Positions 1 to 64,000 of a DNA stretch of 64,000 nt are shown here, one piece after another. The notes under the pieces are model-generated. The model searched no databases. It was not told where the DNA came from and worked only from the letters and a program-made list of their open reading frames with translations. The DNA comes from Nitrosomonas cryotolerans ATCC 49181. GTDB lineage: Bacteria > Pseudomonadota > Gammaproteobacteria > Burkholderiales > Nitrosomonadaceae. The first letter of the stretch is position 1; the number at the start of each line of letters is the position of its first letter. The translations under genes and the position numbers were made by a program. Location of the stretch: NCBI RefSeq assembly GCF_900143275.1, contig NZ_FSRO01000001.1, positions 558,001 through 622,000 on the forward strand. Direction: 5' to 3'.

Positions 1-180
1 TCTGTGAGTGCTGTCGCCGGAAATATCAATGGTGTCTTTATTTCCGGTAATGACCGCATAAGCCGATGGGGTACCTAATCGTTCTGCCAGGCCGTTGATA
101 AGGCGATTATATTGATGGTCAAAAACCGCGAGTTTCAATGATGAACTGCCGCAGTTGACGACGAGGGTGGTGCCTTTCAT
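1..180 (-). CDS. ackA: Acetate kinase, N-terminal part (runs off the window)
   Basis: Translation of the minus strand from the ATG at 180 gives 60 residues beginning MKGTTLVVNCGSSSLK and continuing through NGLAERLG to the window edge. The NCGSSSLK phosphate-binding segment at residues 9-16 is the hallmark N-terminus of acetate kinase, which interconverts acetate plus ATP with acetyl phosphate plus ADP in the cytoplasm. Only about 15% of a normal ~400-residue protein is inside the window, so catalytic residues further on cannot be checked. Butyrate or propionate kinase are relatives, but the following GLAERLG-type segment fits AckA best. The broken EAL gene overlaps its first codons on the same strand. 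Confidence 0.85.
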   Translation of the reverse strand, partial: MKGTTLVVNCGSSSLKLAVFDHQYNRLINGLAERLGTPSAYAVITGNKDTIDISGDSTHR

Positions 181-630
181 TGGAGAGCGTCCTGTTGCCA
201 TCTTCTATTCTTGGGTGTGCCCGCTGATTTGCTTGCAGCCATGGTTGAAACGCTGTACTGGGGATTGGGCGGCTGTAAAAATAATCCTGTAACAGGTTGC
301 AGCTTTCTGTCATTAAAAAATGACTTTGCTCCACGTTTTCTACCCCCTTCGCAACGATGCGAAGCCCGAAGTTCCGAGCCATGGATACGATTGCTCTTGC
401 CAAAGGAGAGTTTTCCTGTTTTTACGTCACACCGTTGATAAACGGCTTGTCGATTTCCAGCGTATTAAAAGAATCGCTCTTGAGATAACTGGGCACTGAG
501 AACCCGATGCCAAAATCGTCGATAGAAAGAGAAAGCCTGACGCCTTCTTTATCTGGCAGATGCAGGATTTTGGCGGCCTCGATACTCTTATCAAGTAGCA
601 GACGCTGTGGCTGGATAGGAAAAATAACCC
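119..630 (-). pseudogene. EAL-domain (cyclic-di-GMP phosphodiesterase) remnant
   Basis: Read on the minus strand, the region encodes the C-terminal half of an EAL domain: SIDDFGIGFS, then LEIDKPFINGVT, an in-frame TAA, then LARAIVSMARNFGLRIVAKGVENV. These match the family blocks DDFGTGYS, LKIDKSFI and GLKVVAEGVE. The stop falls between the IDK block and the ARAIV block, and the N-terminal EAL signature and everything before it are missing, so it cannot encode an active phosphodiesterase. Its frame ends at 119, running into the start of ackA, which suggests the 3' end was fused or shifted. The open part after the stop is 403-119. Confidence 0.75.
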
Positions 631-928
631 CCCTTTTTTGTTAAAGTAAAATATACGTTAAGCCGCACATGCAGTCAAACTGACTGCTGGATGAACAAAA
701 AAGTGTCAGCTGCTGCTTAAAAGTATATTAAATTTAAAAATTTTATATGCGTATCAATTCCCCTCGAAGAAATTGATGTTCTGATGTTCTGTAATAAAAG
801 CGCGGTTACAAATAATTTGAGCTTCAGAAATATTCGTTTTTGTGACTGGGAAAAGTATCGAACTTAATGCATTCAGTTGTCGCAATTCTGCAATAATTCT
901 CTTTTACAACTTAAAAGGTCTGCAGTCG

Positions 929-2398
929 ATGTTCAAGCATCTTAGCGTTCGATTAAAGATATACTCATTGACTTGGATGTTGCTTATACCGCTCCTGGTT
1001 GCGGACGTAGTAGCAGCAGAACCCAAAAATCCTGAACTTTATAAACAAGAGCTATTAGCTATTGAGAAACGTCTCGATGCGAAACTTAAGGAGCTCGATG
1101 ATAAACTGGAACGACTCGAAAAATTGGAGTCAACATCGGTCACAGCAACGGCTGCAATACCTGCCGCGCCTCAGAATATAGAAGCAACAAAAACGGAGAA
1201 AGTTGCGGTTATTCAAACTCCAAAAAAACCTGAAGTAACGGCATCTGGTTCGGAATCACAAAATAATTCGGGATCACAAGATAGCTTTGCAAATATAAGC
1301 TATGGCAAAAATGGATTTGAATTCAGAACTGATAATAATAGATTTTCTTTAGCTATTCAGAACCGGATACAAACCCGATATTCCAATCCCTTTGATAGCG
1401 ATCCGCGTTCAATTGAGGATTTAGAGCAAGACGAAAGTTCATTTAGAATACGTCGTGCACGCACCAGGCTCAGAGGACATGCCTATTGGCCGTGGTTGAA
1501 ATACTATTTGCAATACGACTGGTCTCAGCCTGTATTGCGTGATTTAAACCTGACGGTGGATAAATTTGAATGGGCCAAATTGTGGATAGGCCGCGGTAAG
1601 GTTTTGTATAACGATGAACGCGTCACTTCGTCCGCTAATCAGCAGTTCGTTAACCGCTCTATCGTTAACAACATCTTTACGGTAGACAGGCAACAAGGTG
1701 TACAGGTTTTCGGTAATTTATTCCCCGGAACCTGGCATGATGTCAGTTATTATGTGGGCGTTTTTACCGGTCTAGGTGTGGGTGAAGGCAACAACGATGA
1801 TGGGAATATGATGTACTCTGGGCGATTACAGTGGAATGCACTGGGCGGAGAAATGCCATTTTCCCAGTCTGATATTGAGTTCCATGAAAAACCAGCCCTC
1901 AATTTTGCATTTGCAGCCGCCACGAATCGTAGTAAATGCACAGCATTCGAAACCGATAGCCGTAGCTGTCGTGATTTACCTGGATTCCGGGCCGGACAAG
2001 ATGGACAGTATCGTATTAATCAAATGATGGAAGAAGTACGTTTCAAGTGGTTGGGTTTTTCACTGAAACAAGAAATGCACTGGAAAGAAATTATCGATAC
2101 TTTTAAAGGGCCAGGTGATTCAATGAGAAAAACCAATCTGATGGGTGGCTTAGTCCAGGCAGGATATTTTCCTCATTATCTTTTTCCGATCATACCCAGG
2201 AATCTGGAATTTGCCGGGCGATATGCTTTCGTTGATCCTAACGTCAATTTCAATGGCGATTTGCAACAAGAGGCCAGTGGAGTAATGACCTATTTTTTTA
2301 ACGGCCATTTAAACAAGGTGAATTTTCAGGTCAGTCAGCTGACCGTTCAGAATCAATCAGATCAGCGATTTTGGCTACAATGGGATTTGACATTTTAA
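929..2398 (+). CDS. Phosphate-selective porin O/P family outer-membrane protein
   Basis: A 489-residue outer-membrane beta-barrel protein of the OprP/OprO family, expected to form an anion channel. An ATG at 929 is preferred over the in-frame codon at 842: it has AAAGGT about ten bases upstream and starts a signal peptide (LTWMLLIPLLVADVVAAEP). Then come a short coiled coil (about residues 30-65, ELLAIEKRLDAKLKELDDKL), a Thr/Ala/Pro linker, and a barrel that opens with YGKNGFEFRTDNNRFSL and ends in the terminal aromatic FWLQWDLTF typical of outer-membrane proteins. The coiled coil may trimerise or contact peptidoglycan. Substrate is inferred from family only; no pho-type regulatory site was recognised upstream. 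Confidence 0.8.
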   Translation: MFKHLSVRLKIYSLTWMLLIPLLVADVVAAEPKNPELYKQELLAIEKRLDAKLKELDDKLERLEKLESTSVTATAAIPAAPQNIEATKTEKVAVIQTPKKPEVTASGSESQNNSGSQDSFANISYGKNGFEFRTDNNRFSLAIQNRIQTRYSNPFDSDPRSIEDLEQDESSFRIRRARTRLRGHAYWPWLKYYLQYDWSQPVLRDLNLTVDKFEWAKLWIGRGKVLYNDERVTSSANQQFVNRSIVNNIFTVDRQQGVQVFGNLFPGTWHDVSYYVGVFTGLGVGEGNNDDGNMMYSGRLQWNALGGEMPFSQSDIEFHEKPALNFAFAAATNRSKCTAFETDSRSCRDLPGFRAGQDGQYRINQMMEEVRFKWLGFSLKQEMHWKEIIDTFKGPGDSMRKTNLMGGLVQAGYFPHYLFPIIPRNLEFAGRYAFVDPNVNFNGDLQQEASGVMTYFFNGHLNKVNFQVSQLTVQNQSDQRFWLQWDLTF

Positions 2399-2457
2399 GC
2401 TCATTTATGAGCCGGCCTCGAAATAGCCAAAGGTTGAGGTGATTATAAAATTTATTT

Positions 2458-2517
2458 TTAATAATCAATATGTTATATAGTAAAGAATGGATAAATCCTA
2501 TATTGCGAGACAGCTCC
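2458..2517 (-). repeat. Partial copy of MITE family C
   Basis: The 60 bases match, with about nine substitutions, one half of the 99-bp family C element at 45233-45331. The end GGAGCTGTCTCG corresponds to the family C end GGGACTGTCTCG, and the inner ATTGATTATTAA block is shared. The other half is not recognisable between 2399 and 2457, so this copy is truncated or strongly diverged. The rest of the 2399-2861 gap shows no convincing gene. Confidence 0.7.
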
Positions 2518-2679
2518 TTTGTTGACCCCACTGATCGATGGGTTTTGTGAGGTGTAGTTAAAATTGCTCCGGTGTATGAGGAATTATCTAAATTCAGCAC
2601 TCCACACCAATCAGCAATCAGGTGTGCTTTTTCCTGGTGGCGAAGATCTCCGCAGATCAATCAATAAAAAAGATCAGGT

Positions 2680-2721
2680 ATGCTGATTTTGTGAAACTAT
2701 GGATTTCATGAAAATCAGCAT
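2680..2721. repeat. Inverted repeat / hairpin
   Basis: Arms ATGCTGATTTT (2680-2690) and AAAATCAGCAT (2711-2721) are perfect 11-bp complements, with a further GAAA/TTTC pairing inside. There is no T-run on either side, so it is not a standard terminator. It lies between convergently oriented genes (porin on plus, usp on minus). Confidence 0.6.
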
Positions 2722-2861
2722 GCCTTAGCTTGACTTTGCTCGATTTCAGAATGCTTTCCTTGTGGAGACTCCCTTGGAATTCAATAATAAAATTCTGATT
2801 CGTATGGTGATGATTAAGGATTCCTGGCCAGATTTGCGTTAACGCAATCGTTGTGGGTTAC

Positions 2862-3824
2862 TCAAAGGTGAACTGGTGAGACAAAGCCAGGAGGTTTAAC
2901 CGCAAGCACTGAGCATTGCAACTGTTCGAGTACAAATTCAGCGGTATTCCCAATGAACAAGCCCATGACACCTGCCCGGGCGACCGTACCCATGACCACC
3001 AAATCAGTATGCAATTCCTTTGCTATTTCGGGTATGACGGTAGCGGCAGCTCCTCGACGCATATGAAATTCAGGAGAAAGGTAATCGCTGGTATCTTTGC
3101 CAATACGCTCTATTAGCCGTTGCCGTAGGCGGTTATAAGCTCTCTCATGACTTGAACGGATACCTTCTACATAGGTAGCGCTTGCTTCCTGTAAGTCGTC
3201 AGCCCAGGTACGCAACATCGCTTCGCCCGGGGCATTCCAGGCATGAATGACATGCAACGAGGCAAAGTCGGAAAATGCGAGAGAACCGGATAATTCAAGT
3301 ATTTGTCGATTGAGGTCTTGTTCTATTGTATCTGGCATATCCGGATCGAAATCGACAGCGGCGAGTATCTGTTTGTACTTCGATTTTTCCTTCGCGCGTG
3401 TTAGCCATACCGGGCACGGGCAATTGCGTAGTAACTGCATGTCGTTGGTGCCAAACAGTCGTTCAATAAAACTCGGATTCTCGGCTGGTTTGATCAGCAA
3501 ATCATGGCCGTTGCGTAACACAACTCGAATAACTTCGAGAAATGTTGTGCCCACCAGTATGTCCAATCGGATGTGGAGACGCTTCTTGTAAGGCTCAATC
3601 AGCGCCTCGAGTATTTTTTGGCGCTCGTTCACTATAGCGGTCTGTAATTTACTGGATATCAGGCTGCCGCGCGGCAGACCGATGCCTGCTGAGATGATTG
3701 GAATGACATCTATGACGGTCAAGTCCGCCTGGTTGTTTTCCGCCAGCGACACGGCTCGCATAATCGAGGCTTCCTGGGACACAGCGCCTTCGGATACGTA
3801 AAGAATATTTTTGAATAAATTCAT
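2862..3824 (-). CDS. Tandem universal stress protein (UspA family)
   Basis: A 320-residue cytoplasmic protein with two Usp domains, as in UspE. The first domain starts MNLFKNILYVSEG and the second at about residue 150 (KYKQILAAVDFDPD). The second domain ends in VVMGTVARAGVMGLFIGNTAE, which matches the G-x2-G-x9-G-(S/T) ATP-binding loop of Usp proteins; the first domain lacks an equally clear loop. It lies 66 bases downstream of the antiporter gene on the same strand, so the two are probably one transcript. Usp partners of Kef/CPA2-type antiporters are common, which suggests a stress or pH/ion-homeostasis role; that is inference. Confidence 0.85.
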   Translation of the reverse strand: MNLFKNILYVSEGAVSQEASIMRAVSLAENNQADLTVIDVIPIISAGIGLPRGSLISSKLQTAIVNERQKILEALIEPYKKRLHIRLDILVGTTFLEVIRVVLRNGHDLLIKPAENPSFIERLFGTNDMQLLRNCPCPVWLTRAKEKSKYKQILAAVDFDPDMPDTIEQDLNRQILELSGSLAFSDFASLHVIHAWNAPGEAMLRTWADDLQEASATYVEGIRSSHERAYNRLRQRLIERIGKDTSDYLSPEFHMRRGAAATVIPEIAKELHTDLVVMGTVARAGVMGLFIGNTAEFVLEQLQCSVLAVKPPGFVSPVHL

Positions 3825-3890
3825 CCTGATTGACTCCTTCCTTAAAGAATCGGTGTTGTATTCGACGATATCTGTGGCCGATAAAGCATC

Positions 3891-5594
3891 TTATGGTTTA
3901 CTTATCTTATCCTCTAGAACGGGTTGGTAGCCCTGGTCTCTTACATCTTGAACCATCTCGTCGATTTTATCGGTCGTTACATTGAGCATTTGTAAGGCAG
4001 TGATGCCGAGACGCAGGCTCGACTCAATCGTTTCCGGATAAGCGTGGGCGGCACCAGCAGCAATCAGTTGTGCACTGGTTGCGAGATCCTGTGCCCGCAC
4101 GATCACCGGTATTTGCGGGCAGGTCCTGTTTATATAGGACATTGCACCTAATGCGGTGTTTGGATTGTCAACGGCGATCACGATCAGACTGGCTCTTTCC
4201 ACATGGATGGAAGACAGTAAGCCCGGATTGGAGATGTCGCCGAGCCAGACCTCATGTTGATCCGCCCGTCCCTGGGTCACTCGCTTCGGATCAGTGTCAA
4301 AAGCCACAAAGGGAATGCCGCATGAGTGCAACAAAACGGCGATGGTGTGGCCCACGCGCCCATAGCCGCCGATAACCACTTGTCGTTCCGGAGTCTCTTG
4401 TAGTTCTGCGGTATCATGGGCTGTTGTGTGAGACGTTTTGACCAACCAACCCGCAATAGCGCTATTGAAACGCATCAGCAGAGCGCCGATAATCATCGAC
4501 AGAAGTACGGAGGTTATGGCGATTTGACCGAGTTGCATGTCGATCACGTTGGAATCGAGCGCGATAGCGATGAGCGCGAGTCCAAATTCGCCGCCCACAC
4601 TCAATATGAGTCCGGTACGCCACGTCATCCGGGTATCGAATCCAGCCCTGCGTACCATGGCAGTAACAATGAATGTCTTGCTCGTAACAATGAGCAACGC
4701 GCCCAGTACGGCCCAGTGCCAGATGAGTAGTGTCGCTGCGGGGTTGAAACGCATGCCAATACCGATAAAAAACAGGCCCAACAACACGTCTCGAAACGGA
4801 CTGATACTTGATTCAACCTGGTGCCTAAATTCCGTTTCGCCCAGCATCATCCCGGCAAGAAATCCTCCGAATGCCAGCGATAAACCGAGACTATTTGTGA
4901 CCCAAGCTGCGAGTAAGGCGACCAGCAGAACGGACAGAGTAAATATTTCGATCGATCTGCGCTTGGAAACCAGATGAAACAATGGGCGAAGCAGCCATCG
5001 CCCGGCAAAGAACACAAGCGCGAAGGCAAGCATGGCCTTGGCCAGGGCCAATGCCAATGTTCCTGCCAGTACATCCATTGTGACCGCCATACCCAGCACG
5101 GGTATGATGACGAGAAATGGAACGGCCGTAACGTCTTGGAAAACCGATATTGCGAGTCCAAGACGGCCATGTTGCGTGTGTTCCTCGCCTTGTTCGGTGA
5201 GCAGGCTAGCAATGATCGTTGTGGAAGATTGAGCGAAAACAGCGCCGAACACGAACGCGGCGGCAATAGGAAGTCCTGCGAGCCACGTCACAATTCCAAC
5301 CACCAGGGTGGTAAACGCTACTTGCCCGGTACCCAGTCCGAGGACCTGGTGCCGCAGCGCGTGCATTTGAGGCAGAGAGAAATTAAGACCTATCGTGAAC
5401 AACAGAAAAACGACGCCGAATTCGGCAAGCGCCTCCAGTTCTGGCATTGAAACCACCGGTCCGATTGTGTGTGGCCCAAGTATTATCCCAACCAGTAAAT
5501 ATCCCAGGCTGGTTGGGATATGCAGGCGCTGAAAAATAACCACGACAGCTATCGCCGTTACCAGAAGCAGGATAATTTGGATGAGATATTCCAT
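3891..5594 (-). CDS. Monovalent cation:proton antiporter, CPA2 family (Kef-like)
   Basis: A 567-residue inner-membrane protein. Residues about 1-385 form the Na+/H+ exchanger fold with roughly 12 hydrophobic segments; FLLFTIGLNF and FGAVFAQSSTTII are typical CPA2 blocks. Residues from about 405 form a TrkA-N (RCK) nucleotide-binding domain with the Rossmann motif VIGGYGRVGHTIA, followed by an acidic residue at the end of the second strand (AFDTD). No TrkA-C domain follows. The family exchanges K+ or Na+ for H+, gated by the RCK domain. KefB/C versus YbaL-like subtype cannot be decided here. It is transcribed with the downstream usp gene. Confidence 0.88.
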   Translation of the reverse strand: MEYLIQIILLLVTAIAVVVIFQRLHIPTSLGYLLVGIILGPHTIGPVVSMPELEALAEFGVVFLLFTIGLNFSLPQMHALRHQVLGLGTGQVAFTTLVVGIVTWLAGLPIAAAFVFGAVFAQSSTTIIASLLTEQGEEHTQHGRLGLAISVFQDVTAVPFLVIIPVLGMAVTMDVLAGTLALALAKAMLAFALVFFAGRWLLRPLFHLVSKRRSIEIFTLSVLLVALLAAWVTNSLGLSLAFGGFLAGMMLGETEFRHQVESSISPFRDVLLGLFFIGIGMRFNPAATLLIWHWAVLGALLIVTSKTFIVTAMVRRAGFDTRMTWRTGLILSVGGEFGLALIAIALDSNVIDMQLGQIAITSVLLSMIIGALLMRFNSAIAGWLVKTSHTTAHDTAELQETPERQVVIGGYGRVGHTIAVLLHSCGIPFVAFDTDPKRVTQGRADQHEVWLGDISNPGLLSSIHVERASLIVIAVDNPNTALGAMSYINRTCPQIPVIVRAQDLATSAQLIAAGAAHAYPETIESSLRLGITALQMLNVTTDKIDEMVQDVRDQGYQPVLEDKISKP

Positions 5595-5966
5595 CTATTT
5601 TTGGTTCTCCATGAGGGTATAGCACCATGCCCAGCGGCAGCAAAAGGTATGGTGGCAAGAGACGAGAAACGTGACTTTTAGATATTCGTTGGAGCTATTT
5701 GTTGGGTTTTGAATCATTTGGCTCCTGGAAAATCACTGGCACGTTGAGTTATTTTTGTTGACAAAACTTGTTTACTTAAACATCCCCCTAAACCTCATAT
5801 TGATATTTTCATTATGCTATTCATTGTTCTCTTTATTATAGTCAATATACAGAATATTTCCATTATACTTGATCGGCAAATTATGAAAGACGGTGTGTCG
5901 TTGCCCAATTCAGGGGTTTGGCCGCAGGATTTCTTCTTCAACCTTATTATGGTTATATGGTTCATG

Positions 5967-6107
5967 CAGGCCGTTGAAAAACCATCTGCCTTGCCGCTGC
6001 GGTGTTAAAAACAGATTGAGAATGATCATTTGTTATGCATAAGCTGCACTTTCCCGCCTGTTTTTTACTTGTATCAGCCGCTTCAAGAATATTTTCTCAA
6101 CGGCCTG
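5967..6107. repeat. Long imperfect palindrome in the 5595-6355 gap
   Basis: Three paired blocks share one centre near 6037: CAGGCCGTTGA (5967-5977) with TCAACGGCCTG (6097-6107), TTAAAAACAG (6005-6014) with CTGTTTTTTA (6058-6067, one mismatch), and the central TTATGCATAA (6033-6042). It would fold into a 141-bp cruciform or long hairpin and looks like a small non-autonomous element or a decayed one. The rest of the 760-bp gap holds nothing I can call; the short open frame at 5814 runs into the palindrome and has no family resemblance. Confidence 0.6.
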
Positions 6108-6355
6108 TCAAATGGTTTTATTGCAAATCACACTGATACACCTGTCCATTTGCTTGTCCACTTTTTGAATAGCTTTGCCGGCTCGGCATGCTGATCAAAC
6201 AGCCTTGTGCCACATCACACTTCAATGTGGACAGTCTACTCGAATGTATTGATGATCTTACTTGATATGGCAGAACTCTTTTTTGCTACCATTTTTTCAC
6301 CCGGTTACGGCTATTTTCTCTTAACTGGACTGTCCACGATATTGGACTATGTCAT

Positions 6356-7756
6356 TTAGCGACGATTCAGCAATGTGTTAACGAGCTTAGTTATAATTTC
6401 CTGGTATTGCGGATCGTTGTTCCGTGCAATGGATGCTTTTTGCCAGGCTGGGTTCTGGCGCAGGATGCTGGTTAATTCGGTCCAATTTTCGGGTAGCTTT
6501 TCTGTATCCGGAATGTCATAGTGCACCGTATCGAAAGCGGCATGACCCCGATGCATCAGTTTTTCTAATAACTGCTGTTGTCGTAAGTAGAGTATCCGCA
6601 GGGTATTTTCATCAACACATAGCCATTGTGAGCCTTGTACGGTTGCTCTTATTTCCTCACCATAACGTTTGAATGTTGACCAGCTGGCACCTGCTATGGC
6701 ACCTAATGCACTGGCTGCACCCAGACTTAATCCACCGACCATTAAGTCAATACCTGCGCCTGCTGCTGCGCCTTTGAGTGCGTTACTGCCAGCATCCAGG
6801 CCATAGGTTTTCAGTATTCCAGGCGCAAAGATATCGAGTTGCCATTGTCCATTGCTAACGGGTATTTTCTGTAATGCGACATCTTTTTCCGAGAAGTTGA
6901 AAATGGATAGCAGGTCTTTGAGGCAATGTTGTTCTGCTTTTCTAACGAAATCCTGTAATCTGTTTGCAGCGAGTGAGCCCGCTGTATCACTCTTTTTAGT
7001 ATGTTTAATTTCGCGGTGGCAGGCCACGGTGATGATGAGCTCCGCCACGCGTTTGGCGCCAGACAGGCAGAGCTGGTTCCAGACTCCGGCACGATAATCG
7101 ATCAGTTTCTGTAACTTCACATAGTGTGATTCAACCAGGGTTTGTATTTTTTGATAGAGCCGTTTTTCGGCTTCAAAAGTAAAGGCAACGGTATCAAATT
7201 CCAGCGCTGTATGTATATTGAGGGTAGCCAGCTGTTTGCGCCATTTTTCCAGTTCTTTTTTGTGTTCCGCAATAAAATTAAAAACGGGAATGATAGGTTT
7301 TGATGATTTGCTGAGTACCTCTAATTCAATTAGATATTTTTCCAGTATCGGTTCACGCACATCGATAATGTATAGCAGTACGTCGCTGCGCAGGACTTGA
7401 CGAATAACCTTGGCTTCCTGTTCCAATAAATCATTAGGGGTAATATTGGTAACAAAATTTTCGAGTACGCTGGCTGCTGTCAGTGATTCGGAATAGGCGC
7501 TGATTTTCTTAAGCTGTGAGGATAACGCGTTGGAATCTTCGAGGCCAGGTGTGTCATGCAGGTGGAGTATGGGCGTGTTGTCAGCTGATATTGTTGCCTG
7601 CTCAACATGACGCGTCGTACCTGCCGCATCTTCAATAACACCGAATTCCGTACTTCGTAACATGGTACGTATCAGCGATGTTTTGCCAGTATTCGTATGG
7701 CCAACGACGGCAATATTAAGTAGTGTGTCTACTTCTGAGGATGATGAGTTTGTCAC
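6356..7756 (-). CDS. Era/YfjP-type GTPase with DUF3482 C-terminal domain
   Basis: A 466-residue protein with an N-terminal G domain: P-loop GHTNTGKTSL (about residues 19-28), switch segment AAGTTRHVE, and G3 DTPGLED (about 68-74). The usual NKxD G4 motif is not clear; FNFIAEHKKE sits at its position, so base specificity is uncertain. After about residue 300 a glycine/alanine-rich hydrophobic stretch (GIDLMVGGLSLGAASALGAI) suggests membrane contact. It lies 11 bases downstream of the DUF2868 gene on the same strand; the DUF2868-DUF3482 pairing recurs in betaproteobacteria. Function unknown; a membrane-linked GTPase module is the most that can be said. Confidence 0.82.
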   Translation of the reverse strand: MTNSSSSEVDTLLNIAVVGHTNTGKTSLIRTMLRSTEFGVIEDAAGTTRHVEQATISADNTPILHLHDTPGLEDSNALSSQLKKISAYSESLTAASVLENFVTNITPNDLLEQEAKVIRQVLRSDVLLYIIDVREPILEKYLIELEVLSKSSKPIIPVFNFIAEHKKELEKWRKQLATLNIHTALEFDTVAFTFEAEKRLYQKIQTLVESHYVKLQKLIDYRAGVWNQLCLSGAKRVAELIITVACHREIKHTKKSDTAGSLAANRLQDFVRKAEQHCLKDLLSIFNFSEKDVALQKIPVSNGQWQLDIFAPGILKTYGLDAGSNALKGAAAGAGIDLMVGGLSLGAASALGAIAGASWSTFKRYGEEIRATVQGSQWLCVDENTLRILYLRQQQLLEKLMHRGHAAFDTVHYDIPDTEKLPENWTELTSILRQNPAWQKASIARNNDPQYQEIITKLVNTLLNRR

Positions 7757-7767
7757 TGTATTTTTGT

Positions 7768-9153
7768 TTACTGGATAATGATATGTTCAGCAGAAATACC
7801 ACAGGCTTCCGCTAAGCGAAACCAAGCGAGTTTACGTGCGGTAACGACGGGGGGGGCAGTCTGCCTGTGAAGTAATATTAACCACGGTGTTTCAGTTGTA
7901 CTGGCGATTAATTCCCGGACGATGCGTTGGACACCTCTATCGGGTAGTCGGTGTATCGCAACGCCGACCAATAAAGGGCCATCAATTTTCCGGATACTAT
8001 GGGTGGCTTTTGCGAGTGATTGCTGATCAATAATATTGTCACGACAAATAACCGTTTCAGGCCAGATAATCTGATCATCCAGTTCGATACCGAAAGCATA
8101 GGCGTTCAGTGGAAGCGTATTATGGATGGCTTGTGGTACAGTGTTTGTCTGCTTGGCTACAGCCTGTGGATCAGCATCAATGATCTGTGCTTTTATTTCA
8201 CGCGTCATCAGACGCTGTCGCAGTTCTATATAATAGGGCAGGTAGAGATCTAGTTTAAAGTTGCGTTCAGCCCATTTCTGCATCAATATAGAAATGGCAA
8301 GTAATACTAAACGGGGCATTAAGCCATAGAACAAGAGCGTTCCCAGTAAGAATCTGGCCCAAGCGCTCCGTGTCTCCGCATCCTGGTCATCTGTACCCAT
8401 TCGGCTGGCTGCAATTTGATGACTGTCCGGAGTACTTAAGCCCATATATTCCATGGGTTTACCTAAAATCCGAGTGAGCTCGGGAAGACTGCTCTCAGGT
8501 AACAGCGTTGTTCCCCAAATGAAATTATATTGTTTTGCTAGCATTAGCAGAATAAGTAGTGCCACCCCTGCAATAATATAAGTGAGCCAGAATTTATGCG
8601 TCAAGACGCTGATTCGCCACTTGCCGACAGTCCCTGTTAAACAGCTTTCCCACCAAGCGCGTGCTGCCAGTGATGAAACGGTGTCGTTTTCCTTATGCCT
8701 ATAGGGCAACCAGCTGGCTAACTGTGCTGCAACACCGGTACTTAACCCTTGCAGATTAAATATAATTCCTGTTAGCCATAGCAGAATAGATAGCAGGTTA
8801 AATCCTAAAAGTACAGCGAGCAGCCAGTAAATATTGAGTGTGGCAGATTCACCAACTGCATTACCTGCAGCCAGTGCGCCTAGAATTGCTGCACTGGCCA
8901 GACTAATTCGACTGGCCCGGGTGAACAGTTTTTGTGGCTGTAATAATGTATTCGCCAGTGCATTGTCCTGAATTAGCCGCCGTGCCCGGATTGCCAGTCT
9001 TTGTAAGAAGGCTGTGTATTTGAAATCTGTTGTTGCATGACTATCCATGTCTGCAATACTGGCGTAAGACAAGTTACTTGTTTTACTTGTTTCAATATTG
9101 CGTAGCTGCTCAATACGTACTAAATCAGTGAATGTATATTTTTTTACGGACAT
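7768..9153 (-). CDS. DUF2868 domain membrane protein
   Basis: A 461-residue predicted inner-membrane protein. Hydrophobic segments lie at about residues 78-98, 108-140 (LLAVLLGFNLLSILLWLTGI), 183-203 (YIIAGVALLILLMLA) and 270-292 (LLGTLLFYGLMPRLVLLAISI). The C-terminal 150 residues are soluble, with PETVICRDNIID and PWLILLHRQTAPP segments. It is the first gene of a two-gene unit with the GTPase downstream and likely forms its membrane partner. No catalytic motif was recognised. Confidence 0.8.
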   Translation of the reverse strand: MSVKKYTFTDLVRIEQLRNIETSKTSNLSYASIADMDSHATTDFKYTAFLQRLAIRARRLIQDNALANTLLQPQKLFTRASRISLASAAILGALAAGNAVGESATLNIYWLLAVLLGFNLLSILLWLTGIIFNLQGLSTGVAAQLASWLPYRHKENDTVSSLAARAWWESCLTGTVGKWRISVLTHKFWLTYIIAGVALLILLMLAKQYNFIWGTTLLPESSLPELTRILGKPMEYMGLSTPDSHQIAASRMGTDDQDAETRSAWARFLLGTLLFYGLMPRLVLLAISILMQKWAERNFKLDLYLPYYIELRQRLMTREIKAQIIDADPQAVAKQTNTVPQAIHNTLPLNAYAFGIELDDQIIWPETVICRDNIIDQQSLAKATHSIRKIDGPLLVGVAIHRLPDRGVQRIVRELIASTTETPWLILLHRQTAPPVVTARKLAWFRLAEACGISAEHIIIQ

Positions 9154-9512
9154 TTAGTGACCAGTTTTAAGGAAACGCGGGCAAGATCTCTAAGTTGAAG
9201 AAGTCTGTTCATTTAACCAGCATAAGAAAATAATAATACCCAATGCTTATTGACGTCATGGTCCGATAAAGTGAGAAGTGTGGCAAAATTCATGGAATGA
9301 TTTATTTTTAACGCACTCTTTTATTGTGGTATCGATGGCTTTATGCAAGATGAACAAGGTCTGGAAAATAAATTGATCACGAAGATGATTTTATTCTATT
9401 AGTATAACTATAGAAATATAGTTGGCAGAAGAACATGATGGAAACAAGTTGCTAGTCATAATTCCATAACCCCATAATCTGGTAGCTCAAATAGTTATTG
9501 ACAGGAATTTTC
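9154..9512. other. Intergenic region
   Basis: About 360 AT-rich bases between divergently oriented genes (DUF2868 on minus, amidotransferase on plus), so both promoters should lie here. I could not pick a convincing -35/-10 pair. No repeat, RNA or open frame stands out. Confidence 0.5.
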
Positions 9513-10214
9513 ATGAAACCAGTTGCAATTTTTAGGCATTTTCCCATCGAAGGGCCCGGTTATTTTGCCACATTTCTTGATAACAATCATATTCCATGGC
9601 AACTAATCAAGCTGGATGCTGGTGAGATGCTGCCAGATAACGTACATCAATTCAGTGGATTGGTATTGATGGGTGGGCCCATGAGTGTCAATGATAACCT
9701 ACCCTGGATTGAGCCGGAACTCAATTTAATACGGCAGGCTATTACGAATGATATTCCGGTATTAGGCCATTGTCTGGGGGGTCAGTTAATGTCAAAAGCC
9801 CTGGGTGGCGCAATCAGTCGTATTCCGGTAAAAGAAATAGGCTGGGGTAACGTGACTGTGTCAAATAGTTGTATATCACGCGAGTGGTTTGATGATTTGT
9901 CAGAATTCAGCTCATTTCACTGGCATGGAGAGGCCTTTACACTGCCTGATGGCGCGACTCGGATACTATCCAGTCGCTATTGTGAAAATCAGGCATTCGC
10001 AATGGGTATTCATCTGGGAATGCAGTGTCACGTGGAGATGACCGAAAAAATGGTACAAACCTGGTGTCAGGTTAATGCTTCGGAATTAACTGACTGGGTT
10101 GGTCCATCAGTACAATCAGCTGAGGAGATGTCAGCGCACCTGGCTGAAAAAATCGCCACATTAAATAAAATTGCCACGCGTTTGTATGCAAAATGGATTG
10201 CCGGCTTGAGGTAA
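9513..10214 (+). CDS. Class I glutamine amidotransferase-like protein
   Basis: A 233-residue GATase1 domain protein related to the GuaA glutaminase domain, acting alone. The nucleophile elbow GHCLGGQ carries the catalytic Cys at about residue 89, and MQCHVEM near residue 172 supplies the His and Glu of the triad. The ATG at 9513 is preferred to the TTG at 9498 because AGGAAT lies seven to nine bases upstream. Members of this group are often annotated GMP-synthase-like or gamma-glutamyl hydrolase-like; the true acceptor is unknown. A family A MITE sits 27 bases after the stop codon. Confidence 0.85.
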   Translation: MKPVAIFRHFPIEGPGYFATFLDNNHIPWQLIKLDAGEMLPDNVHQFSGLVLMGGPMSVNDNLPWIEPELNLIRQAITNDIPVLGHCLGGQLMSKALGGAISRIPVKEIGWGNVTVSNSCISREWFDDLSEFSSFHWHGEAFTLPDGATRILSSRYCENQAFAMGIHLGMQCHVEMTEKMVQTWCQVNASELTDWVGPSVQSAEEMSAHLAEKIATLNKIATRLYAKWIAGLR

Positions 10215-10240
10215 CCGCTTGTAAAAATATGGCATGATTT

Positions 10241-10329
10241 GAGACCTTTGCAAAACTCCAATAGTTGAAAAATTAATTCTTTATAATCAATAGTCAAAAG
10301 CTTCTGGCAAGGGCTTTTGCAAAAGTCTC
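10241..10329 (+). repeat. MITE family A, copy 1
   Basis: An 89-bp element with terminal inverted repeats GAGACCTTTGCAAAA and GCAAAAGTCTC. The flanks show a 5-bp direct repeat, GATTT, on both sides (10236-10240 and 10330-10334), as expected for a transposition target duplication. No coding capacity. Four more 89-bp copies lie in the window. Confidence 0.85.
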
Positions 10330-10358
10330 GATTTGATAAATACGGATATTTTTCTCAA

Positions 10359-11366
10359 TTAATCCACGTTGCGTCCCAATAATAGAGCCAAAAATGTATC
10401 TCGCGTTTCCTGGGATGTATCCCGGTATACATGATAACGGGCATGCTGTTCGGGTTGCGCTGGATTCATTTCTATACCCCACAGAGGAGCGACTGTCATT
10501 GGTAAATTTGAATAGCGCACATCGATGAGTATGTTGGGTTGTTCTGGTTGAATGGCAACCAATCCGGCAGAAAAATGAGTGAATCGTGCGATATCATCGG
10601 CCAATACTGATGTGGCGGGTAATGTATTTAAATCCTGTTCAGGTATGAATTTTTTAATCGATTCACCGGGGTATACGCGAGGTTCCGAAAACAGACCGAT
10701 TCGAATTGCATCAACTTGTAGTTTGTCATCGATTTGATAGATCGAGCGCCACAGAATCAGATTGGCGAGGGTTGGTTTGACTAACAGTTGTTCGATAACA
10801 TGCCCCCTTTCAACGGCTAATGATTTAGTAACCGCTTCAGCGCGTTGCAACTGTATCCAGCCAAATGACAGATAAATGCCCGCAAGTAATAAGCCAATTC
10901 GAGCGGCTGTTACAGCCTGTTTTTTAAATGCCCATACTACGGCAATTAATAATATGAGTGTAAAAACTGGATCGATGACCGAGATCATATTCAATGCTAC
11001 GCGTGATTCGCTGAGTGGCCAGAATAAATGTGTTCCGTAACTGGTAAAGGCATCGAGAATACCACTCAGACAGTATCCTAGCAGGGCGAGCAGGTATAGG
11101 CGTGCAAATGGTAAGCGTTTATGCAGAAATGGCCAGAATATGAGCGCCGCAATTAATGCACCCAATGGAATAAAGAAAATGGAGTGCGTAAAATGACGAT
11201 GAAACTCAATATTTAGCAGCGGATCGTTGGATGATTGAATCAGAATATCTGCATCAGCAATCAGGCCCGCCGAAAAACCAATAAGCGTTGCCAAACGTGT
11301 TTCGTGCTGTTTGCAACCAGACTGTGCCAGGGTGGCACCGAGCAATCCTTGAGTAAATAAATCCAT
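10359..11366 (-). CDS. YdjM-family membrane-bound metal-dependent hydrolase-like protein
   Basis: A 335-residue membrane protein. It starts MDLFTQGLLGATLAQSG; HRHFTHSIFFIPLGAL at about residues 55-70 and the ILDAFTSYGTHLFWP segment near residue 100 supply the conserved His/Asp residues of the YdjM/YbcI (DUF457) family. Four or five hydrophobic segments fill the first 165 residues, and a soluble domain of ~170 residues follows. Family members are called metal-dependent hydrolases on motif grounds only; the substrate is unknown. It faces the glutamine amidotransferase gene convergently, with a MITE between. Confidence 0.8.
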   Translation of the reverse strand: MDLFTQGLLGATLAQSGCKQHETRLATLIGFSAGLIADADILIQSSNDPLLNIEFHRHFTHSIFFIPLGALIAALIFWPFLHKRLPFARLYLLALLGYCLSGILDAFTSYGTHLFWPLSESRVALNMISVIDPVFTLILLIAVVWAFKKQAVTAARIGLLLAGIYLSFGWIQLQRAEAVTKSLAVERGHVIEQLLVKPTLANLILWRSIYQIDDKLQVDAIRIGLFSEPRVYPGESIKKFIPEQDLNTLPATSVLADDIARFTHFSAGLVAIQPEQPNILIDVRYSNLPMTVAPLWGIEMNPAQPEQHARYHVYRDTSQETRDTFLALLLGRNVD

Positions 11367-11611
11367 AGCGGTTGAAAATGGGTAAGCAGAGAATTAATGA
11401 GTTTATATGGGCCTGTCGGAAAACACACAATAATTTGAGATAATAGGCAAAATAGAGGGCAATACACGAAACGGAATTTTTTGGAGGCTTGCCGTTTATC
11501 CTCGCTAAAACGGCCTAGTACTTGCGTTGTGCGAGCTGGGTAAGCTGGAACGCACCTCTTTACTTTAGACTGGTTGCAGGATTCCGAGCTGTGTCGGCGC
11601 AGCCATATAGG

Positions 11612-11700
11612 GAGACCTTTGCAAAACCCCAATAGTTGAAAAATTAATCCTTTATAATCAATAGTCGAAAACTTCTAGCGAGGGTTTTTGCAAAAGTCTC
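11612..11700 (+). repeat. MITE family A, copy 2
   Basis: An 89-bp element in the same orientation as copy 1, with ends GAGACCTTTGCAAAA and GCAAAAGTCTC. The flanks do not show a target duplication (ATAGG left, ATTAG right), so the site has decayed or the copy arose by recombination. The 11367-11611 stretch before it contains no supportable gene. Confidence 0.82.
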
Positions 11701-11742
11701 ATTAGATGCGCGAATTAGATGTCCCATTTTTTTGCTAAAGTT

Positions 11743-11777
11743 ATAAAAGACCTCGAAAACGAAAGCTCGTGAGGTCT
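11743..11777 (-). terminator. Probable rho-independent terminator for the PEP-CTERM gene
   Basis: On the minus strand AGACCTC (11777-11771) pairs with GAGGTCT (11754-11748), with an inner ACGA/TCGT stem, followed by TTTTAT. It lies about 180 bases after the PEP-CTERM stop codon on the matching strand. The distance and short T-run keep confidence moderate. Confidence 0.5.
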
Positions 11778-11953
11778 CTTATTAGTTGTAGGACTCTATA
11801 GATGTTGAGCCATTAATCTTGTAACATCGATACTTGGTTTCACGTAGCACCTATTTTATTTTAGATGCCTTGATAAAACCTTGAGTTATTGCTCTAAATA
11901 AAAAAAACAGGGCAAGCCAACAAAGCATCGAATCCTTCAACGCTACTAATGCT

Positions 11954-12766
11954 TCAATAAGCCTTTCGACGTGATAAGCTCATTCCCAGCAAACCAAGTC
12001 CAAGCAGGGCAAAAGTTGCTGGTTCAGGAACATTAGCGGTGCCAGCAAAATAAGTTTCTGAAGAAACAGTTACACTAAGTTCTGCAATATCATATTGTCC
12101 AAGGAAATTAGACTGAGTATCACCAAAGATAACGTTGAATCCAAAGCCACCTTGTGGAGCACCAGTTCCAACACCCGTTGCACCCACACCTGGCCCACCA
12201 TATAAGACAACATTGTCGGCCAAATCGGCTAATGAAACATTACTGCCATCCTTTCTTAGATATTGAGAAGGAGGTCTACTGGCGGTTCCACTATCAAGCA
12301 ACCAGTCTAAATTTGTACCTGCCCCGAATTCAAATACTTTCCATTCCGTACGTGTTTGGAAATCTGTTCCCATGTAGAAATTCTCAGACGAAATAACAGC
12401 ATAATTAGTGCCATCTGTTACCCACATATTCAAATATGGATGTGCGCCAGTTGCGGATGGAGTTGTCGTCCAGTTAACGGTGTTAAATGTATTTAATCGC
12501 AAGCCATTTAACGCGCTCGTTCCATAGCCAACTTTTTGTCCGCTACGCGGTGTTTCAGCATGAAAACCATCGCCGGTCGCATTTTCCGTAATAAGCATAT
12601 CGGAATCAAACGGAGCAACAATAGAGCTGTCATTATTTCGTATATAGAAGGTTTCGAAATCAATGATGGTTGCTTGTGATGGTAGCGAGAAAGCTAAAAG
12701 CCCTAGACCAGAAACAGCAACAAGCGTAAGTGCTTTAAACTTTTTTATGATGAAATTAGAGTTCAT
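11954..12766 (-). CDS. PEP-CTERM sorting-domain secreted protein
   Basis: A 270-residue exported protein. Residues 1-32 form a signal peptide (VSGLGLLAFSLPSQA). The C-terminus has the full PEP-CTERM tripartite signal: VPEPATFALLGLGLLGMSL and then the basic SRRKAY. Such proteins are processed and anchored by exosortase, usually in cells that make an exopolysaccharide. The mature part (Gly/Asn/Thr-rich, FETFYIRNNDSSIVAPFDSD) has no recognised catalytic site and looks like a beta-rich surface domain. The exosortase itself is not in the window, but XrtA-associated genes are at 25.4-30 kb. Confidence 0.9.
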   Translation of the reverse strand: MNSNFIIKKFKALTLVAVSGLGLLAFSLPSQATIIDFETFYIRNNDSSIVAPFDSDMLITENATGDGFHAETPRSGQKVGYGTSALNGLRLNTFNTVNWTTTPSATGAHPYLNMWVTDGTNYAVISSENFYMGTDFQTRTEWKVFEFGAGTNLDWLLDSGTASRPPSQYLRKDGSNVSLADLADNVVLYGGPGVGATGVGTGAPQGGFGFNVIFGDTQSNFLGQYDIAELSVTVSSETYFAGTANVPEPATFALLGLGLLGMSLSRRKAY

Positions 12767-13149
12767 TTTATTTCCATTATTTTAGCTAAAAAAGCTAACA
12801 AATTTTACTTTCAATTCCTGTATATTTAAATTGAGATATTTCCAATTTAAACATCTAAACTAAGTACCTTGTTCTAGTACCTAAAGGAACTACAAGCAAT
12901 AATTATGCCCAAAAGATAAATACTATATTATACAATAGGTTGAAAGTATGCTGCTTAAACCATAAAGTGATGTTGTAAAGTATTTCGACAGTCATGAGGG
13001 TGGTTGTTTTAACAAACCGAGCGGAAATCCTCTCCGTCCAGGGGGTGAATAGTGCGGACGCCGCAGGCATTCTTATTGTCGATTAATCTGGCGTTTGTTG
13101 TTGTTCGATGTGTTGGCAGAACGATGGGAATTGATGCGTCACCACGAGC
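12767..13149. other. Upstream region of the PEP-CTERM gene
   Basis: AT-rich leader of the minus-strand PEP-CTERM gene, with GGAAATAAA just before its ATG and a small GCT...AGC hairpin (TTAGCTAAAAAAGCTAA, about 12781-12797). From about 13000 the sequence becomes GC-richer and looks like decayed IS200/IS605-type DNA leading into the tnpB remnant. No gene can be supported. Confidence 0.45.
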
Positions 13150-13430
13150 CAGCAGCAGGTTCGATTGAGTCGTCAGGACGAAGTGTCAAGACCAAAGCGG
13201 GTCTCAGCAAATTGATTCTCGATCAGGGCTGAGGTGAGTTTCACCGCGAGTTGGAATACAAGCAAGCGTGGGGTGGCGGTGATGTGCTTGCTGCCATCAA
13301 TATTCTAAGGGCAGGACATGCCCGGCTCGTCTGCCAAGTGAACGATGCAGTCATGTCGTCAGCAACAGGAACTCACCGAAGTTATCTAACCCATTCCGAG
13401 GTAGAGGCAGCAGGAATCTCCTGTCTTTAA
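13150..13430 (+). pseudogene. tnpB (IS200/IS605 family) remnant
   Basis: Conceptual translation gives KAGLSKLILDQG, a TGA where Trp is expected, then GEFHRELEYKQAWGGGDVLA, which is the conserved segment before the TnpB zinc finger. It then jumps directly to AINILRAGHARL, the segment that follows the finger. The four-Cys finger and the flanking RuvC-III part have therefore been deleted. The frame ends EVEAAGISCL-stop, and a GC-rich tail (AAGCCGGGGAGGGTGTCAA) resembles an IS605-type right end. It is a dead C-terminal fragment. Confidence 0.7.
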
Positions 13431-13443
13431 GCCGGGGAGGGTG

Positions 13444-13869
13444 TCAATATTTAAAAATCGTGTTTAAGTTATTTTTTAATGTTTCACCTGTTTGTGGAGA
13501 GTAAAGGGTTTGCAATTTTTCGCCGTCAGCAGAAAAGAAAGTAAGAGCGGTTGGGCTGAGTGCATAAGTATCTGCAAATGCTTTACCGGATGGCGTCTTG
13601 ATATCTGCAATAATAAATTCGATACGTGCTGTATAAATATCCCTGATTTCATTCATGGCCGCCATCGTTTCTCCGCTCTGTATGATATTGTTGTCATGGA
13701 CAAGAACAACCGCATTAGTACCTTTGCCAATTTGTGAAACATCCTGCGAGAATCCACGAGGTAGCAGCATCACTGCAGCAACGATAGTCAATAGAATGAA
13801 TACGAATGTAATCAGTTTTGGCCAAATGTTGCGTGAAGTATTTGATGGGTTTGGTTTTGTTGATTGCAT
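13444..13869 (-). CDS. Membrane-anchored thioredoxin-fold-like protein (unassigned)
   Basis: A 141-residue protein with one N-terminal transmembrane segment (about residues 16-36, LITFVFILLTIVAAVMLL) and a periplasmic domain of ~100 residues. NAVVLVHDNNIIQSGETMAAM, then IEFIIADIKTP and YALSPTALTFFSADGEKL, follow the strand order of a thioredoxin fold (strand-helix-strand, cis-Pro-like SPTAL), but no CxxC is present. It may be a redox-inactive thioredoxin-like protein. It lies between two tnpB remnants and diverges from the 14144 gene. Confidence 0.6.
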   Translation of the reverse strand: MQSTKPNPSNTSRNIWPKLITFVFILLTIVAAVMLLPRGFSQDVSQIGKGTNAVVLVHDNNIIQSGETMAAMNEIRDIYTARIEFIIADIKTPSGKAFADTYALSPTALTFFSADGEKLQTLYSPQTGETLKNNLNTIFKY

Positions 13870-14143
13870 GGGTTATTTTCTCTATATGCGGGTTTTGATT
13901 GGTGTTTAGATAGAAATTGATGTCAAATGAGAACTGACCGAAGCGATAAATTAATGGTAGGTACACTGCCTTGAATCGTGATCTTATCTTATTTCATCGT
14001 TTATTATTAATGAAGCCATGGTGGATTGTTAATAGGGCAATTATTATGTTGCCTGAAACAAAAACGAACATTGGAGATTATACGCACGTTAATGTATTTG
14101 GGGTTTGATAGGGGATTGTATGATGAACACAGTAGGAGGAATA

Positions 14144-14776
14144 ATGCAGCGGGTCGAAATAAGCTATCGTATGGTAATTCCGGCATTACTGGTCGGTATT
14201 TTGCTTGTGTCATATGCAGCGAATTATATTTCGCATTCTGTGTCAGCTGAAGAACGCTATGTGAATACGCTGTCTATGAAATTACCTGTGGATAATTCGG
14301 CGGTTACGATTCCACCGGAAGTACTGCAGTTTGAGGGTTTTGATGTGTCGTTGCAACTGGCAACAAGAGGCTTGGCGCAGCGTATTAATGATATCGTATC
14401 AGAAGCGCCAGAGGGTGCGACGATACAGGGTATTACCGGTGTTGTATCTCCACGTATGAAAGCAGAGATCGCTAGTGATGGTTTTATTATTGAGAGTCCG
14501 GCGCTACAGGAGCAGTTGATTATGGTTGGCGATGAAGCGTTATGGACATGGCGTTTATTGCCAGAAAAATCCGGACATCAGGTTTTAACATTCCAGCTTC
14601 ACCTGATAACGCATTCCGATGGTCAAGAAAATCTGAAAATTGTTGATGTTGCGGAAGCAAATATTGCTGTTAGGAAGAATGGATCGGCGTGGGCAAACAA
14701 TAACTGGAAATGGATATCGTTACTGTTGGTAGTATCCGTTATTATTTGGCATTTGAAACGCCGTTTTATGGCTTGA
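14144..14776 (+). CDS. Bitopic membrane protein of unknown function
   Basis: A 210-residue protein. The ATG at 14144 is chosen over the TTG at 14105 because AGGAGGA lies six bases upstream. One transmembrane segment is at about residues 10-27 (MVIPALLVGILLVSYAA) and another at the C-terminus (SLLLVVSVIIWHL), followed by basic KRRFMA; the ~160 residues between should be periplasmic and rich in beta structure. I do not recognise the family. It is divergent from the thioredoxin-like gene and may share its promoter region with it. Confidence 0.65.
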   Translation: MQRVEISYRMVIPALLVGILLVSYAANYISHSVSAEERYVNTLSMKLPVDNSAVTIPPEVLQFEGFDVSLQLATRGLAQRINDIVSEAPEGATIQGITGVVSPRMKAEIASDGFIIESPALQEQLIMVGDEALWTWRLLPEKSGHQVLTFQLHLITHSDGQENLKIVDVAEANIAVRKNGSAWANNNWKWISLLLVVSVIIWHLKRRFMA

Positions 14777-14867
14777 TAAATTCGGCTTAACCAGGTTTAT
14801 CCTAGTGAATGGGTGCTCAGAAATAAACAGAGGAGCCATTTCTAAACCAGCGATCACTATTTTATGA

Positions 14868-14956
14868 GAGACCTTTGCAAAAGCCCACACCAGAAGTTTT
14901 CGACTATTGATTATAAAGAGTTAATTTTTCAACTATTGGGGTTTTGCAAAGGTCTC
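14868..14956 (-). repeat. MITE family A, copy 3 (inverted)
   Basis: An 89-bp copy in opposite orientation to copies 1 and 2, with ends GAGACCTTTGC and GCAAAGGTCTC. It abuts the tnpB fragment; nothing tnpB-like is left on its other side, so the insertion was accompanied or followed by a deletion. No target duplication is visible. Confidence 0.83.
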
Positions 14957-15246
14957 TCTTGGAGTATAAACAGGCTTGTTCAGGCGGGGATGTATTGAAG
15001 GTAAACCCTCAATACACCTCTCAAACCTGCCCTAGATGTCAACATGTTAGTCGTGACAATCGCAAAAGCCAAAGTGCTTTTGAATGTACAGAATGTGGAT
15101 TTAAAGCCAATGCCGACTTGGTAGGTGCCTTGAATGTACTTGAGCGAGGACATCGCTTGTTAGCCTGTGGAGTTGAAACGTTAGTTTCGTCTAAGAAGCA
15201 GGAACCAGTAGGCAGTAGCAATACAAACCTACCCTTAACGGCTTAA
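14957..15246 (+). pseudogene. tnpB C-terminal fragment (IS200/IS605 family)
   Basis: About 96 residues of a TnpB RNA-guided nuclease remain: LLEYKQACSGGDVLKVNPQY, then a four-Cys zinc finger (TCPRCQHVS ... FECTECGFKANAD) and the RuvC-III Asp in KANADLVGALNVLERGH. The first ~300 residues, with RuvC-I and RuvC-II, are missing, replaced by MITE copy 3. The remaining finger is intact, so this fragment decayed by truncation, unlike the one at 13150, which lost its finger. The original right end may still be present downstream. Confidence 0.8.
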
Positions 15247-15260
15247 TAAGTCGCTAGGAA

Positions 15261-15282
15261 TCCCCTTCGTTTAGGAAGGGGA
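15261..15282 (+). repeat. IS200/IS605-type right-end hairpin
   Basis: TCCCCTTC (15261-15268) pairs with GAAGGGGA (15275-15282) over a 6-base loop, 15 bases after the tnpB stop codon. This is where IS605-type right ends and the 3' part of a TnpB guide RNA scaffold sit. With tnpB truncated it is a relic. Confidence 0.55.
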
Positions 15283-15303
15283 GGATGTCAAGAAATCGGG
15301 TAA

Positions 15304-15927
15304 TTAATTTTCCCATTGTCCGGCTTTTATTAATTGATTCTTGAGACCTGGTAGCGGAAAATCGAGTGCATAAGCCTCTTTTGCATGGTGCTGGGCTTGT
15401 TTATAATTCTTTTTCTTCAAGTACAGCAAGCCAAGATTGTAGTGTGCGGTCGCATTTTCCGGTTGCAATGTGATTGTGACATTGAACTGTTTGATTGCCT
15501 GATCAATTTTCCCCGTTGTTGTTAAATAACCGGCATATATTGCGCGAACCGTGCCATCATCTGGCTTGAATCGGATAGCGCGATCAAAAAAACAGCCGAT
15601 AGAATGTTTTGCACCAATTGGTTTTAGTATTTTATCTCTGATAGAAAGCCTTGCCATGGCTGAGAGTGCACGATGATGATTGGGGAATGCGTGCAATGTA
15701 TAGCTCAGATCTGCAGCAATGGTTCCTGTGTTGCCCTTGACCAGATTCTCTATATCCTTAGTAAAATGAGCGATTTCAACAATATTAATCTGGTATTCAA
15801 GATTATGTCGGTTAGTGTAATCAAAAGGGCCATAGTGACCACCTTTTAATTCACCACAGTAATTGGCCGCTAAAAAAGTGGGTGACATAAAATAAATAAT
15901 CGTGATAATCCGGAATATTATTTTCAT
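15304..15927 (-). CDS. Exported tetratricopeptide-repeat protein
   Basis: A 207-residue protein with an N-terminal signal peptide (IITIIYFMSPTFLAANYC) and two or three TPR units in the C-terminal half: RAIRFKPDDGTVRAIYAGYL, then AIKQFNVTITLQPENATAHY, then NLGLLYLKKKNYKQAQHHA. The N-terminal part with CGELKGGHYGPFDYTNR carries no known motif. TPRs bind partner proteins; the partner is unknown. The gene starts a 408-base gap after queC on the same strand. Confidence 0.72.
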   Translation of the reverse strand: MKIIFRIITIIYFMSPTFLAANYCGELKGGHYGPFDYTNRHNLEYQINIVEIAHFTKDIENLVKGNTGTIAADLSYTLHAFPNHHRALSAMARLSIRDKILKPIGAKHSIGCFFDRAIRFKPDDGTVRAIYAGYLTTTGKIDQAIKQFNVTITLQPENATAHYNLGLLYLKKKNYKQAQHHAKEAYALDFPLPGLKNQLIKAGQWEN

Positions 15928-16335
15928 AGGCCTTTGTATTAAGAATTAAGGTTTATCCCATGGTAATTGTCCATGAAAATTTCACAAATGTGATCTGATA
16001 AATTTATATATACTCGATTTTAGGTTAGATATGTTCGATTTTTTATCGAAACTTCCGAAAAACCCCGGTCTTCAGAGCGAAGGGCTGGTTTGCCGTTTCG
16101 GACAGTTTTCATCTTACACAGCACAGTGTTATTGTATTATATGAATCATGAACGTCAATGGAATTCATAAGTTTAGGCTTACCCAGCCAAAGAAGGCCCA
16201 TTCAGGTATTCGCAAATTGTGATCATTGAATTGGGGATATCTTGCCCTTAAGAAGAGGAGCAATCAATTCGTGATAGATTCCGTATATCCTGGTTTCAGG
16301 AAAATTTGAAACCGGATCTTGTAATGCACAGATAA
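15928..16335. other. Intergenic region
   Basis: Between queC and the TPR gene, both on minus. One GC-rich fold is visible: TCCGAAA (16054-16060) pairs with TTTCGGA (16096-16102), with inner AACC/GGTT and CTTC/GAAG pairs, which could be a leader or element remnant. No gene supported. Confidence 0.4.
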
Positions 16336-17013
16336 TTACGACTGCCTGTAGCGCGTTGGATCCATTAAACCGGCCTTGTTAAATCCTGTACGACGTATTC
16401 GACAGGAATCACAAACGCCACAGGCTGATCCTGCCTCGTCTGCTTGATAACAGGAAATCGTTATACTGTAATCGAGGCCCAATGCGATTCCCTGCCGGAT
16501 GATTGCTTCCTTAGGCAGCATTATAAGCGGTGTATGGATCGCTGTTTTGTGGCCCTTGGTAGCCGCCTTGGTAGCCAGGTTAGCCATATTTTCAAATGCC
16601 TTGATATACTCTGGGCGACAATCTGGATAACCTGAATAATCTACCGCATTAACGCCGATGAAAATATCGTGACTACCCAATGTCTCAGCCCATGCCAATG
16701 CAAGCGACAGCATGATCGTATTCCGGGCAGGAACATAAGTAACCGGAATATCCGTTTCCTGACCGGTTATAGGAATATCGATGGAATGATTAGTAAGGGC
16801 TGAGCCCCCGAACGCAGCAAGATCTACCTTAATAACATGTTGTGAGCAGGCACCCAGAGATCGGGCAACATTTCTGGCCGCCACGAGTTCTGATTCGTGG
16901 CGTTGGCCATAATCGACGCTTAAAGCATAGCATTGGAATTGTTTGTTACGGGCAATTGCCAGGGTTGTTGCGGAATCTAATCCGCCCGATAAAAGTACAA
17001 CTGCTTTTTTCAT
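16336..17013 (-). CDS. queC: 7-cyano-7-deazaguanine (preQ0) synthase QueC
   Basis: A 225-residue cytoplasmic enzyme making preQ0 from 7-carboxy-7-deazaguanine, ammonia and ATP in queuosine synthesis. The PP-loop motif [13 protein letters not shown] lies at residues 7-19. [16 protein letters not shown] is the usual central block, and the C-terminal zinc site is formed by [17 protein letters not shown] (four Cys). Length is normal. It is the last recognised member of the ybgC-tol-pal-cpoB-queE-queC gene order typical of many proteobacteria, 207 bases after queE. Confidence 0.95.
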
Positions 17014-17220
17014 ATCGTGGTGAGATAAGGTCTATCCGAGAGCGATTGATTAATGAAACTGATGATATGAGTCATCGCCGCGAGAAATGGAGTAAAGTAG
17101 CTAATCTCATCTCGAAGCTATTAATGCGTACACGTTATAAATAACATCCGTGTGAGAATTTAAGATCTTGTGCCTGTGCGATAGATGAGCTTTATGTCTA
17201 GTGAATATATGAAAGAGATT

Positions 17221-17877
17221 TTATCGTCCGGGTCCTTCTTCCCAAAGTAGCTTATGCAGCTGAATTTGCATGCGCACAGGCAGGTGATCGCGCAGTATCC
17301 ATGTAGCTAATATTGAAGGATCCAGCTGATCATAAACGGGTGAGAATAAAATGGGGCAGACTTGGTCTAAACGCCGTGTATGAATTATTTCGCTAGCCCA
17401 TTGATAGTCTGCTTCATCACAGAGGACAAACTTTAATTCATCTTGCTGTGTCAGGTAATCCAAATTAGACCATTGGTTTTTTGCCATTTCGCCTGATCCT
17501 GGTGTTTTGATATCCATTACTTTACAGACACGTGCATCTACTTCGGATATATCCAGTGCGCCGCTGGTTTCCAGCGAAACGGCGTAGCCCGTGTTACATA
17601 AAGCTGAAAGCAGCATTAGACAGGCCTTTTGAGCAAGTGGCTCCCCGCCGGTAACGGTAATGTAGCGTGCTTTATAATGAGAGACCTTACTCAAGATGGC
17701 GGATATTGGCATATTCTCGCCACCGCTAAAAGCATATTCCGTATCGCAGTAGCCGCAGCGCAGAGGACAACCCGTCAGACGTATAAATACGGTTGGCAGG
17801 CCAACGCGACTGGTTTCTCCTTGCAGCGAAAAGAAGATTTCATTGATACGTAATATTTCGGTTTCAATATTTTGCAC
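17221..17877 (-). CDS. queE: 7-carboxy-7-deazaguanine synthase QueE (radical SAM)
   Basis: A 218-residue radical SAM enzyme that converts 6-carboxytetrahydropterin to 7-carboxy-7-deazaguanine, the step before QueC. The substrate-binding IFFSLQGE lies at about residues 14-21, the cluster motif CPLRCGYC (CxxxCxxC) at about 37-44, and TVTGGEPLAQ further on is the GGE SAM-binding motif. The gene is 150 bases after cpoB on the same strand. QueD is not in the window. Confidence 0.95.
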   Translation of the reverse strand: MQNIETEILRINEIFFSLQGETSRVGLPTVFIRLTGCPLRCGYCDTEYAFSGGENMPISAILSKVSHYKARYITVTGGEPLAQKACLMLLSALCNTGYAVSLETSGALDISEVDARVCKVMDIKTPGSGEMAKNQWSNLDYLTQQDELKFVLCDEADYQWASEIIHTRRLDQVCPILFSPVYDQLDPSILATWILRDHLPVRMQIQLHKLLWEEGPGR

Positions 17878-18027
17878 GCTGGAATATCAGATAAGTGATG
17901 TTAATAGTCTTTAACTAATTGATTGAAAAATAACGCTACTATTCTAATGATAACAAAAACATTCAGAATATAAGCAAGGTTTGTAGTATTGATCGTATCC
18001 AGCAGTTTTTATAGGAAAGGGCTTTGA

Positions 18028-18876
18028 TTACTTGAGATGAGCCAACCGCTGTTTTGCCTTTTCTACGGCATCACTGTGAGGATACCTTGCAATCAGATTT
18101 TCTAGCGTTGCTTTGGCAGCGTGGGTGTTGGCCAGTTCCTGTTGACTGCTGGCAATATTAAGCAATGCATCAGGTGCTTTGTTGCTGTCAGGATAGGTAT
18201 TGATTAACTTTTTCTGAGCGTCAATGGCTTTCTGAAAATCCCGCAAAGCATAATAAGCATTACCGATCCAATAAGCAGCAGCTGGTGCGAGGCTGGTCAT
18301 GGGATAGTTACTTAGAAAGACTTCAAATTGTGAAATGGCACCAGTATAGTCTCCATTCTTAAATTGACTGTATGCTTTCTCATAAGCATCTTTTTCTATC
18401 GAATTGGCTGCGATCAGGTGTTTTCCTGATGACGCTGGAATAACTGACGAGACTGGCTTTGATGGCGATTCCAGTGCGGGTGTCGATGAGGGTATGGATT
18501 GGATCGAGCTGGTTGATGAATTCTGAGATTCAGGCATCACGGGGGCATTGCCTTGCTCAATACGTTGTAATCGGTTATCCAGATCGATATAAAAATCCTT
18601 TTGTCGTTTTTGCAGTAATTCATTCTCGTTGCCTAATACTTCTAACTGTCCACGTAGTTTTCCCAATTCGCTGCTTAATGTTTCAGCTTGAGCGTAGAGT
18701 TCTATCAGTGCCTGGTTTTTAAGTATTTCTTCTATTTTAGTAATACGCGCTTCCATTTCTTCCATTTGGCTGCGCAACATACTAATTTGTTCGCGTGCCT
18801 GGTCATCGCCAAATAGGCCTGCGTAACTCATACTACTGCTAATCAAAAAAAATAATAAGGAAGCGCGCAAAAACAT
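18028..18876 (-). CDS. cpoB: Cell division coordinator CpoB (YbgF)
   Basis: A 282-residue periplasmic protein that couples peptidoglycan synthesis to Tol-Pal constriction. The ATG at 18876, two bases after the pal stop codon, gives a signal peptide (MFLRASLLFFLISSSMSYAG). The longer frame from 18999 lies inside pal and is rejected. A trimerising coiled coil covers about residues 28-95, a Ser/Pro linker follows (SSTSSIQSIPSSTPAL), and three TPR-like repeats cover about 160-282 (YSQFKNGDYTGAISQFEVFL, AAAYWIGNAYYALRDFQKAI). Length and order match the family. Confidence 0.93.
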   Translation of the reverse strand: MFLRASLLFFLISSSMSYAGLFGDDQAREQISMLRSQMEEMEARITKIEEILKNQALIELYAQAETLSSELGKLRGQLEVLGNENELLQKRQKDFYIDLDNRLQRIEQGNAPVMPESQNSSTSSIQSIPSSTPALESPSKPVSSVIPASSGKHLIAANSIEKDAYEKAYSQFKNGDYTGAISQFEVFLSNYPMTSLAPAAAYWIGNAYYALRDFQKAIDAQKKLINTYPDSNKAPDALLNIASSQQELANTHAAKATLENLIARYPHSDAVEKAKQRLAHLK

Positions 18877-18877
18877 G

Positions 18878-19399
18878 TTACTCACCCCGATAAATAATAT
18901 CCGTACGGCGATTCTCTCTCTGTGATGCTTCGTCATGGCCAGTGGAACGTGGTTTTTCTTCTCCCAGGCTGACCGATTCGATTTGCGTATTTCGCGCACC
19001 CGATAATGTCATCATGTTTTTTACGCTATCGGCACGACGTTGGCCTAGTGCAAGATTATATTCTCGGCTGCCGCGTTCATCAGTATTGCCTTGTAACAAT
19101 AATCTGGCATTTGTATTATCCCGTAGATACCTGGCGTGAGCCAATACCAGTTCCCGATATTCATTTTTAACTGTATAGCTATCATAATCATAATACACGC
19201 TACGTTTTGACAAGATGCTATTGGGATCTTGTAGCGGATGGAAATCCATTCTGTCGGAACCTATTCCGTTTCTTTCTCCTATACCGCTACTATCGCTTGT
19301 TCCGAAGGATCGATCTTCGACCTCAGAAACAGGGGTGGTGGTCTGACTGGCACATGCGGATAACAAACCCAACATTAAAATACTCAACGCCCTTCTCAT
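18878..19399 (-). CDS. pal: Peptidoglycan-associated lipoprotein Pal
   Basis: A 173-residue outer-membrane lipoprotein. The signal peptide ends in the lipobox LLSAC with Cys 16 as the lipidated residue. The OmpA-like domain covers about residues 65-173; LLQGNTDERGSREYNLALGQ is the diaminopimelate-binding helix-loop, with the conserved Asp and Arg. It tethers the outer membrane to peptidoglycan and binds TolB. It lies between tolB and cpoB. Confidence 0.96.
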   Translation of the reverse strand: MRRALSILMLGLLSACASQTTTPVSEVEDRSFGTSDSSGIGERNGIGSDRMDFHPLQDPNSILSKRSVYYDYDSYTVKNEYRELVLAHARYLRDNTNARLLLQGNTDERGSREYNLALGQRRADSVKNMMTLSGARNTQIESVSLGEEKPRSTGHDEASQRENRRTDIIYRGE

Positions 19400-19440
19400 T
19401 TGTTGCTCCTGTTAAATCTAGTAGAATGGTGAATCTAGGT

Positions 19441-20793
19441 TTACTTTAATCTCGGTAAAGGTCCCCATGCAGGCTCTCTGATATCACCTGCTTGCATCGA
19501 AAGCTGTTGCCTAGTCTGACCGTCCCTTGAGACGGCCGATAATATACCACGCCCCCTGATTTCTGTGGCATACAAGATCATCTTATCGTTAGGAGCAAAA
19601 CTAGGGGATTCGTCTAATTGAGAATTTGTTAGTAGTTGCATCTGACGTGTCGTCATATCCTGCACGGCTACATTGTATTTGTTATTGTTGCGATGGATGA
19701 AAGTAAAGCTTCTTCCATCCTGGCTAAAGTGCGCGCTAACATTATAGTTTCCTTCAAAAGTCAGGCGTTCGGCGGTGCTGTTTGCAGTATCGGTGATTGA
19801 CATACGGTATATCTGTGGGCTACCTCCCCGATCGGAAGTAAAAATGATCGAGCGGCCATCGGGAGAAAAGCTTGGCTCGGTATCAATACCGGTACTCTTA
19901 CTCAATCTTCGCAGGCCGCTGCCGTCAGCATTGATTAGAAATATTTGGGAGCCTCCTTGTGCCGTTAAGACGATCGCCAGTTTTTTCCCGTCCGGTGACC
20001 AGCTCGGAGCACTGTTACTACCTTCAAAGTTGGCGAGTACCCTCCGTTGCCGGCTTGTCAGTGTTTGTATATAAATAACAGGCTTTTTGTTTTCAAATGA
20101 CACATATGCAAGCTGGTTGCCATCGGGTGACCAGGCTGGTGAAATAATCGGTTCAGTGTATTCGATGACAGATTGGGCATTATGTCCATCAGCATCTGCT
20201 ACCTGTAATGCGTATTTTTGCCCCTGTTTCATTACGTAGGCAATGCGGGTACTGAATACACCGGCATCGCCGGTAAGTGCCTCATAAATTATGTCAGCGA
20301 TACGGTGCGCGGCTGCACGTAACTGTGTTACAGGAACAGTGGTAGCTAAACCGGCCAGTTGAGTTTGTTTAGCTACATCCATCAAACGGAATCGTATATC
20401 TACTTGCCCTTCCGGCAACAAGGTCGTATGACCGATGACCAGTGCACTGGTACCTCGATTGGCCCATTCAGCATAAGCAATTTCTGACGGTTCATGTGGT
20501 CTGAGGCCTGCCGGGTCAATTAATTTGAATAGGCCGCTGCGCTGTAAATCAGCTGCCACCACTGCCGTAATGCTTTGTTGTAGTCTTTCTTCGGCGGAAA
20601 AGGGAATAATCGCAATTGGAATGCGCATTGTGCCACCGCCAAAAATTTCAATATCCAGTTCCGCATGTACTGGCTGACTAATCAGGCAGAACAATAAAAT
20701 AAACAGCCCGCTCGCGTATTGATAAAAACGCGTTAACATGGCAGAGACTGTTAGAAAGGTAGAATGATGTTTCTGATTATATAAATCATTCAT
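19441..20793 (-). CDS. tolB: Tol-Pal system protein TolB
   Basis: A 450-residue periplasmic protein. The start at 20793 overlaps the tolA stop codon and has AAGGTG nine bases upstream; the next ATG (20739) would give a more usual signal peptide (MLTRFYQYASGLFILLFCLI) but lacks a ribosome site, so a long n-region is possible. The N-terminal domain (about 45-180) is followed by a six-bladed beta propeller with repeated SWSPDGKKLA, SFSPDGRSII and SFAPNDKMIL blades, the Pal-binding face. Confidence 0.95.
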   Translation of the reverse strand: MNDLYNQKHHSTFLTVSAMLTRFYQYASGLFILLFCLISQPVHAELDIEIFGGGTMRIPIAIIPFSAEERLQQSITAVVAADLQRSGLFKLIDPAGLRPHEPSEIAYAEWANRGTSALVIGHTTLLPEGQVDIRFRLMDVAKQTQLAGLATTVPVTQLRAAAHRIADIIYEALTGDAGVFSTRIAYVMKQGQKYALQVADADGHNAQSVIEYTEPIISPAWSPDGNQLAYVSFENKKPVIYIQTLTSRQRRVLANFEGSNSAPSWSPDGKKLAIVLTAQGGSQIFLINADGSGLRRLSKSTGIDTEPSFSPDGRSIIFTSDRGGSPQIYRMSITDTANSTAERLTFEGNYNVSAHFSQDGRSFTFIHRNNNKYNVAVQDMTTRQMQLLTNSQLDESPSFAPNDKMILYATEIRGRGILSAVSRDGQTRQQLSMQAGDIREPAWGPLPRLK

Positions 20794-21910
20794 GATAATA
20801 CACCTTGATATTTAAGTTTCGAAACTCGGTAAACAGTGTTGGATCGGGTGGTAAGGGTAATGGTGCGGATATGAAAATAGCCCGCTCAACGGCGTTGTCA
20901 AAAGCAGGATGGCCACTGCTTTTGCGTAATTTTACGGCCAGAATATCGCCACCCGGAAGGAGTGTAACGCTAAACTCGGCTACGGGATTGCCCGGTAGAT
21001 TGGGTGGCGTGATAACCCGGCTTCTGATTTTAGCGACAATCATGGCTTTGTATTTGTCTACTTCGCCCATTAAGCGGGCGCGTGCAGCTGCTTGCTGCGC
21101 CTGTTCGCGCTGAAGTCGTTGCGCCTCAGCCTGTTCTGCGGCTAGCTGTATTTTTCGTTGTGTCTCTTGTTCGAGTCGTTGTGCCTCAGCTCTTTGTGCC
21201 GCCTGTCGTTTTTGTTCATCACGTAGTCGTTCCTGTTCACGTTCGAGTCGTTGTGCCTCAGCTTTTTGTGCCGCCTGTCGTTTTTGTTCATCACGCAGCC
21301 GTTCCTGTTCACGCAACCGCTCCTGTTCCTGCTTATGCTGTAGTTGTGCTTGCATTGCGTTTTTTTGCTTTTCCAGATTTTTTTTGTCTTGATCTTCTGG
21401 TGTCGGCTTTTTTTCTTCTATTGGCTTCAAGTCTTTAGTTTTATCCTTGAGCGCTATATCCGGTTTTTTTATCGGTGCTGGTGCCGCTGTCTTTGATGGC
21501 AGTGGTTCCGCCTGAATGGCTTGTTGAACCGGCTTGGCTGGTGATGGCTCTGCTTTAGCCGGTTGTTGTATGGGTTTGGGCGGCAAAGATGCGACCTTAA
21601 CCGGTTGCTGAACCGGTTGTTTGGATTGTAGTGGTTCTGCTTTAGCCGATGGCTGCATAGGTTTGGGCGGTGAAGGGGCTATCTTAACCGGTGGTTGAGT
21701 CACTCTCGGTTTTAAAGAGGCTTCCTTTTGAGATGATTGCACTGGTTGAGGCAGTTCATGCCACAAATCGACGACCATCCCTTCAAGTGGCGGATCATTC
21801 CATTGCAAGCCAAAAACCATAACAATTGCAAAAATGATATGTATCAGTAGCGTTAGGATACTCGCTAATAACAAGCCCGGTTCAGAGCGTGATGAATCCC
21901 GTAATGCCAT
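20786..21910 (-). CDS. tolA: Tol-Pal system protein TolA
   Basis: A 374-residue inner-membrane protein. One transmembrane segment is at about residues 13-33 (LLLASILTLLIHIIFAIVMVFG). A Pro/Lys-rich stretch follows (about 60-140), then a long charged helix (about 150-285) and a C-terminal TonB/TolA-C domain (about 285-374, GNPVAEFSVTLLPGGDIL). The helix contains two near-identical 24-residue units encoded by a 72-bp tandem repeat (21169-21312). TolA transmits energy from TolQR to Pal/TolB. It overlaps tolB by eight bases. Confidence 0.93.
   Translation of the reverse strand: MALRDSSRSEPGLLLASILTLLIHIIFAIVMVFGLQWNDPPLEGMVVDLWHELPQPVQSSQKEASLKPRVTQPPVKIAPSPPKPMQPSAKAEPLQSKQPVQQPVKVASLPPKPIQQPAKAEPSPAKPVQQAIQAEPLPSKTAAPAPIKKPDIALKDKTKDLKPIEEKKPTPEDQDKKNLEKQKNAMQAQLQHKQEQERLREQERLRDEQKRQAAQKAEAQRLEREQERLRDEQKRQAAQRAEAQRLEQETQRKIQLAAEQAEAQRLQREQAQQAAARARLMGEVDKYKAMIVAKIRSRVITPPNLPGNPVAEFSVTLLPGGDILAVKLRKSSGHPAFDNAVERAIFISAPLPLPPDPTLFTEFRNLNIKVYYHE
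21169..21312 (-). repeat. 72-bp tandem repeat inside tolA
   Basis: Two adjacent 72-bp units (21169-21240 and 21241-21312) differ at about four positions and encode 24-residue helix units of the type LRDEQKRQAAQ...AEAQRLE. The units preserve the frame, so changes in copy number would lengthen or shorten the TolA periplasmic helix without breaking it. Confidence 0.85.
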
Positions 21911-21935
21911 TGCACTTATTGTATCCCTGAGTTTT

Positions 21936-22352
21936 TCATTTTTGCCTGGCCAAGAGGCCCACTTTTTGCACCTGGTGTTGCTGCAGAATATCCATTACAT
22001 TAATTATGGCTTCATAGCGTATATTTTTATCAGCAGCAATGACGACGGGTTGATCGATATTCTGTGCCTGTTTTTGTTTGATTGCTTCAATCAATTGCTT
22101 ATGATCTACTTTTTGTTCAATACCCGTTTTGGCGCGATCACGCAAGGTGAGGCTGCCGTCTGCTTTGATATTGACTTCAAGTGGTGCAACCGGTGGGGTC
22201 AGAGATTGACCAATCTGTGGTAATTCAATCTGACCCGGACTAATCAGTGGTGCTGTAATCATAAAAATAATTAACAGAACCAGCATGACATCAATGTAGG
22301 GTACAACATTAATGTCATGCTTTAAACGGCGCTTACTACGGCGTTCGGTCAT
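21936..22352 (-). CDS. tolR: Tol-Pal system protein TolR (ExbD family)
   Basis: A 138-residue protein with one transmembrane segment (about 16-37, VPYIDVMLVLLIIFMITAPL) containing the proton-path Asp in YIDVMLVLL. The periplasmic domain follows (ADKNIRYEAIINVMDILQ near the C-terminus). It forms the proton channel with TolQ, 20 bases upstream of it in the operon. Confidence 0.95.
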   Translation of the reverse strand: MTERRSKRRLKHDINVVPYIDVMLVLLIIFMITAPLISPGQIELPQIGQSLTPPVAPLEVNIKADGSLTLRDRAKTGIEQKVDHKQLIEAIKQKQAQNIDQPVVIAADKNIRYEAIINVMDILQQHQVQKVGLLARQK

Positions 22353-22372
22353 GCAATCCTCATTCGATCTAT

Positions 22373-23056
22373 TTATTCTGCTACCCGCCGTTGTAACACA
22401 TTGGACAGTTCTTCCATAAAGCTTTCATAACGCGTTGCCAACTGGTCGATATCACTGGCATAGCGATTATAAGCAATCACTGCGGGAATTGCTGCGAACA
22501 ACCCCATTGCCGTTGCTATCAAAGCTTCAGCAATCCCTGGTGCCACATGCGCAATAGTTGCCTGGGTCATATTGGATAGACTCCGGAAAGAATTCATAAT
22601 TCCCCATACAGTGCCCAACAAGCCGATATAAGGGCTTACTGATCCTGCTGTTGCCAGGAAAGATAGGTGTAATTCGAGTTTATCCATTTCTCGCTGATAG
22701 GTAGCCCGCATGGCTCTACGAGTACCGTCCATGACAGTGCTGACATCGGTGCCTGGTGCATGCTTGGCAAATTCGCGATAGCCTGCTTCAAAGATACGTT
22801 CCATGCTCCCTGAAGAATAGCGCGCATTAGCGGCACGCTGATAAAGGGTATGCAAGTCAGCGCCTCGCCAGAAAATATCTTCAAATTCATCACTTTGTTT
22901 TATCGTATATCGGATAACAAACATTTTGCGAAAGATAAACCACCAGGACAGGAAAGAAGTGAGCAATAAAACTACCATGATCAGCTGTACCGGTAAACTC
23001 GCACTACTAATAAGGTTAAGAAGTGATAAATCCTGATTAACTGTTATAGCGCTCAT
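22373..23056 (-). CDS. tolQ: Tol-Pal system protein TolQ (ExbB/MotA family)
   Basis: A 227-residue inner-membrane protein with three hydrophobic segments: about 18-40 (LPVQLIMVVLLLTSFLSWWF), 133-155 (ATAGSVSPYIGLLGTVWGIM) and 170-190 (GIAEALIATAMGLFAAIPAV). The GLLGTVWGIMNSF and EALIATAMGL blocks are family signatures. It conducts protons with TolR. The start overlaps ybgC by four bases (ATGA). Confidence 0.95.
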   Translation of the reverse strand: MSAITVNQDLSLLNLISSASLPVQLIMVVLLLTSFLSWWFIFRKMFVIRYTIKQSDEFEDIFWRGADLHTLYQRAANARYSSGSMERIFEAGYREFAKHAPGTDVSTVMDGTRRAMRATYQREMDKLELHLSFLATAGSVSPYIGLLGTVWGIMNSFRSLSNMTQATIAHVAPGIAEALIATAMGLFAAIPAVIAYNRYASDIDQLATRYESFMEELSNVLQRRVAE

Positions 23057-23505
23057 GATAGATTTCCAAATTTGTGACGCAATGGTGCAGGCACGCTTAC
23101 TGGTTTAAGACTTTCAGTGCCCACACAGACTGCATGAATCATAGCGCTAACTAGCATGACATCATGACAGAATATCTGTTGCGATATTGTAATGCGACTC
23201 CTACCCATCTCCACTGGCTGTACCGTAACTTGTAATAAATTATCCAAGACCGCGGGTTTGAAATATTCAATTTCAAGCGAACGAAGCATAAAAAACATCT
23301 TGTGAGTTTGGCTTAGTGAATGCACGTCGAATCCCAGTTCTCTTAGCCATTCATAGCGCGCGCGCTCCATGAAATTTAGATGTGTTGCGTGATAAACGAC
23401 ACCCGCTGCGTCAGTATCCTGATAATAGACGCGAATGGGTAGCGTAAAAATATCTTGTGATATTTTCTGATTTCTATCTATTTGTTTATTAATCTTAATG
23501 CTCAT
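23053..23505 (-). CDS. ybgC: Acyl-CoA thioesterase YbgC
   Basis: A 150-residue hot-dog-fold thioesterase. RVYYQDTDAAGVVYHATHLNF at about residues 26-46 holds the catalytic Asp of the 4-hydroxybenzoyl-CoA thioesterase type (DTDAAGVVYH). The N-terminus is about 15 residues longer than usual; an alternative start further in is possible, but no better ribosome site is visible. First gene of the tol-pal operon. Confidence 0.92.
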   Translation of the reverse strand: MSIKINKQIDRNQKISQDIFTLPIRVYYQDTDAAGVVYHATHLNFMERARYEWLRELGFDVHSLSQTHKMFFMLRSLEIEYFKPAVLDNLLQVTVQPVEMGRSRITISQQIFCHDVMLVSAMIHAVCVGTESLKPVSVPAPLRHKFGNLS

Positions 23506-23897
23506 TTAACTCAGATTTTTTATGTATAAAGGCTGCATTTTAAAAAGTATATTTTCGCTACGATACGATGCTAATTTCAAGCATGACCAAATGCATCCTC
23601 GTTTGAAAATTTATATAAGACTCAGTATTAGCAAAAGCGTGTATTCTGACATAAATTTGAACTGTGCTATATGTGTTTTCGTGGGGTTTGATTGCTGTTT
23701 CTGAAAGTACTTTATATTTTTGAAAACCGAAGTTGTGAAGCGCAATGATAAAGTGATGAAGGCTGTTGCGTCATCTATTTATTTGCCGATACTGCGGGTG
23801 TATTTCATGAAGTCCGCGTGTGCCGTATAAACTTTCTGAACGCTCCTTGAATGATAGCCATGTTATTGTATGTGCGTGGAAAGATGATGGGTAACAT

Positions 23898-23954
23898 ATG
23901 TGTGGTCGTTTCACCCAGATCCCCGGGGATTCGATCTTCAAACTGGGAAGGTAA
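23898..23954 (+). pseudogene. SRAP-domain (YedK/HMCES-like) gene fragment
   Basis: An 18-codon frame reads MCGRFTQIPGDSIFKLGR then TAA. MCGRFT is the near-invariant start of SRAP proteins, whose Cys 2 forms a thiazolidine crosslink with abasic sites in single-stranded DNA. The rest of the ~220-residue domain (including its Asn, Glu and His) is absent. The surrounding 23506-24261 gap shows no other gene; the rest of it looks degenerate. Confidence 0.5.
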
Positions 23955-24261
23955 GAGATTTACTCAGCCGTCATGCGATTTAGAATCATGCAGTGTATCG
24001 CAATGAGCGTAATCTATGCGCAAGTCGGGATAGGCTGGGTCCTGTTTTTTTAAAGAATCGGTTTGCGCAGGATTAATTCAGAAATGTCGGGATTGGTCTT
24101 GAAATATTGAGGGGTCAGTGATTGCATGGATTCAAAAAACAACGAATACCATTAAGAAAATAATAAGCGCCATAATAAATGTGTTTTTTACAAGCTTTGT
24201 GAACTATAGTTGCTGTTAAAATTTCTATTTCCATATTCTTAGGCTGTACTCTTAATCTTAG

Positions 24262-25443
24262 ATGGCTTACCCTAAACCGAAAATTCCGATACAACCAGTC
24301 TTGTCGCTGGAATCTTTTAACCTAAATCGCGATGATGGTGATGTACCATCTGTCTTGCATGCACGTCATGCTAAATTTGTCACGAGTGGTAGGATAGCCA
24401 TTGCGATGGCGCTGCAACAGATGGGAATTGGGAAAGGTGACACAGTCATGTTACCGGCCTACCATTGTCCGGCTATGGTTGAACCAGTCATTTGGTCGGG
24501 CGCAACCCCCATCTTTTACAAAATACATCCCGATACGTCAGTAGATCTGAATGATGTTCAAGGTAAACTGGATGCATCAGTAAAATTGCTGATAGTGGCG
24601 CATTATTTTGGTTTTCCGCAGGATTTGTTGAAAATAAGTGACTTTTGTAATCAACATGCACTTTACTTGCTGGAAGATTGCGCGCACTGTTTTTTTGGGA
24701 AATATAAGAATAAACCACTGGGGACTTATGGTGATTATGCCATCGCAAGCACCATGAAGTTTTTTCCTGTTTATGAGGGGGGGTGCCTGGTTTCTGATCG
24801 TCATCATATTAACCTGTCACCGCTTAATTCAGCTGGACTGGGGTTTGAAGTAAAAGCGACTTTAAACACACTGGAAAAAAGTTTTGAATATGGAAGAATG
24901 AAATGGTTGCAGAAAATCCTGTTCGCGCCAATGTGGCTTAAAGATTTTATATGGAAGTCGGTGAAACGCAAAGCATCATTGGGTAAAGTGTCGATCGGAC
25001 CAGGCGCGTCTGATGGAGGCTTCGGGTTCGAGGCTAAATGGCTTGGTAAACAATCCGCTTTTTTCTCTCGTTATCTGATTAAGCATGTTTCGAGAGCACG
25101 TATTGTTTCAGAGCGACGTAAAAATTATATCATTTTGCAGGAGGCGTTGAGCGGGTTACCGGGATGTAGGCCTTTATTTTCAGGATTGCCTGAAGACGTT
25201 ATTCCGCAAGTATTTCCACTGATCGTAAATGAACCAGAAAAGATCTTTCCGATTTTGAAGAATGCAGGTGTGCCTATTATTCGCTTTGGAGAGTTTTTAT
25301 GGGATGGGGTTGATGCAACAGTGTGTTCAGCCAGCGTAGATTTATCGCGGCACTTGCTACAGTTTCCTTGCCACCAAGAGTTGCGGGCAGAAGAACAGGC
25401 GTGGATGATCGCCCAGATCAGAAAAGTGTTTTTATCAATTTAA
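24262..25443 (+). CDS. DegT/DnrJ/EryC1/StrS-family aminotransferase
   Basis: A 393-residue PLP-dependent aminotransferase of the type that makes amino sugars for surface glycans. MLPAYHCPAMVEPVIWSGA is the standard N-terminal block, LLEDCAHCFFGKY holds the cofactor-contacting Asp, and ASTMKFFPVYEGG places the Schiff-base Lys at about residue 170. No strong ribosome site precedes the ATG. The following FemAB-like gene starts 20 bases after the stop codon, so it probably belongs to the exosortase-associated polysaccharide locus. Confidence 0.85.
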   Translation: MAYPKPKIPIQPVLSLESFNLNRDDGDVPSVLHARHAKFVTSGRIAIAMALQQMGIGKGDTVMLPAYHCPAMVEPVIWSGATPIFYKIHPDTSVDLNDVQGKLDASVKLLIVAHYFGFPQDLLKISDFCNQHALYLLEDCAHCFFGKYKNKPLGTYGDYAIASTMKFFPVYEGGCLVSDRHHINLSPLNSAGLGFEVKATLNTLEKSFEYGRMKWLQKILFAPMWLKDFIWKSVKRKASLGKVSIGPGASDGGFGFEAKWLGKQSAFFSRYLIKHVSRARIVSERRKNYIILQEALSGLPGCRPLFSGLPEDVIPQVFPLIVNEPEKIFPILKNAGVPIIRFGEFLWDGVDATVCSASVDLSRHLLQFPCHQELRAEEQAWMIAQIRKVFLSI

Positions 25444-25463
25444 ATCTCATTACCTCATTAAAT

Positions 25464-26501
25464 ATGAAGTGGAAACTATATCCTATTAGTGAATTTAGGG
25501 ACCATCAACATGAGTGGGAGCGCCTGAATCAGAATACGACCGCTTCACCACTATTGAGTCTTGGTTTTGTTATGCCGCTAATTGAAACATTTAGTAGCGG
25601 TAAGGAAGTTCTGGCTTGTTGTGAAATTGAAGGTGAAGTACAGGCGATGGCGATTCTGATTCAGAAAAGTCGTTGGGTATGGACTACTTTTCAGCCTTCC
25701 CAAGCGCCGCTCGGTATGTGGATTAGCAAGGCGGGCAACGACTGGTTGCAGTGTCTCTCTGAGCTAATGAAAGTGCTGCCCGGGTTCCCCTTAGTGCTGG
25801 GTGTAACCCAGCAGGATCCTGATTTGATATCCCGGCCATTGGATGATGGAAAGTTAAGAACACTTGATTATATACAGACAGCCAGTATTACGATTGAGGG
25901 GAACTTTGAAGATTACTGGCGTGCGCGTGGCAAGAATTTACGACAGAATATCAAGAAACAGAGAAATAAACTGGAGAAGAATCATTTAGATACATTTCTT
26001 CAGGTAAGCATCAACCCGGATGAGGTTTCGCGGGTGATTATAGACTACGGAAAAATTGAAAGTGCCGGCTGGAAAGCCAAATATGGAACTGCGATTCATC
26101 CAGCTAATGATCAAGGAAAGTTTTATCAGGCTATGCTGGAAGCTTTTTGCAGTCAAGGCAAGGGGCGTATTTATCGTTACTGGTATAACGACCAAATTGT
26201 TGCGATGGATTTGTGTATTGAGGACAACGCAAGCATCATCATATTGAAAACCACGTATGACGAAAAGCTTGGCGATACCACTTCGCCGGCCTTGTTAATG
26301 CGCGAAGAAGAATTCAGGCAGTTGTTTGATGAGAAAAAATTAGAGAAAATTGAGTTCTACGGCAAACTCATGGATTGGCATACTAAATGGAGTAAAGAAA
26401 TCCGTACGATGTATCATGTTAATTATTTTCGCTGGACAATTTTATTATTTCTGCGTCACTTCATACGTACAGTTACAACTGTATTCAGGAAAATCAAGTA
26501 A
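25464..26501 (+). CDS. FemAB/GNAT-like protein of the exosortase-A (PEP-CTERM) locus
   Basis: A 345-residue protein resembling the FemAB-type family found with XrtA systems. It begins MKWKLYPISEFRDHQHEWER. SINPDEVSRVIIDYGKIESAGWKAK and the C-terminal acetyltransferase-like YRYWYNDQIVAMDLCIEDN are typical of GNAT domains. The ATG at 25464 is chosen; the longer frame from 25323 lies inside the aminotransferase gene. The role is probably acyl or aminoacyl transfer to an envelope polymer; the true acceptor is unknown. Confidence 0.75.
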   Translation: MKWKLYPISEFRDHQHEWERLNQNTTASPLLSLGFVMPLIETFSSGKEVLACCEIEGEVQAMAILIQKSRWVWTTFQPSQAPLGMWISKAGNDWLQCLSELMKVLPGFPLVLGVTQQDPDLISRPLDDGKLRTLDYIQTASITIEGNFEDYWRARGKNLRQNIKKQRNKLEKNHLDTFLQVSINPDEVSRVIIDYGKIESAGWKAKYGTAIHPANDQGKFYQAMLEAFCSQGKGRIYRYWYNDQIVAMDLCIEDNASIIILKTTYDEKLGDTTSPALLMREEEFRQLFDEKKLEKIEFYGKLMDWHTKWSKEIRTMYHVNYFRWTILLFLRHFIRTVTTVFRKIK

Positions 26502-26750
26502 CAGCGTATCTTTTGTGTAAAAAAAGATTGCCATAGGCGCAAGAGAATGATTTATTATTTTGTATAACATAAGTATCATTCTGCGTTTTTTATGTTGAGA
26601 TCAAGTGTAATGCGCTGTGAGGATTAGCGTAACCGAGTCTTTCTGCCGGATAATCTTACAAACAGGATTATTTAAAGGAGCCCGTTATAATATGCAGGAA
26701 TGTAAAAATATTTCTCCCACTCCGCCAAACAAATTAACTCTGGAGTAATC

Positions 26751-27002
26751 ATGCAGCATCTTGAAGAAGTGAAAAATATCCTGGCTGATGTGCTTTGTCT
26801 TGGTGAACGAAGAAATGACCTGGAAGAAGATTCGATATTGCTGGGTAATATCCCGGAGCTGGATTCGATGGCGGTTGTTAATGTCATCACTACTTTGGAA
26901 GAATATTATGGGATTGCTATTGATGATGATGAAATTAGCGCTAGGATTTTTGAAACCTTGGGTAGTCTCACCCGCTTTATCGAGCAAAAATTGGCTGAAT
27001 GA
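26751..27002 (+). CDS. Acyl carrier protein of the exosortase-A locus
   Basis: An 83-residue protein with the phosphopantetheine site in PELDSMAVVN (Ser about residue 39), in an acidic, mostly helical sequence. It overlaps the next gene by four bases (ATGA). XrtA clusters usually carry a dedicated carrier protein with an acyl-CoA ligase and two hydrolases; the hydrolases follow here but no ligase is visible. The gene follows a 249-base gap that begins a new unit. Confidence 0.88.
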   Translation: MQHLEEVKNILADVLCLGERRNDLEEDSILLGNIPELDSMAVVNVITTLEEYYGIAIDDDEISARIFETLGSLTRFIEQKLAE

Positions 27003-27850
27003 ATGATTTGTCAGAAAGCCCCCCCGCTGAACCGTTTTTTTTAAAAACAGAGTCTGGAGAATGTTTTTGTCTTTACCATGCGCCTCATTTCGACAGGCCC
27101 TGTTATGGCGTCTTTATTTATATTCATCCTTTTGCGGATGAAATGAATAAATCAAGGCGGATGGCTGCATTGCAGGCTAGAAAATTCGCTGCGATGGGCT
27201 ATGGTGTCCTGCAAATAGACCTGTTTGGTTGCGGGGATAGCAGTGGTGAGTTCAAGGATGCGCGCTGGGCTATATGGAAACAGAACCTGGCAGCAGCAAG
27301 GGAGTGGATTGAACAGCGTACGGCTGGGCCCATTAGCTTATGGGGGCTCCGTTTAGGTGCGCTCCTTGCGCTGGATTTTGCTAAAGATTCAGAGAAAGCA
27401 ATAGATAAGATTGTTTTATGGCAGCCAGTAATCAATGGTAAATTGTTTTTAACACAATTCTTGCGATTACAGCTGGCCAGTAAAATATTGAGCGGTGATA
27501 CTGAAAAGAAGATAAGCGTGCAGACTATGCGTGAGTCTGCTTCGGCAGGTCATTTACTTGAAGTGGCGGGGTATGAGCTTGCGTCAGACTTGGTTGTGGC
27601 CATTGATAATTTATCGTTGACTGAGCTAATGATAACAAATGGGGTTGTTTATTGGTTTGAAATAGCGGCGGAGGCAGGGCGCCCGATGGCACCGGCTAGT
27701 GCCAGAATAGCGAGTGCCTGGAAAAATACAGGTAATAATTTACAGGTACATCATGTGGTTTGTTTGCCCTTCTGGGCTGCGCAGGAGATTACAGAATGTC
27801 CTGAATTGATATCTGCCACGCTCACACACTGTGCTGTTGTAGCTGTATGA
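26999..27850 (+). CDS. Alpha/beta hydrolase, exosortase-A-associated hydrolase 2 type
   Basis: A 283-residue alpha/beta-hydrolase fold protein. It starts with FLKTESGECFCLYHAP, then VFIYIHPFADEMNKSRRMA, and YGVLQIDLFGCGDSSGEF gives the strand-loop block of the family. SLWGLRLGALLALDFA near residue 115 sits where the nucleophile elbow (GxSxG) belongs, but its centre is Arg (GLRLG), so the usual Ser is absent. The lost Ser suggests a scaffold role or another nucleophile. It overlaps the genes on both sides by four bases. Confidence 0.82.
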   Translation: MNDLSESPPAEPFFLKTESGECFCLYHAPHFDRPCYGVFIYIHPFADEMNKSRRMAALQARKFAAMGYGVLQIDLFGCGDSSGEFKDARWAIWKQNLAAAREWIEQRTAGPISLWGLRLGALLALDFAKDSEKAIDKIVLWQPVINGKLFLTQFLRLQLASKILSGDTEKKISVQTMRESASAGHLLEVAGYELASDLVVAIDNLSLTELMITNGVVYWFEIAAEAGRPMAPASARIASAWKNTGNNLQVHHVVCLPFWAAQEITECPELISATLTHCAVVAV

Positions 27851-28722
27851 GTTTCAAAGAGCGTGCACTCCGTTTCAGTCATCATGATTCTTGGCTGTAT
27901 GGCATTCTGAGCTTGCCTGAACAGGCTGCTTCCAAAGGTGTGCTGCTGGTAGTAGGGGGGCCGCAGTATCGAGTGGGCAGCCATCGTCAGTTCACCTTAC
28001 TTGCTCGTTACCTCGCTGCTCAAGGCATACCGGTTATGCGTTTTGACTTCCGCGGAATGGGAGATAGCGAGGGTGAAATGAGAACCTTTGAGGCTGTAGA
28101 AGAAGACATCCATTATGCGGTCGAACAGTTTTTTAAGGAGGTGGCCTCCCTAAAGGAAGTGGTTATATGGGGATTGTGCGATGCTGCTTCAGCGGCGCTC
28201 TTTTACGCGCATCAGGATCAACGTATTACGGGATTAGTGTTGCTGAATCCTTGGGTAAGAACAGAGCAGGGAATGGCCCGGGCTTATTTGAAACACTACT
28301 ATCTCACTCGTCTGTTTACTCTCGAATTCTGGAAGAAAATAGGGCGTGGTCGATTCAACTATATTGCCACCATCCGATCTTTTCTTAAATTAACCAGGAA
28401 TAGTTTGTCAAAAAATAAAGAATTGGCAATGACAACAGAAAATGGTGTGGGTAATGCATCCGATATGCGGATGCCATTACCTGATCGCATGCTTCATGGT
28501 TTGAGTCGATTCAAGGGAAGAATACTGGTTATTACCAGTGGCAACGACCTGACAGCACAAGAGTTTCTGGATCTGGTTAAAGGGTCCTCAAGCTGGCAAA
28601 AATATTTAAGTAGTTCTCATGTTAAACAGTTTAACCTGGCGGAGGCGAACCATACTTTTTCTCGTCGCGAATGGCGTGATCAGGTAGCTAGCTGGACGCG
28701 AGACTGGATTAAGTCATGGTGA
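27847..28722 (+). CDS. Alpha/beta hydrolase, exosortase-A-associated hydrolase 1 type
   Basis: A 291-residue alpha/beta-hydrolase fold protein. LLVVGGPQYRVGSHRQFTLL carries the oxyanion block, VMRFDFRGMGDSEGEM the family loop, and IWGLCDAASAALFY the elbow with Cys in place of Ser (GLCDA), so the nucleophile would be Cys. A His near the C-terminus (EANHTFSRREW) is at the expected catalytic place. Paired with hydrolase 2 by four-base overlap; the pair is a hallmark of XrtA loci. It overlaps the following glycosyltransferase by seven bases. Confidence 0.85.
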   Translation: MSFKERALRFSHHDSWLYGILSLPEQAASKGVLLVVGGPQYRVGSHRQFTLLARYLAAQGIPVMRFDFRGMGDSEGEMRTFEAVEEDIHYAVEQFFKEVASLKEVVIWGLCDAASAALFYAHQDQRITGLVLLNPWVRTEQGMARAYLKHYYLTRLFTLEFWKKIGRGRFNYIATIRSFLKLTRNSLSKNKELAMTTENGVGNASDMRMPLPDRMLHGLSRFKGRILVITSGNDLTAQEFLDLVKGSSSWQKYLSSSHVKQFNLAEANHTFSRREWRDQVASWTRDWIKSW

Positions 28723-29975
28723 AGCGTGTTTTAATGATCGCTTACCATTATCCTCCTTTGCGCGGCAGTAGCGGTATTCAGCGTACATTAAAATTTTCTC
28801 AATACCTGTCCGATTTTAACTGGGAGCCTATTGTGCTGACGGCTCAAACACAGGCCTATTCAGATACCAGTAGTGATTTGCTCGAAAAAATCTCGAAACA
28901 AACGATTGTACATCGTGCTTTTGCTTTAGATACGGCCAGGCATTTATCTTTTATGAGGCGTTACCCTGGCATCCTGGCCCAACCTGATCGATGGATTACA
29001 TGGTGGCTTGGGGCCGTTCCATTGGGATTGTATCTGATACGAAAATATCGACCCGAGGTAATTTGGTCTACCTATCCCATTGCGACTGCTCATTTGATTG
29101 GTCTGAGCCTCCATCGTTTGACGGGTATTCCATGGATTTCAGATTTCAGAGACCCGATGGTTCAAATTGGATATCCGTCTGACCCACTCACTTATAAAAC
29201 TTACCAGTGGGTTGAACAAAAAGCAATCGCTCACTGTGCCCGAGCTGTCTTTACAACGCCTGGCACTCGTCAGGATTATCAAACCAGGTTCCCGAAAGTG
29301 CCCTCATCACGATTTCGTCTTATTGAAAATGGCTATGATGAGGAAGATTTTACTCAGGTTGATCGAATTGTTGCTAAGGAAGTATCGAAAAACGAGCCAT
29401 TTCGGCTATTGCATAGTGGTATTGTTTATTCTTCTGAACGAGATCCTATTCCGTTATTTACAGCCCTGTCGGAACTGCTGCAAGAAGGCATTATTGCTGC
29501 GGATAACTTCAGGCTAACCTTACGTGCTACATGTAATGATGCATACCTGATTCAGTTGATTGCTCAATATCATATTGATGCTATTGTCTCACTTGAACCT
29601 CCTGTTGCTTACCAGGAGGCCCTATCTGAAATGTTGACTGCTGACGGATTATTAATTCTTCAGGCGTCAAACTGTAACAACCAAATTCCCGCAAAACTGT
29701 ATGAGTATCTGCGTGCGAACCGTCCGATTCTAGCTTTGACTGATCCCGATGGAGATACTGCAGCGGCATTGACCAGTATCGGCATTGATACAATTGCACC
29801 GCTGGATTCAGTGGTACTTATTAAACGAATCCTGCCCCGTTTTATCGCCTTAGTGAAAAGCAATCAAGCTCCGGTTGCATTAGCAGAAAAAGTCCACTCC
29901 AATTCCAGGAAAGCGAGAACTCAGGCGCTTGCGAAGCTTCTTGATGAAGTGATGACAGAAAAAAGAATGGGTTAA
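28716..29975 (+). CDS. Glycosyltransferase family 4-like
   Basis: A 419-residue GT-B glycosyltransferase. KRVLMIAYHYPPLRGSSGIQR is the N-terminal donor-fold start, PWISDFRDPM lies in the cleft, and LLHSGIVYSSERDPIPLF begins the second Rossmann half. The usual C-terminal E-x7-E appears as IPAKLYEYLRANRPILAL. It is probably part of the exosortase-linked polysaccharide synthesis set. Its start overlaps hydrolase 1, so it is in the same operon. Confidence 0.85.
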   Translation: MVKRVLMIAYHYPPLRGSSGIQRTLKFSQYLSDFNWEPIVLTAQTQAYSDTSSDLLEKISKQTIVHRAFALDTARHLSFMRRYPGILAQPDRWITWWLGAVPLGLYLIRKYRPEVIWSTYPIATAHLIGLSLHRLTGIPWISDFRDPMVQIGYPSDPLTYKTYQWVEQKAIAHCARAVFTTPGTRQDYQTRFPKVPSSRFRLIENGYDEEDFTQVDRIVAKEVSKNEPFRLLHSGIVYSSERDPIPLFTALSELLQEGIIAADNFRLTLRATCNDAYLIQLIAQYHIDAIVSLEPPVAYQEALSEMLTADGLLILQASNCNNQIPAKLYEYLRANRPILALTDPDGDTAAALTSIGIDTIAPLDSVVLIKRILPRFIALVKSNQAPVALAEKVHSNSRKARTQALAKLLDEVMTEKRMG

Positions 29976-30008
29976 TCGTTCATGCAAGCTATCTTTTAGT
30001 GCAATTTA

Positions 30009-30070
30009 ATCAGCCATAAAAATTATGCTCTGGTTTATGGGTTGGAAATAATCAAGTTGTTATGGCTGAT
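30009..30070. repeat. Inverted repeat in the 29976-30311 gap
   Basis: ATCAGCCATAA (30009-30019) and TTATGGCTGAT (30060-30070) are perfect 11-bp complements with a 40-base spacer. A third partial copy (AATCAGCCATCCGATCAGA) lies near 30163. No T-run follows, so it is not a simple terminator. The rest of this 336-base gap has no supportable gene. Confidence 0.5.
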
Positions 30071-30311
30071 AACGCTGTATCATTATTTGATCAGGCGCAT
30101 TCCTGAATTTTGTAAATAAAATGATAGCTGACTGATTCTGAATTTATTGTTTTATCTGATAAATCAGCCATCCGATCAGAATCGTGTCCCCTTTTCTGAT
30201 GATCGCAGATATCTAAAGTTCCTCTGTTTCGCGCGGTACTCCTTGGATCTTGGATACACGCGTTCAGATTGTTGCTTTACTGATGCAACAAGAGTAGGAT
30301 TTTTATAACCT

Positions 30312-31262
30312 ATGGTTAAAAATAAAGACTTAACGATATCGGACTCATTTTCTGGATTACCCCAGAGAGATGTTGTCGTTCTGGTAGGAGAGATATTGGC
30401 AGATGTTTTTCCTGATCGAACAGTTTTAGGGGGTGCTCCGTTTAATGTTGCGAGACATTTGCAGGCATTTGGCTTATTTCCGTTGCTGATTACGAGAGTT
30501 GGTAACGATAAACTGGGAGAGGAATTGCTTGCCTGCATGGTACGTATGGGCATGGCAACTTCAGGTGTGCAACAGGACTCGGTGCATCAAACCGGGCAAG
30601 TGATGGTGCAAATCGAAGCAGGGGAGCATACTTTCCATATTCCTTCAGACCAGGCTTACGATTTTATTCAATCGGAGGAAGCCTGTCAGCTTGTTCTGTC
30701 AGCCAATCCAGGATTAATTTATTTTGGTACCTTGGCGCAACGTCATCGGGTTTCGCGCCAGGCGTTAAACGAGATGCTGCGGAATACCAGGACACCCCGC
30801 GTGTTAGATATTAATTTACGTGAACCGTGGTATACCAAGCAAATAATCGAGGATTCTCTGCATCATGCAGATATCGTTAAAATGAGTGAAGGTGAGCTGG
30901 AAACGATAGCGAGATTACTGCACGTATCGGGGAATAGTGCGCACGAGCAGGCCACATCGATAATCCAGCTGTTCTCATTAGAGCGATTGCTTGTTACTTG
31001 TGGCGCAGAAGGTGCCTGGCAACTTGATGCTGTGGGTGAGAAATGCCATCAGCAAGGTGCTGCAAATACTAAGGTCGTTGATAGCGTAGGAGCCGGTGAT
31101 GGTTTTACAGCTGTTTTTATTACAGGCACGTTACGTGGTTGGTCAAAGACACTGACCTTGTCGAGAGCCAATGCGTTTGCTGCGGCTTTGTGCGGAATAC
31201 GTGGTGCAGTTCCGGCGAATCAGGCGTTCTATCATTCATTTCTTGATGAGTGGGGAGAATAA
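30312..31262 (+). CDS. Fructokinase (PfkB family carbohydrate kinase)
   Basis: A 316-residue sugar kinase. VVVLVGEILADVFPDRTVLGG and APFNVARHLQAFG form the N-terminal substrate-binding block, and VVDSVGAGDGFTAVF near residue 265 is the PfkB signature 2 with the catalytic Asp. Its position two bases before a sucrose-phosphate synthase/phosphatase gene points to fructose as substrate. In bacteria with this pair, fructokinase recycles fructose from sucrose cleavage; no sucrose synthase gene is in the window. Confidence 0.88.
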   Translation: MVKNKDLTISDSFSGLPQRDVVVLVGEILADVFPDRTVLGGAPFNVARHLQAFGLFPLLITRVGNDKLGEELLACMVRMGMATSGVQQDSVHQTGQVMVQIEAGEHTFHIPSDQAYDFIQSEEACQLVLSANPGLIYFGTLAQRHRVSRQALNEMLRNTRTPRVLDINLREPWYTKQIIEDSLHHADIVKMSEGELETIARLLHVSGNSAHEQATSIIQLFSLERLLVTCGAEGAWQLDAVGEKCHQQGAANTKVVDSVGAGDGFTAVFITGTLRGWSKTLTLSRANAFAAALCGIRGAVPANQAFYHSFLDEWGE

Positions 31263-31264
31263 GT

Positions 31265-33445
31265 ATGGAATTACCCAGAAGTCAAAAGTCATTGTATATT
31301 TTAATGCTGAGTGTGCATGGTTTGATTCGTGGTCATGACCTGGAGTTGGGACGAGATGCCGATACGGGCGGGCAAACAACCTATGTGGTTGAGTTGGTTC
31401 GCGCACTATCTCGCCATCGTGGCGTGGCTAAAGTAGATTTGTTGACGCGCCAAATTCAGGATCCACAGGTATCTGTTGATTATGCGCAATCGGAGGAAGA
31501 TCTTGGCTATGGCGCGCGTATTTTACGGTTACCTTGTGGACCCAAACGTTATCTGCGCAAAGAGCTGTTATGGCCACATCTGGATCAAATGGTTGATCGC
31601 TGTCTGCATTTTTTGCGTCATCAAGGTCTTTTGCCTGATCTGATTCACACACATTATGCTGATGCAGGTTACGTAGGACAGCAACTTTCACTTTTACTGG
31701 GCATTCCCCTGATTCATACGGGCCATTCGTTAGGACGTTCGAAGCGTGAGCGATTGTTAGCCAGTGGTCGTAAAGAAGCGGCCATAGAGAGGCAATTTCA
31801 TCTGTCCCGGCGTATCGCCACAGAGGAAGCGATATTGTCCCATGCTTCACTGATAGTAACCAGTACGCAACAGGAAGTGACGGATCAATATGGTATGTAT
31901 GATAATGATCGATCGCGACATTATGCCGTTATACCACCAGGAATCGATACCTCCCGTTTCTCAATGGTGAGCCGCAGGAAGCCGGATGCCAGGCTCGAAG
32001 GAGAAATAGATCGCTTTTTGTCGAACCCCGGAAAGCCTTTGATTCTAACCATATGTCGTCCTGATGCACGTAAAAATCTGAAAGGGTTGTTAAAAGCCTA
32101 TGGTGAAGATAAGCGACTTCAAGCAAGTGCGAATCTTGTTATTGTAGCAGGGAATCGCGATGATATTCGTGATCTGGAAGAAGCGCAACGGAAAATTCTC
32201 TGTGATCTTTTGCTGGATATCGATCGTTATGATTTATGGGGAAAAATAGCCATTCCAAAGCATTTGTCTTCAGATGACGTGTCGGATTTATATCGATTAG
32301 CAGCCAGCCGTTATGGCCTATTTGTAAATCCAGCACTGACTGAACCTTTTGGGCTGACATTGATAGAAGCTGCGGCAAGTGGCCTGCCGGTGATTGCGCC
32401 AGATGATGGTGGCCCCCAGGATATTCTGGGCAATTGCCGTAATGGATTATTGGTGAATACGCTGGATTCTAGTGCAATTGCATCGGCATTAAACAGGGCA
32501 TTAGAAGATAAAACACAGTGGCGTCAGTGGGCCAGGAATGGTATAGCGGGGTTAAAGTACCACTATAGCTGGGAAGCGCATGTGGCCAAGTATATCAAGC
32601 TGGCTTCTCATCTTTTGCATCGTGAGCGTAAACGATTGCGTCGGCAGCATGCATTTTCTCTGAATGATGGAAAATCTCCTCTGCCGCTTGTGCAACGCGT
32701 GCTGATCAGCGATATTGATAATACTTTGATCGGCTGTAAAGCTGGTTTGGAGGCACTCATTTCCTGGTTGTATCAACGTACTGGCTCAGTTGCTTTTGGT
32801 GTTGCGACGGGTCGTTCTCTGGAAAGCACAATAGCATTACTTAAAAAAGCGGATATTCCAATACCGAATGTACTAATAACTTCGGTTGGTAGCGAGATTC
32901 ATTACGGATCACAACTTCGCGCGGATCAAGGCTGGGCTCGTCACATATGCCACCTGTGGCGACGAGCAGCTTTGGCAGAGGCGTTGCATGAGATTCCGGA
33001 GCTTGAGTTGCAAACATTGGATAATCAACGCGAATTTAAATTAAGCTATAACGTAAAATCAGACCGGGTGCCGTCTTTAGAAAGTCTTTATCGTCATCTG
33101 CGCGAACGAAAATTGCATGCTAAGTTTGTCTATTCACACCAGCAGTTTATTGATGTGCTCCCGATACGCGCTTCAAAAGGGTTGGCTATTCGTTATCTAG
33201 CTTATAAATGGGGGCTTCCGCTATGTAATTTTCTCGTAGCGGGTGATTCTGGCAATGATAAGGAAATGCTAATAGGTGATACGAAGGCGATTGTGGTGGG
33301 TAATTACAGTACCGAGCTTGAGTCATTACGAGATATGGAGCATGTTTATTTCGCTCGTAATAATTATGCCAGTGGAATCATGGAAGGTCTCAATCATTAT
33401 GGTTTCGATGAAATCCCGGCAAAACAGGCAGTCCCCTCTACGTAG
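31265..33445 (+). CDS. Sucrose-phosphate synthase fused to sucrose-phosphate phosphatase
   Basis: A 726-residue bifunctional enzyme making sucrose 6-phosphate from UDP-glucose and fructose 6-phosphate and then sucrose. The ATG at 31265 has GGGGAGAA upstream; the GTG at 31250 is rejected. Residues about 1-460 are a GT-B synthase (LELGRDADTGGQTTYVVELV, then NPALTEPFGLTLIEAAA as the E-x7-E motif). Residues about 475-720 are a HAD phosphatase with nucleophile DIDNT in VLISDIDNTLIG and late motif VAGDSGNDKEML. A fused synthase-phosphatase and its fructokinase are typical of sucrose-making Nitrosomonas and methanotrophs; the product is a compatible solute. Confidence 0.93.
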   Translation: MELPRSQKSLYILMLSVHGLIRGHDLELGRDADTGGQTTYVVELVRALSRHRGVAKVDLLTRQIQDPQVSVDYAQSEEDLGYGARILRLPCGPKRYLRKELLWPHLDQMVDRCLHFLRHQGLLPDLIHTHYADAGYVGQQLSLLLGIPLIHTGHSLGRSKRERLLASGRKEAAIERQFHLSRRIATEEAILSHASLIVTSTQQEVTDQYGMYDNDRSRHYAVIPPGIDTSRFSMVSRRKPDARLEGEIDRFLSNPGKPLILTICRPDARKNLKGLLKAYGEDKRLQASANLVIVAGNRDDIRDLEEAQRKILCDLLLDIDRYDLWGKIAIPKHLSSDDVSDLYRLAASRYGLFVNPALTEPFGLTLIEAAASGLPVIAPDDGGPQDILGNCRNGLLVNTLDSSAIASALNRALEDKTQWRQWARNGIAGLKYHYSWEAHVAKYIKLASHLLHRERKRLRRQHAFSLNDGKSPLPLVQRVLISDIDNTLIGCKAGLEALISWLYQRTGSVAFGVATGRSLESTIALLKKADIPIPNVLITSVGSEIHYGSQLRADQGWARHICHLWRRAALAEALHEIPELELQTLDNQREFKLSYNVKSDRVPSLESLYRHLRERKLHAKFVYSHQQFIDVLPIRASKGLAIRYLAYKWGLPLCNFLVAGDSGNDKEMLIGDTKAIVVGNYSTELESLRDMEHVYFARNNYASGIMEGLNHYGFDEIPAKQAVPST

Positions 33446-33626
33446 CATAATGCACTGTTTTGTGAATAACTGGCTTATTCTAAAGACGGGTTGATGAACG
33501 AATCGATGTTTTACCTGGAGATTCGAGGGCTGGCCATAAGTAGCTTTGAGTAACTTTGGAAATTTTCGTGTGTGTAGTAGCCTTCTATAATAGGCAAGAC
33601 AAGTGGATGAACCTGGTTAGATAAAC

Positions 33627-33989
33627 CTAGATGGTCAGTGTCGACTTTCGTTCAATACAGACGCCCAGTTTCTTTACGCCACGTATAATACCGAGTTTTG
33701 CTACACTGACTTTAACCCATGGCGATTTGAATTCTGTCAAAATGGTTTGTGCAATGTGCTCGGCTAATGCTTCTAGTAGAGAAAAGTGTTTCTCTGCCAG
33801 GATATGATGGATCCGTTCGACAATGACTGCATAATCCAGTGCATCGTCAAAGTTATCTGTTTGGCAGGCATGGTTCTCAGGAAGCGCGATTTCCAGATCG
33901 AGCTGAATGGTTTGCGCAACCTTTTTTTCCCAGGGATAAATCCCAATTAAGGTTTTAGCTTTAAAGTCGTGAAGAAAAATGATGTCCAT
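33627..33989 (-). CDS. folB: Dihydroneopterin aldolase FolB
   Basis: A 120-residue cytosolic enzyme of folate synthesis that cleaves 7,8-dihydroneopterin to glycolaldehyde and 6-hydroxymethyl-dihydropterin. MDIIFLHDFKAKTLIGIYPWEK with Glu in the WEK position, LDYAVIVERIHHIL, FSLLEALAEHIA and the C-terminal LGIIRGVKKLGVCIERK are family blocks, with the catalytic Lys in the last. It is divergent from plsY with about 110 bases between them. Confidence 0.93.
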   Translation of the reverse strand: MDIIFLHDFKAKTLIGIYPWEKKVAQTIQLDLEIALPENHACQTDNFDDALDYAVIVERIHHILAEKHFSLLEALAEHIAQTILTEFKSPWVKVSVAKLGIIRGVKKLGVCIERKSTLTI

Positions 33990-34100
33990 TATTTGGGATG
34001 AATTTAATGTAGGTAAATTATTTTTAATGTATGTTGAAAGAAGTTTTGTGTGTAAATCAACCGAGATTCTATTCTATTTGTAAAAGTGGTGCTAACCCTA

Positions 34101-34715
34101 ATGATCGTATTAATTCTGATTTCCATGTTATTGGCATATTTGCTGGGATCTATTTCCTTTGCGGTAATATCGAGCTGGGTTTTTAAATTGCCGGACCCCC
34201 GAACTTATGGTTCAGGAAACCCAGGCGCAACTAATGTGTTGCGTAGTGGGAAGAAAGCGGCGGCGGTATTAACGCTATTGGGTGATGCGGGAAAAGGCTG
34301 GCTGGCAGTAGGTCTGGCACAACATTTTGGACCTTTGTGGGGGCTGGGTCACGAAGTGACTGCCATAGTGGCGTTGGCCGTTTTTCTGGGTCATGTTTTT
34401 CCCATATTTCTACGTTTCCAGGGGGGTAAAGGCGTCGCAACGGCAGTAGGCGTCTTGTTGGGATTAAATCTATGGGTGGGCTTGTTGGCAATTGTGACCT
34501 GGGCTTTAGTTGCGGTAATCTGGCGTATTTCTTCTTTATCGGCATTGGTTGCAGGAATGCTTGTTCCTTTTTACGCACTGATGATACTTGGCTTTGAGGT
34601 AAGTACGGTGGCAGTCTTGGTGATGTCACTGCTGCTTATTTGGCGCCATAAATCGAATATTGCTAATCTGATTGCAGGTAAAGAAGGTAGAATTGGCGAG
34701 AATAAGCTCGCGTAG
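34101..34715 (+). CDS. plsY: Acyl-phosphate:glycerol-3-phosphate acyltransferase PlsY
   Basis: A ~204-residue multi-pass membrane enzyme making lysophosphatidic acid from acyl phosphate. ATG at 34101 starts MIVLILISMLLAYLLGSISF; a GTG at 34086 would add five residues and neither has a clear ribosome site. Motifs: GSGNPGATNVLR (phosphate-binding), GDAGKGWLAV, and LRFQGGKGVATAVG. Hydrophobic segments at about 1-20, 45-75, 80-100, 105-130 and 145-175. It ends two bases before the convergent tsaD stop codon. Confidence 0.93.
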   Translation: MIVLILISMLLAYLLGSISFAVISSWVFKLPDPRTYGSGNPGATNVLRSGKKAAAVLTLLGDAGKGWLAVGLAQHFGPLWGLGHEVTAIVALAVFLGHVFPIFLRFQGGKGVATAVGVLLGLNLWVGLLAIVTWALVAVIWRISSLSALVAGMLVPFYALMILGFEVSTVAVLVMSLLLIWRHKSNIANLIAGKEGRIGENKLA

Positions 34716-34717
34716 CT

Positions 34718-35758
34718 TTATTGTTTAGGGGTTGGTGCTGTCAGCATTTCTAAATCCCATCGAGGTTTCACGGTAAAACTGCTGCTGGGCTGCTGGCTCC
34801 CATTATCGGCTGTTTGTAATCGCATTGCGCCAGCAAATGCAATCATAGCGCCGTTATCTGTACAGAATTCAAGTTCCGGATAGAAAACGGTTGCACCTAT
34901 CGCCGCTGCCCGATTTGTGAGACTGCGGCGCAATTGGCTGTTGGCGCCGACTCCTCCGGCTACGACCAGTTGTGTTAAGCCAGTTTGTGATAACGCTGCC
35001 AGTGCTTTCTCTGTTAATACCGCTACGGCTGCTTCTTGAAAAGCCAATGCAATATCGGCCCGCATTTGTTGTGTCAAGCAGTCATGTTTGCTGACGAGCG
35101 TGAGTACGGCTGTTTTTAGGCCGCTGAAACTAAAATTTAAATTGCCGCTATTGAGCATTGGGCGGGGAAGTTTAAAGCGTCCTGATTGGCCTTGCATCGC
35201 AAGTTTTGATAATGCAGGACCGCCCGGATAACCTAGCCCCAATAGTTTTGCTGTCTTGTCAAAAGCTTCGCCTGCTGCATCATCCACGGTTTCGCCCAAT
35301 AATTTATATAACCCAATACCATTTACCTGCATTAATTGAGTGTGACCTCCAGAAACCAGTAGTGCTACGAATGGAAATGAAGGAGAAGGTTTGGATAGCA
35401 GGGGCGACAAAAGGTGGCCTTCAAGATGATGTATGCCCAGTACCGGAATATTTAATGCGAAGCCGAGTGCAGTACCAATACTTGCTCCAACTAACAGCGC
35501 ACCGGCCAGGCCGGGACCTTGAGTGTAGGCAATGGCATTAATGTCGTGTAAATGCCGTTCTGCTTTGAGCAGAGTTTGCTTTATGAGCGGCAACACTCGT
35601 CGAATATGATCGCGCGATGCAAGCTCTGGTACGACACCACCATATTCATTGTGCATCTCAATTTGCGAATAAAGCGTATGACCTAGCAGGCCGTATTCTG
35701 TGTGGTAGAGAGCGATACCTGTTTCATCGCAGGATGTTTCGATGCCCAGTACGATCAT
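34718..35758 (-). CDS. tsaD: tRNA N6-threonylcarbamoyladenosine transferase TsaD
   Basis: A 346-residue ASKHA-fold enzyme that transfers threonylcarbamoyl to A37 of tRNAs reading ANN codons. [13 protein letters not shown] is the N-terminal ATP block, [13 protein letters not shown] gives the metal His residues (HxxxH), and [11 protein letters not shown] and [13 protein letters not shown] are conserved. It is divergent from rpsU; the pair tsaD-rpsU head to head is common in proteobacteria. No frameshift. Confidence 0.96.
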
Positions 35759-35801
35759 TGGAAATAGTAGAGTAGTGACTCTTTTATAACGAAGTCCATA
35801 A

Positions 35802-35810
35802 TGCTATAAT
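35802..35810 (+). promoter_or_regulatory. Extended -10 promoter of rpsU
   Basis: TGCTATAAT is a perfect extended -10 (TG-N-TATAAT), about 95 bases before the rpsU ATG. The -35 region is weak (near 35782). It is part of the palindrome GCTATAATAGC. Similar extended -10 sites precede rpoD and the tRNA gene. Confidence 0.6.
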
Positions 35811-35905
35811 AGCAGGCTTTTTGTTGCGTCCGTTAATTTGGTGTAACGAGTGAATTTTCACGATATCTTATCTAAATATCTAGAACCGGAGGAATTGATA
35901 CATTT

Positions 35906-36118
35906 ATGACTACTATTAAAGTCAAGGAAAACGAACCGTTTGAAGTTGCCATGCGCCGTTTTAAGCGTTCCATAGAAAAAACGGGATTGCTGACAGAGTT
36001 GCGTGCTCGTGAATTCTATGAAAAACCAACTGCCGAACGTAAGCGCAAGCTTGCCGCCGCAGTGAAGCGCAATTATAAACGTCTGCGCAGTCAGTTGCTA
36101 CCACCTAAGCTTTATTAA
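35906..36118 (+). CDS. rpsU: 30S ribosomal protein bS21
   Basis: A 70-residue small-subunit protein, highly basic: [20 protein letters not shown] at the N-terminus, then [26 protein letters not shown] lies 13 bases before the ATG. First gene of the rpsU-yqeY-dnaG-rpoD macromolecular-synthesis cluster, with tsaD divergent. Confidence 0.97.
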
Positions 36119-36366
36119 TCCGAATAGGTACTCGCAACAAGATGTAGCCGCTCTGTTTTTGCAACAGATTATGGTATCTTGGGTTTAGGTAAACTACTCC
36201 TGGATTAGATAGCAGTCTTTTTTATCCTTAATATTCTTGATGATCAGATATTAGCTTGAATTTGTTGTCGACATTCATGCCAACGGCACTGGAGTTGATG
36301 CTCAATGAAAATAGATGGGGTAATTAAACGGTAGCATTTTGGTAGTCTGAATCAATAACTTTTATT

Positions 36367-36813
36367 ATGAATCTAAGGCAAAGAATTACTGAAGACTTGA
36401 AAATTGCCATGCGCGCTGGGGATACTAAGCGGCGTGATACTATCCGGTTATTGCAGGCTGCTATTAAGCAGCGTGAGGTCGATGAGCGTATTGAACTAGA
36501 TGATGGTGCCATTGTGGCTGTGCTTGAAAAAATGCTTAAGCAAAGGAAAGATTCTATTACTCAGTATGAAGCTGCAGAACGTATGGATCTGGCTACAATA
36601 GAGCGCGATGAAGTTTCCATACTGCAGGCGTATATGCCGCAACCATTAAGCGATGTAGAGATTGAGTGTATGGTTGATGAGGCTATTGCTGTTACGGGTG
36701 TTAAGACAATGAAGGATATGGGGCAGGTGATGGCAATATTAAAGCCAAAACTGGCAGGGCGAGCGGATATGGCTAGAGTATCTGCACTTGTCAAAACAAG
36801 GATTGCTATCTGA
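36367..36813 (+). CDS. yqeY: GatB/YqeY domain protein
   Basis: A 148-residue protein of the YqeY family, related to the tRNA-binding tail of GatB. LRQRITEDLKIAMRAGDTKRR, then VLEKMLKQRKDSITQYEAA and MPQPLSDVEIE, match the family blocks; the end GQVMAILKPKLAGRADMARV is the C-terminal helical domain. It sits between rpsU and dnaG, a common place for it. A role in tRNA amidation is suggested by the family only. Confidence 0.92.
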   Translation: MNLRQRITEDLKIAMRAGDTKRRDTIRLLQAAIKQREVDERIELDDGAIVAVLEKMLKQRKDSITQYEAAERMDLATIERDEVSILQAYMPQPLSDVEIECMVDEAIAVTGVKTMKDMGQVMAILKPKLAGRADMARVSALVKTRIAI

Positions 36814-37117
36814 ATTTAATTCCTGAGTCTTTCTTTCGTTTTGAGCGCTTACCTAGATATATAGTTTAAGCTTATTCACTCGCTGTATCGTAGAATTCAG
36901 TTTATCAGAGCAGCGCAATGGCAGCATGCAGTACCGTAAAGTATGCGAAAATTAAAGCCTGTGATGGAATGGTCTAAGCCAGGCTTGCCTGATGAAGCGA
37001 GAATCCACCGAGGTAAATCGGGTTCATGGCTTGAGCGCGATAGAAAACACCTGACTTTAGGCAGAGGGAATATATCAATTTAGTCCTGATCGAACATTAT
37101 TGGTTGATTTTCGATAA
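36814..37117. other. Intergenic region with a possible IS605-type tail
   Basis: The 304-base gap between yqeY and dnaG holds no gene. Around 36990-37070 the frame KRESTEVNRVHGL resembles the degenerate C-terminal tail of TnpB proteins (KQEPTEV-type), so it may be a very old tnpB end. I cannot confirm it. No promoter for dnaG was picked out. Confidence 0.3.
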
Positions 37118-38923
37118 ATGATTCCTCAGTCTTTTATTCATGATTTACTGGGTCGCTCGGATATTATTGATGTCATTGATCGAGTGATTCCGCTCAAGAA
37201 AGCTGGTGCCAATTATATTGCTTGCTGCCCTTTTCATAGCGAAAAAACGCCTTCATTTACAGTGAGTCCGGCTAAACAGTTTTACCATTGTTTCGGCTGT
37301 GGCGCGCATGGAAATGTGATCAGTTTTTTGATGGAATATAATGGCCGGGCTTTTGTTGAAGCGGTGGGCGATTTGGCTGCACAGGCTGGTATGGAAGTGC
37401 CGGCGGAGCAGGCTGATTCATATTCGGAAAGGAGGGTGCTTGAATCTGGTTTTCTCTCGCCAGGGATGACGGATGAGGAAAATAGTCCGGAAGCGTTTTC
37501 ACAACGCTTGTATGAAACGATCATTGTTGCAACCCGGTTTTATCGAGAACAACTCAAGACTTCTAACGAAGCGATTGCTTATCTAAAGAAACGCGGCCTG
37601 ACAGGTGAAATAGCTGCTCGCTTTGCGATCGGTTATGCGCCTGCTGGCTGGCAAAACCTGTCGGCAGCATTCCCTGATTACCAGTCAGAAGCCACAAAAA
37701 AATTGCTCGTTCAGGCGGGATTAATGGTCAAAGGTGATAATGGCAAGGATTATGATCGTTTTCGTAATCGTATTATGTTTCCGATTCTTAACCAGAAAGC
37801 TCGGATCATCGGTTTTGGCGGGCGCATATTAGAACAGGGTGAGCCTAAATATCTCAATACGCCTGAGACCTCATTATTTGAGAAAGGCCGCGAGCTTTAC
37901 AATCTCTTCTCTGCAGGTAAAGCCATTCGTGAAGCAGGACGCATTGTCGTTGTAGAAGGATATATGGATGTAATAGCGCTTTCCCAGCATGGTGTTAATT
38001 ATGTAGTAGCTGCGCTGGGTACGGCGATTACAGATTATCATGTACAAAAGCTTTTGCGTCAGACTGATAACGTGATTTTTTGTTTTGATGGTGACAAAGC
38101 TGGTAAAAAAGCGGCATGGCGGGCATTGGAAAATAGTTTATTGCAGCTGGTAGATGGCAAGGTGATTCGTTTTCTATTTCTGCCAGAAGGCGAAGATCCG
38201 GATAGCTATATTCATAAATCCGGGAAAGAAGCTTTTGAAGCATTAATCAGGAGTGCACTGCCCTTATCTGAATTTTTATTTCAAACTTTACTGAAAGGGA
38301 ATGATCTAAAAACGAGCGAGGGTCGTGCAAAGTTAGTGCGGGATGCCAAACCATTAATTGAGAAGATTGCGGCACCTACGCTGGCATTAATGCTGATAAA
38401 GCGCCTGGCCGAGTTGACGGGTGCCAGTCAGAATGAGTTAGAAATATTATTGCAAATAAAACGTGGATCTGAGTCGTCTGCTCGTGTTCGACCCAGTGTG
38501 TTACGTCAGCAGCCGGTCACACCTTATTATTGGCTGATTTTAATACTGTTGTACAGTCCAGCTTATATTCAAAAACTGGACAGAAACCTGTTTGTGAAAT
38601 TTGAAGAGGATAATGAGGAAATAAATGCATTGCGGGCACTTATTGCGTTTCTTGATGTCCATTTCAAGAATGTGGGAGACCTGCCCGCATTTTCAATCGC
38701 AACCTATTTCTGTGACAGCCCTCACAGAGCCTTACTAGAGAAAATGGAGAGTGAGATGCTGGGATGGAAAGAGACGATTGATTTGGAAGCCGAATTTTTT
38801 GGTGCGCAGATGAAGCTGCGAGAGGTGCAGCGTAAACAACGTATGACAGAATTACACAGTAAGCCTCTGAATATGCTGACCGTCGAGGAACGGAAAGAAC
38901 TTCAGAGATTGGCGGTGTCCTGA
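37118..38923 (+). CDS. dnaG: DNA primase DnaG
   Basis: A 601-residue primase that makes RNA primers for replication. The zinc ribbon lies at about residues 38-63 (ACCPFHSEKTPSF ... FYHCFGCGAHGNV), the catalytic core carries the TOPRIM block VVEGYMDVIALSQ and CFDGDKAGKKAAWR (acidic metal ligands), and a C-terminal helicase-binding domain covers about 450-601. Normal length. Third gene of the rpsU-rpoD cluster. Confidence 0.96.
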   Translation: MIPQSFIHDLLGRSDIIDVIDRVIPLKKAGANYIACCPFHSEKTPSFTVSPAKQFYHCFGCGAHGNVISFLMEYNGRAFVEAVGDLAAQAGMEVPAEQADSYSERRVLESGFLSPGMTDEENSPEAFSQRLYETIIVATRFYREQLKTSNEAIAYLKKRGLTGEIAARFAIGYAPAGWQNLSAAFPDYQSEATKKLLVQAGLMVKGDNGKDYDRFRNRIMFPILNQKARIIGFGGRILEQGEPKYLNTPETSLFEKGRELYNLFSAGKAIREAGRIVVVEGYMDVIALSQHGVNYVVAALGTAITDYHVQKLLRQTDNVIFCFDGDKAGKKAAWRALENSLLQLVDGKVIRFLFLPEGEDPDSYIHKSGKEAFEALIRSALPLSEFLFQTLLKGNDLKTSEGRAKLVRDAKPLIEKIAAPTLALMLIKRLAELTGASQNELEILLQIKRGSESSARVRPSVLRQQPVTPYYWLILILLYSPAYIQKLDRNLFVKFEEDNEEINALRALIAFLDVHFKNVGDLPAFSIATYFCDSPHRALLEKMESEMLGWKETIDLEAEFFGAQMKLREVQRKQRMTELHSKPLNMLTVEERKELQRLAVS

Positions 38924-38944
38924 ATTAATAACGAGATGTCAGTT

Positions 38945-38964
38945 ATATCAAATTTTGATATAAT
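38945..38964 (+). promoter_or_regulatory. rpoD upstream extended -10 overlapping a palindrome
   Basis: ATATCAAATTTTGATAT (38945-38961) is a 17-base palindrome with 8-base arms. It overlaps the extended -10 TGATATAAT (38956-38964), about 48 bases before the rpoD ATG. The twelve bases GATATAATCCGG recur exactly before the tRNA gene at 41245. A repressor site over an internal rpoD promoter is plausible. Confidence 0.5.
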
Positions 38965-39011
38965 CCGGAAATTTTCAGGTATTCATTTATCCATACTACT
39001 TGGAACTCAAA

Positions 39012-41246
39012 ATGTCAAAGATTAAAGTGGTCGATGCAGGGCAAACAGAAGGTAAGGCGGCAACTGAAGAAAAAATAAAAAATGCTGGTAGATTAGTGGC
39101 AAAGAAAGGAAATAAGAAATCAACAGCTAAAGTCGAGGAAACGACAATCAAGGCTATTGCAAAGAAAACAGTGACTAAAGTTTCTACGGCTACGAGTGGA
39201 ACAACGCGCAAAACATCGAGTCGCGTCAGTGTCACAGAAATTGCTAAAGCAGTGATTACAGTCAAGGATATGGAACCTGATACCCTAATAAAAAAGACAA
39301 AAGCCAAGTTACCAAAAAAGGCGAAATCTTCGGTTACTAAAGAGCAAGTGGATAATCTGGAGTCTGTTTCAAATACGCCACCAGGTGCGGATGCGAAACC
39401 ACAGGATATTGAAGAACGGCGTATGCGCCTGAAGAGATTGATTGTGCAGGGAAAGGAGCGTGGCTATTTAACTTATGCTGAAATTAATGATCATCTTCCG
39501 GATGATATGTTGGATGCCGAGCAGATTGAAGGCATCATCAGTATGATTAATGACATGGGCATTTCTGTACATGATGAAGCGCCCGATGCAGAAACATTAT
39601 TAATGTCTGATGCGGCAACGACGGTCGCGGACGAGGATGTGGCTGAAGAAGCGGAAGCAGCGCTTTCCACCGTGGATTCTGAGTTTGGTCGAACAACTGA
39701 TCCGGTACGTATGTACATGCGGGAGATGGGCTCAGTCGGCTTGCTGACTCGTGAGAGCGAGATTGAAATTGCCAAACGGATTGAAGGCGGCCTGAGGCAT
39801 ATGATTCAAGCTATTTCGGCATGCCCCACTATTATCTCTGGCATTCTTGATCTGGCAACAGAAGTTGAGGAAGATACCTTACGTGTTGATGAGTTAGTAG
39901 ATGGATTGCTTGATGCGAATGCGCAAGATATTATTAATGATGAAGTTTTTGATGAGTCATTGGAGCAGGAATTAGACTCCGGTGATATGGAAGATGAGGA
40001 TGGCGCCGCCGTAGCCAATGCGAATTTACTGAAATTGAAGAGTGATGTTCTGGAACGTTTTGTGGCCATTCGTGAAGTCTATCATGCCATGCAAGCGATT
40101 CTGGAAAAAGAAGGTCCTTATAATGAGGCCTATAAAGAACTGCAGGAGAAGCTTTCGTCTGAGTTAATGGCCATTCGCTTTTCTGCGAAAATGGTCGAGA
40201 AACTGTGTAATACACAGCGTGCATTAGTCAGTGATGTGCGGGATTATGAACGTAAAATAATGGAGCTTTGTGTATCTAAGGCAAAAATGCCGCGCAATTA
40301 TTTTATTAAAACGTTCCCTGGTAATGAAACCAATCTGGATTGGATCACGCAAGAGATTGCATCGGCTAAGTCATATAGTCAGGCACTGGAGCATTATCGA
40401 CCTGCGATTATGGAGCAACAGCAGAATTTATTGGCATTAAAAGAACAAATTGGTATTTCAATCAAAGATTTGAGAGAAATTAACCGCAAGATGTCAACGG
40501 GTGAGGCAAAAGCACGCAGAGCTAAGCGCGAGATGACAGAAGCTAATTTACGACTGGTGATCTCTATTGCTAAGAAGTATACTAACCGCGGATTGCAATT
40601 CTTGGATTTGATTCAGGAAGGAAATATTGGTTTGATGAAAGCGGTGGATAAATTTGAATATCGCCGTGGTTATAAATTCTCGACGTATGCAACTTGGTGG
40701 ATACGTCAGGCTATTACGCGCTCGATTGCAGATCAGGCGCGTACTATCCGTATTCCGGTACACATGATCGAAACCATTAATAAGATGAACCGTATTTCTC
40801 GTCAAATTCTGCAAGAAACGGGGCAGGAACCGGAACCAGCAGTATTGGCGGAGAAAATGGAAATGCCAGAGGAGAAAATCCGTAAAATTCTCAAGATTTC
40901 TAAAGAACCTATTTCTATGGAAACTCCGATTGGTGATGATGAAGATTCACATCTTGGTGATTTCATTGAAGATGCTGCAACTATGGCTCCGGCAGATGCG
41001 GCAGTATATGCGAGCTTAAGAGGCGTAACTAAAGATATACTGGATTCACTTACTCCGCGTGAAGCAAAAGTACTGCGTATGCGTTTTGGCATTGAGATGA
41101 ATACAGACCATACACTGGAGGAAGTCGGTAAACAATTTGATGTTACGCGTGAACGTATTCGTCAGATTGAAGCAAAAGCATTGCGTAAATTACGTCATCC
41201 GGCACGTTCCGAACGATTACGTAGTTTCCTGGACACCGGAAGCTGA
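39012..41246 (+). CDS. rpoD: RNA polymerase sigma factor RpoD (sigma-70)
   Basis: A 744-residue housekeeping sigma factor. ATG at 39012 is preferred over the TTG at 39000. The first ~120 residues are Lys/Ala/Thr-rich ([20 protein letters not shown]), then region 1.1 ([20 protein letters not shown]), region 1.2 ([19 protein letters not shown]), a non-conserved stretch, region 2 ([20 protein letters not shown]), and region 4 ([20 protein letters not shown]). The basic N-terminal extension is long but typical of betaproteobacteria. Last protein gene of its cluster. Confidence 0.97.
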
Positions 41247-41252
41247 TATAAT
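41244..41252 (+). promoter_or_regulatory. Extended -10 promoter for the tRNA gene
   Basis: TGATATAAT starts just inside the rpoD stop codon (TGA at 41244-41246) and lies 27 bases before the tRNA. It contains the same GATATAATCCGG as the rpoD upstream site. No clear -35 is seen, consistent with an extended -10 promoter. Confidence 0.5.
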
Positions 41253-41278
41253 CCGGTTCTAAAGATTAAAGCCAAATA

Positions 41279-41355
<77 letters not shown>

Positions 41356-41363
41356 AATAAACA

Positions 41364-41397
41364 AGAGGTTAGAGAGTTTCTCTAGCCTCTTTTTTTA
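41364..41397 (+). terminator. Rho-independent terminator after the tRNA
   Basis: AGAGGTTAGAGA and TCTCTAGCCTCT pair over a GTT loop (one G-T wobble), followed by a run of Ts. It lies nine bases after the CCA end and should end the rpoD-tRNA transcript. Confidence 0.85.
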
Positions 41398-41451
41398 ATT
41401 GATGTGACAAAATTGCGCCATCAAAGACGTTAGAAACCAAATAATCCAGTC

Positions 41452-41655
41452 GAAGCCTTCGAAAAACCCCAATAGTTGAAAAATTAACCATTTATAATCA
41501 ATAGCATAAAACTAAGACCGCTGCATAACTGTGTTTTTAAGCTGTTCTGATTACTTGCAGCATTGATAAATCAAACACTTAAAACCTTGCCCAGCCCGAG
41601 ATAACCAGTTATGCAGCGGTCTTAAACTTCTGGTGGGGATTTTTGGAAAAGTCTC
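41452..41655 (+). repeat. MITE family A, copy 4, split by a family B insertion
   Basis: Ends GAAGCCTTCGAAAAA and GGAAAAGTCTC are diverged forms of the family A ends. Inside it, 41514-41623 is a family B element with duplicated AAACT on both sides. Removing the 110-bp insert and one AAACT leaves exactly 89 bp, the family A length. It borders the IS5 transposase fragment on the right. Confidence 0.9.
41514..41623 (+). repeat. MITE family B (nested)
   Basis: A 110-bp element with perfect 18-bp terminal inverted repeats AAGACCGCTGCATAACTG and CAGTTATGCAGCGGTCTT. It is flanked by a 5-bp duplication AAACT (41509-41513 and 41624-41628). No coding capacity. It inserted after family A copy 4 was in place. 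Confidence 0.93.
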
Positions 41656-42010
41656 AAGATATTTGTTCGGAGGGAGCGATACATCTGATTTTCGCCCCTG
41701 GCCCCGGCGGCATGGGGATGAACCTTGCAGTGATTGGCATCAATCATAAGCCATTCGTAATCCGGATCGTCAATCAAGATTTCTAGTAATTTTTCCCAGA
41801 TGCCTTTGTCGCACCAACGGATAAAACGGCGGTGCGTGTCGCTCCAACCCCCATAACCTGGCGGCAGACCCCGCCACGGTGTGCCCGTGCGTATGATCCA
41901 GAAAATAGCATTAATAAACCGGTAGTTATCTTTAGCTGCTCCTCCCCCAACGCCTTGGCAAACAGGCAAATGAGTCTTAAGCAGTGCCCATACTTCATCC
42001 AATACATTAT
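41656..42010 (-). pseudogene. IS5-family transposase fragment (N-terminal third)
   Basis: Minus-strand translation gives NVLDEVWALLKTHLPVCQ, FINAIFWIIRTGTPWRGLPP, THRRFIRWCDKGIWEKLL and DYEWLMIDANHCKVHPHA, the conserved start of IS5/IS1031-group (DUF4096-type) transposases. The DDE core after HAAGARGENQ is gone. Its N-terminus is interrupted by MITE A copy 5 and its C-terminal side by copy 4. Dropping copy 5 and one ATTAT rejoins a TATGGCAGG start region to CATAATGTATTGG, which reads RHNVLDEVW. Confidence 0.85.
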
Positions 42011-42099
42011 GAGGCTTTTGAAAAACCCCAATAGTTGAAAAATTCACTATTTATAATCAATAGTCTAAAACTACTAACGAGGGCTTTTATAAAAGTTTC
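42011..42099 (+). repeat. MITE family A, copy 5
   Basis: An 89-bp copy with slightly diverged ends (GAGGCTTTTGAAAAA and ATAAAAGTTTC), flanked by 5-bp ATTAT on both sides (42006-42010 and 42100-42104). It is inserted in the N-terminal codons of the IS5-family transposase fragment, same orientation as copies 1, 2 and 4. Confidence 0.88.
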
Positions 42100-42148
42100 A
42101 TTATGCCTGCCATATGAAATTTTTTTATTTCGTGATTACATTATTTAC

Positions 42149-42342
42149 ACTGAAATAGGCGCTTTGCTTATATTATTTTTCTTCTGGAAGCATATTATTG
42201 TATTGCCTCAAAAATATAATATGTAAGACTTCCGACACTTATTTTGTTTCTGTCGTTTGTTTTGTCCAATAAAGTTCATAGGAGGTTTGATTGGGTTGGG
42301 TGAAGAGATTGCGCGGCGGATATTAATTTTTAGAGGCACCCT
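42149..42342 (+). repeat. Long direct repeat, copy 1
   Basis: 194 bases largely matching 45557-45747: shared blocks include CTTATATTATTTTTCT, GACACTTATTTTG, TTTCTGTCGTTTGT and CAATAAAGTTCATAGGA, ending TTTTTAGAGGCACCCT. Each copy sits upstream of a gene block (protease genes; cytochrome gene). Not coding. The two copies bracket about 3.2 kb that could be lost by recombination. Confidence 0.85.
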
Positions 42343-42346
42343 TAAG
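42329..42346 (+). repeat. 18-bp inverted repeat, left end of the protease island
   Basis: TTTAGAGGCACCCTTAAG. The reverse complement of 44289-44306 (TTTAGAGGCGCCCTTAAG) matches 17 of 18. The pair brackets the GC-rich protease genes and overlaps the end of direct-repeat copy 1. Confidence 0.65.
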
Positions 42347-42359
42347 GCTAAAAAGCTTG

Positions 42360-42396
42360 TGGCGGCCCACTTTATAGGGACGAACTTGGGTCGCCA
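42360..42396 (+). promoter_or_regulatory. Leader hairpin before the protease gene
   Basis: TGGCGGCCCA (42360-42369) pairs with TGGGTCGCCA (42387-42396), nine of ten Watson-Crick with one G-T wobble. It lies 40 bases before the ATG at 42437, which has AGGAGG upstream. Could be a leader structure or the end of the mobile unit. Confidence 0.4.
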
Positions 42397-42436
42397 GGCC
42401 GGTTTCAGTAACTAATCCATCACTTAGGAGGAAATC

Positions 42437-43645
42437 ATGAACAGCAATGAGAGCAACAATGGTGAAAACGCAGAAATCGGATCGTCTTCTTCTCCACAAC
42501 AGGGCGGCGGCCAGTTTGATACGCCTCCGATGCCGAAAGATCAGGCAAGCGGATCATATTCGGTATTTGATCCGCCCACCCTCGGCGGAGGTGACCGTGG
42601 CGGTAACGGCGGCGACATTGAATCGAGTGCTGCCGTTCAAAGGATGAACAGTGTCAAGGAAATGATCGAGCAGAGGCTGGCCGAGGCTGCTTCGTCCAAT
42701 GCGATGTCGCTGGCGGGTGCCCGGCACATTGACAGTGCCGGCGTGCTTGGCGTTGGTCTTTCCAGTGGTATCCCCGGGCAAGCGAGCCTGATTGTTTATG
42801 TTGAGAACGAAGCAAATGAAGAGCAGGTGCGACGTGAGATCGTCGACACGATGGGTGTCTGGGCGGCGTCCAACGATGACCTGCCGGTCGAGGTTGAGGT
42901 CACGGGGCCAATCGAGGCGTATACGACAAATCGATCGAAATTTCGGTCGGCGCCGGCCGGCGTCTCGGTCGGACATTTCAGTATTACGGCCGGCACAATT
43001 GGTGGTTGGGCCCGCGGTCGCGGCGATCGCGTTCGGCGCCTGCTGATGATCTCAAACAATCACGTACTCGCCAACTCAAACAACGCCCGTTTCGGTGACT
43101 CGATCATCCAGTCCGGCCGGGTTGACGGTGGCGTGAACTCGGCTGATCGTATCGCAATTCTTGAGCGATTTGTAACTATTGATTTTAGCGCCAACGCGGC
43201 GAACTTTATCGACTGTGCCACCGGCTGGTGCTGGCCTCACCTCGTTAGGCGCGATCACGTTTACCACGGGGGAGGTTCGACTCCGCGATTTTTTAAGATC
43301 GGAAACACCGTTATCGACCCGCGCGCCGATATGGTAGTAGGTAAGACGGGCCGCACAACCGATCTAAGAAAAGGCACTATTCGGGGTACAGGCGTGGCGG
43401 TCAACGTTAATTACGGCACACCTAGTGTACCGAAGATAGCGCACTTCCGCGATCAGTTCTCGGTTCGGTCGGTGACCTCTGAAGACTTTTCCGCGGGCGG
43501 CGACTCCGGTTCATTTGTCTGGGAATGGAACGCCCGCTTGTCACCCGTTGGTTTGCTTTTTGCCGGCGGTGGCGGTACCACGTTCTGCAACCGAATGTCT
43601 CGTGTGGTCGCGGCGCTTGACATTACGTTGCTTGAGGAAAGCTGA
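42437..43645 (+). CDS. Trypsin-like (S1 fold) serine protease
   Basis: A 402-residue protein. Residues 1-60 are low-complexity (Ser, Gly, Asn). About 70-165 form a small domain (GVLGVGLSSGIPGQASLIVYVEN, then VEVEVTGPIEAY), and about 185-400 a chymotrypsin-like fold with triad His 209 (ISNNHVLA), Asp 259 (NFIDCATG) and Ser 357 (AGGDSGSFVW). No signal peptide is seen, so it is cytoplasmic or uses another export route. AGGAGG precedes the ATG. GC content counted by hand over two lines (42901-43020) is 62-63%, higher than the flanks, which suggests transfer. NAL1-like bacterial proteases have this layout. Confidence 0.8.
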   Translation: MNSNESNNGENAEIGSSSSPQQGGGQFDTPPMPKDQASGSYSVFDPPTLGGGDRGGNGGDIESSAAVQRMNSVKEMIEQRLAEAASSNAMSLAGARHIDSAGVLGVGLSSGIPGQASLIVYVENEANEEQVRREIVDTMGVWAASNDDLPVEVEVTGPIEAYTTNRSKFRSAPAGVSVGHFSITAGTIGGWARGRGDRVRRLLMISNNHVLANSNNARFGDSIIQSGRVDGGVNSADRIAILERFVTIDFSANAANFIDCATGWCWPHLVRRDHVYHGGGSTPRFFKIGNTVIDPRADMVVGKTGRTTDLRKGTIRGTGVAVNVNYGTPSVPKIAHFRDQFSVRSVTSEDFSAGGDSGSFVWEWNARLSPVGLLFAGGGGTTFCNRMSRVVAALDITLLEES

Positions 43646-43903
43646 GATTTGCACTGACGATCACGTGCTGCAATCCAACAGTACTCGTGTAACCTTGCAT
43701 GTAGATTCGATGTGCTTAGCGGTGACATGCGCACAACGTGCTCGGTAAATTGATTTTTTGTAGGTTTCGCAGTATTATTCATCGAAATGTAAATGTGCAG
43801 TTACCCGATTTTCTCTGAGATTCGCTTAACGCAACCAATCGTTTGATCTGTGCAAGACACTATTTCTTAGGAAGCGCGCGAAAAAACACAAATGGAGTTT
43901 TGC

Positions 43904-44173
43904 ATGAACCAAGATGAGAATGCAGCGTTATCTTACAACCCAGGCGAGCACAGGCAGGCTGGGTCCGATGGAATCCAAAACGCCTTCGTCGAAGCTGAGC
44001 GTCAGTTGATGCATCGCGATGGTGTAAAGGGCGTGGGAATGATGAAAACAGCGGATGGGAAGGATGGAATCGTGGTCTACGTTGTGGACCAGCGTGTGCT
44101 TTCCCAGCTACCGGCAACAGTCGGCGGCTTCCCCGTGGTTGGTGAGATTACAGGCGAGATACGGGCCCTCTGA
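43904..44173 (+). CDS. Small protein resembling the protease's N-terminal domain
   Basis: An 89-residue protein. The ATG at 43904 is chosen because GGAG lies seven bases upstream; the ATG at 43892 is inside that site. HRDGVKGVGMMKTADGKDGIVV and VGGFPVVGEITGEIRAL align with residues 97-160 of the upstream protease (GVLGVGLSSGIPGQASLIVY; LPVEVEVTGPIEAY). A stand-alone copy of a protease's prodomain is the usual design of a dedicated inhibitor or folding helper. It has the same GC-rich style as the protease gene. The relation is from my own alignment. Confidence 0.65.
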   Translation: MNQDENAALSYNPGEHRQAGSDGIQNAFVEAERQLMHRDGVKGVGMMKTADGKDGIVVYVVDQRVLSQLPATVGGFPVVGEITGEIRAL

Positions 44174-44288
44174 GCGGAGGCCAATGGTCGAAGCTGTGAA
44201 TCGGGCGTTGTCGTTCTCCCGATCTTTAAAGATACGATTCGACGCTCTAACTGTAAGCTATCGATCGAAACTCTCTCGGACGCAGGCG

Positions 44289-44306
44289 CTTAAGGGCGCC
44301 TCTAAA
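44289..44306 (-). repeat. 18-bp inverted repeat, right end of the protease island
   Basis: CTTAAGGGCGCCTCTAAA, the inverted partner of 42329-42346 (17 of 18). It marks the change from GC-rich protease DNA to AT-rich IS remnant. The rest of 44174-44473 holds no gene. Confidence 0.65.
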
Positions 44307-44473
44307 GACACCTAAAAAGAGCAAATCAACCCAGCCCGGGAAGCGATTTCAATCGATTTCTTTTGTCGGCTAATTAGAGGCTTTCTTTAAATCAAGATAA
44401 TATTTAGCTGTTACTCTTTCGGTTCTGTCATTTTTAGGCTATTTCAGGCGCAATGACTCTATCGAAGCTGAAA

Positions 44474-45417
44474 TTATCCTCTACGAATCAGCGCCGTCCA
44501 CGTTTGGGGATTTTTGCAAAGGTCTCGTTTGATGTTATAAACTAGATCGAGCAACGCTACTTGCACTTCTGTTCTCATATCACCTTGGTGCGAATAGTAA
44601 TCCCGCCCAGTTCATTCGTAATCGACCCAAACACATGTTCGCCCCGCGCACGCACTGGTTTTTTTGCTGAAGTAATTTTCCACGCGGTTATCAGCTTGGT
44701 GTCTTGATCGACATTGGCGTGATCTTTGTAGCCATAAGGACTCTGCTCTTCCTTGTTCAACATGTTTCGGTATCTTTCTGCACACGTTTGTGGAGGTTAT
44801 GCCCCCATTTAATCGGAACGGCCCTTCTCTGATAATCTTGTTTTTATCGCACGTATTGCGCTGTCTGAGTACGGCAACAAAGGCCGCGCCAATGATCTGA
44901 TCTGACTTCAATTCTACATCTAACGCCCGTAAACACGCATCAAATCTTACAAACAGGCGCTCAAGCAGATGGTTTTTTTTCAGCTCTTCTCGAAATTCCC
45001 ACACCCACATAGTCTTTGTATCGGGCCCTATCTCTGTCAAATCAAATTCCAAAAACCACATGAAACTCAAGTGATTCCAAACTGGATACTTCAAACGATC
45101 GCCCGACAGATTGTTCATTCTTTGCATACCAGAATCTTAAATAGCATCACTCGATCATCAAAGGGTTTGTGCCCGGCCGTGCTTCTTGGTTGCTTCGGCG
45201 AGAAGATCTGCGAATAGGCTCCAATCGATTACGGGACTGTCTCGTAATGTAGGGTTTACCCGTTTTTTACTATACAACTTATTGATTATTAACACCTGAA
45301 ATTTTGGAAAATGTTATTACGAGACAGCCCCATTACATGATTTAGTTTCGCAAACGAGTCTTTTAGCTTGTTTAACTGATCGTATCGATTCTCAAGGTCA
45401 AAAAGACTGGCTTGCAT
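44474..45417 (-). pseudogene. IS5-family transposase, interrupted and frameshifted
   Basis: Minus-strand pieces line up with IS5-type transposases: MQASLFDLENRYDQLNKLK (from the ATG at 45417), a family C MITE, VIDWSLFADLLAEATKKHG, KPFDDRVMLFKILV in a second frame, FVRFDACLRALDVELKSDQI, VLRQRNTCDKNK, YGYKDHANVDQDTKLITAWK, VRARGEHVFGSITNELGGI and VQVALLDLVYNIKR. The centre between ITAWK and VRARG is deleted, and there are several frameshifts. The tail contains GAGACCTTTGCAAAA at 44526-44512, the family A terminal sequence. It is dead. Confidence 0.85.
45233..45331 (+). repeat. MITE family C
   Basis: A 99-bp element with ends GGGACTGTCTCGTAAT and ATTACGAGACAGCCCC (15 of 16 paired), flanked by ATTAC on both sides (45228-45232 and 45332-45336). 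It splits the IS5 transposase at codon about 28. Removing it and one ATTAC joins KLNH to VIDWSLF in frame. A partial second copy is at 2458. Confidence 0.93.
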
Positions 45418-45556
45418 GATTAAGTCTCATATCGGAAAACATATCCCATGTATTATATATTTAATACAATGCGTTATCGTGCTTTGGCTAAAAATAACAG
45501 CATGCCTCACCGAGTTGTCTAATTTTGTTACTTGGATTTTTAGAAATGCCCTTTAG

Positions 45557-45747
45557 ACTAAAATAGGTATTTTGCTTATATTATTTTTCTCCTAGGGGCA
45601 TATTATTGTATTACCTCAGAAATATATATAGGACTCTGACACTTATTTTGTTTCTGTCGTTTGTTTTCCCCAATAAAGTTCATAGGAAGTTTGATCGAGT
45701 TGGGGTAAAGGGATTGCGCAACGATAATTAATTTTTAGAGGCACCCT
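45557..45747 (+). repeat. Long direct repeat, copy 2
   Basis: 191 bases matching 42149-42342. It ends TTTTTAGAGGCACCCT, 105 bases before the cytochrome gene ATG at 45852, so it could also hold that gene's promoter. Between 45418 and 45556 nothing else was recognised. Confidence 0.85.
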
Positions 45748-45851
45748 ATTATGAATGCTATACGAAAAGTGAGCATAAATAGGTGTAAGTAAATAAATAT
45801 AAGTAGATGTAATTGCTCTTCATACGGGATAGGGATAACAGGGGGCTGACG

Positions 45852-48359
45852 ATGAAAAGTACACGTTTGTGGTTATTGACTTTGCTTTCTTTGCTTGCAC
45901 TAATGCTGCAAGCTTGCACAAATTCAAGTATATGTGGAGATAAATCAGGAGAAATTCTCGATGAAGCGCTTTGTGTAGGGAGAACTGCTGATACTTTACA
46001 GAGTGCTACTGAAGACTATTTTGTGGATATGGATTATGGAATTAGTAAAGATCCAGCAGAAATTGTAAAACGCCTTACTCCATTTATTCCTGGCGTCTCA
46101 GAAGAAGATGCCGCTAATGCAATTATTCGAGGTCGCAATAATTGGATAGTTTGGACTGCTGGTAATGACGCGCTTTGGGATGAGCTTTCCAGGGCTAGCT
46201 TTGGAAACCTCGATTTTCTGAAAACCCTTTCAAATCATCCTAACTTAAAGTTCAGTCGCGATAACCGGTGGCAATATTTAGGCCTGGTTAATGAGCCATG
46301 TTATACCAAAGGTGATAAGCCGCGAGAAGATCGTTACGGTTTATATTTGGATCAACGTGATTCAAGTTGTGAGTTGGATCCATTTGAAAATGCTGAAAAA
46401 TATCCTGGAATCGAAATTGGAGCCAGGGGAAAAAATATAGCCGTAGGCTCCTACTACGGTTATGGCACAGGTATTGTCGGTTTACGATTGTTTCCCAATC
46501 CAGATTTTGATGAAAAGGCTGAAGCCGAATGGGATGCTGAGAAATACTACAACGATCCGAGTTACTATAATAGAAAGGATTTGGTAAAGCCATATCGTGT
46601 GGGTATGTCCTGTGGTTTTTGTCATGTGGGCCCCAATCCTACCAACCCGCCAAAGGATCCAGAAAATCCTACGTGGGCTAACTTAAACTCCAATCCTGGT
46701 GCCCAATATTTCTGGATTGATCGTATCTTTATGTGGAATGCGGAAGTGAGTAATTTCGCATTTCAACTATTCCATACCTCGCGACCAGGTGCCTTGGATA
46801 CTTCTTTCATTTCCTCAGATTATATTAATAATCCTCGAACTATGAACGCAATATATAATCTAGGAGCGCGACTTGAAATTGCGACAAAACTGGGTAAAGA
46901 AATACTAAGGGATGGTAGTCTGAATAACAAGCAATTCAATCAATTGGATGGTATACCTGAAAATAGTGCCCTTAATCAATTCTATAAAGAACCAGAAACT
47001 GTTTTTACACCAAGAGTTTTGAAAGATGGCGCTGACTCTGTAGGCGCATTGGGTGCTCTTAATCGAGTCTATATCAATATTGGTTTATTTAGCCAAGAAT
47101 GGCTACAGCACTTCCGACCTTTGGTGGGAGGTAAGAAAATTACTCCCTTTGAAATTGAAGTGGCGAGAGAAAACTCCAGTTATTGGAATGCGAATGAAAT
47201 GCAAACACCTGATCTTGCATTATTCTTACTTGCCTCGGCGCGTCCGGATTATTTAAAAGATGCAGCTGGGGGTTCTGTCCACCTGACTGATGATGTTGCT
47301 GTGTTGGATCGAGGCAAGCAAGTATTCGCTGAGACTTGTGCGCGTTGTCATTCAAGTAAGTTACCCGATAAAGCATTTGATTTTTTCCCTGATAATGGTT
47401 GCATAAATGGTAATTATCTAAAATGCTGGAGTAATTACTGGGATTGGACTAAATCCGATGAATTCAAGGAGAAAATGCAAGAAATTGTTAAAGCTGATAA
47501 TTTCTTAGAAAATAATTTTCTTTCGACAGAAATTCGAATTCCCGTAACCCATTTGGAAACAAATGCTTGCAGTCCATTGGCAACCAATGCTGTGAAAGGA
47601 AACATCTGGGACAACTTTTCCTCGGCTTCCTATAAAAATCTACCTTCTGTCGGTGCCATGATTGTGCAGAATCCCTATACAGGGGAAGCATCGCAATACA
47701 CGCTACCTGCCGGCGGTGTGGGATACACTCGACCTGCGTCATTGATCAGTGTGTGGTCTTCAGCCCCGTTTCTACTCAACAACACATTGGGCGAGTTCAA
47801 GTGGTCAGGCTCGGTGGATGATCGGATGGCCTCTTTCAATAATTCTATCGAACAGCTTTTATGGCCTGAAAAACGTAATGGCAATTTTACGGTGATTACC
47901 AAATCTGGTAAGACTCATCCAGGTGAGATTGATGGGACTACGGTCACAAGTTTCGTAAAAATAGACTCAGGCTACTTACCTGATTTTCTACAACCTTTGA
48001 CAGGAATACTCAGCCGTTGGCTTCCTTGGATATTTAGTGATGATGGAATACAGATTGGTCCTATTCCAAAGGGGACCCCTGTAAGCTTGATTTCTAATAT
48101 AGATATGGAGCAACGAGACAAAGTATTTAAAGTGTTGTTGAAATTGAAAAAAGATCTAAAAGCTCTCCCGGAAAATGCGACTGATGAGCAAGCTAGGCAA
48201 GTATTTGCTAATTTGTTAGATCCGCTAATTAAAGTTAGCAAGTGTCCTGATTATGTGGTGAATAAGGGTCACTATTTCGGTACAGACTACTTGGGAGTAG
48301 AACCAGGATTGAACGATGAAGATAAGTTCGCATTGATTGAATTTCTGAAAACCTTCTGA
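45852..48359 (+). CDS. Di-heme c-type cytochrome lipoprotein, peroxidase/RoxA-like (large)
   Basis: An 835-residue exported lipoprotein. The ATG at 45852 with a G-rich site upstream gives signal peptide MKSTRLWLLTLLSLLALMLQ with lipobox Cys 22 (LMLQAC). Two heme sites: MSCGFCHVG (about residue 255) and ETCARCHSS (about 497). The C-terminus has RPASLISVWSSAPFLLNN and FALIEFLKTF, which are shared with the second cytochrome at 54098. Likely anchored in the envelope facing the periplasm. The substrate is unknown. The GMC gene starts 18 bases after the stop codon. Confidence 0.8.
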   Translation: MKSTRLWLLTLLSLLALMLQACTNSSICGDKSGEILDEALCVGRTADTLQSATEDYFVDMDYGISKDPAEIVKRLTPFIPGVSEEDAANAIIRGRNNWIVWTAGNDALWDELSRASFGNLDFLKTLSNHPNLKFSRDNRWQYLGLVNEPCYTKGDKPREDRYGLYLDQRDSSCELDPFENAEKYPGIEIGARGKNIAVGSYYGYGTGIVGLRLFPNPDFDEKAEAEWDAEKYYNDPSYYNRKDLVKPYRVGMSCGFCHVGPNPTNPPKDPENPTWANLNSNPGAQYFWIDRIFMWNAEVSNFAFQLFHTSRPGALDTSFISSDYINNPRTMNAIYNLGARLEIATKLGKEILRDGSLNNKQFNQLDGIPENSALNQFYKEPETVFTPRVLKDGADSVGALGALNRVYINIGLFSQEWLQHFRPLVGGKKITPFEIEVARENSSYWNANEMQTPDLALFLLASARPDYLKDAAGGSVHLTDDVAVLDRGKQVFAETCARCHSSKLPDKAFDFFPDNGCINGNYLKCWSNYWDWTKSDEFKEKMQEIVKADNFLENNFLSTEIRIPVTHLETNACSPLATNAVKGNIWDNFSSASYKNLPSVGAMIVQNPYTGEASQYTLPAGGVGYTRPASLISVWSSAPFLLNNTLGEFKWSGSVDDRMASFNNSIEQLLWPEKRNGNFTVITKSGKTHPGEIDGTTVTSFVKIDSGYLPDFLQPLTGILSRWLPWIFSDDGIQIGPIPKGTPVSLISNIDMEQRDKVFKVLLKLKKDLKALPENATDEQARQVFANLLDPLIKVSKCPDYVVNKGHYFGTDYLGVEPGLNDEDKFALIEFLKTF

Positions 48360-48377
48360 TTGTAAGGAGTCAGTAAC

Positions 48378-50249
48378 ATGCAATCTGAATTTGAATATAT
48401 TGTTGTCGGATCTGGTGCGGGTGGCGGTACAGTAGCTGCCCGTTTGGCAGAGAATGGTCAGAAGGTACTGGTGCTTGAATCCGGTGGTGATCCAGTTGTG
48501 CTGCAAGGTGGCGATGCCGTATCTTCAGACAATCGCCTACCGGAGGATTATGAAGTACCTGTTTTTCACGCGATTTCTACCGAAAATGAGGCAATGAGGT
48601 GGGATTATTTTGTGCGTCATTATGAGAATGATGAGCAGCAAAAAAAAGATCCTAAATATACCTCTACTTATCAAGGCGAGCGAGTGGATGGCGTGTTATA
48701 TCCCAGGGCTGGTTGCCTGGGAGGCTGTACCGCTCACAATGCAATGATTACAGTTTATCCGCATAATGATGACTGGAATTATATTGCAAACTTGACAGGG
48801 GATTCTTCCTGGAGTGCTCGGAAAATGAGAAGCTATTTCCAGAAATTGGAGAATTGCAATCATCGTCCTTTTCTTCGGCTTCTCTCCAAATTAGGCATTA
48901 ACCCTTCTAAACACGGTTGGGATGGATGGTTGCATACGGAAAAGGCGATCCCCAAAACCGCTTTAGGTGACAAGTCATTGGTAGCAAGTCTTGCGTTATC
49001 AGTAAAAGAAGCTTTTAAAGAACTCAGCGAACCACTCAAACGCATAGGGTGGCAACTGGAAGGAGTCGGGGATCCCAATGATTGGCGGTTAGTGGAGGAT
49101 AGTTCCACTGGGTTGCGTTATCCACCACTTGCTACTAGAAATCATCAGCGCATGGGAACTCGTGAAAGATTACTGGAAGCTCAAAAGGCGTATCCAAAAA
49201 ACCTTACCATTGAATTAAATGCGTTGGTGACCAGGATTCTTTTTGATGAAGAGAATCGCGCTATTGGCGTGGAATATATAAAAGGCTCGCGTCTTTACCG
49301 TGCTTGCAGTCAGCCCAGGAATGAAGCTGGTGAGCGGTGTGTTGTAAAAGCCAGTAAGGAAGTTATTTTATCAGGAGGCGCTTTCAATACGCCACAATTG
49401 CTCATGCTGTCAGGTATTGGACCGAGAGAGGAGCTAGAGAAACACGGAATAGAGGTTAGAGTTGAGTTGCCTGGAGTTGGGCGCAATTTACAGGACCGCT
49501 ATGAAGTAGGTGTCGTTAATCGTATGAATTTCGAAAGCTGGGAGGTACTGGAAGGGGCGAAATATGCTAAAGGCGACCCTCAGTATAAACAATGGGCGGA
49601 GAAGCGCGAAGGTGTTTACACCTCAAATGGTGCAGTACTTGCTGTGATCAAACATTCTATGAAGGAAAGACAGTCACCTGATCTATTTTGCTTTGCATTA
49701 CTAGCGCTATTCCGCGGTTACTTTCCTACGTATTCTCGCTTGACCGCTGAACACCTTAATTATCTCACTTGGGCAATTCTTAAAGCGCACACTAACAACA
49801 CCGCTGGCTTTGTTAGTTTGAAATCGATAGATCCTCAAGATACGCCTTACATCAATTTTCGCTACTTTGAAGAAGGAAATGATAACGCTGGTGAGGATCT
49901 GAAATCGGTAGTGGAGGGAATAAAATTCATTCGAGAGATTACGAAGCCATTAAAAGCACAGGGCTTAATCGCTGAAGAGGAATTACCTGGAGAATCGATT
50001 CAATCGGATGAGGATTTAAGTGAGTTTGTTAAGAATCAGGCTTGGGGTCATCATGCCTCCTGCACCTGCTCAATAGGAGCCGAGAGCGATAAGATGGCAG
50101 TGTTAGATAGTAAATTTCGCGTTCGAGGCACGAAAAATTTACGGGTGGTTGATGCCTCTGTTTTTCCCAAGATTCCTGGTTTCTTTATTGTCAGTGCCAT
50201 CTATATCATCGCCGAAAAAGCAGCAGATGTTATTTTGAAGGAAGGCTAA
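48378..50249 (+). CDS. GMC-family flavin oxidoreductase
   Basis: A 623-residue FAD enzyme. The Rossmann motif VVGSGAGGGTVAARLAENG lies at residues 9-27, with VLVLESGG after it; LSGGAFNTPQLLMLSGIGPR is GMC signature 2, and WGHHASCTCSIG plus PKIPGFFIVSAIYIIAEKAA hold the catalytic His/Asn region. GMC enzymes oxidise alcohols, sterols or sugars. The neighbouring cytochromes are plausible electron acceptors. No signal peptide is seen, so it is either cytoplasmic or exported by a partner. Same strand, 18-base gap from the cytochrome gene. Confidence 0.88.
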   Translation: MQSEFEYIVVGSGAGGGTVAARLAENGQKVLVLESGGDPVVLQGGDAVSSDNRLPEDYEVPVFHAISTENEAMRWDYFVRHYENDEQQKKDPKYTSTYQGERVDGVLYPRAGCLGGCTAHNAMITVYPHNDDWNYIANLTGDSSWSARKMRSYFQKLENCNHRPFLRLLSKLGINPSKHGWDGWLHTEKAIPKTALGDKSLVASLALSVKEAFKELSEPLKRIGWQLEGVGDPNDWRLVEDSSTGLRYPPLATRNHQRMGTRERLLEAQKAYPKNLTIELNALVTRILFDEENRAIGVEYIKGSRLYRACSQPRNEAGERCVVKASKEVILSGGAFNTPQLLMLSGIGPREELEKHGIEVRVELPGVGRNLQDRYEVGVVNRMNFESWEVLEGAKYAKGDPQYKQWAEKREGVYTSNGAVLAVIKHSMKERQSPDLFCFALLALFRGYFPTYSRLTAEHLNYLTWAILKAHTNNTAGFVSLKSIDPQDTPYINFRYFEEGNDNAGEDLKSVVEGIKFIREITKPLKAQGLIAEEELPGESIQSDEDLSEFVKNQAWGHHASCTCSIGAESDKMAVLDSKFRVRGTKNLRVVDASVFPKIPGFFIVSAIYIIAEKAADVILKEG

Positions 50250-50520
50250 ATAGTTAACAGTATGTTTTTCTCTAACATGAGGTTTTAGCAACTTCCTCTT
50301 ACAGTTCTTCGATAGATAGGTGTGCAGACTGAAGTTAGCCTCATTTATAGGCGCAAGTCGTACGAAACGTTTTTGAATTACCGTATATGAATGTGCCGGT
50401 TTTTACTTGCTGTCAATATAGGTCTTTGGTCGATTAAGGAATAATACAACGCAAAATTTAGTCAAATTGTTGTGCTTTTTAACGATACTTTATGATAAAT
50501 CTTATTGAAAGGCGGATCAC

Positions 50521-52905
50521 ATGTTCCAAAAAGTGAAAGCACTCATAAAAAAGATTGGTTTTGATGGAACAGCCAAAGCAGATGAAGTTATAGTTAAAGA
50601 AAGGCGGCATATCGAGGAAGAATTTGCCGATCAGTTTGACAGCAATTTCAAAGATTATCTTAATAACGATTACAAGACTTTTGTTAAAAAAACCTACTCA
50701 GAATACGTACGTAAGCATCACCCTGAAATAGATCATGGAGCTTACCCCCACCCCAAGAGACCCTGGTATGGTCTAGCTCTATCTGGAGGAGGAATTCGTT
50801 CAGCATCATTTTCCATCGGCGTTATCCAGGGATTAAATAAGCGACTTTCTGATAAAAAACCAACAACCATGGACAAAGTTACTTACCTGTCAACCGTGTC
50901 TGGCGGGGGTTACGCTGGTTCAGCTCTAAGTTGGTATCAGAAGGTTCATAAGACATTCCCTTTTGGCGATATCAACACATTTTCCGGTAGTCAGAATAGT
51001 CGCGAACCAGAAGACCAGGTGCTGAGCTATATTCGTCAGCATGGAAAATATTTAATTCCCAAACCGTTAGGATTCACTTCTCTTATTGGCGTAATTCTGA
51101 TGAGTGTTTTGTACTCAATTGTCGCTTATACATTGTTATTTAGCCTGGTAATGTTTCTGCTGCAGGTTATTGCATCTTCAGAGATTATCACCAGCATTCT
51201 TAATGCTAACAATATTGTTGACGCAGCTAACTTCCGCCAATCTCTTTTGGGAATGGCGCCATCTGCCATAGATGGTACTGTTATCAATGGGGGGAGAATT
51301 GATTTTGTAATTTTTTTCCTGTCAATCAGTTTCATTCTGACGATAGCATTTTCTGCCATTGTATTTTTTTATGGATTCAGGAGTTTTATAGGATATTATT
51401 TTTCAATATCATATTGTTATCGAGTAAAGATTCAGGAAATACTGGGTGTGCTGTTGAAACTAATCATTGCTTCATTATTTTTTGCTGCGCTGCCATTAGC
51501 TGTTTTGCTTGTTTTTCGTGAAGAGCTGTCTATTAATCAACCGGGTGTCTGGGGTTCCATGATATCAGGCCTTGTTAGTATAACTTTGGCTATAAGGAAT
51601 TTTCGACAGGAAGCCGAGAGAAGTGACGGTAAAGAGAGGGTCATCGGTAAGTTGATAACAGCGCTAAGTATTTTAGTTTTTATATTTTTTATTTTATTAT
51701 TTTCTTATCTGATTGGCGAGATGATATATACAAGCCAAGATTCATTCTGGCCCATATTGATTGCTGCCTTCATCATTTCTATCATTGTTAACATTAACCA
51801 AATGTCTCCCCATAAAATGTATCGGGACCGATTGATGGAAACATTTTTAAAAGCTCCTCAAACGTCACCGACTGCGCCAATCTGTGAGCGAGGAAATGAA
51901 GCTGACAAAACGCTATTGTCCGACATGGCAGCCCATGGCAATTGGTCGCCTTATCAATTGATTAATTGTAATGTCATTCTCAACAATGCGATAACGCCCC
52001 ATTACCGTGGTCGGGTGGGAGACAGTTTTTTGCTTTCGCCGTTATTTTGTGGCAGCGCTGCTACGAATTATATTGCCACTGATCGTTTTTCTGGTGGCCA
52101 AATGACTTTGGCAACAGCGATGTCTATTTCCGGAGGGGCTGCAAATCCTCATTCGGGAGTTTCTGGTGAAGGTGAATCCATTAATCCGTTTGTAGCGTTT
52201 TTAATGACTTTTCTAGGCTTGCGCTTAGGATATTGGACTTTTAGTCCCGCCATTTCTTTAAGAATATTAAATTCAATTATACGCCCCAATTATATTGTTC
52301 CCGGGCTTGGTAGCTTGCTTAATTTTGGTCACTCTGAAAAAAGCATGTTTATTGAACTGTCTGATGGTGGGCACTTTGATAATACGGGCATTTATGAATT
52401 GGTACGTCGTAGAACGCCCGTGATTATACTAGCGGACGGTTCAACAGATTCTAATTTTACTTTTGATGATCTTGGCAGTGCTATTGAACGCATACGGGTA
52501 GATTTTGGCGTATCGATTCGTTTTCTTGATGAAGCTTTTGATCTCTCTGGGCTATTGCCCGGTAGCCAGGCTTCTGCCAGTACGAGAGGCGCTGAGATTT
52601 ACGATGAAAAATATAACTTGTCGGAACGGGGATACGCTATTGGTGACATTATTTATCCCGATATTTCAACAGAAGATGTAACAGAAAAAGCCTTTGTTGG
52701 CTTGTTCATATATATCAAGGCAACACTCACTCGTAATTTGCCTGGTGATTTATATGCTTATAGAGCCAGCCACCCCAGTTATCCGAATGAGCCGACTGCA
52801 GATCAATTTTTTGACGAACGGCAGTTTGAATCTTATCGGGAATTGGGCTATCAATTAACCAGTCAGCTTTTCAAAAATGAACAGGCTATGAAAAAATTAC
52901 CCTGA
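50521..52905 (+). CDS. Membrane patatin-like phospholipase
   Basis: A 794-residue protein with split patatin parts. YGLALSGGGIRSASFSIGVI at about residues 83-102 is the oxyanion glycine loop, STVSGGGYAGS the nucleophile elbow (Ser in VSGGG), and DGGHFDNTGIYELVRRR near residue 618 carries the catalytic Asp. Between them, about 180-430, lie at least six hydrophobic segments (FILTIAFSAIVFFYGFRSFI, LIIASLFFAALPLAVLLVF). It probably hydrolyses membrane lipids from within the bilayer. Preceded by a 270-base gap; ribosome site AAAGGCGG near -10. Confidence 0.85.
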   Translation: MFQKVKALIKKIGFDGTAKADEVIVKERRHIEEEFADQFDSNFKDYLNNDYKTFVKKTYSEYVRKHHPEIDHGAYPHPKRPWYGLALSGGGIRSASFSIGVIQGLNKRLSDKKPTTMDKVTYLSTVSGGGYAGSALSWYQKVHKTFPFGDINTFSGSQNSREPEDQVLSYIRQHGKYLIPKPLGFTSLIGVILMSVLYSIVAYTLLFSLVMFLLQVIASSEIITSILNANNIVDAANFRQSLLGMAPSAIDGTVINGGRIDFVIFFLSISFILTIAFSAIVFFYGFRSFIGYYFSISYCYRVKIQEILGVLLKLIIASLFFAALPLAVLLVFREELSINQPGVWGSMISGLVSITLAIRNFRQEAERSDGKERVIGKLITALSILVFIFFILLFSYLIGEMIYTSQDSFWPILIAAFIISIIVNINQMSPHKMYRDRLMETFLKAPQTSPTAPICERGNEADKTLLSDMAAHGNWSPYQLINCNVILNNAITPHYRGRVGDSFLLSPLFCGSAATNYIATDRFSGGQMTLATAMSISGGAANPHSGVSGEGESINPFVAFLMTFLGLRLGYWTFSPAISLRILNSIIRPNYIVPGLGSLLNFGHSEKSMFIELSDGGHFDNTGIYELVRRRTPVIILADGSTDSNFTFDDLGSAIERIRVDFGVSIRFLDEAFDLSGLLPGSQASASTRGAEIYDEKYNLSERGYAIGDIIYPDISTEDVTEKAFVGLFIYIKATLTRNLPGDLYAYRASHPSYPNEPTADQFFDERQFESYRELGYQLTSQLFKNEQAMKKLP

Positions 52906-53050
52906 GTTAAAAGTGAGATGTGCTATCAAAAATGGAGTCTGGAAGATATAGGGTTGTATCCGTCAGCGAAAATTGGATATTTCATTTGAAATACTCCTCG
53001 GATACTTCATTTAAAGAATTGTTCGACTAGCAACTGAAGGAGAGCAATAA

Positions 53051-53950
53051 ATGAGCCAAAGAGATTATCGCTATGATCGTTTAAAGAATCCATTTGAGCC
53101 TTTGGCGACCGGATTTATGCCGAATAATGCATTGTGCCTCGCTGCAGCCTCGAATTTAGCCTATGAGGAATCCGACTCGCTACGAGCACAAGAGGTAAAA
53201 AAATGGGGGTTCAGCAAGTTTAAAACTATTAATATCAATAAGAAGCCGTTCGTCGGTACTCAGGCATTTGTTTGCGCCGATCTCAATGTTCTAATGATCG
53301 TGTTTCGAGGCACTCAGCAGAGAGATCTAATGGACTGGCTGACCAATGTGCGGTTCAGGTTTGTCGATGGACCGATAAAAAATGTAGAGAATAAGGTTCA
53401 TCGTGGTTTTTACGAAGCACTGGATTTGGCATGGCCGCAATTAGAAACCGCGATCACAGATCTACGAACCCATGATCAGGCTATCTGGGTAACTGGTCAC
53501 AGCCTAGGTGCAGCTTTAGCCACACTGACCGCAGCACGTCTGAGTCTCGGAGATGGAATAAGGAATCAACAGTTTGATGTCCGAGGCCTTTACACATTCG
53601 GACAACCACGTACCGGGGACAGAAGCTTTGTGACAGCCTTCGATCAGCGGTTTGAAGGACGATCTTTTAGGGTTGCAAATAATAACGATATTGTGGCCGA
53701 AGTACCACCGATGGGCCTTTTGTTGAAATATTGGCATATTGATCAATTGATGTATATCGATGCGGACGGGAAGCTGCATCCGGGTATTGCTACTTACAGA
53801 CGAATTCTCGATGGGATAAATGGCCTACGTAGTGATTTCGGTAAATTTGGCCTCGATGCCTTAAAAGATCACGCTATGAATAACTATATGCAAGCCATGA
53901 GGAAATATGTGGAAGGCTTGGAGGTTAAGCAGAAAACTGCTCTTTCGTGA
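53051..53950 (+). CDS. Class 3 lipase (alpha/beta hydrolase)
   Basis: A 299-residue protein of the fungal-type lipase_3 family. VFRGTQQRDLMDWLTNVRF carries the oxyanion block, VHRGFYEALDLAWPQL follows, and TGHSLGAALATL gives the nucleophile Ser 151. Asp and His follow in NNDIVAEVPP and KYWHIDQL. No signal peptide is seen. It lies 145 bases after the patatin gene and is probably in the same unit. Confidence 0.88.
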   Translation: MSQRDYRYDRLKNPFEPLATGFMPNNALCLAAASNLAYEESDSLRAQEVKKWGFSKFKTININKKPFVGTQAFVCADLNVLMIVFRGTQQRDLMDWLTNVRFRFVDGPIKNVENKVHRGFYEALDLAWPQLETAITDLRTHDQAIWVTGHSLGAALATLTAARLSLGDGIRNQQFDVRGLYTFGQPRTGDRSFVTAFDQRFEGRSFRVANNNDIVAEVPPMGLLLKYWHIDQLMYIDADGKLHPGIATYRRILDGINGLRSDFGKFGLDALKDHAMNNYMQAMRKYVEGLEVKQKTALS

Positions 53951-54097
53951 GTTTTAAAAGGATTACCAGTATAAAACCTACGCTAGGAATTTATTGGCTC
54001 ATGATATTTAAGGGTTGTGATCAGAAAGAATGTTTATTTTTTCTTCTCTCTTTTGATTTTCTCGATTCTTAGCGTACTTTTAAAGAGGGTTTGTCTG

Positions 54098-55978
54098 ATG
54101 AAATTTAATCACTTTGGATTGTTATTGTTGTTGAGCCTTGTTGGACTTTCCTCATGCGCAGATAAAGAATTGCCAGAGTTGCAAGCTGTGCAAAAAGTAG
54201 TTTGGCTGGATCAAAATTGGGATGATGATCAACGGCAATGGTTCCATTATGTGTCACAAGGCACATCCAGCTTTTTTGTTCCGTATGAGTGGTTTATTGC
54301 GCTAGAACAACCAGGGTTAAGTTTGTTTAGCAAAAAATTAATCGTTGATGGTGATTTTTTAGAGCGTTTGGGATTTATTGCCGGTTCATTGGGTTTATAT
54401 AATAGCGCGAATCTACCTGTGGGTTTCGCAGTCGATCATGCAGCAACTGATCTGGAAGGTAAACCTTATCGTGCTATTGGCTTAACATGTGCGGCATGTC
54501 ATACGGGACAGTTGAATTATAAAGGCACAGGAGTGCGTTACGATGGTGGCCCCTCGATGATAAGTGCAAATAAGCTAATGAGCACTATCCTGGTTTCTAT
54601 GCTTGAAACTTATATTGGTCAGCGTCAATTTAAACGTTTTGCTGAGCGTGTATTAGCCGATCAATACTCAGATGAAGGCTTCAAGGAGTTACGTAAAGAA
54701 TATACGAAAGCATTTATGTTTTTAGTTAATCAGTTATTTCAATCTATTAGCATACAAAATCAAGGAATTATCAATAAAGACATTGAGCAAGGCCGTGAAA
54801 GTAAAGTACTGGTAGATATTGTAAAAAATGTGAAGGCCAATCTCGCGCAGACCGAGGGCTATGGGCGCACAGATGCGTTAAATAGAATTGGTAACCAAGT
54901 GTTTGCACTGGATGCTGAGCGGCCAGAAAATTTTGTAATTCCCAATGCTCCTGTGAGTTTTCCATTTATCTGGACGAGTTCCTGGTTTGCTTGGGTGCAA
55001 TATGATGCATCGATTATGCAACCGATGATTCGTAATGCGGGGGAGGCATTAGGCGTTGGCGCTTTGTTAAATTTAAATAAAGACAAGTCGAATAATTTTG
55101 CTTCTTCTGTGCATGTTATGAATTTGTATGCGATTGAAAAATCATTGGCAGGCGAAGCTGCACCGTTTGAGCATCGGCAATTTAGTGGATTGCGTTCCCC
55201 ACAATGGCCACAAAATATTTTGGGAGATATCGATCAACAAAAAGCGGCGGTAGGTGAGCATCTATATAAACAATATTGTCAGGAATGTCATTTGCCACCG
55301 GTAGGCAGCTCAGAGTTCTGGAATGAACAATATTGGTCCGTAAAAAATGCAATTGGTACACGATTATTGGACTTAAAGTTATTCTCAACCGAGCTCATTG
55401 GCACCGACCCTAATCAAGCAGCAGTGTTGGCTGATCGTACAATCAATACCATTGGTATGGGCCTGGCGACAGGTGTTTTTGCAGATGCAGAATGTGCTGC
55501 ATTGAATGTTACTGATGATGCAAAAGCCAACTTTGCATTATCGTTAGGAGCCGTTGTGCAGGAAACAGTTGATCTTTGGTATAGTAAAAATGGAATACCC
55601 AGTGAACAGCAGCAGGAAATGAACGGATATCTGCCTAATTGTTTACGTGCAACCAGAGGTTATAAAGCACGGCCACTTAATGGAGTTTGGGCAACTGCGC
55701 CATTTCTACATAATGGCAGTGTACCAAACTTATTTACACTGTTATCGCCTGTGAGCGAAAGGCCAAAGCAATTTTATGTGGGCAATTTGGAGTTTGATCC
55801 TATATTAGTTGGATATGAAACAGGGAAACGTAGCGGATTATTCTTGTTTGATACGACAAAAAATGGAAATTCCAATCACGGCCATGAATTTAACAATACA
55901 CAAAATAAAGGTGTGATTGGGCCGTTGTTGAATGTGGCAGAACGTGAGGCGCTGATTGAGTTTTTAAAGACCCTGTAA
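54098..55978 (+). CDS. Di-heme c-type cytochrome lipoprotein, peroxidase/RoxA-like
   Basis: A 626-residue lipoprotein. The ATG at 54098 gives signal peptide LLLLSLVGLSSC with the lipidated Cys; the earlier frame from 54017 is rejected. Heme sites are LTCAACHTG (about residue 131) and QYCQECHLP (about 397). GYKARPLNGVWATAPFLHNG and NLFTLLSPVSERPKQFYVG match a block of di-heme peroxidase/RoxA-type proteins. RoxA cleaves polyisoprene, but substrate cannot be read here. Ends ALIEFLKTL like the 45852 protein. Confidence 0.83.
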   Translation: MKFNHFGLLLLLSLVGLSSCADKELPELQAVQKVVWLDQNWDDDQRQWFHYVSQGTSSFFVPYEWFIALEQPGLSLFSKKLIVDGDFLERLGFIAGSLGLYNSANLPVGFAVDHAATDLEGKPYRAIGLTCAACHTGQLNYKGTGVRYDGGPSMISANKLMSTILVSMLETYIGQRQFKRFAERVLADQYSDEGFKELRKEYTKAFMFLVNQLFQSISIQNQGIINKDIEQGRESKVLVDIVKNVKANLAQTEGYGRTDALNRIGNQVFALDAERPENFVIPNAPVSFPFIWTSSWFAWVQYDASIMQPMIRNAGEALGVGALLNLNKDKSNNFASSVHVMNLYAIEKSLAGEAAPFEHRQFSGLRSPQWPQNILGDIDQQKAAVGEHLYKQYCQECHLPPVGSSEFWNEQYWSVKNAIGTRLLDLKLFSTELIGTDPNQAAVLADRTINTIGMGLATGVFADAECAALNVTDDAKANFALSLGAVVQETVDLWYSKNGIPSEQQQEMNGYLPNCLRATRGYKARPLNGVWATAPFLHNGSVPNLFTLLSPVSERPKQFYVGNLEFDPILVGYETGKRSGLFLFDTTKNGNSNHGHEFNNTQNKGVIGPLLNVAEREALIEFLKTL

Positions 55979-56132
55979 TGTAGTAAGCGGCGTGAAAAAA
56001 CTGATTTGATGTGAATGAGAGAAAATACACATTTTCTAACGCATTGAGGGATCGAAGCATGAATAAATAAGCGCGTTTGGCACCTGAGTGTATTTTTGAC
56101 ACTTGTTTACTTAGCTGTTTGCTTACAGGGGA

Positions 56133-59100
56133 ATGCTGATGTCAACCGATACAAGCGCTAAGACGACATCATCCAAGGCCTCAGTGCCACGCCGTCGGAT
56201 ATGGATTTGTGCATTTATTGTGGTGCTGGCGCTCATTTCTTTTGGCTATTTAAGCTTTATTAATAGTCGAGGCAATTTTGCCAATAGTGACTTTTATCGA
56301 GTCTTATACGAAGCCTCGAACAAGTTTAATGAAAACTTGAGTCAATTGGACAAAATGCATGTGAATGAAGAGAGTATTAACTCTATCCGCGCCCAGTTAC
56401 CCAGCTATCAGCGAAAACAAACAAACGATGCCCAAAATATTAATAAGAGCTTTAACTATTCTCTCTCCGGGCATAATATTTTAATTAAGAACGGGAATTT
56501 TGATGCTGAAGTTCGAGTTGCTGATATTTTACCCTCTCCAAAGCAAGGTTTTAGTCAATATCTTTTTGCGAACAGTGAAGGCAAAGTATTAGCCACCATC
56601 GGTGGTGAGAAGACCATATCAATTGACAATTTAACAAGTATCAACAAAGAAATAGAGAAGAGTAAACATCGTTATCAATTTAATTTGAAAGAGCCAGAAA
56701 GTAGTGATGGCGACGATGGTAGGCAACATTTGCCGAGCTATAGTAGCCATGTAGATATGAAATTATCTTATGGGGAATTTCGTATTTTTATCTTCCCTTT
56801 TTCTCTGGATACCGCGTTAAGTACAAAGCCTAATAATCAAAAACAAGAGAGTTCAAATAACGCTTCCCCAACCGGCACGATAAATACCCTCTACTTAGTC
56901 GGTCTGTTACCAAAACACAAACTACACATTGAGGATTCAGGTTACTGGAGCTTATCATTATTGTTGGTAACGCTAGTCAGTTTATTGTTTATTTGGACCC
57001 TACTGCGTCTATACCTGTTGCCTAAAAGCCAATCTATTACGCCATTGTATCGGAACTTTACCATGCTCTCGAGCTATGGTTTTTTCATTGTGCTTATCGC
57101 TCTCGTGCTGGCGTTCATGCAAAAAACTACCTTGCAGATGAGTAAAGATAGAGAAGCAGTCGCGTATGCCAAGAAACTATATACACAGCTAAATGGTGAT
57201 CTCATTAAGGTGTTTCAAGGTTTAGACAACTATCGGCCTTTCTATCACAATTTGTTAGCTGAGCTAGATGACTTCGCAACCCTTAATGCACCAAATGGAA
57301 CTGAATCCAATAACAATGTGTCAGCAACTGACCGTTTTTCACAGATGATCGAAAATTCTCTAGTCTCGTTAACTTCGCCATCCTGTAAGCCTCTATCCGA
57401 AAAAAAGTTACCAGGCTATGCATTTACGCCTCGTAAAGCCTATCTAATTACTTCTAATTGCTTAGTTGATACCAATGGAGAAGAGAATTGGCAAGTAACC
57501 GCAAAGCTGGATCAATCTGCAGAACAGATATTGCTTCAGGCGCAACAAAAAAACGTCAGCGGTGAAGCCGTTTTGAGTTTTATGGCAAGCAACCTGGATC
57601 TCAAGGTGGAATCTAACGGAATGGTTGAATCCCATATTGGCCAAGGGAAGCAAGGCTACCTGCCCGCTAATATACTTACTGTATTTGCCATCAATGATGA
57701 AGGTAATACCACACTACCACCAATATATTATCAAGAAAGTAATGCTCCACCACAGGTCGTAAATCTAATTGAACGAGACTATTACAAGAAAATCAGGGAT
57801 TACCAAGGTTGGCAGCTGTGCCTCGCCGCTGAGAAAAACAATAGTGATCAATGTGTTGAGTTCAATAACGTTTATCTCCAACGCTTGTTAAACATAAGTG
57901 ATGGCACCCGTGGCACTACCATTTCGATGCCGATGTATGATCCAAAAGACTCTGTCTTGCCAGGAAGCGGGTTAACCGCCTATATATTAGGTGCCGATGT
58001 AATTTTGCCTTCATTAAGCCTGGCGGCACCCGCCCCCTATGATTTCACCTACATGGTGATTGACCGTGATAGTGGTGGCGTGCTGTTCCATAGTAACGAA
58101 AGCCGGGCCTTAGTTGAGAACTTGTTCTATTCAGGTAACAATAAATCCAATTTAAGCCAATGGATCAAAGCCAGGTTAGATTATTACCCGGAATTGAGCG
58201 AGGAGATAATTGAGGGACATTACCATGGGCAGTCTGGCCGGTTTGTGTTAATTCCTGCCCCTATTGATGCCTGGGCAATTGTGATTTTTTATCCAAACGA
58301 TAGTCTCGACGCTTTAATGGCTAACCAGTTTTTGTTAATCAGCGTGAGCTTTGCTTTTGCACTACTGGTATTGGTCGGTTTGCTCACTGTTTGTCGCAAA
58401 TTTTCATACACCAACATTCTAAAAAACGAATTATTTATACGTGCAGGAATCAATGGTCGGATAATCATCATGGCCGGTTCAATAATGTTCAGCGCTATTT
58501 ATAGCCTCTATTATATTGGGCTATTATTTGATTTGGCCGAATTTTGGCAACAGTCAGTACGTATGTTTTCCTGGATACTGCCCAGTGCCGGGGTATTGAT
58601 ATTATTATTCTACCTATTCCGTATCTGCAATAAACGTCTTTCCGCTGCAGGTTCAAGCAGCCATATGTCAACAAATAAAAGTCTCAAAGCACTGTTTGCA
58701 GTGGCTATCCTGTTGTCAATGACGCACCTTTATTATTTGCATGCTGCAGCGCAGATGCCGCTAAAAGCACTGGGCTTTCATTATCAACAGGTTCATTGCA
58801 ATTGGCTCAATTACGAGCGTCAAGAAATGATCAAAATGGCGCTTAGCCGCTATCCGAATTCTATTACCCAGCAACGCATAGATCCGATCACACTATTACC
58901 CTTGACTTCCCAATTAGAAAATAATTTGAAGGATAAAATTACTTGTCAAATGCACTCATCCCAAGTCGAGCCCGACGACTACCTTAACCTCAGTTCTCTG
59001 GTGGGCGCCACTTATTTATGGCAATGGATAAATGCTTATTTCACCACTGGTTTTCCCACTGCTGCGCCACCCACAATACAAGAGGATTTAAAAATCTTAT

Positions 59101-60368
59101 GGCCAGTAGCAGGCTATAGCATTTTAATAGGGATCATTATTTGGATTTGGTTAGGATTTAACCGCCGCATGTTATGGACACGTTTGTATTATTCAGATGG
59201 CTTTTTGCAGCATATTGAAAGATTAACCAAATCAAAATCCACCCTGAAACAGGGCTCGCATCATACAAAGCTAATCATCGAATGCGATCGGGTAAAACTC
59301 AATGGCATCGGCCTGGCCTTGCTACTTAGAACCACCGTGATGCACGAAAGTAAATCTACAGAACCTAAGCTTAATAATTTATTAGTGGGCTTCGACACGC
59401 TCTACCAGCTCAGCCCATGTCTGCAAAGACTTGGTGCTAGCAATAGCTTCCTGCCCAATCTCAAGCTTAACGTCATAGAGGATGCCGATAGCAAAAAATT
59501 GGATGTGCAAATCTGGGATATCGAAACTTGCCTTGAACAGGCTCAATTTAGGCAACATCTGCTCGATTTGATTATGGAAATAAAATCACTCACCCTGGCG
59601 AATCAGCTAAATTCATTTACCATTTTTACCGGATATCACAGTTTGCAAAGAGTCAAAATGAAAGATCCTCTATTAGTAGAAGAGAGTTCAATCCTTGAGC
59701 ATGCGGAATATTTGTCATGGGCAGAGTGTCTGATGGATTTTAATGTGAAAGTGACGGATATCCTTGAGCGAGGAGTAGACAAGCGGTTGCTGGAACAGGA
59801 AATTTCTGATTTTCCAGAATTATTTTTCTTATCATCCGATGCCTTGGAATCCTCTGAAACTACAGAAAAAAGCCTATGGGATCAAGGTGAAGACTCGAGA
59901 ATTGGTGCTCAATGGACGACCATCAACTATATATTATTGCGCGCTGAGGCTCTTTATCGTTTTAAATGGGAGTCCTGCTCAAATGCCGAAAAACTAGCGT
60001 TGCTTAGCCTCGACAGGCAACATAGGATCAATCCATCCAATACTCAGATGATCGAACATTTGGCTGTGAATGGGTTAATTAAGGTTAAGCAAGGACATTT
60101 GGAGATCGCTAATAACAGCTTTGCGTACTTTATTCGCAATGCAGAAACCATAGACACGGTAAACCGTTTGGTGAGTCAAAGTGAAGCCGGTTTTTGGAAA
60201 GATTACCAATTGCCACTCGGCTTGTTGGTGATTTTAATTATCGGCGGCATCGCACTGACCTCTGGCGAATCTATTTATATTATTGCCGCCTCAGTAGCCG
60301 GTGTCATAGGTACCATTGCCAGTATCGCCACCAGTGCTAGCATGCTTAGAGGGCAGTTTAAGGAATAG
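56133..60368 (+). CDS. Very large multi-pass membrane protein with Cache-like sensor region
   Basis: A 1411-residue protein with no recognised overall family. About ten hydrophobic segments are seen: about 23-43 (WICAFIVVLALISFGYL), 271-293, 308-328, 731-755, 780-805, 812-832, 855-875, 1000-1020, 1358-1378 and 1385-1405. Residues 45-265 and 335-730 should be periplasmic; FTYMVIDRDSGGVLFHSNES resembles a Cache/PAS-like sensor. About 1025-1355 is cytoplasmic with no kinase, GGDEF or EAL motif visible. A second ATG at 56139 is equally good. Closest neighbour is the RoxA-like gene, 154 bases upstream. Confidence 0.7.
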   Translation: MLMSTDTSAKTTSSKASVPRRRIWICAFIVVLALISFGYLSFINSRGNFANSDFYRVLYEASNKFNENLSQLDKMHVNEESINSIRAQLPSYQRKQTNDAQNINKSFNYSLSGHNILIKNGNFDAEVRVADILPSPKQGFSQYLFANSEGKVLATIGGEKTISIDNLTSINKEIEKSKHRYQFNLKEPESSDGDDGRQHLPSYSSHVDMKLSYGEFRIFIFPFSLDTALSTKPNNQKQESSNNASPTGTINTLYLVGLLPKHKLHIEDSGYWSLSLLLVTLVSLLFIWTLLRLYLLPKSQSITPLYRNFTMLSSYGFFIVLIALVLAFMQKTTLQMSKDREAVAYAKKLYTQLNGDLIKVFQGLDNYRPFYHNLLAELDDFATLNAPNGTESNNNVSATDRFSQMIENSLVSLTSPSCKPLSEKKLPGYAFTPRKAYLITSNCLVDTNGEENWQVTAKLDQSAEQILLQAQQKNVSGEAVLSFMASNLDLKVESNGMVESHIGQGKQGYLPANILTVFAINDEGNTTLPPIYYQESNAPPQVVNLIERDYYKKIRDYQGWQLCLAAEKNNSDQCVEFNNVYLQRLLNISDGTRGTTISMPMYDPKDSVLPGSGLTAYILGADVILPSLSLAAPAPYDFTYMVIDRDSGGVLFHSNESRALVENLFYSGNNKSNLSQWIKARLDYYPELSEEIIEGHYHGQSGRFVLIPAPIDAWAIVIFYPNDSLDALMANQFLLISVSFAFALLVLVGLLTVCRKFSYTNILKNELFIRAGINGRIIIMAGSIMFSAIYSLYYIGLLFDLAEFWQQSVRMFSWILPSAGVLILLFYLFRICNKRLSAAGSSSHMSTNKSLKALFAVAILLSMTHLYYLHAAAQMPLKALGFHYQQVHCNWLNYERQEMIKMALSRYPNSITQQRIDPITLLPLTSQLENNLKDKITCQMHSSQVEPDDYLNLSSLVGATYLWQWINAYFTTGFPTAAPPTIQEDLKILWPVAGYSILIGIIIWIWLGFNRRMLWTRLYYSDGFLQHIERLTKSKSTLKQGSHHTKLIIECDRVKLNGIGLALLLRTTVMHESKSTEPKLNNLLVGFDTLYQLSPCLQRLGASNSFLPNLKLNVIEDADSKKLDVQIWDIETCLEQAQFRQHLLDLIMEIKSLTLANQLNSFTIFTGYHSLQRVKMKDPLLVEESSILEHAEYLSWAECLMDFNVKVTDILERGVDKRLLEQEISDFPELFFLSSDALESSETTEKSLWDQGEDSRIGAQWTTINYILLRAEALYRFKWESCSNAEKLALLSLDRQHRINPSNTQMIEHLAVNGLIKVKQGHLEIANNSFAYFIRNAETIDTVNRLVSQSEAGFWKDYQLPLGLLVILIIGGIALTSGESIYIIAASVAGVIGTIASIATSASMLRGQFKE

Positions 60369-60430
60369 ATAGGAATCGCGGGAAAGACCCCATAATTGAC
60401 AACACACATCATTCTAAAAGGAAGCAAGCC

Positions 60431-60565
60431 ATGAATAAGCTTTTGCGATCATACCTCGGAATAAAGAAAAGAGGCTCCGAACGTTATCTGTTTGCCAATA
60501 AGCTTTTAGAACCTTCAGAAATGAGGAGTATTTTTAGAAATCATCTAATTCAAATGTATATTTGA
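60431..60565 (+). CDS. Possible 44-residue small protein
   Basis: ATG at 60431 with AAAAGGA seven bases upstream; 44 basic residues starting MNKLLRSYLGIKKRGSERYL and ending FRNHLIQMYI, with a stop codon at 60563. No family match recognised. It lies between the large membrane gene and the Mrr-type gene, whose stop codon is five bases away and convergent. Could be an artefact. Confidence 0.35.
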   Translation: MNKLLRSYLGIKKRGSERYLFANKLLEPSEMRSIFRNHLIQMYI

Positions 60566-60570
60566 AAGAA

Positions 60571-61560
60571 TTATGTTGCCAACATAGGGATTTCTATTAT
60601 TCCTAATAATTGTTTGGTTTTGAAAGATAACTCGGTAATGTTGTCATAGATCCAATCTACAAATTCAGTTCCAACCATCGTTTTAATGTTATGTTCTTCA
60701 GCCAATTCAATTGATGATTCAGATAAATCGGCTGTTGTAATGAGCCATTTCTGATAGTTCCTTTCTTCAATATCATCATAGGCAATTAGCTGCTTAAGCC
60801 CATGTTCCCCTGATATATTTGAATGATGTTTAACCTGTATTACTAAATGTGACTCAGAAAATCTATCTACTTTGCTCGCTTTAATATCGATATCTGCAAT
60901 ATCTGAGGATTGATTTTTTGCTTGAATGCTTGCCGTATATCCTTCAATTTTTAGAAGCTCTTTAACTAATTGCTCTAAACCATTGCCACCCGCAGATAGC
61001 CATGTTGTTCCAGAAATTATAGACTTCAGTAAATTTTCCTTAAAAACGGTCTCAGCTTCAGAGATTTTTTCTAACAAATAAGTTTCTTGCTTATAAGCAC
61101 CATTTGACTCGATTGACTGAATAATTCTTTCAATTTCATCTTTAAATTCTGTTAAATTAGCATTAGCTGCTCTTATTTTTAGTCGACTCTCTAAACCTTG
61201 AGTTAATGTTTTTCTTGCTATTCTAAGAATATGACCATCATGCGTTCTGAACAAATTCACAGAAATAAGATTACAAGCTTGATCCTTAGCTAAACTAATA
61301 TCAAAACATTTTTTTCCATTAACTACACCAATAGTTATAGCTTTTGATAATGGAACAATAACAATATCCCCAGATTCCAAATTAAAGAATCTTTTAACTT
61401 TATTGGTATGTCTGCGAATACCTTGAGGATATTCCTGATTAATTTTTTGAATGACCTCGGGGGCAGTTTCATATTCTGAAAAGTTAACCTTAGCCCAGCC
61501 ATATCCTATGTAATCCTTATTGAGAACGGACATAGGACTTCTAACCATTATCACTTGCAT
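60571..61560 (-). CDS. Mrr-type restriction endonuclease-like protein
   Basis: A 329-residue protein. The C-terminal Mrr-cat domain (about 195-315) has AGGNGLEQLVKELLKIEGYT, DIADIDIKAS and HLVIQVKHHSNISGEHG, the (D/E)-x-(Q)xK nuclease motif with Asp and Gln-Val-Lys. Residues 1-190 form a separate domain (SGDIVIVPLSKAITIGVVNG) seen in Mrr-like proteins that recognise DNA. Mrr enzymes cut methylated DNA; no methyltransferase is adjacent, fitting a methylation-dependent type IV role. Directly downstream of an IS cluster. Confidence 0.8.
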   Translation of the reverse strand: MQVIMVRSPMSVLNKDYIGYGWAKVNFSEYETAPEVIQKINQEYPQGIRRHTNKVKRFFNLESGDIVIVPLSKAITIGVVNGKKCFDISLAKDQACNLISVNLFRTHDGHILRIARKTLTQGLESRLKIRAANANLTEFKDEIERIIQSIESNGAYKQETYLLEKISEAETVFKENLLKSIISGTTWLSAGGNGLEQLVKELLKIEGYTASIQAKNQSSDIADIDIKASKVDRFSESHLVIQVKHHSNISGEHGLKQLIAYDDIEERNYQKWLITTADLSESSIELAEEHNIKTMVGTEFVDWIYDNITELSFKTKQLLGIIEIPMLAT

Positions 61561-61679
61561 TGTTTTTCCCCAGCTTTATTGCGTTTTATAATATGCATCT
61601 TTTTCAAAATTATAGTATTTTGATCTACATTGAGGAGCTCATAAATTTTCATGACTTTGTTCTTAAAAAAGCTCCTGGC

Positions 61680-61867
61680 CTAGGTAGTATAGTCATGAGG
61701 CGCTTGCTTGCCCAGAGAGCGATACACCTGATTTTCACAGTGGCGAGGAATGAGGCCGTATTTCTGGCATATTTTGTGGCAATGCCGCGCCATCTCTTGA
61801 GATGAAGAAAAGCACCTTAGACCAGATACCTTTGTCGTGCCAATGGATAAAACGGTGGTGTGTATTG
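61680..61867 (-). pseudogene. IS5-family transposase remnant
   Basis: The minus-strand frame reads NTHHRFIHWHDKGIWSKVLFF, matching the IS5-type THRRFxRWxDKGIWEKLL block (compare 41656-42010), and then degenerates. GAAAATCAG-TGTATCGCTC in this remnant is almost identical to the end of the 41656 fragment, so the two came from one IS. An IS3-type element begins at its upstream edge, cutting the transposase there. Confidence 0.7.
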
Positions 61868-61934
61868 TGAAGTGGTACCGCAAAACTGGACAAGTTGTTA
61901 AGCTCTGATATGAGATAAATAGAGAGACATAATC

Positions 61935-62215
61935 ATGAGCAAGAAACGCATGCAATACTCAACAGAATTCAAAGCCAAAATAGCCTTGGCAGCAATACGT
62001 GGAGAAGAAACGGTACCACAACTAGCCGCTCGTTATCATATCCATCCTACGCAGATTAATAGCTGGAAACGTCATTTGATTGAAAAGCCAGTGATTTGTT
62101 TGGCAAGAATAGTGACGCCAATAATAAGAATGGTCATAGTGCCGACGATTTACATCGCGTGATTGGGCAATTGACGGTGGAACGCGATTTTTTAGCCAGA
62201 AAGCTCGATCATTAA
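61935..62215 (+). pseudogene. IS3-family orfA with a frameshift
   Basis: The frame starts MSKKRMQYSTEFKAKIALAA, then a helix-turn-helix (ETVPQLAARYHIHPTQINSW), and loses frame at about 62085 after LIEK. Shifting by one base continues with ASDLFGKNSDANNKNG to LTVERDFLARKLDH and the TAA at 62213. Probably a one-base deletion; the normal -1 programmed site lies at the end of orfA, not here. A sequencing error in a G/A-rich spot cannot be excluded. Confidence 0.75.
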
Positions 62216-62235
62216 GTGTTGCTGAGCGCAAAACA

Positions 62236-63063
62236 ATGATCGAGCACCACGAGAAACTAAGTCAATCGCGTCAATGCCATTTACTGGGTGTTGCACGCTC
62301 GTCGTATTATTATCAGCCACAACCCACAGATGGAAGTGAGTTAATCTTGTTGCGTCAAATGGATGAGCAGTATTTGAAAACACCACAGTATGGTTCACGC
62401 AGTTATGCCACGTGGTTCAGGCGCCAGAGGAGGATGATAGGCCGCAAGAAAGCAACTTCAATGATGAAGATACTGGGCATTATTAGCACAGCACCAAAGC
62501 CCAAAACCAGTATTCCGGCCAAGCAGCACAAGAAGTATCCTTATCTGCTCAAAGGTAGGACCATTAGTCGTCCCAACCAAGTTTGGGCGACCGATATCAC
62601 TTACGTGCCGATGGAAAAAGGTTTTGGCTATCTTGTTGCTATTATGGACTGGCATTCGCGTAAAGTATTGAGCTGGCGCATATCCAACACACTGGACGCT
62701 GATTTCTGTGTCCAGGCTTTGGAAGCTGCCATTCAGGATCATGGCTGTCCGAAAATCATGAATAGTGATCAGGGTGTGCAGTTTACCAGCGAGGCATTTA
62801 CATCAATGCTAAAAACCAATGGTATACAGATCAGCATGGATGGCAAGGGCTGCTACTATGACAATATTTTTGTTGAACGATTATGGCGTACAGTCAAATA
62901 CGAACACCTATATACTCGGGAATTCAACAATCTAAAGGAGGTAAGGAAAAGTTTAAATATTTGGTTCAATTGGTACAATCAGGAACGTTTTCATCAAAGT
63001 CTTGATGATCTAACACCAGATGAAGTTTACTATCAGAAGTATGCAATTCCTCAAGCTGCCTGA
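62236..63063 (+). CDS. IS3-family transposase OrfB (DDE)
   Basis: 275 residues with the DDE catalytic set of the IS3 group: VWATDITYVPM (Asp), MNSDQGVQFTSEAF (Asp) and VERLWRTVKYEHLY (Glu). The start MIEHHEKLSQSRQCHLLGV with SYYYQPQPT is the usual HTH-containing N-terminus. Intact open frame. Normally made as an OrfAB fusion; with orfA broken, mobility is doubtful unless helped by another copy. Confidence 0.9.
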   Translation: MIEHHEKLSQSRQCHLLGVARSSYYYQPQPTDGSELILLRQMDEQYLKTPQYGSRSYATWFRRQRRMIGRKKATSMMKILGIISTAPKPKTSIPAKQHKKYPYLLKGRTISRPNQVWATDITYVPMEKGFGYLVAIMDWHSRKVLSWRISNTLDADFCVQALEAAIQDHGCPKIMNSDQGVQFTSEAFTSMLKTNGIQISMDGKGCYYDNIFVERLWRTVKYEHLYTREFNNLKEVRKSLNIWFNWYNQERFHQSLDDLTPDEVYYQKYAIPQAA

Positions 63064-63150
63064 GCTTGATTAACCAGCCATGTTAGAGCTTAATTTATCT
63101 TCAGGTTGTCTAGTTAATGGGGGCCACTTCAGGATAAGCGATAGCAATCC

Positions 63151-63993
63151 TTATAAAATCGCTTTATTCTTTACCGAAATTCTTTCATAAACTTCTTCCA
63201 TCACTTCAACAAAGGAATGATCCAGGTCCCAGAAAGGCGGGTAGTCACCTTGTTTCCTAATTAATGCAGCTGAAACGAGCGGACTGGATGCACTTGTTTC
63301 CGGTAATGGCGGTGCGGACATGTGCCAGAATTGTTTGAGGGTAATGTCCTGGTAATTTTGATAACAGGGTTGGGTGTAACGATGTTGTGCGTATTCCATT
63401 GGGATTGCATCAGGCTGAGTAATTTGCGCCAGCAGTGCTTTGCCCAGAGGGGAATCAGCAAGCACTTGGTGCAGTGTTGCTTTGTCCATTCCGCGAAGTT
63501 CGAATATCAGAAATGGGTCACGATCAAGCATAGAGGCAACTTTATAGTAAGTGCCGGCAATATGTTTGCATGGATTTGACCAATCGGGACAAGAGCAATC
63601 CGTTATAAGGTCGCCAGCATGATTTCCGGGCAGCAAGTCAACGCCATGTTTTGCAAATGCCTGCTGAATATTATCGGGCATTTCGTTCATCATCAGGCGT
63701 GATAACCAAGCAGCGTTGCCAGCAATTTCTTTAATAATTGCTTTCCATTTTTCCTGGCTAATCGTTTTTAGTTTTATAGATATCTTATATTTAGGTTCTT
63801 TATGAACGCCAAAATAAGCGTTAATATTGCCACGTATCTTGGCTTTGATTTCCTTACCTTCAATACAAAAATCCAACATTCTGTTTGGGCCAGCATATGC
63901 GCGGCCTCGGCTGAGGCGGCCAGGGTCAATACGTTGTTGCAAAGCATCCAGAAATCGTTCGCCCCACCAGGTACGTGTAATTTTACGTGCCAT
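63151..63993 (-). CDS. SWIM zinc-finger protein
   Basis: A 280-residue protein starting MARKITRTWWGERFLDALQQ, with the SWIM finger DCSCPDWSNPCKHIAGTYY at about residues 134-152 (CxCx6CxH). SWIM fingers bind DNA or proteins. In other genomes this type usually neighbours an SNF2-type helicase; such a gene would lie beyond the window edge upstream. It starts seven bases from the end of the window. Confidence 0.88.
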   Translation of the reverse strand: MARKITRTWWGERFLDALQQRIDPGRLSRGRAYAGPNRMLDFCIEGKEIKAKIRGNINAYFGVHKEPKYKISIKLKTISQEKWKAIIKEIAGNAAWLSRLMMNEMPDNIQQAFAKHGVDLLPGNHAGDLITDCSCPDWSNPCKHIAGTYYKVASMLDRDPFLIFELRGMDKATLHQVLADSPLGKALLAQITQPDAIPMEYAQHRYTQPCYQNYQDITLKQFWHMSAPPLPETSASSPLVSAALIRKQGDYPPFWDLDHSFVEVMEEVYERISVKNKAIL

Positions 63994-64000
63994 TTTAGGC

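What the first reader, a model, noticed from the sequence alone, without database searches (positions are those of the whole stretch)
45852..60368. Envelope lipid-oxidation cluster: two di-heme cytochromes, GMC oxidase, patatin, lipase and a giant membrane protein
Six same-strand genes combine lipid hydrolysis (patatin, class-3 lipase), flavin oxidation (GMC) and c-type electron carriers with lipoprotein anchors. The two cytochromes share a C-terminal block. Inference: lipids are hydrolysed, freed alcohols or aldehydes are oxidised, and electrons go to the respiratory chain. That would be unusual in an ammonia oxidiser and I know of no named system with this exact set. The membrane protein at the end may sense the substrate.
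Basis: partly seen in the sequence, partly recalled or inferred. Interest (0 to 1): 0.8.

Follow-up and report, generated by a model that had tools for sequence, protein, structure and literature searches.

The report
Mobile lipid-oxidation genes in an ammonia oxidiser
Inside a piece of imported DNA, an ammonia-oxidising bacterium carries a widely shared but little-noticed pair of genes (an unusual two-heme protein and a flavin enzyme), next to lipid-cutting and lipid-oxidising genes, which probably work together to make or process oxidised fatty acids.

Summary
The six same-strand genes are real, but they are not one conserved six-gene system. They sit on a 29.4 kb island at tRNA-Met in a Nitrosomonas; a 48-bp exact copy of the tRNA 3' half marks the far end. 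The core is a cytochrome-GMC pair found in several phyla: the GMC gene lies directly downstream in 57 of 68 examined loci with room. The window copy groups with Gammaproteobacteria, where a membrane patatin often follows. The second cytochrome is a RoxA/oleate-dioxygenase-type di-heme protein with the MauG motif. The first matches the RoxA fold best, but the MauG histidine is absent in all 122 aligned rows. The GMC keeps one catalytic histidine, has Phe where choline oxidase has Asn510, and lacks an export signal here (11 of 63 rows show a Tat-lipoprotein signal). The lipase and giant membrane protein accompany the pair in 0 of 80 loci. In a minority of loci the pair stands beside DyP-like, catalase-like, haem-peroxidase or lipoxygenase genes, which points to oxygenated fatty-acid (oxylipin or lipid-hydroperoxide) metabolism.

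The parts
41279..41355 (+). tRNA-Met (CAT); its 3' half (41308-41355) is the left end of the island
   Evidence: ARAGORN; 48-bp exact repeat again at genome C1:628753-628800, window-equivalent 70753, outside the window
41622..42047 (-). IS4/5-type transposase fragment (DUF4096)
   Evidence: Pfam PF13340
44612..45127 (-). transposase fragment (DUF772)
   Evidence: Pfam PF05598
45852..48359 (+). P0001: 835-aa di-heme lipoprotein (residue numbers below count from 45813, 13 residues earlier); RoxA-like fold; MauG-motif His replaced by Leu655; first gene of the conserved pair
48378..50249 (+). P0002: GMC flavoprotein, no export signal, catalytic His559 kept, Phe603 at the choline-oxidase Asn510 position; second gene of the pair
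50521..52905 (+). P0003: patatin-like hydrolase with about 7 hydrophobic segments between the Ser and Asp motifs (SGGGIRS, VSGGG, SDGG intact)
53051..53950 (+). P0004: class-3 lipase, no signal peptide seen; likely a passenger
54098..55978 (+). P0005: RoxA/FadCcp-type di-heme lipoprotein with MauG motif PFLHNGSVP (NF040606, PF21419)
56133..60368 (+). P0006: 1411-aa membrane protein, about 9 hydrophobic segments, weak Cache hint in relatives; likely a passenger
60571..61560 (-). Mrr-type restriction endonuclease, island cargo
   Evidence: Pfam PF04471
62236..63063 (+). DDE integrase-core (rve) transposase, island cargo
   Evidence: Pfam PF00665

Best explanation
Shown: a tRNA-Met island carries a widespread conserved pair (RoxA-like di-heme lipoprotein P0001 + GMC P0002) whose window copy groups with Gammaproteobacteria, followed, as in several of those relatives, by a membrane patatin (P0003); near by is a RoxA/oleate-dioxygenase-type di-heme lipoprotein (P0005). 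Inferred: the unit makes or processes oxygenated unsaturated fatty acids. P0003 (perhaps helped by the passenger lipase P0004) frees acyl chains from membrane lipid. P0005, in the periplasm, adds O2 to a C=C bond as P. aeruginosa 10S-DOX does to oleate, giving a hydroperoxy or hydroxy acid. P0001 and P0002 act on that product: P0002 interconverts alcohol and carbonyl (or acts on the hydroperoxide) with its single catalytic His, and P0001 is the redox partner or second-step enzyme rather than a MauG/RoxA-type oxygenase, because the MauG His is absent. In other lineages lipoxygenase, animal-type haem peroxidase, DyP-like and catalase-like proteins take the oxygenase and peroxide-handling places around the same pair. 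P0006 and P0004 are island passengers.
Against: No substrate or activity is shown. The window genome has no lipoxygenase and no 434-aa partner. In two of the four lipoxygenase genomes (G024, G038) the gene is on another contig. DyP-like and catalase-like are sub-threshold assignments. P0002 has no export signal while P0001 and P0005 look periplasmic, so a direct handover is unproven. P0005 homologs lie in only 6 of 80 pair loci, strong ones (55-56%) in two; six contig lengths shared between the P0001 and P0005 hit lists are only indirect support. VIA-align Z for RoxA is below 8, and Foldseek's only match had E 9. P. aeruginosa 10S-DOX itself was not compared directly. The family is patchy (5 of 368).
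Confidence: 0.5

Rival explanations
1. Lipid-peroxide detoxification: the unit removes hydroperoxides formed in membrane lipids under oxidative or nitrosative stress. The patatin cuts out damaged chains, the di-heme proteins act as peroxidases and the GMC recycles or completes the reduction.
For: Neighbours in some loci are DyP-like, catalase-like and haem-peroxidase proteins; P0005 belongs to a family named di-heme-cytochrome C peroxidase.
Against: Lipoxygenase beside or co-occurring with the pair makes hydroperoxides rather than removing them; the family is patchy (5 of 368 genomes), unlike housekeeping repair.
Confidence: 0.2
2. One reading: lipids are hydrolysed, alcohols are oxidised by the GMC, and electrons pass to the cytochromes and the respiratory chain.
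For: Conserved adjacency; in 11 of 63 rows the GMC looks like a Tat lipoprotein, so both partners would be periplasmic there; no + strand terminator-like site between the six genes.
Against: The window GMC has no signal; P0005 carries the oxygenase-type MauG motif; the lipase is beside the pair in 0 of 80 loci.
Confidence: 0.15
3. Cleavage of polyisoprenoid or other hydrocarbon double bonds (rubber-oxygenase-like), with the GMC oxidising the aldehyde or ketone products.
For: RoxA-like domain and fold; in the window genome's second locus two RoxA-like genes stand near a TonB receptor.
Against: P0005 scores 49.6-67.4 bits against RoxA/B/C cut-offs of 900-1000; heme spacing 263 (P0005) and 242 (P0001) is not RoxA's 199 (RoxA value from PMC4496055).
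Confidence: 0.1
4. Only the cytochrome-GMC pair is a unit; everything else is unrelated island cargo.
For: Tight gap only between these two; 0 of 80 for lipase and membrane protein; island with IS elements and restriction genes.
Against: Patatin recurs in 18 of 80 loci (13 directly after the pair) and in 2 of the 5 other carriers of the separate draw; P0005-like genes recur in some.
Confidence: 0.25

Closest known systems
P. aeruginosa oleate-diol synthase PA2077/PA2078 (10S-DOX and 7,10-DS; FadCcp subfamily)
   Same: Di-heme, periplasmic, RoxA-related, MauG motif P(Y/F)xHNGSVP and C-terminal His (P0005); heme spacing of P0001 (242) like PA2077 (245) (PMC4496055)
   Different: P0001 lacks the MauG His; both window proteins look like lipoproteins; a GMC partner is present (gene neighbours of PA2077/PA2078 not checked); sequences not compared directly here
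Rubber oxygenases RoxA/RoxB (4b2n)
   Same: Best fold match (P0001) and RoxA-like C-terminal domain (P0005)
   Different: Far below RoxA/B/C family cut-offs; other heme spacing
Bacterial di-heme cytochrome c peroxidase / MauG
   Same: Two c-hemes, MauG motif (P0005), second-best fold match of P0001 (1zzh)
   Different: About twice as long; P0001 lacks the motif's His
GMC oxidoreductases (choline oxidase, CapO)
   Same: Both domains, FAD motif, catalytic His (H559 aligns with H466 of choline oxidase); HxSC(S/T)C stretch as in CapO 8b7s
   Different: Conserved Phe603 in place of Asn510; genetic partner is a di-heme lipoprotein
Lipoxygenase / haem-peroxidase oxylipin pathways
   Same: Relatives of the pair stand beside such genes in some Nitrosomonas and Nitrosospira
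   Different: The window genome has no lipoxygenase; no description of a GMC + di-heme pair appeared in the listings of the paper searches run

Membership tests
NF040606 di-heme-cytochrome C peroxidase (RoxA-like) | P0005: score over the curated cut-off (150 bits) | tested here: met
   507 bits
NF040606 di-heme-cytochrome C peroxidase (RoxA-like) | P0001: score over the cut-off | tested here: not met
   31 bits
FadCcp (PA2077/PA2078 fatty-acid di-heme Ccp) | P0005: two CxxCH, MauG motif with His, distal C-terminal His | tested here: met
   CAACH162, CQECH425, PFLHNGSVP, GHEF at 622; feature list from PMC4496055
FadCcp (PA2077/PA2078 fatty-acid di-heme Ccp) | P0001: MauG-motif His | tested here: not met
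   Leu 111, Gln 6, Val 5 of 122 rows, no His; L655 aligns with the MauG His of P0005
FadCcp (PA2077/PA2078 fatty-acid di-heme Ccp) | Equivalents of RoxA Phe317 and Trp302 | not tested
   no RoxA or PA2077 sequence was aligned over that region
FadCcp (PA2077/PA2078 fatty-acid di-heme Ccp) | Converts unsaturated fatty acids to hydroperoxides or diols | not testable with these tools
   needs enzymology
RoxA/RoxB/RoxC rubber oxygenase | Score over the family cut-offs | tested here: not met
   P0005 49.6-67.4 bits against 900-1000
RoxA fold | P0001 structural match | tested here: inconclusive
GMC oxidoreductase | GMC_N and GMC_C domains over cut-off | tested here: met
   80.0 and 100.3 bits
GMC oxidoreductase | Second catalytic His/Asn (its role recalled) | tested here: not met
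   Phe603 aligned to choline oxidase Asn510; Phe in 62 of 63 rows
Patatin-like hydrolase | Oxyanion GGGxR, Ser-GG nucleophile, Asp-GG | tested here: met
   all three motifs in the window protein and the 16 relatives aligned ((V/A)SGGG at the nucleophile)
tRNA-borne genomic island | Direct repeat of the tRNA 3' end at both ends | tested here: met
   48-bp exact repeat 29,445 bp apart; second copy not a tRNA gene
tRNA-borne genomic island | Tyrosine integrase | tested here: inconclusive
   none among the proteins scanned; only IS-type recombinases seen; not every ORF was scanned

The most novel reading that the evidence does not exclude
The pair is the core of an undescribed, multi-phylum bacterial oxylipin module: a new RoxA-fold di-heme family that lost the MauG histidine works as the steady partner of a GMC subfamily with a one-residue catalytic site (His559, Phe603), and lineages plug different oxygenases into it (lipoxygenase, animal-type haem peroxidase, DyP-like, catalase-like or RoxA-like), moving it as mobile cargo into autotrophs such as Nitrosomonas.
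Probability: 0.4. Interest if true: 0.75.

Novelty: new variant of a known kind. Interest (0 to 1): 0.55.

Why it matters
Bacterial oxylipins are, to my knowledge (recalled), known from few pathways, the P. aeruginosa diol synthase being the best worked out. If the pair is a general partner of lipid oxygenases, its genes give a simple marker to find such pathways in many phyla, including ammonia oxidisers and methanotrophs, and a new active-site variant in two large enzyme families. Even if the function differs, a pair this strongly conserved, whose cytochrome reaches no Pfam or NCBIfam cut-off, is a clear gap in annotation.

Tried and rejected
A conserved six-gene operon: rejected, because lipase and membrane protein lie beside the pair in 0 of 80 loci. 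P0006 as the sensor of this unit: only 2 of 24 family members hint at dCache (best E 8.6e-4), and the only PDB match had E 0.05. P0001 as vertical inheritance in Nitrosomonadaceae: rejected (p-AU 4.4e-6; window plus 34 of the 79 other rows; the group was named after a first tree had been seen). The same test on all 80 rows did not finish. Rubber degradation: family scores too low. First fold of P0001, from 17 sequences, was useless (pLDDT 47.5); the second, from 122, was good. A profile of P0001 against solved structures found only weak pieces, mostly short cytochrome-c stretches (best E 0.09). The catalase-like neighbour (c2) has no Pfam, NCBIfam or PDB match of its own; it is called catalase-like because a 30%-identical relative in the window genome has a sub-threshold Catalase match. 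Promoter scan gave fewer sites than shuffles (30 against 42.9), terminator-like sites more (25 against 13.6), but all 14 + strand ones are inside genes. Rows dropped: the P0001 tree holds the window, 75 of the 80 named loci and 4 same-genus loci (5 named loci had no ORF passing my length filter); the GMC alignment holds the window, 58 of 80 named loci and 4 same-genus loci; the folding alignment A3 holds 68 locus proteins and 53 of the 120 listed homologs besides P0001. Literature searches bearing on the pair or its setting showed no paper on it in their listings (searches found none at all); only open-licence PMC papers are held.

Full report
WHAT IS THERE. All six ORFs exist at the stated places, on one strand. 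P0001 (45852-48359) and P0005 (54098-55978) each have two CxxCH motifs and lipobox-type signals; P0002 is a GMC flavoprotein; P0003 a patatin-like protein with about seven hydrophobic segments between its nucleophile and Asp motifs; P0004 a class-3 lipase; P0006 a 1411-aa protein with about nine hydrophobic segments and no Pfam match. Gaps are 18, 271, 145, 147 and 154 nt; no + strand terminator-like site lies in them.

ORGANISM AND ISLAND. One same-genus relative, G038, has a contig of 542,574 bases, the length of the named record L126 (Nitrosomonas sp. NEU_AOB_4), so the genus is taken as Nitrosomonas (inference). The cluster follows rpoD and tRNA-Met. The tRNA's 3' half (48 bp, exact) recurs 29,445 bp downstream outside any tRNA gene. 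Between the two copies lie transposase fragments, an Mrr nuclease, an SNF2 protein, an IS605 OrfB and an rve transposase. Similar tRNA-end copies follow the same tRNA in the three relatives that I fetched because hinted at them (G010, G016, G020), so this looks like an integration hotspot. No tyrosine integrase was found among the proteins scanned. In a tree of 80 rows the window P0001 groups with a gammaproteobacterial MAG (78% identity) and Marinobacterium; grouping it with the Nitrosomonadaceae copies (about 58-62% identity) is rejected (p-AU 4.4e-6, 35 rows; group chosen after the first tree).

THE CONSERVED CORE. A P0001 profile found 327 relatives in named genomes, of which the best 80 were kept. 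The GMC follows directly, on the same strand, in 57 of 68 loci with at least 1500 nt downstream (62 of 80 in all); in 8 of the 11 exceptions it is elsewhere in the locus and in 3 it was not found. Hosts are Pseudomonadota, Acidobacteriota, Myxococcota, Cyanobacteriota and Nitrospirota, many of them MAGs. In a draw of 369 genomes of the class, 5 of 368 others have a close P0001 (E <= 1e-80). The other 4 all have the GMC directly downstream; one of them also has an animal-haem-peroxidase-like gene and a P0005-like piece, and two have a P0003-like patatin. Cytochrome and GMC distances correlate over 60 pairs (r 0.66; highest of 999 shuffles 0.14).

P0002. His559 aligns with His466 of choline oxidase, and Phe603 stands where choline oxidase has Asn510 (that these two are the catalytic pair is recalled). 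WGHHAS is present in 62 of 63 rows and Phe603 in 62 of 63; the odd row, L080, looks frame-broken there. In 11 of 63 rows the N-terminus looks like a Tat lipoprotein signal (RR motif plus lipobox: Nitrosospira, Nitrosovibrio, Thauera, Cognatazoarcus, a Rhodocyclaceae MAG, two betaproteobacterial MAGs, a Myxococcaceae). The window copy starts at the FAD fold with no earlier start codon in frame (simple pattern matching, not a signal predictor).

P0003 AND P0005. Patatin relatives occur in 18 of 80 pair loci, 13 of them directly after the pair; catalytic motifs are intact in the 17 proteins aligned. P0005 is a clear NF040606/RoxA-like member with the MauG motif, as in 110 of its 120 listed homologs of 2669 found. 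Relatives of it lie in 6 of 80 pair loci, at 55-56% in L058 and L060 and weaker in four. Six contig lengths (59307, 36405, 39477, 88402, 18662, 5010) appear in both the P0001 and P0005 protein lists, which suggests linkage in more (indirect, compared by eye; 18662 is L060). PMC4496055 (abstract and two of three parts of the results read) describes PA2077/PA2078 as di-heme, RoxA-like, with the same MauG motif; PA2077 needs both heme His residues to oxygenate oleate.

THE SETTING ELSEWHERE. In 14 of 80 loci the pair is accompanied by three genes together: catalase-like (weak evidence), an unnamed 434-aa family and DyP-like (57 bits against a cut-off of 100.5). Lipoxygenase (PF00305) and an animal haem peroxidase occur in the same 4 loci (Nitrosospira/Nitrosovibrio), a second haem-peroxidase type in 3 and tyrosinase in 5. 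Lipoxygenase occurs in 5 of 81 genomes of the relatives set (0 of 14 controls); 4 are same-genus, and they are 4 of the 5 same-genus genomes with a close pair (Fisher p 2.6e-5, kinship not corrected; two of the four have it on another contig). The window genome itself has no lipoxygenase and no 434-aa partner. It does have a second locus with a catalase-like gene, two RoxA-like di-heme genes and a TonB receptor.

PASSENGERS. P0004 and P0006 are in 0 of 80 pair loci. P0006 relatives (64 proteins, the window's own included; names include Nitrosomonas marina, Aliiglaciecola, Paraglaciecola and Colwellia) occur in 2 of 80 relatives, G010 and G019, neither with a close pair; none of the other five genes is near in the stretches seen (in G010 only about 1.1 kb upstream is visible). 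Homologs of P0004 occur in 12 of 60 relatives, mostly weak; the closest, 70%, is split over two contig ends in G011.

MECHANISM. Shown: conserved pair, its active-site changes, place on an island, lipid-oxygenase company in a minority of loci. Inferred: acyl release by the patatin, O2 addition by P0005, and redox processing of the oxygenated lipid by P0002 with P0001. Direction of electron flow, substrate and location of P0002 in this lineage are open.

Noticed in passing
window 41308-41355 and genome C1:628753-628800: tRNA-Met downstream of rpoD looks like an island hotspot; tRNA-end copies also follow it in G010, G016 and G020.
   Followed up: partly
L144 6800-15364 (genome C1 2259800-2268364): Second locus in the same genome: catalase-like protein, two RoxA-like di-heme proteins in tandem and a TonB receptor.
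   Followed up: partly
L039:5054-6358 and relatives: A 434-aa family with no Pfam or NCBIfam match, found with DyP-like and catalase-like genes near the pair (15 of 80 loci).
   Followed up: partly
L101:50-3550, L039:14954-16651: Animal-type haem peroxidase and lipoxygenase-type genes in Nitrosospira and Nitrosomonas.
   Followed up: partly
window 56133-60368: P0006 family: giant membrane protein without Pfam match in the window copy, shared by Nitrosomonas and marine Alteromonadales, a Cache hint in 2 of 24.
   Followed up: partly
L093:14469-15509 and 8 other loci: DUF4331-like proteins (sub-threshold) near the pair in 9 of 80 loci.
   Followed up: no
L157, L158, L160, L049: More distant P0001-like proteins (about 27-39% identity) in other families of the order also stand near P0005-like genes (L049, L157, L160) or patatin-like genes (L157, L158).
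   Followed up: partly
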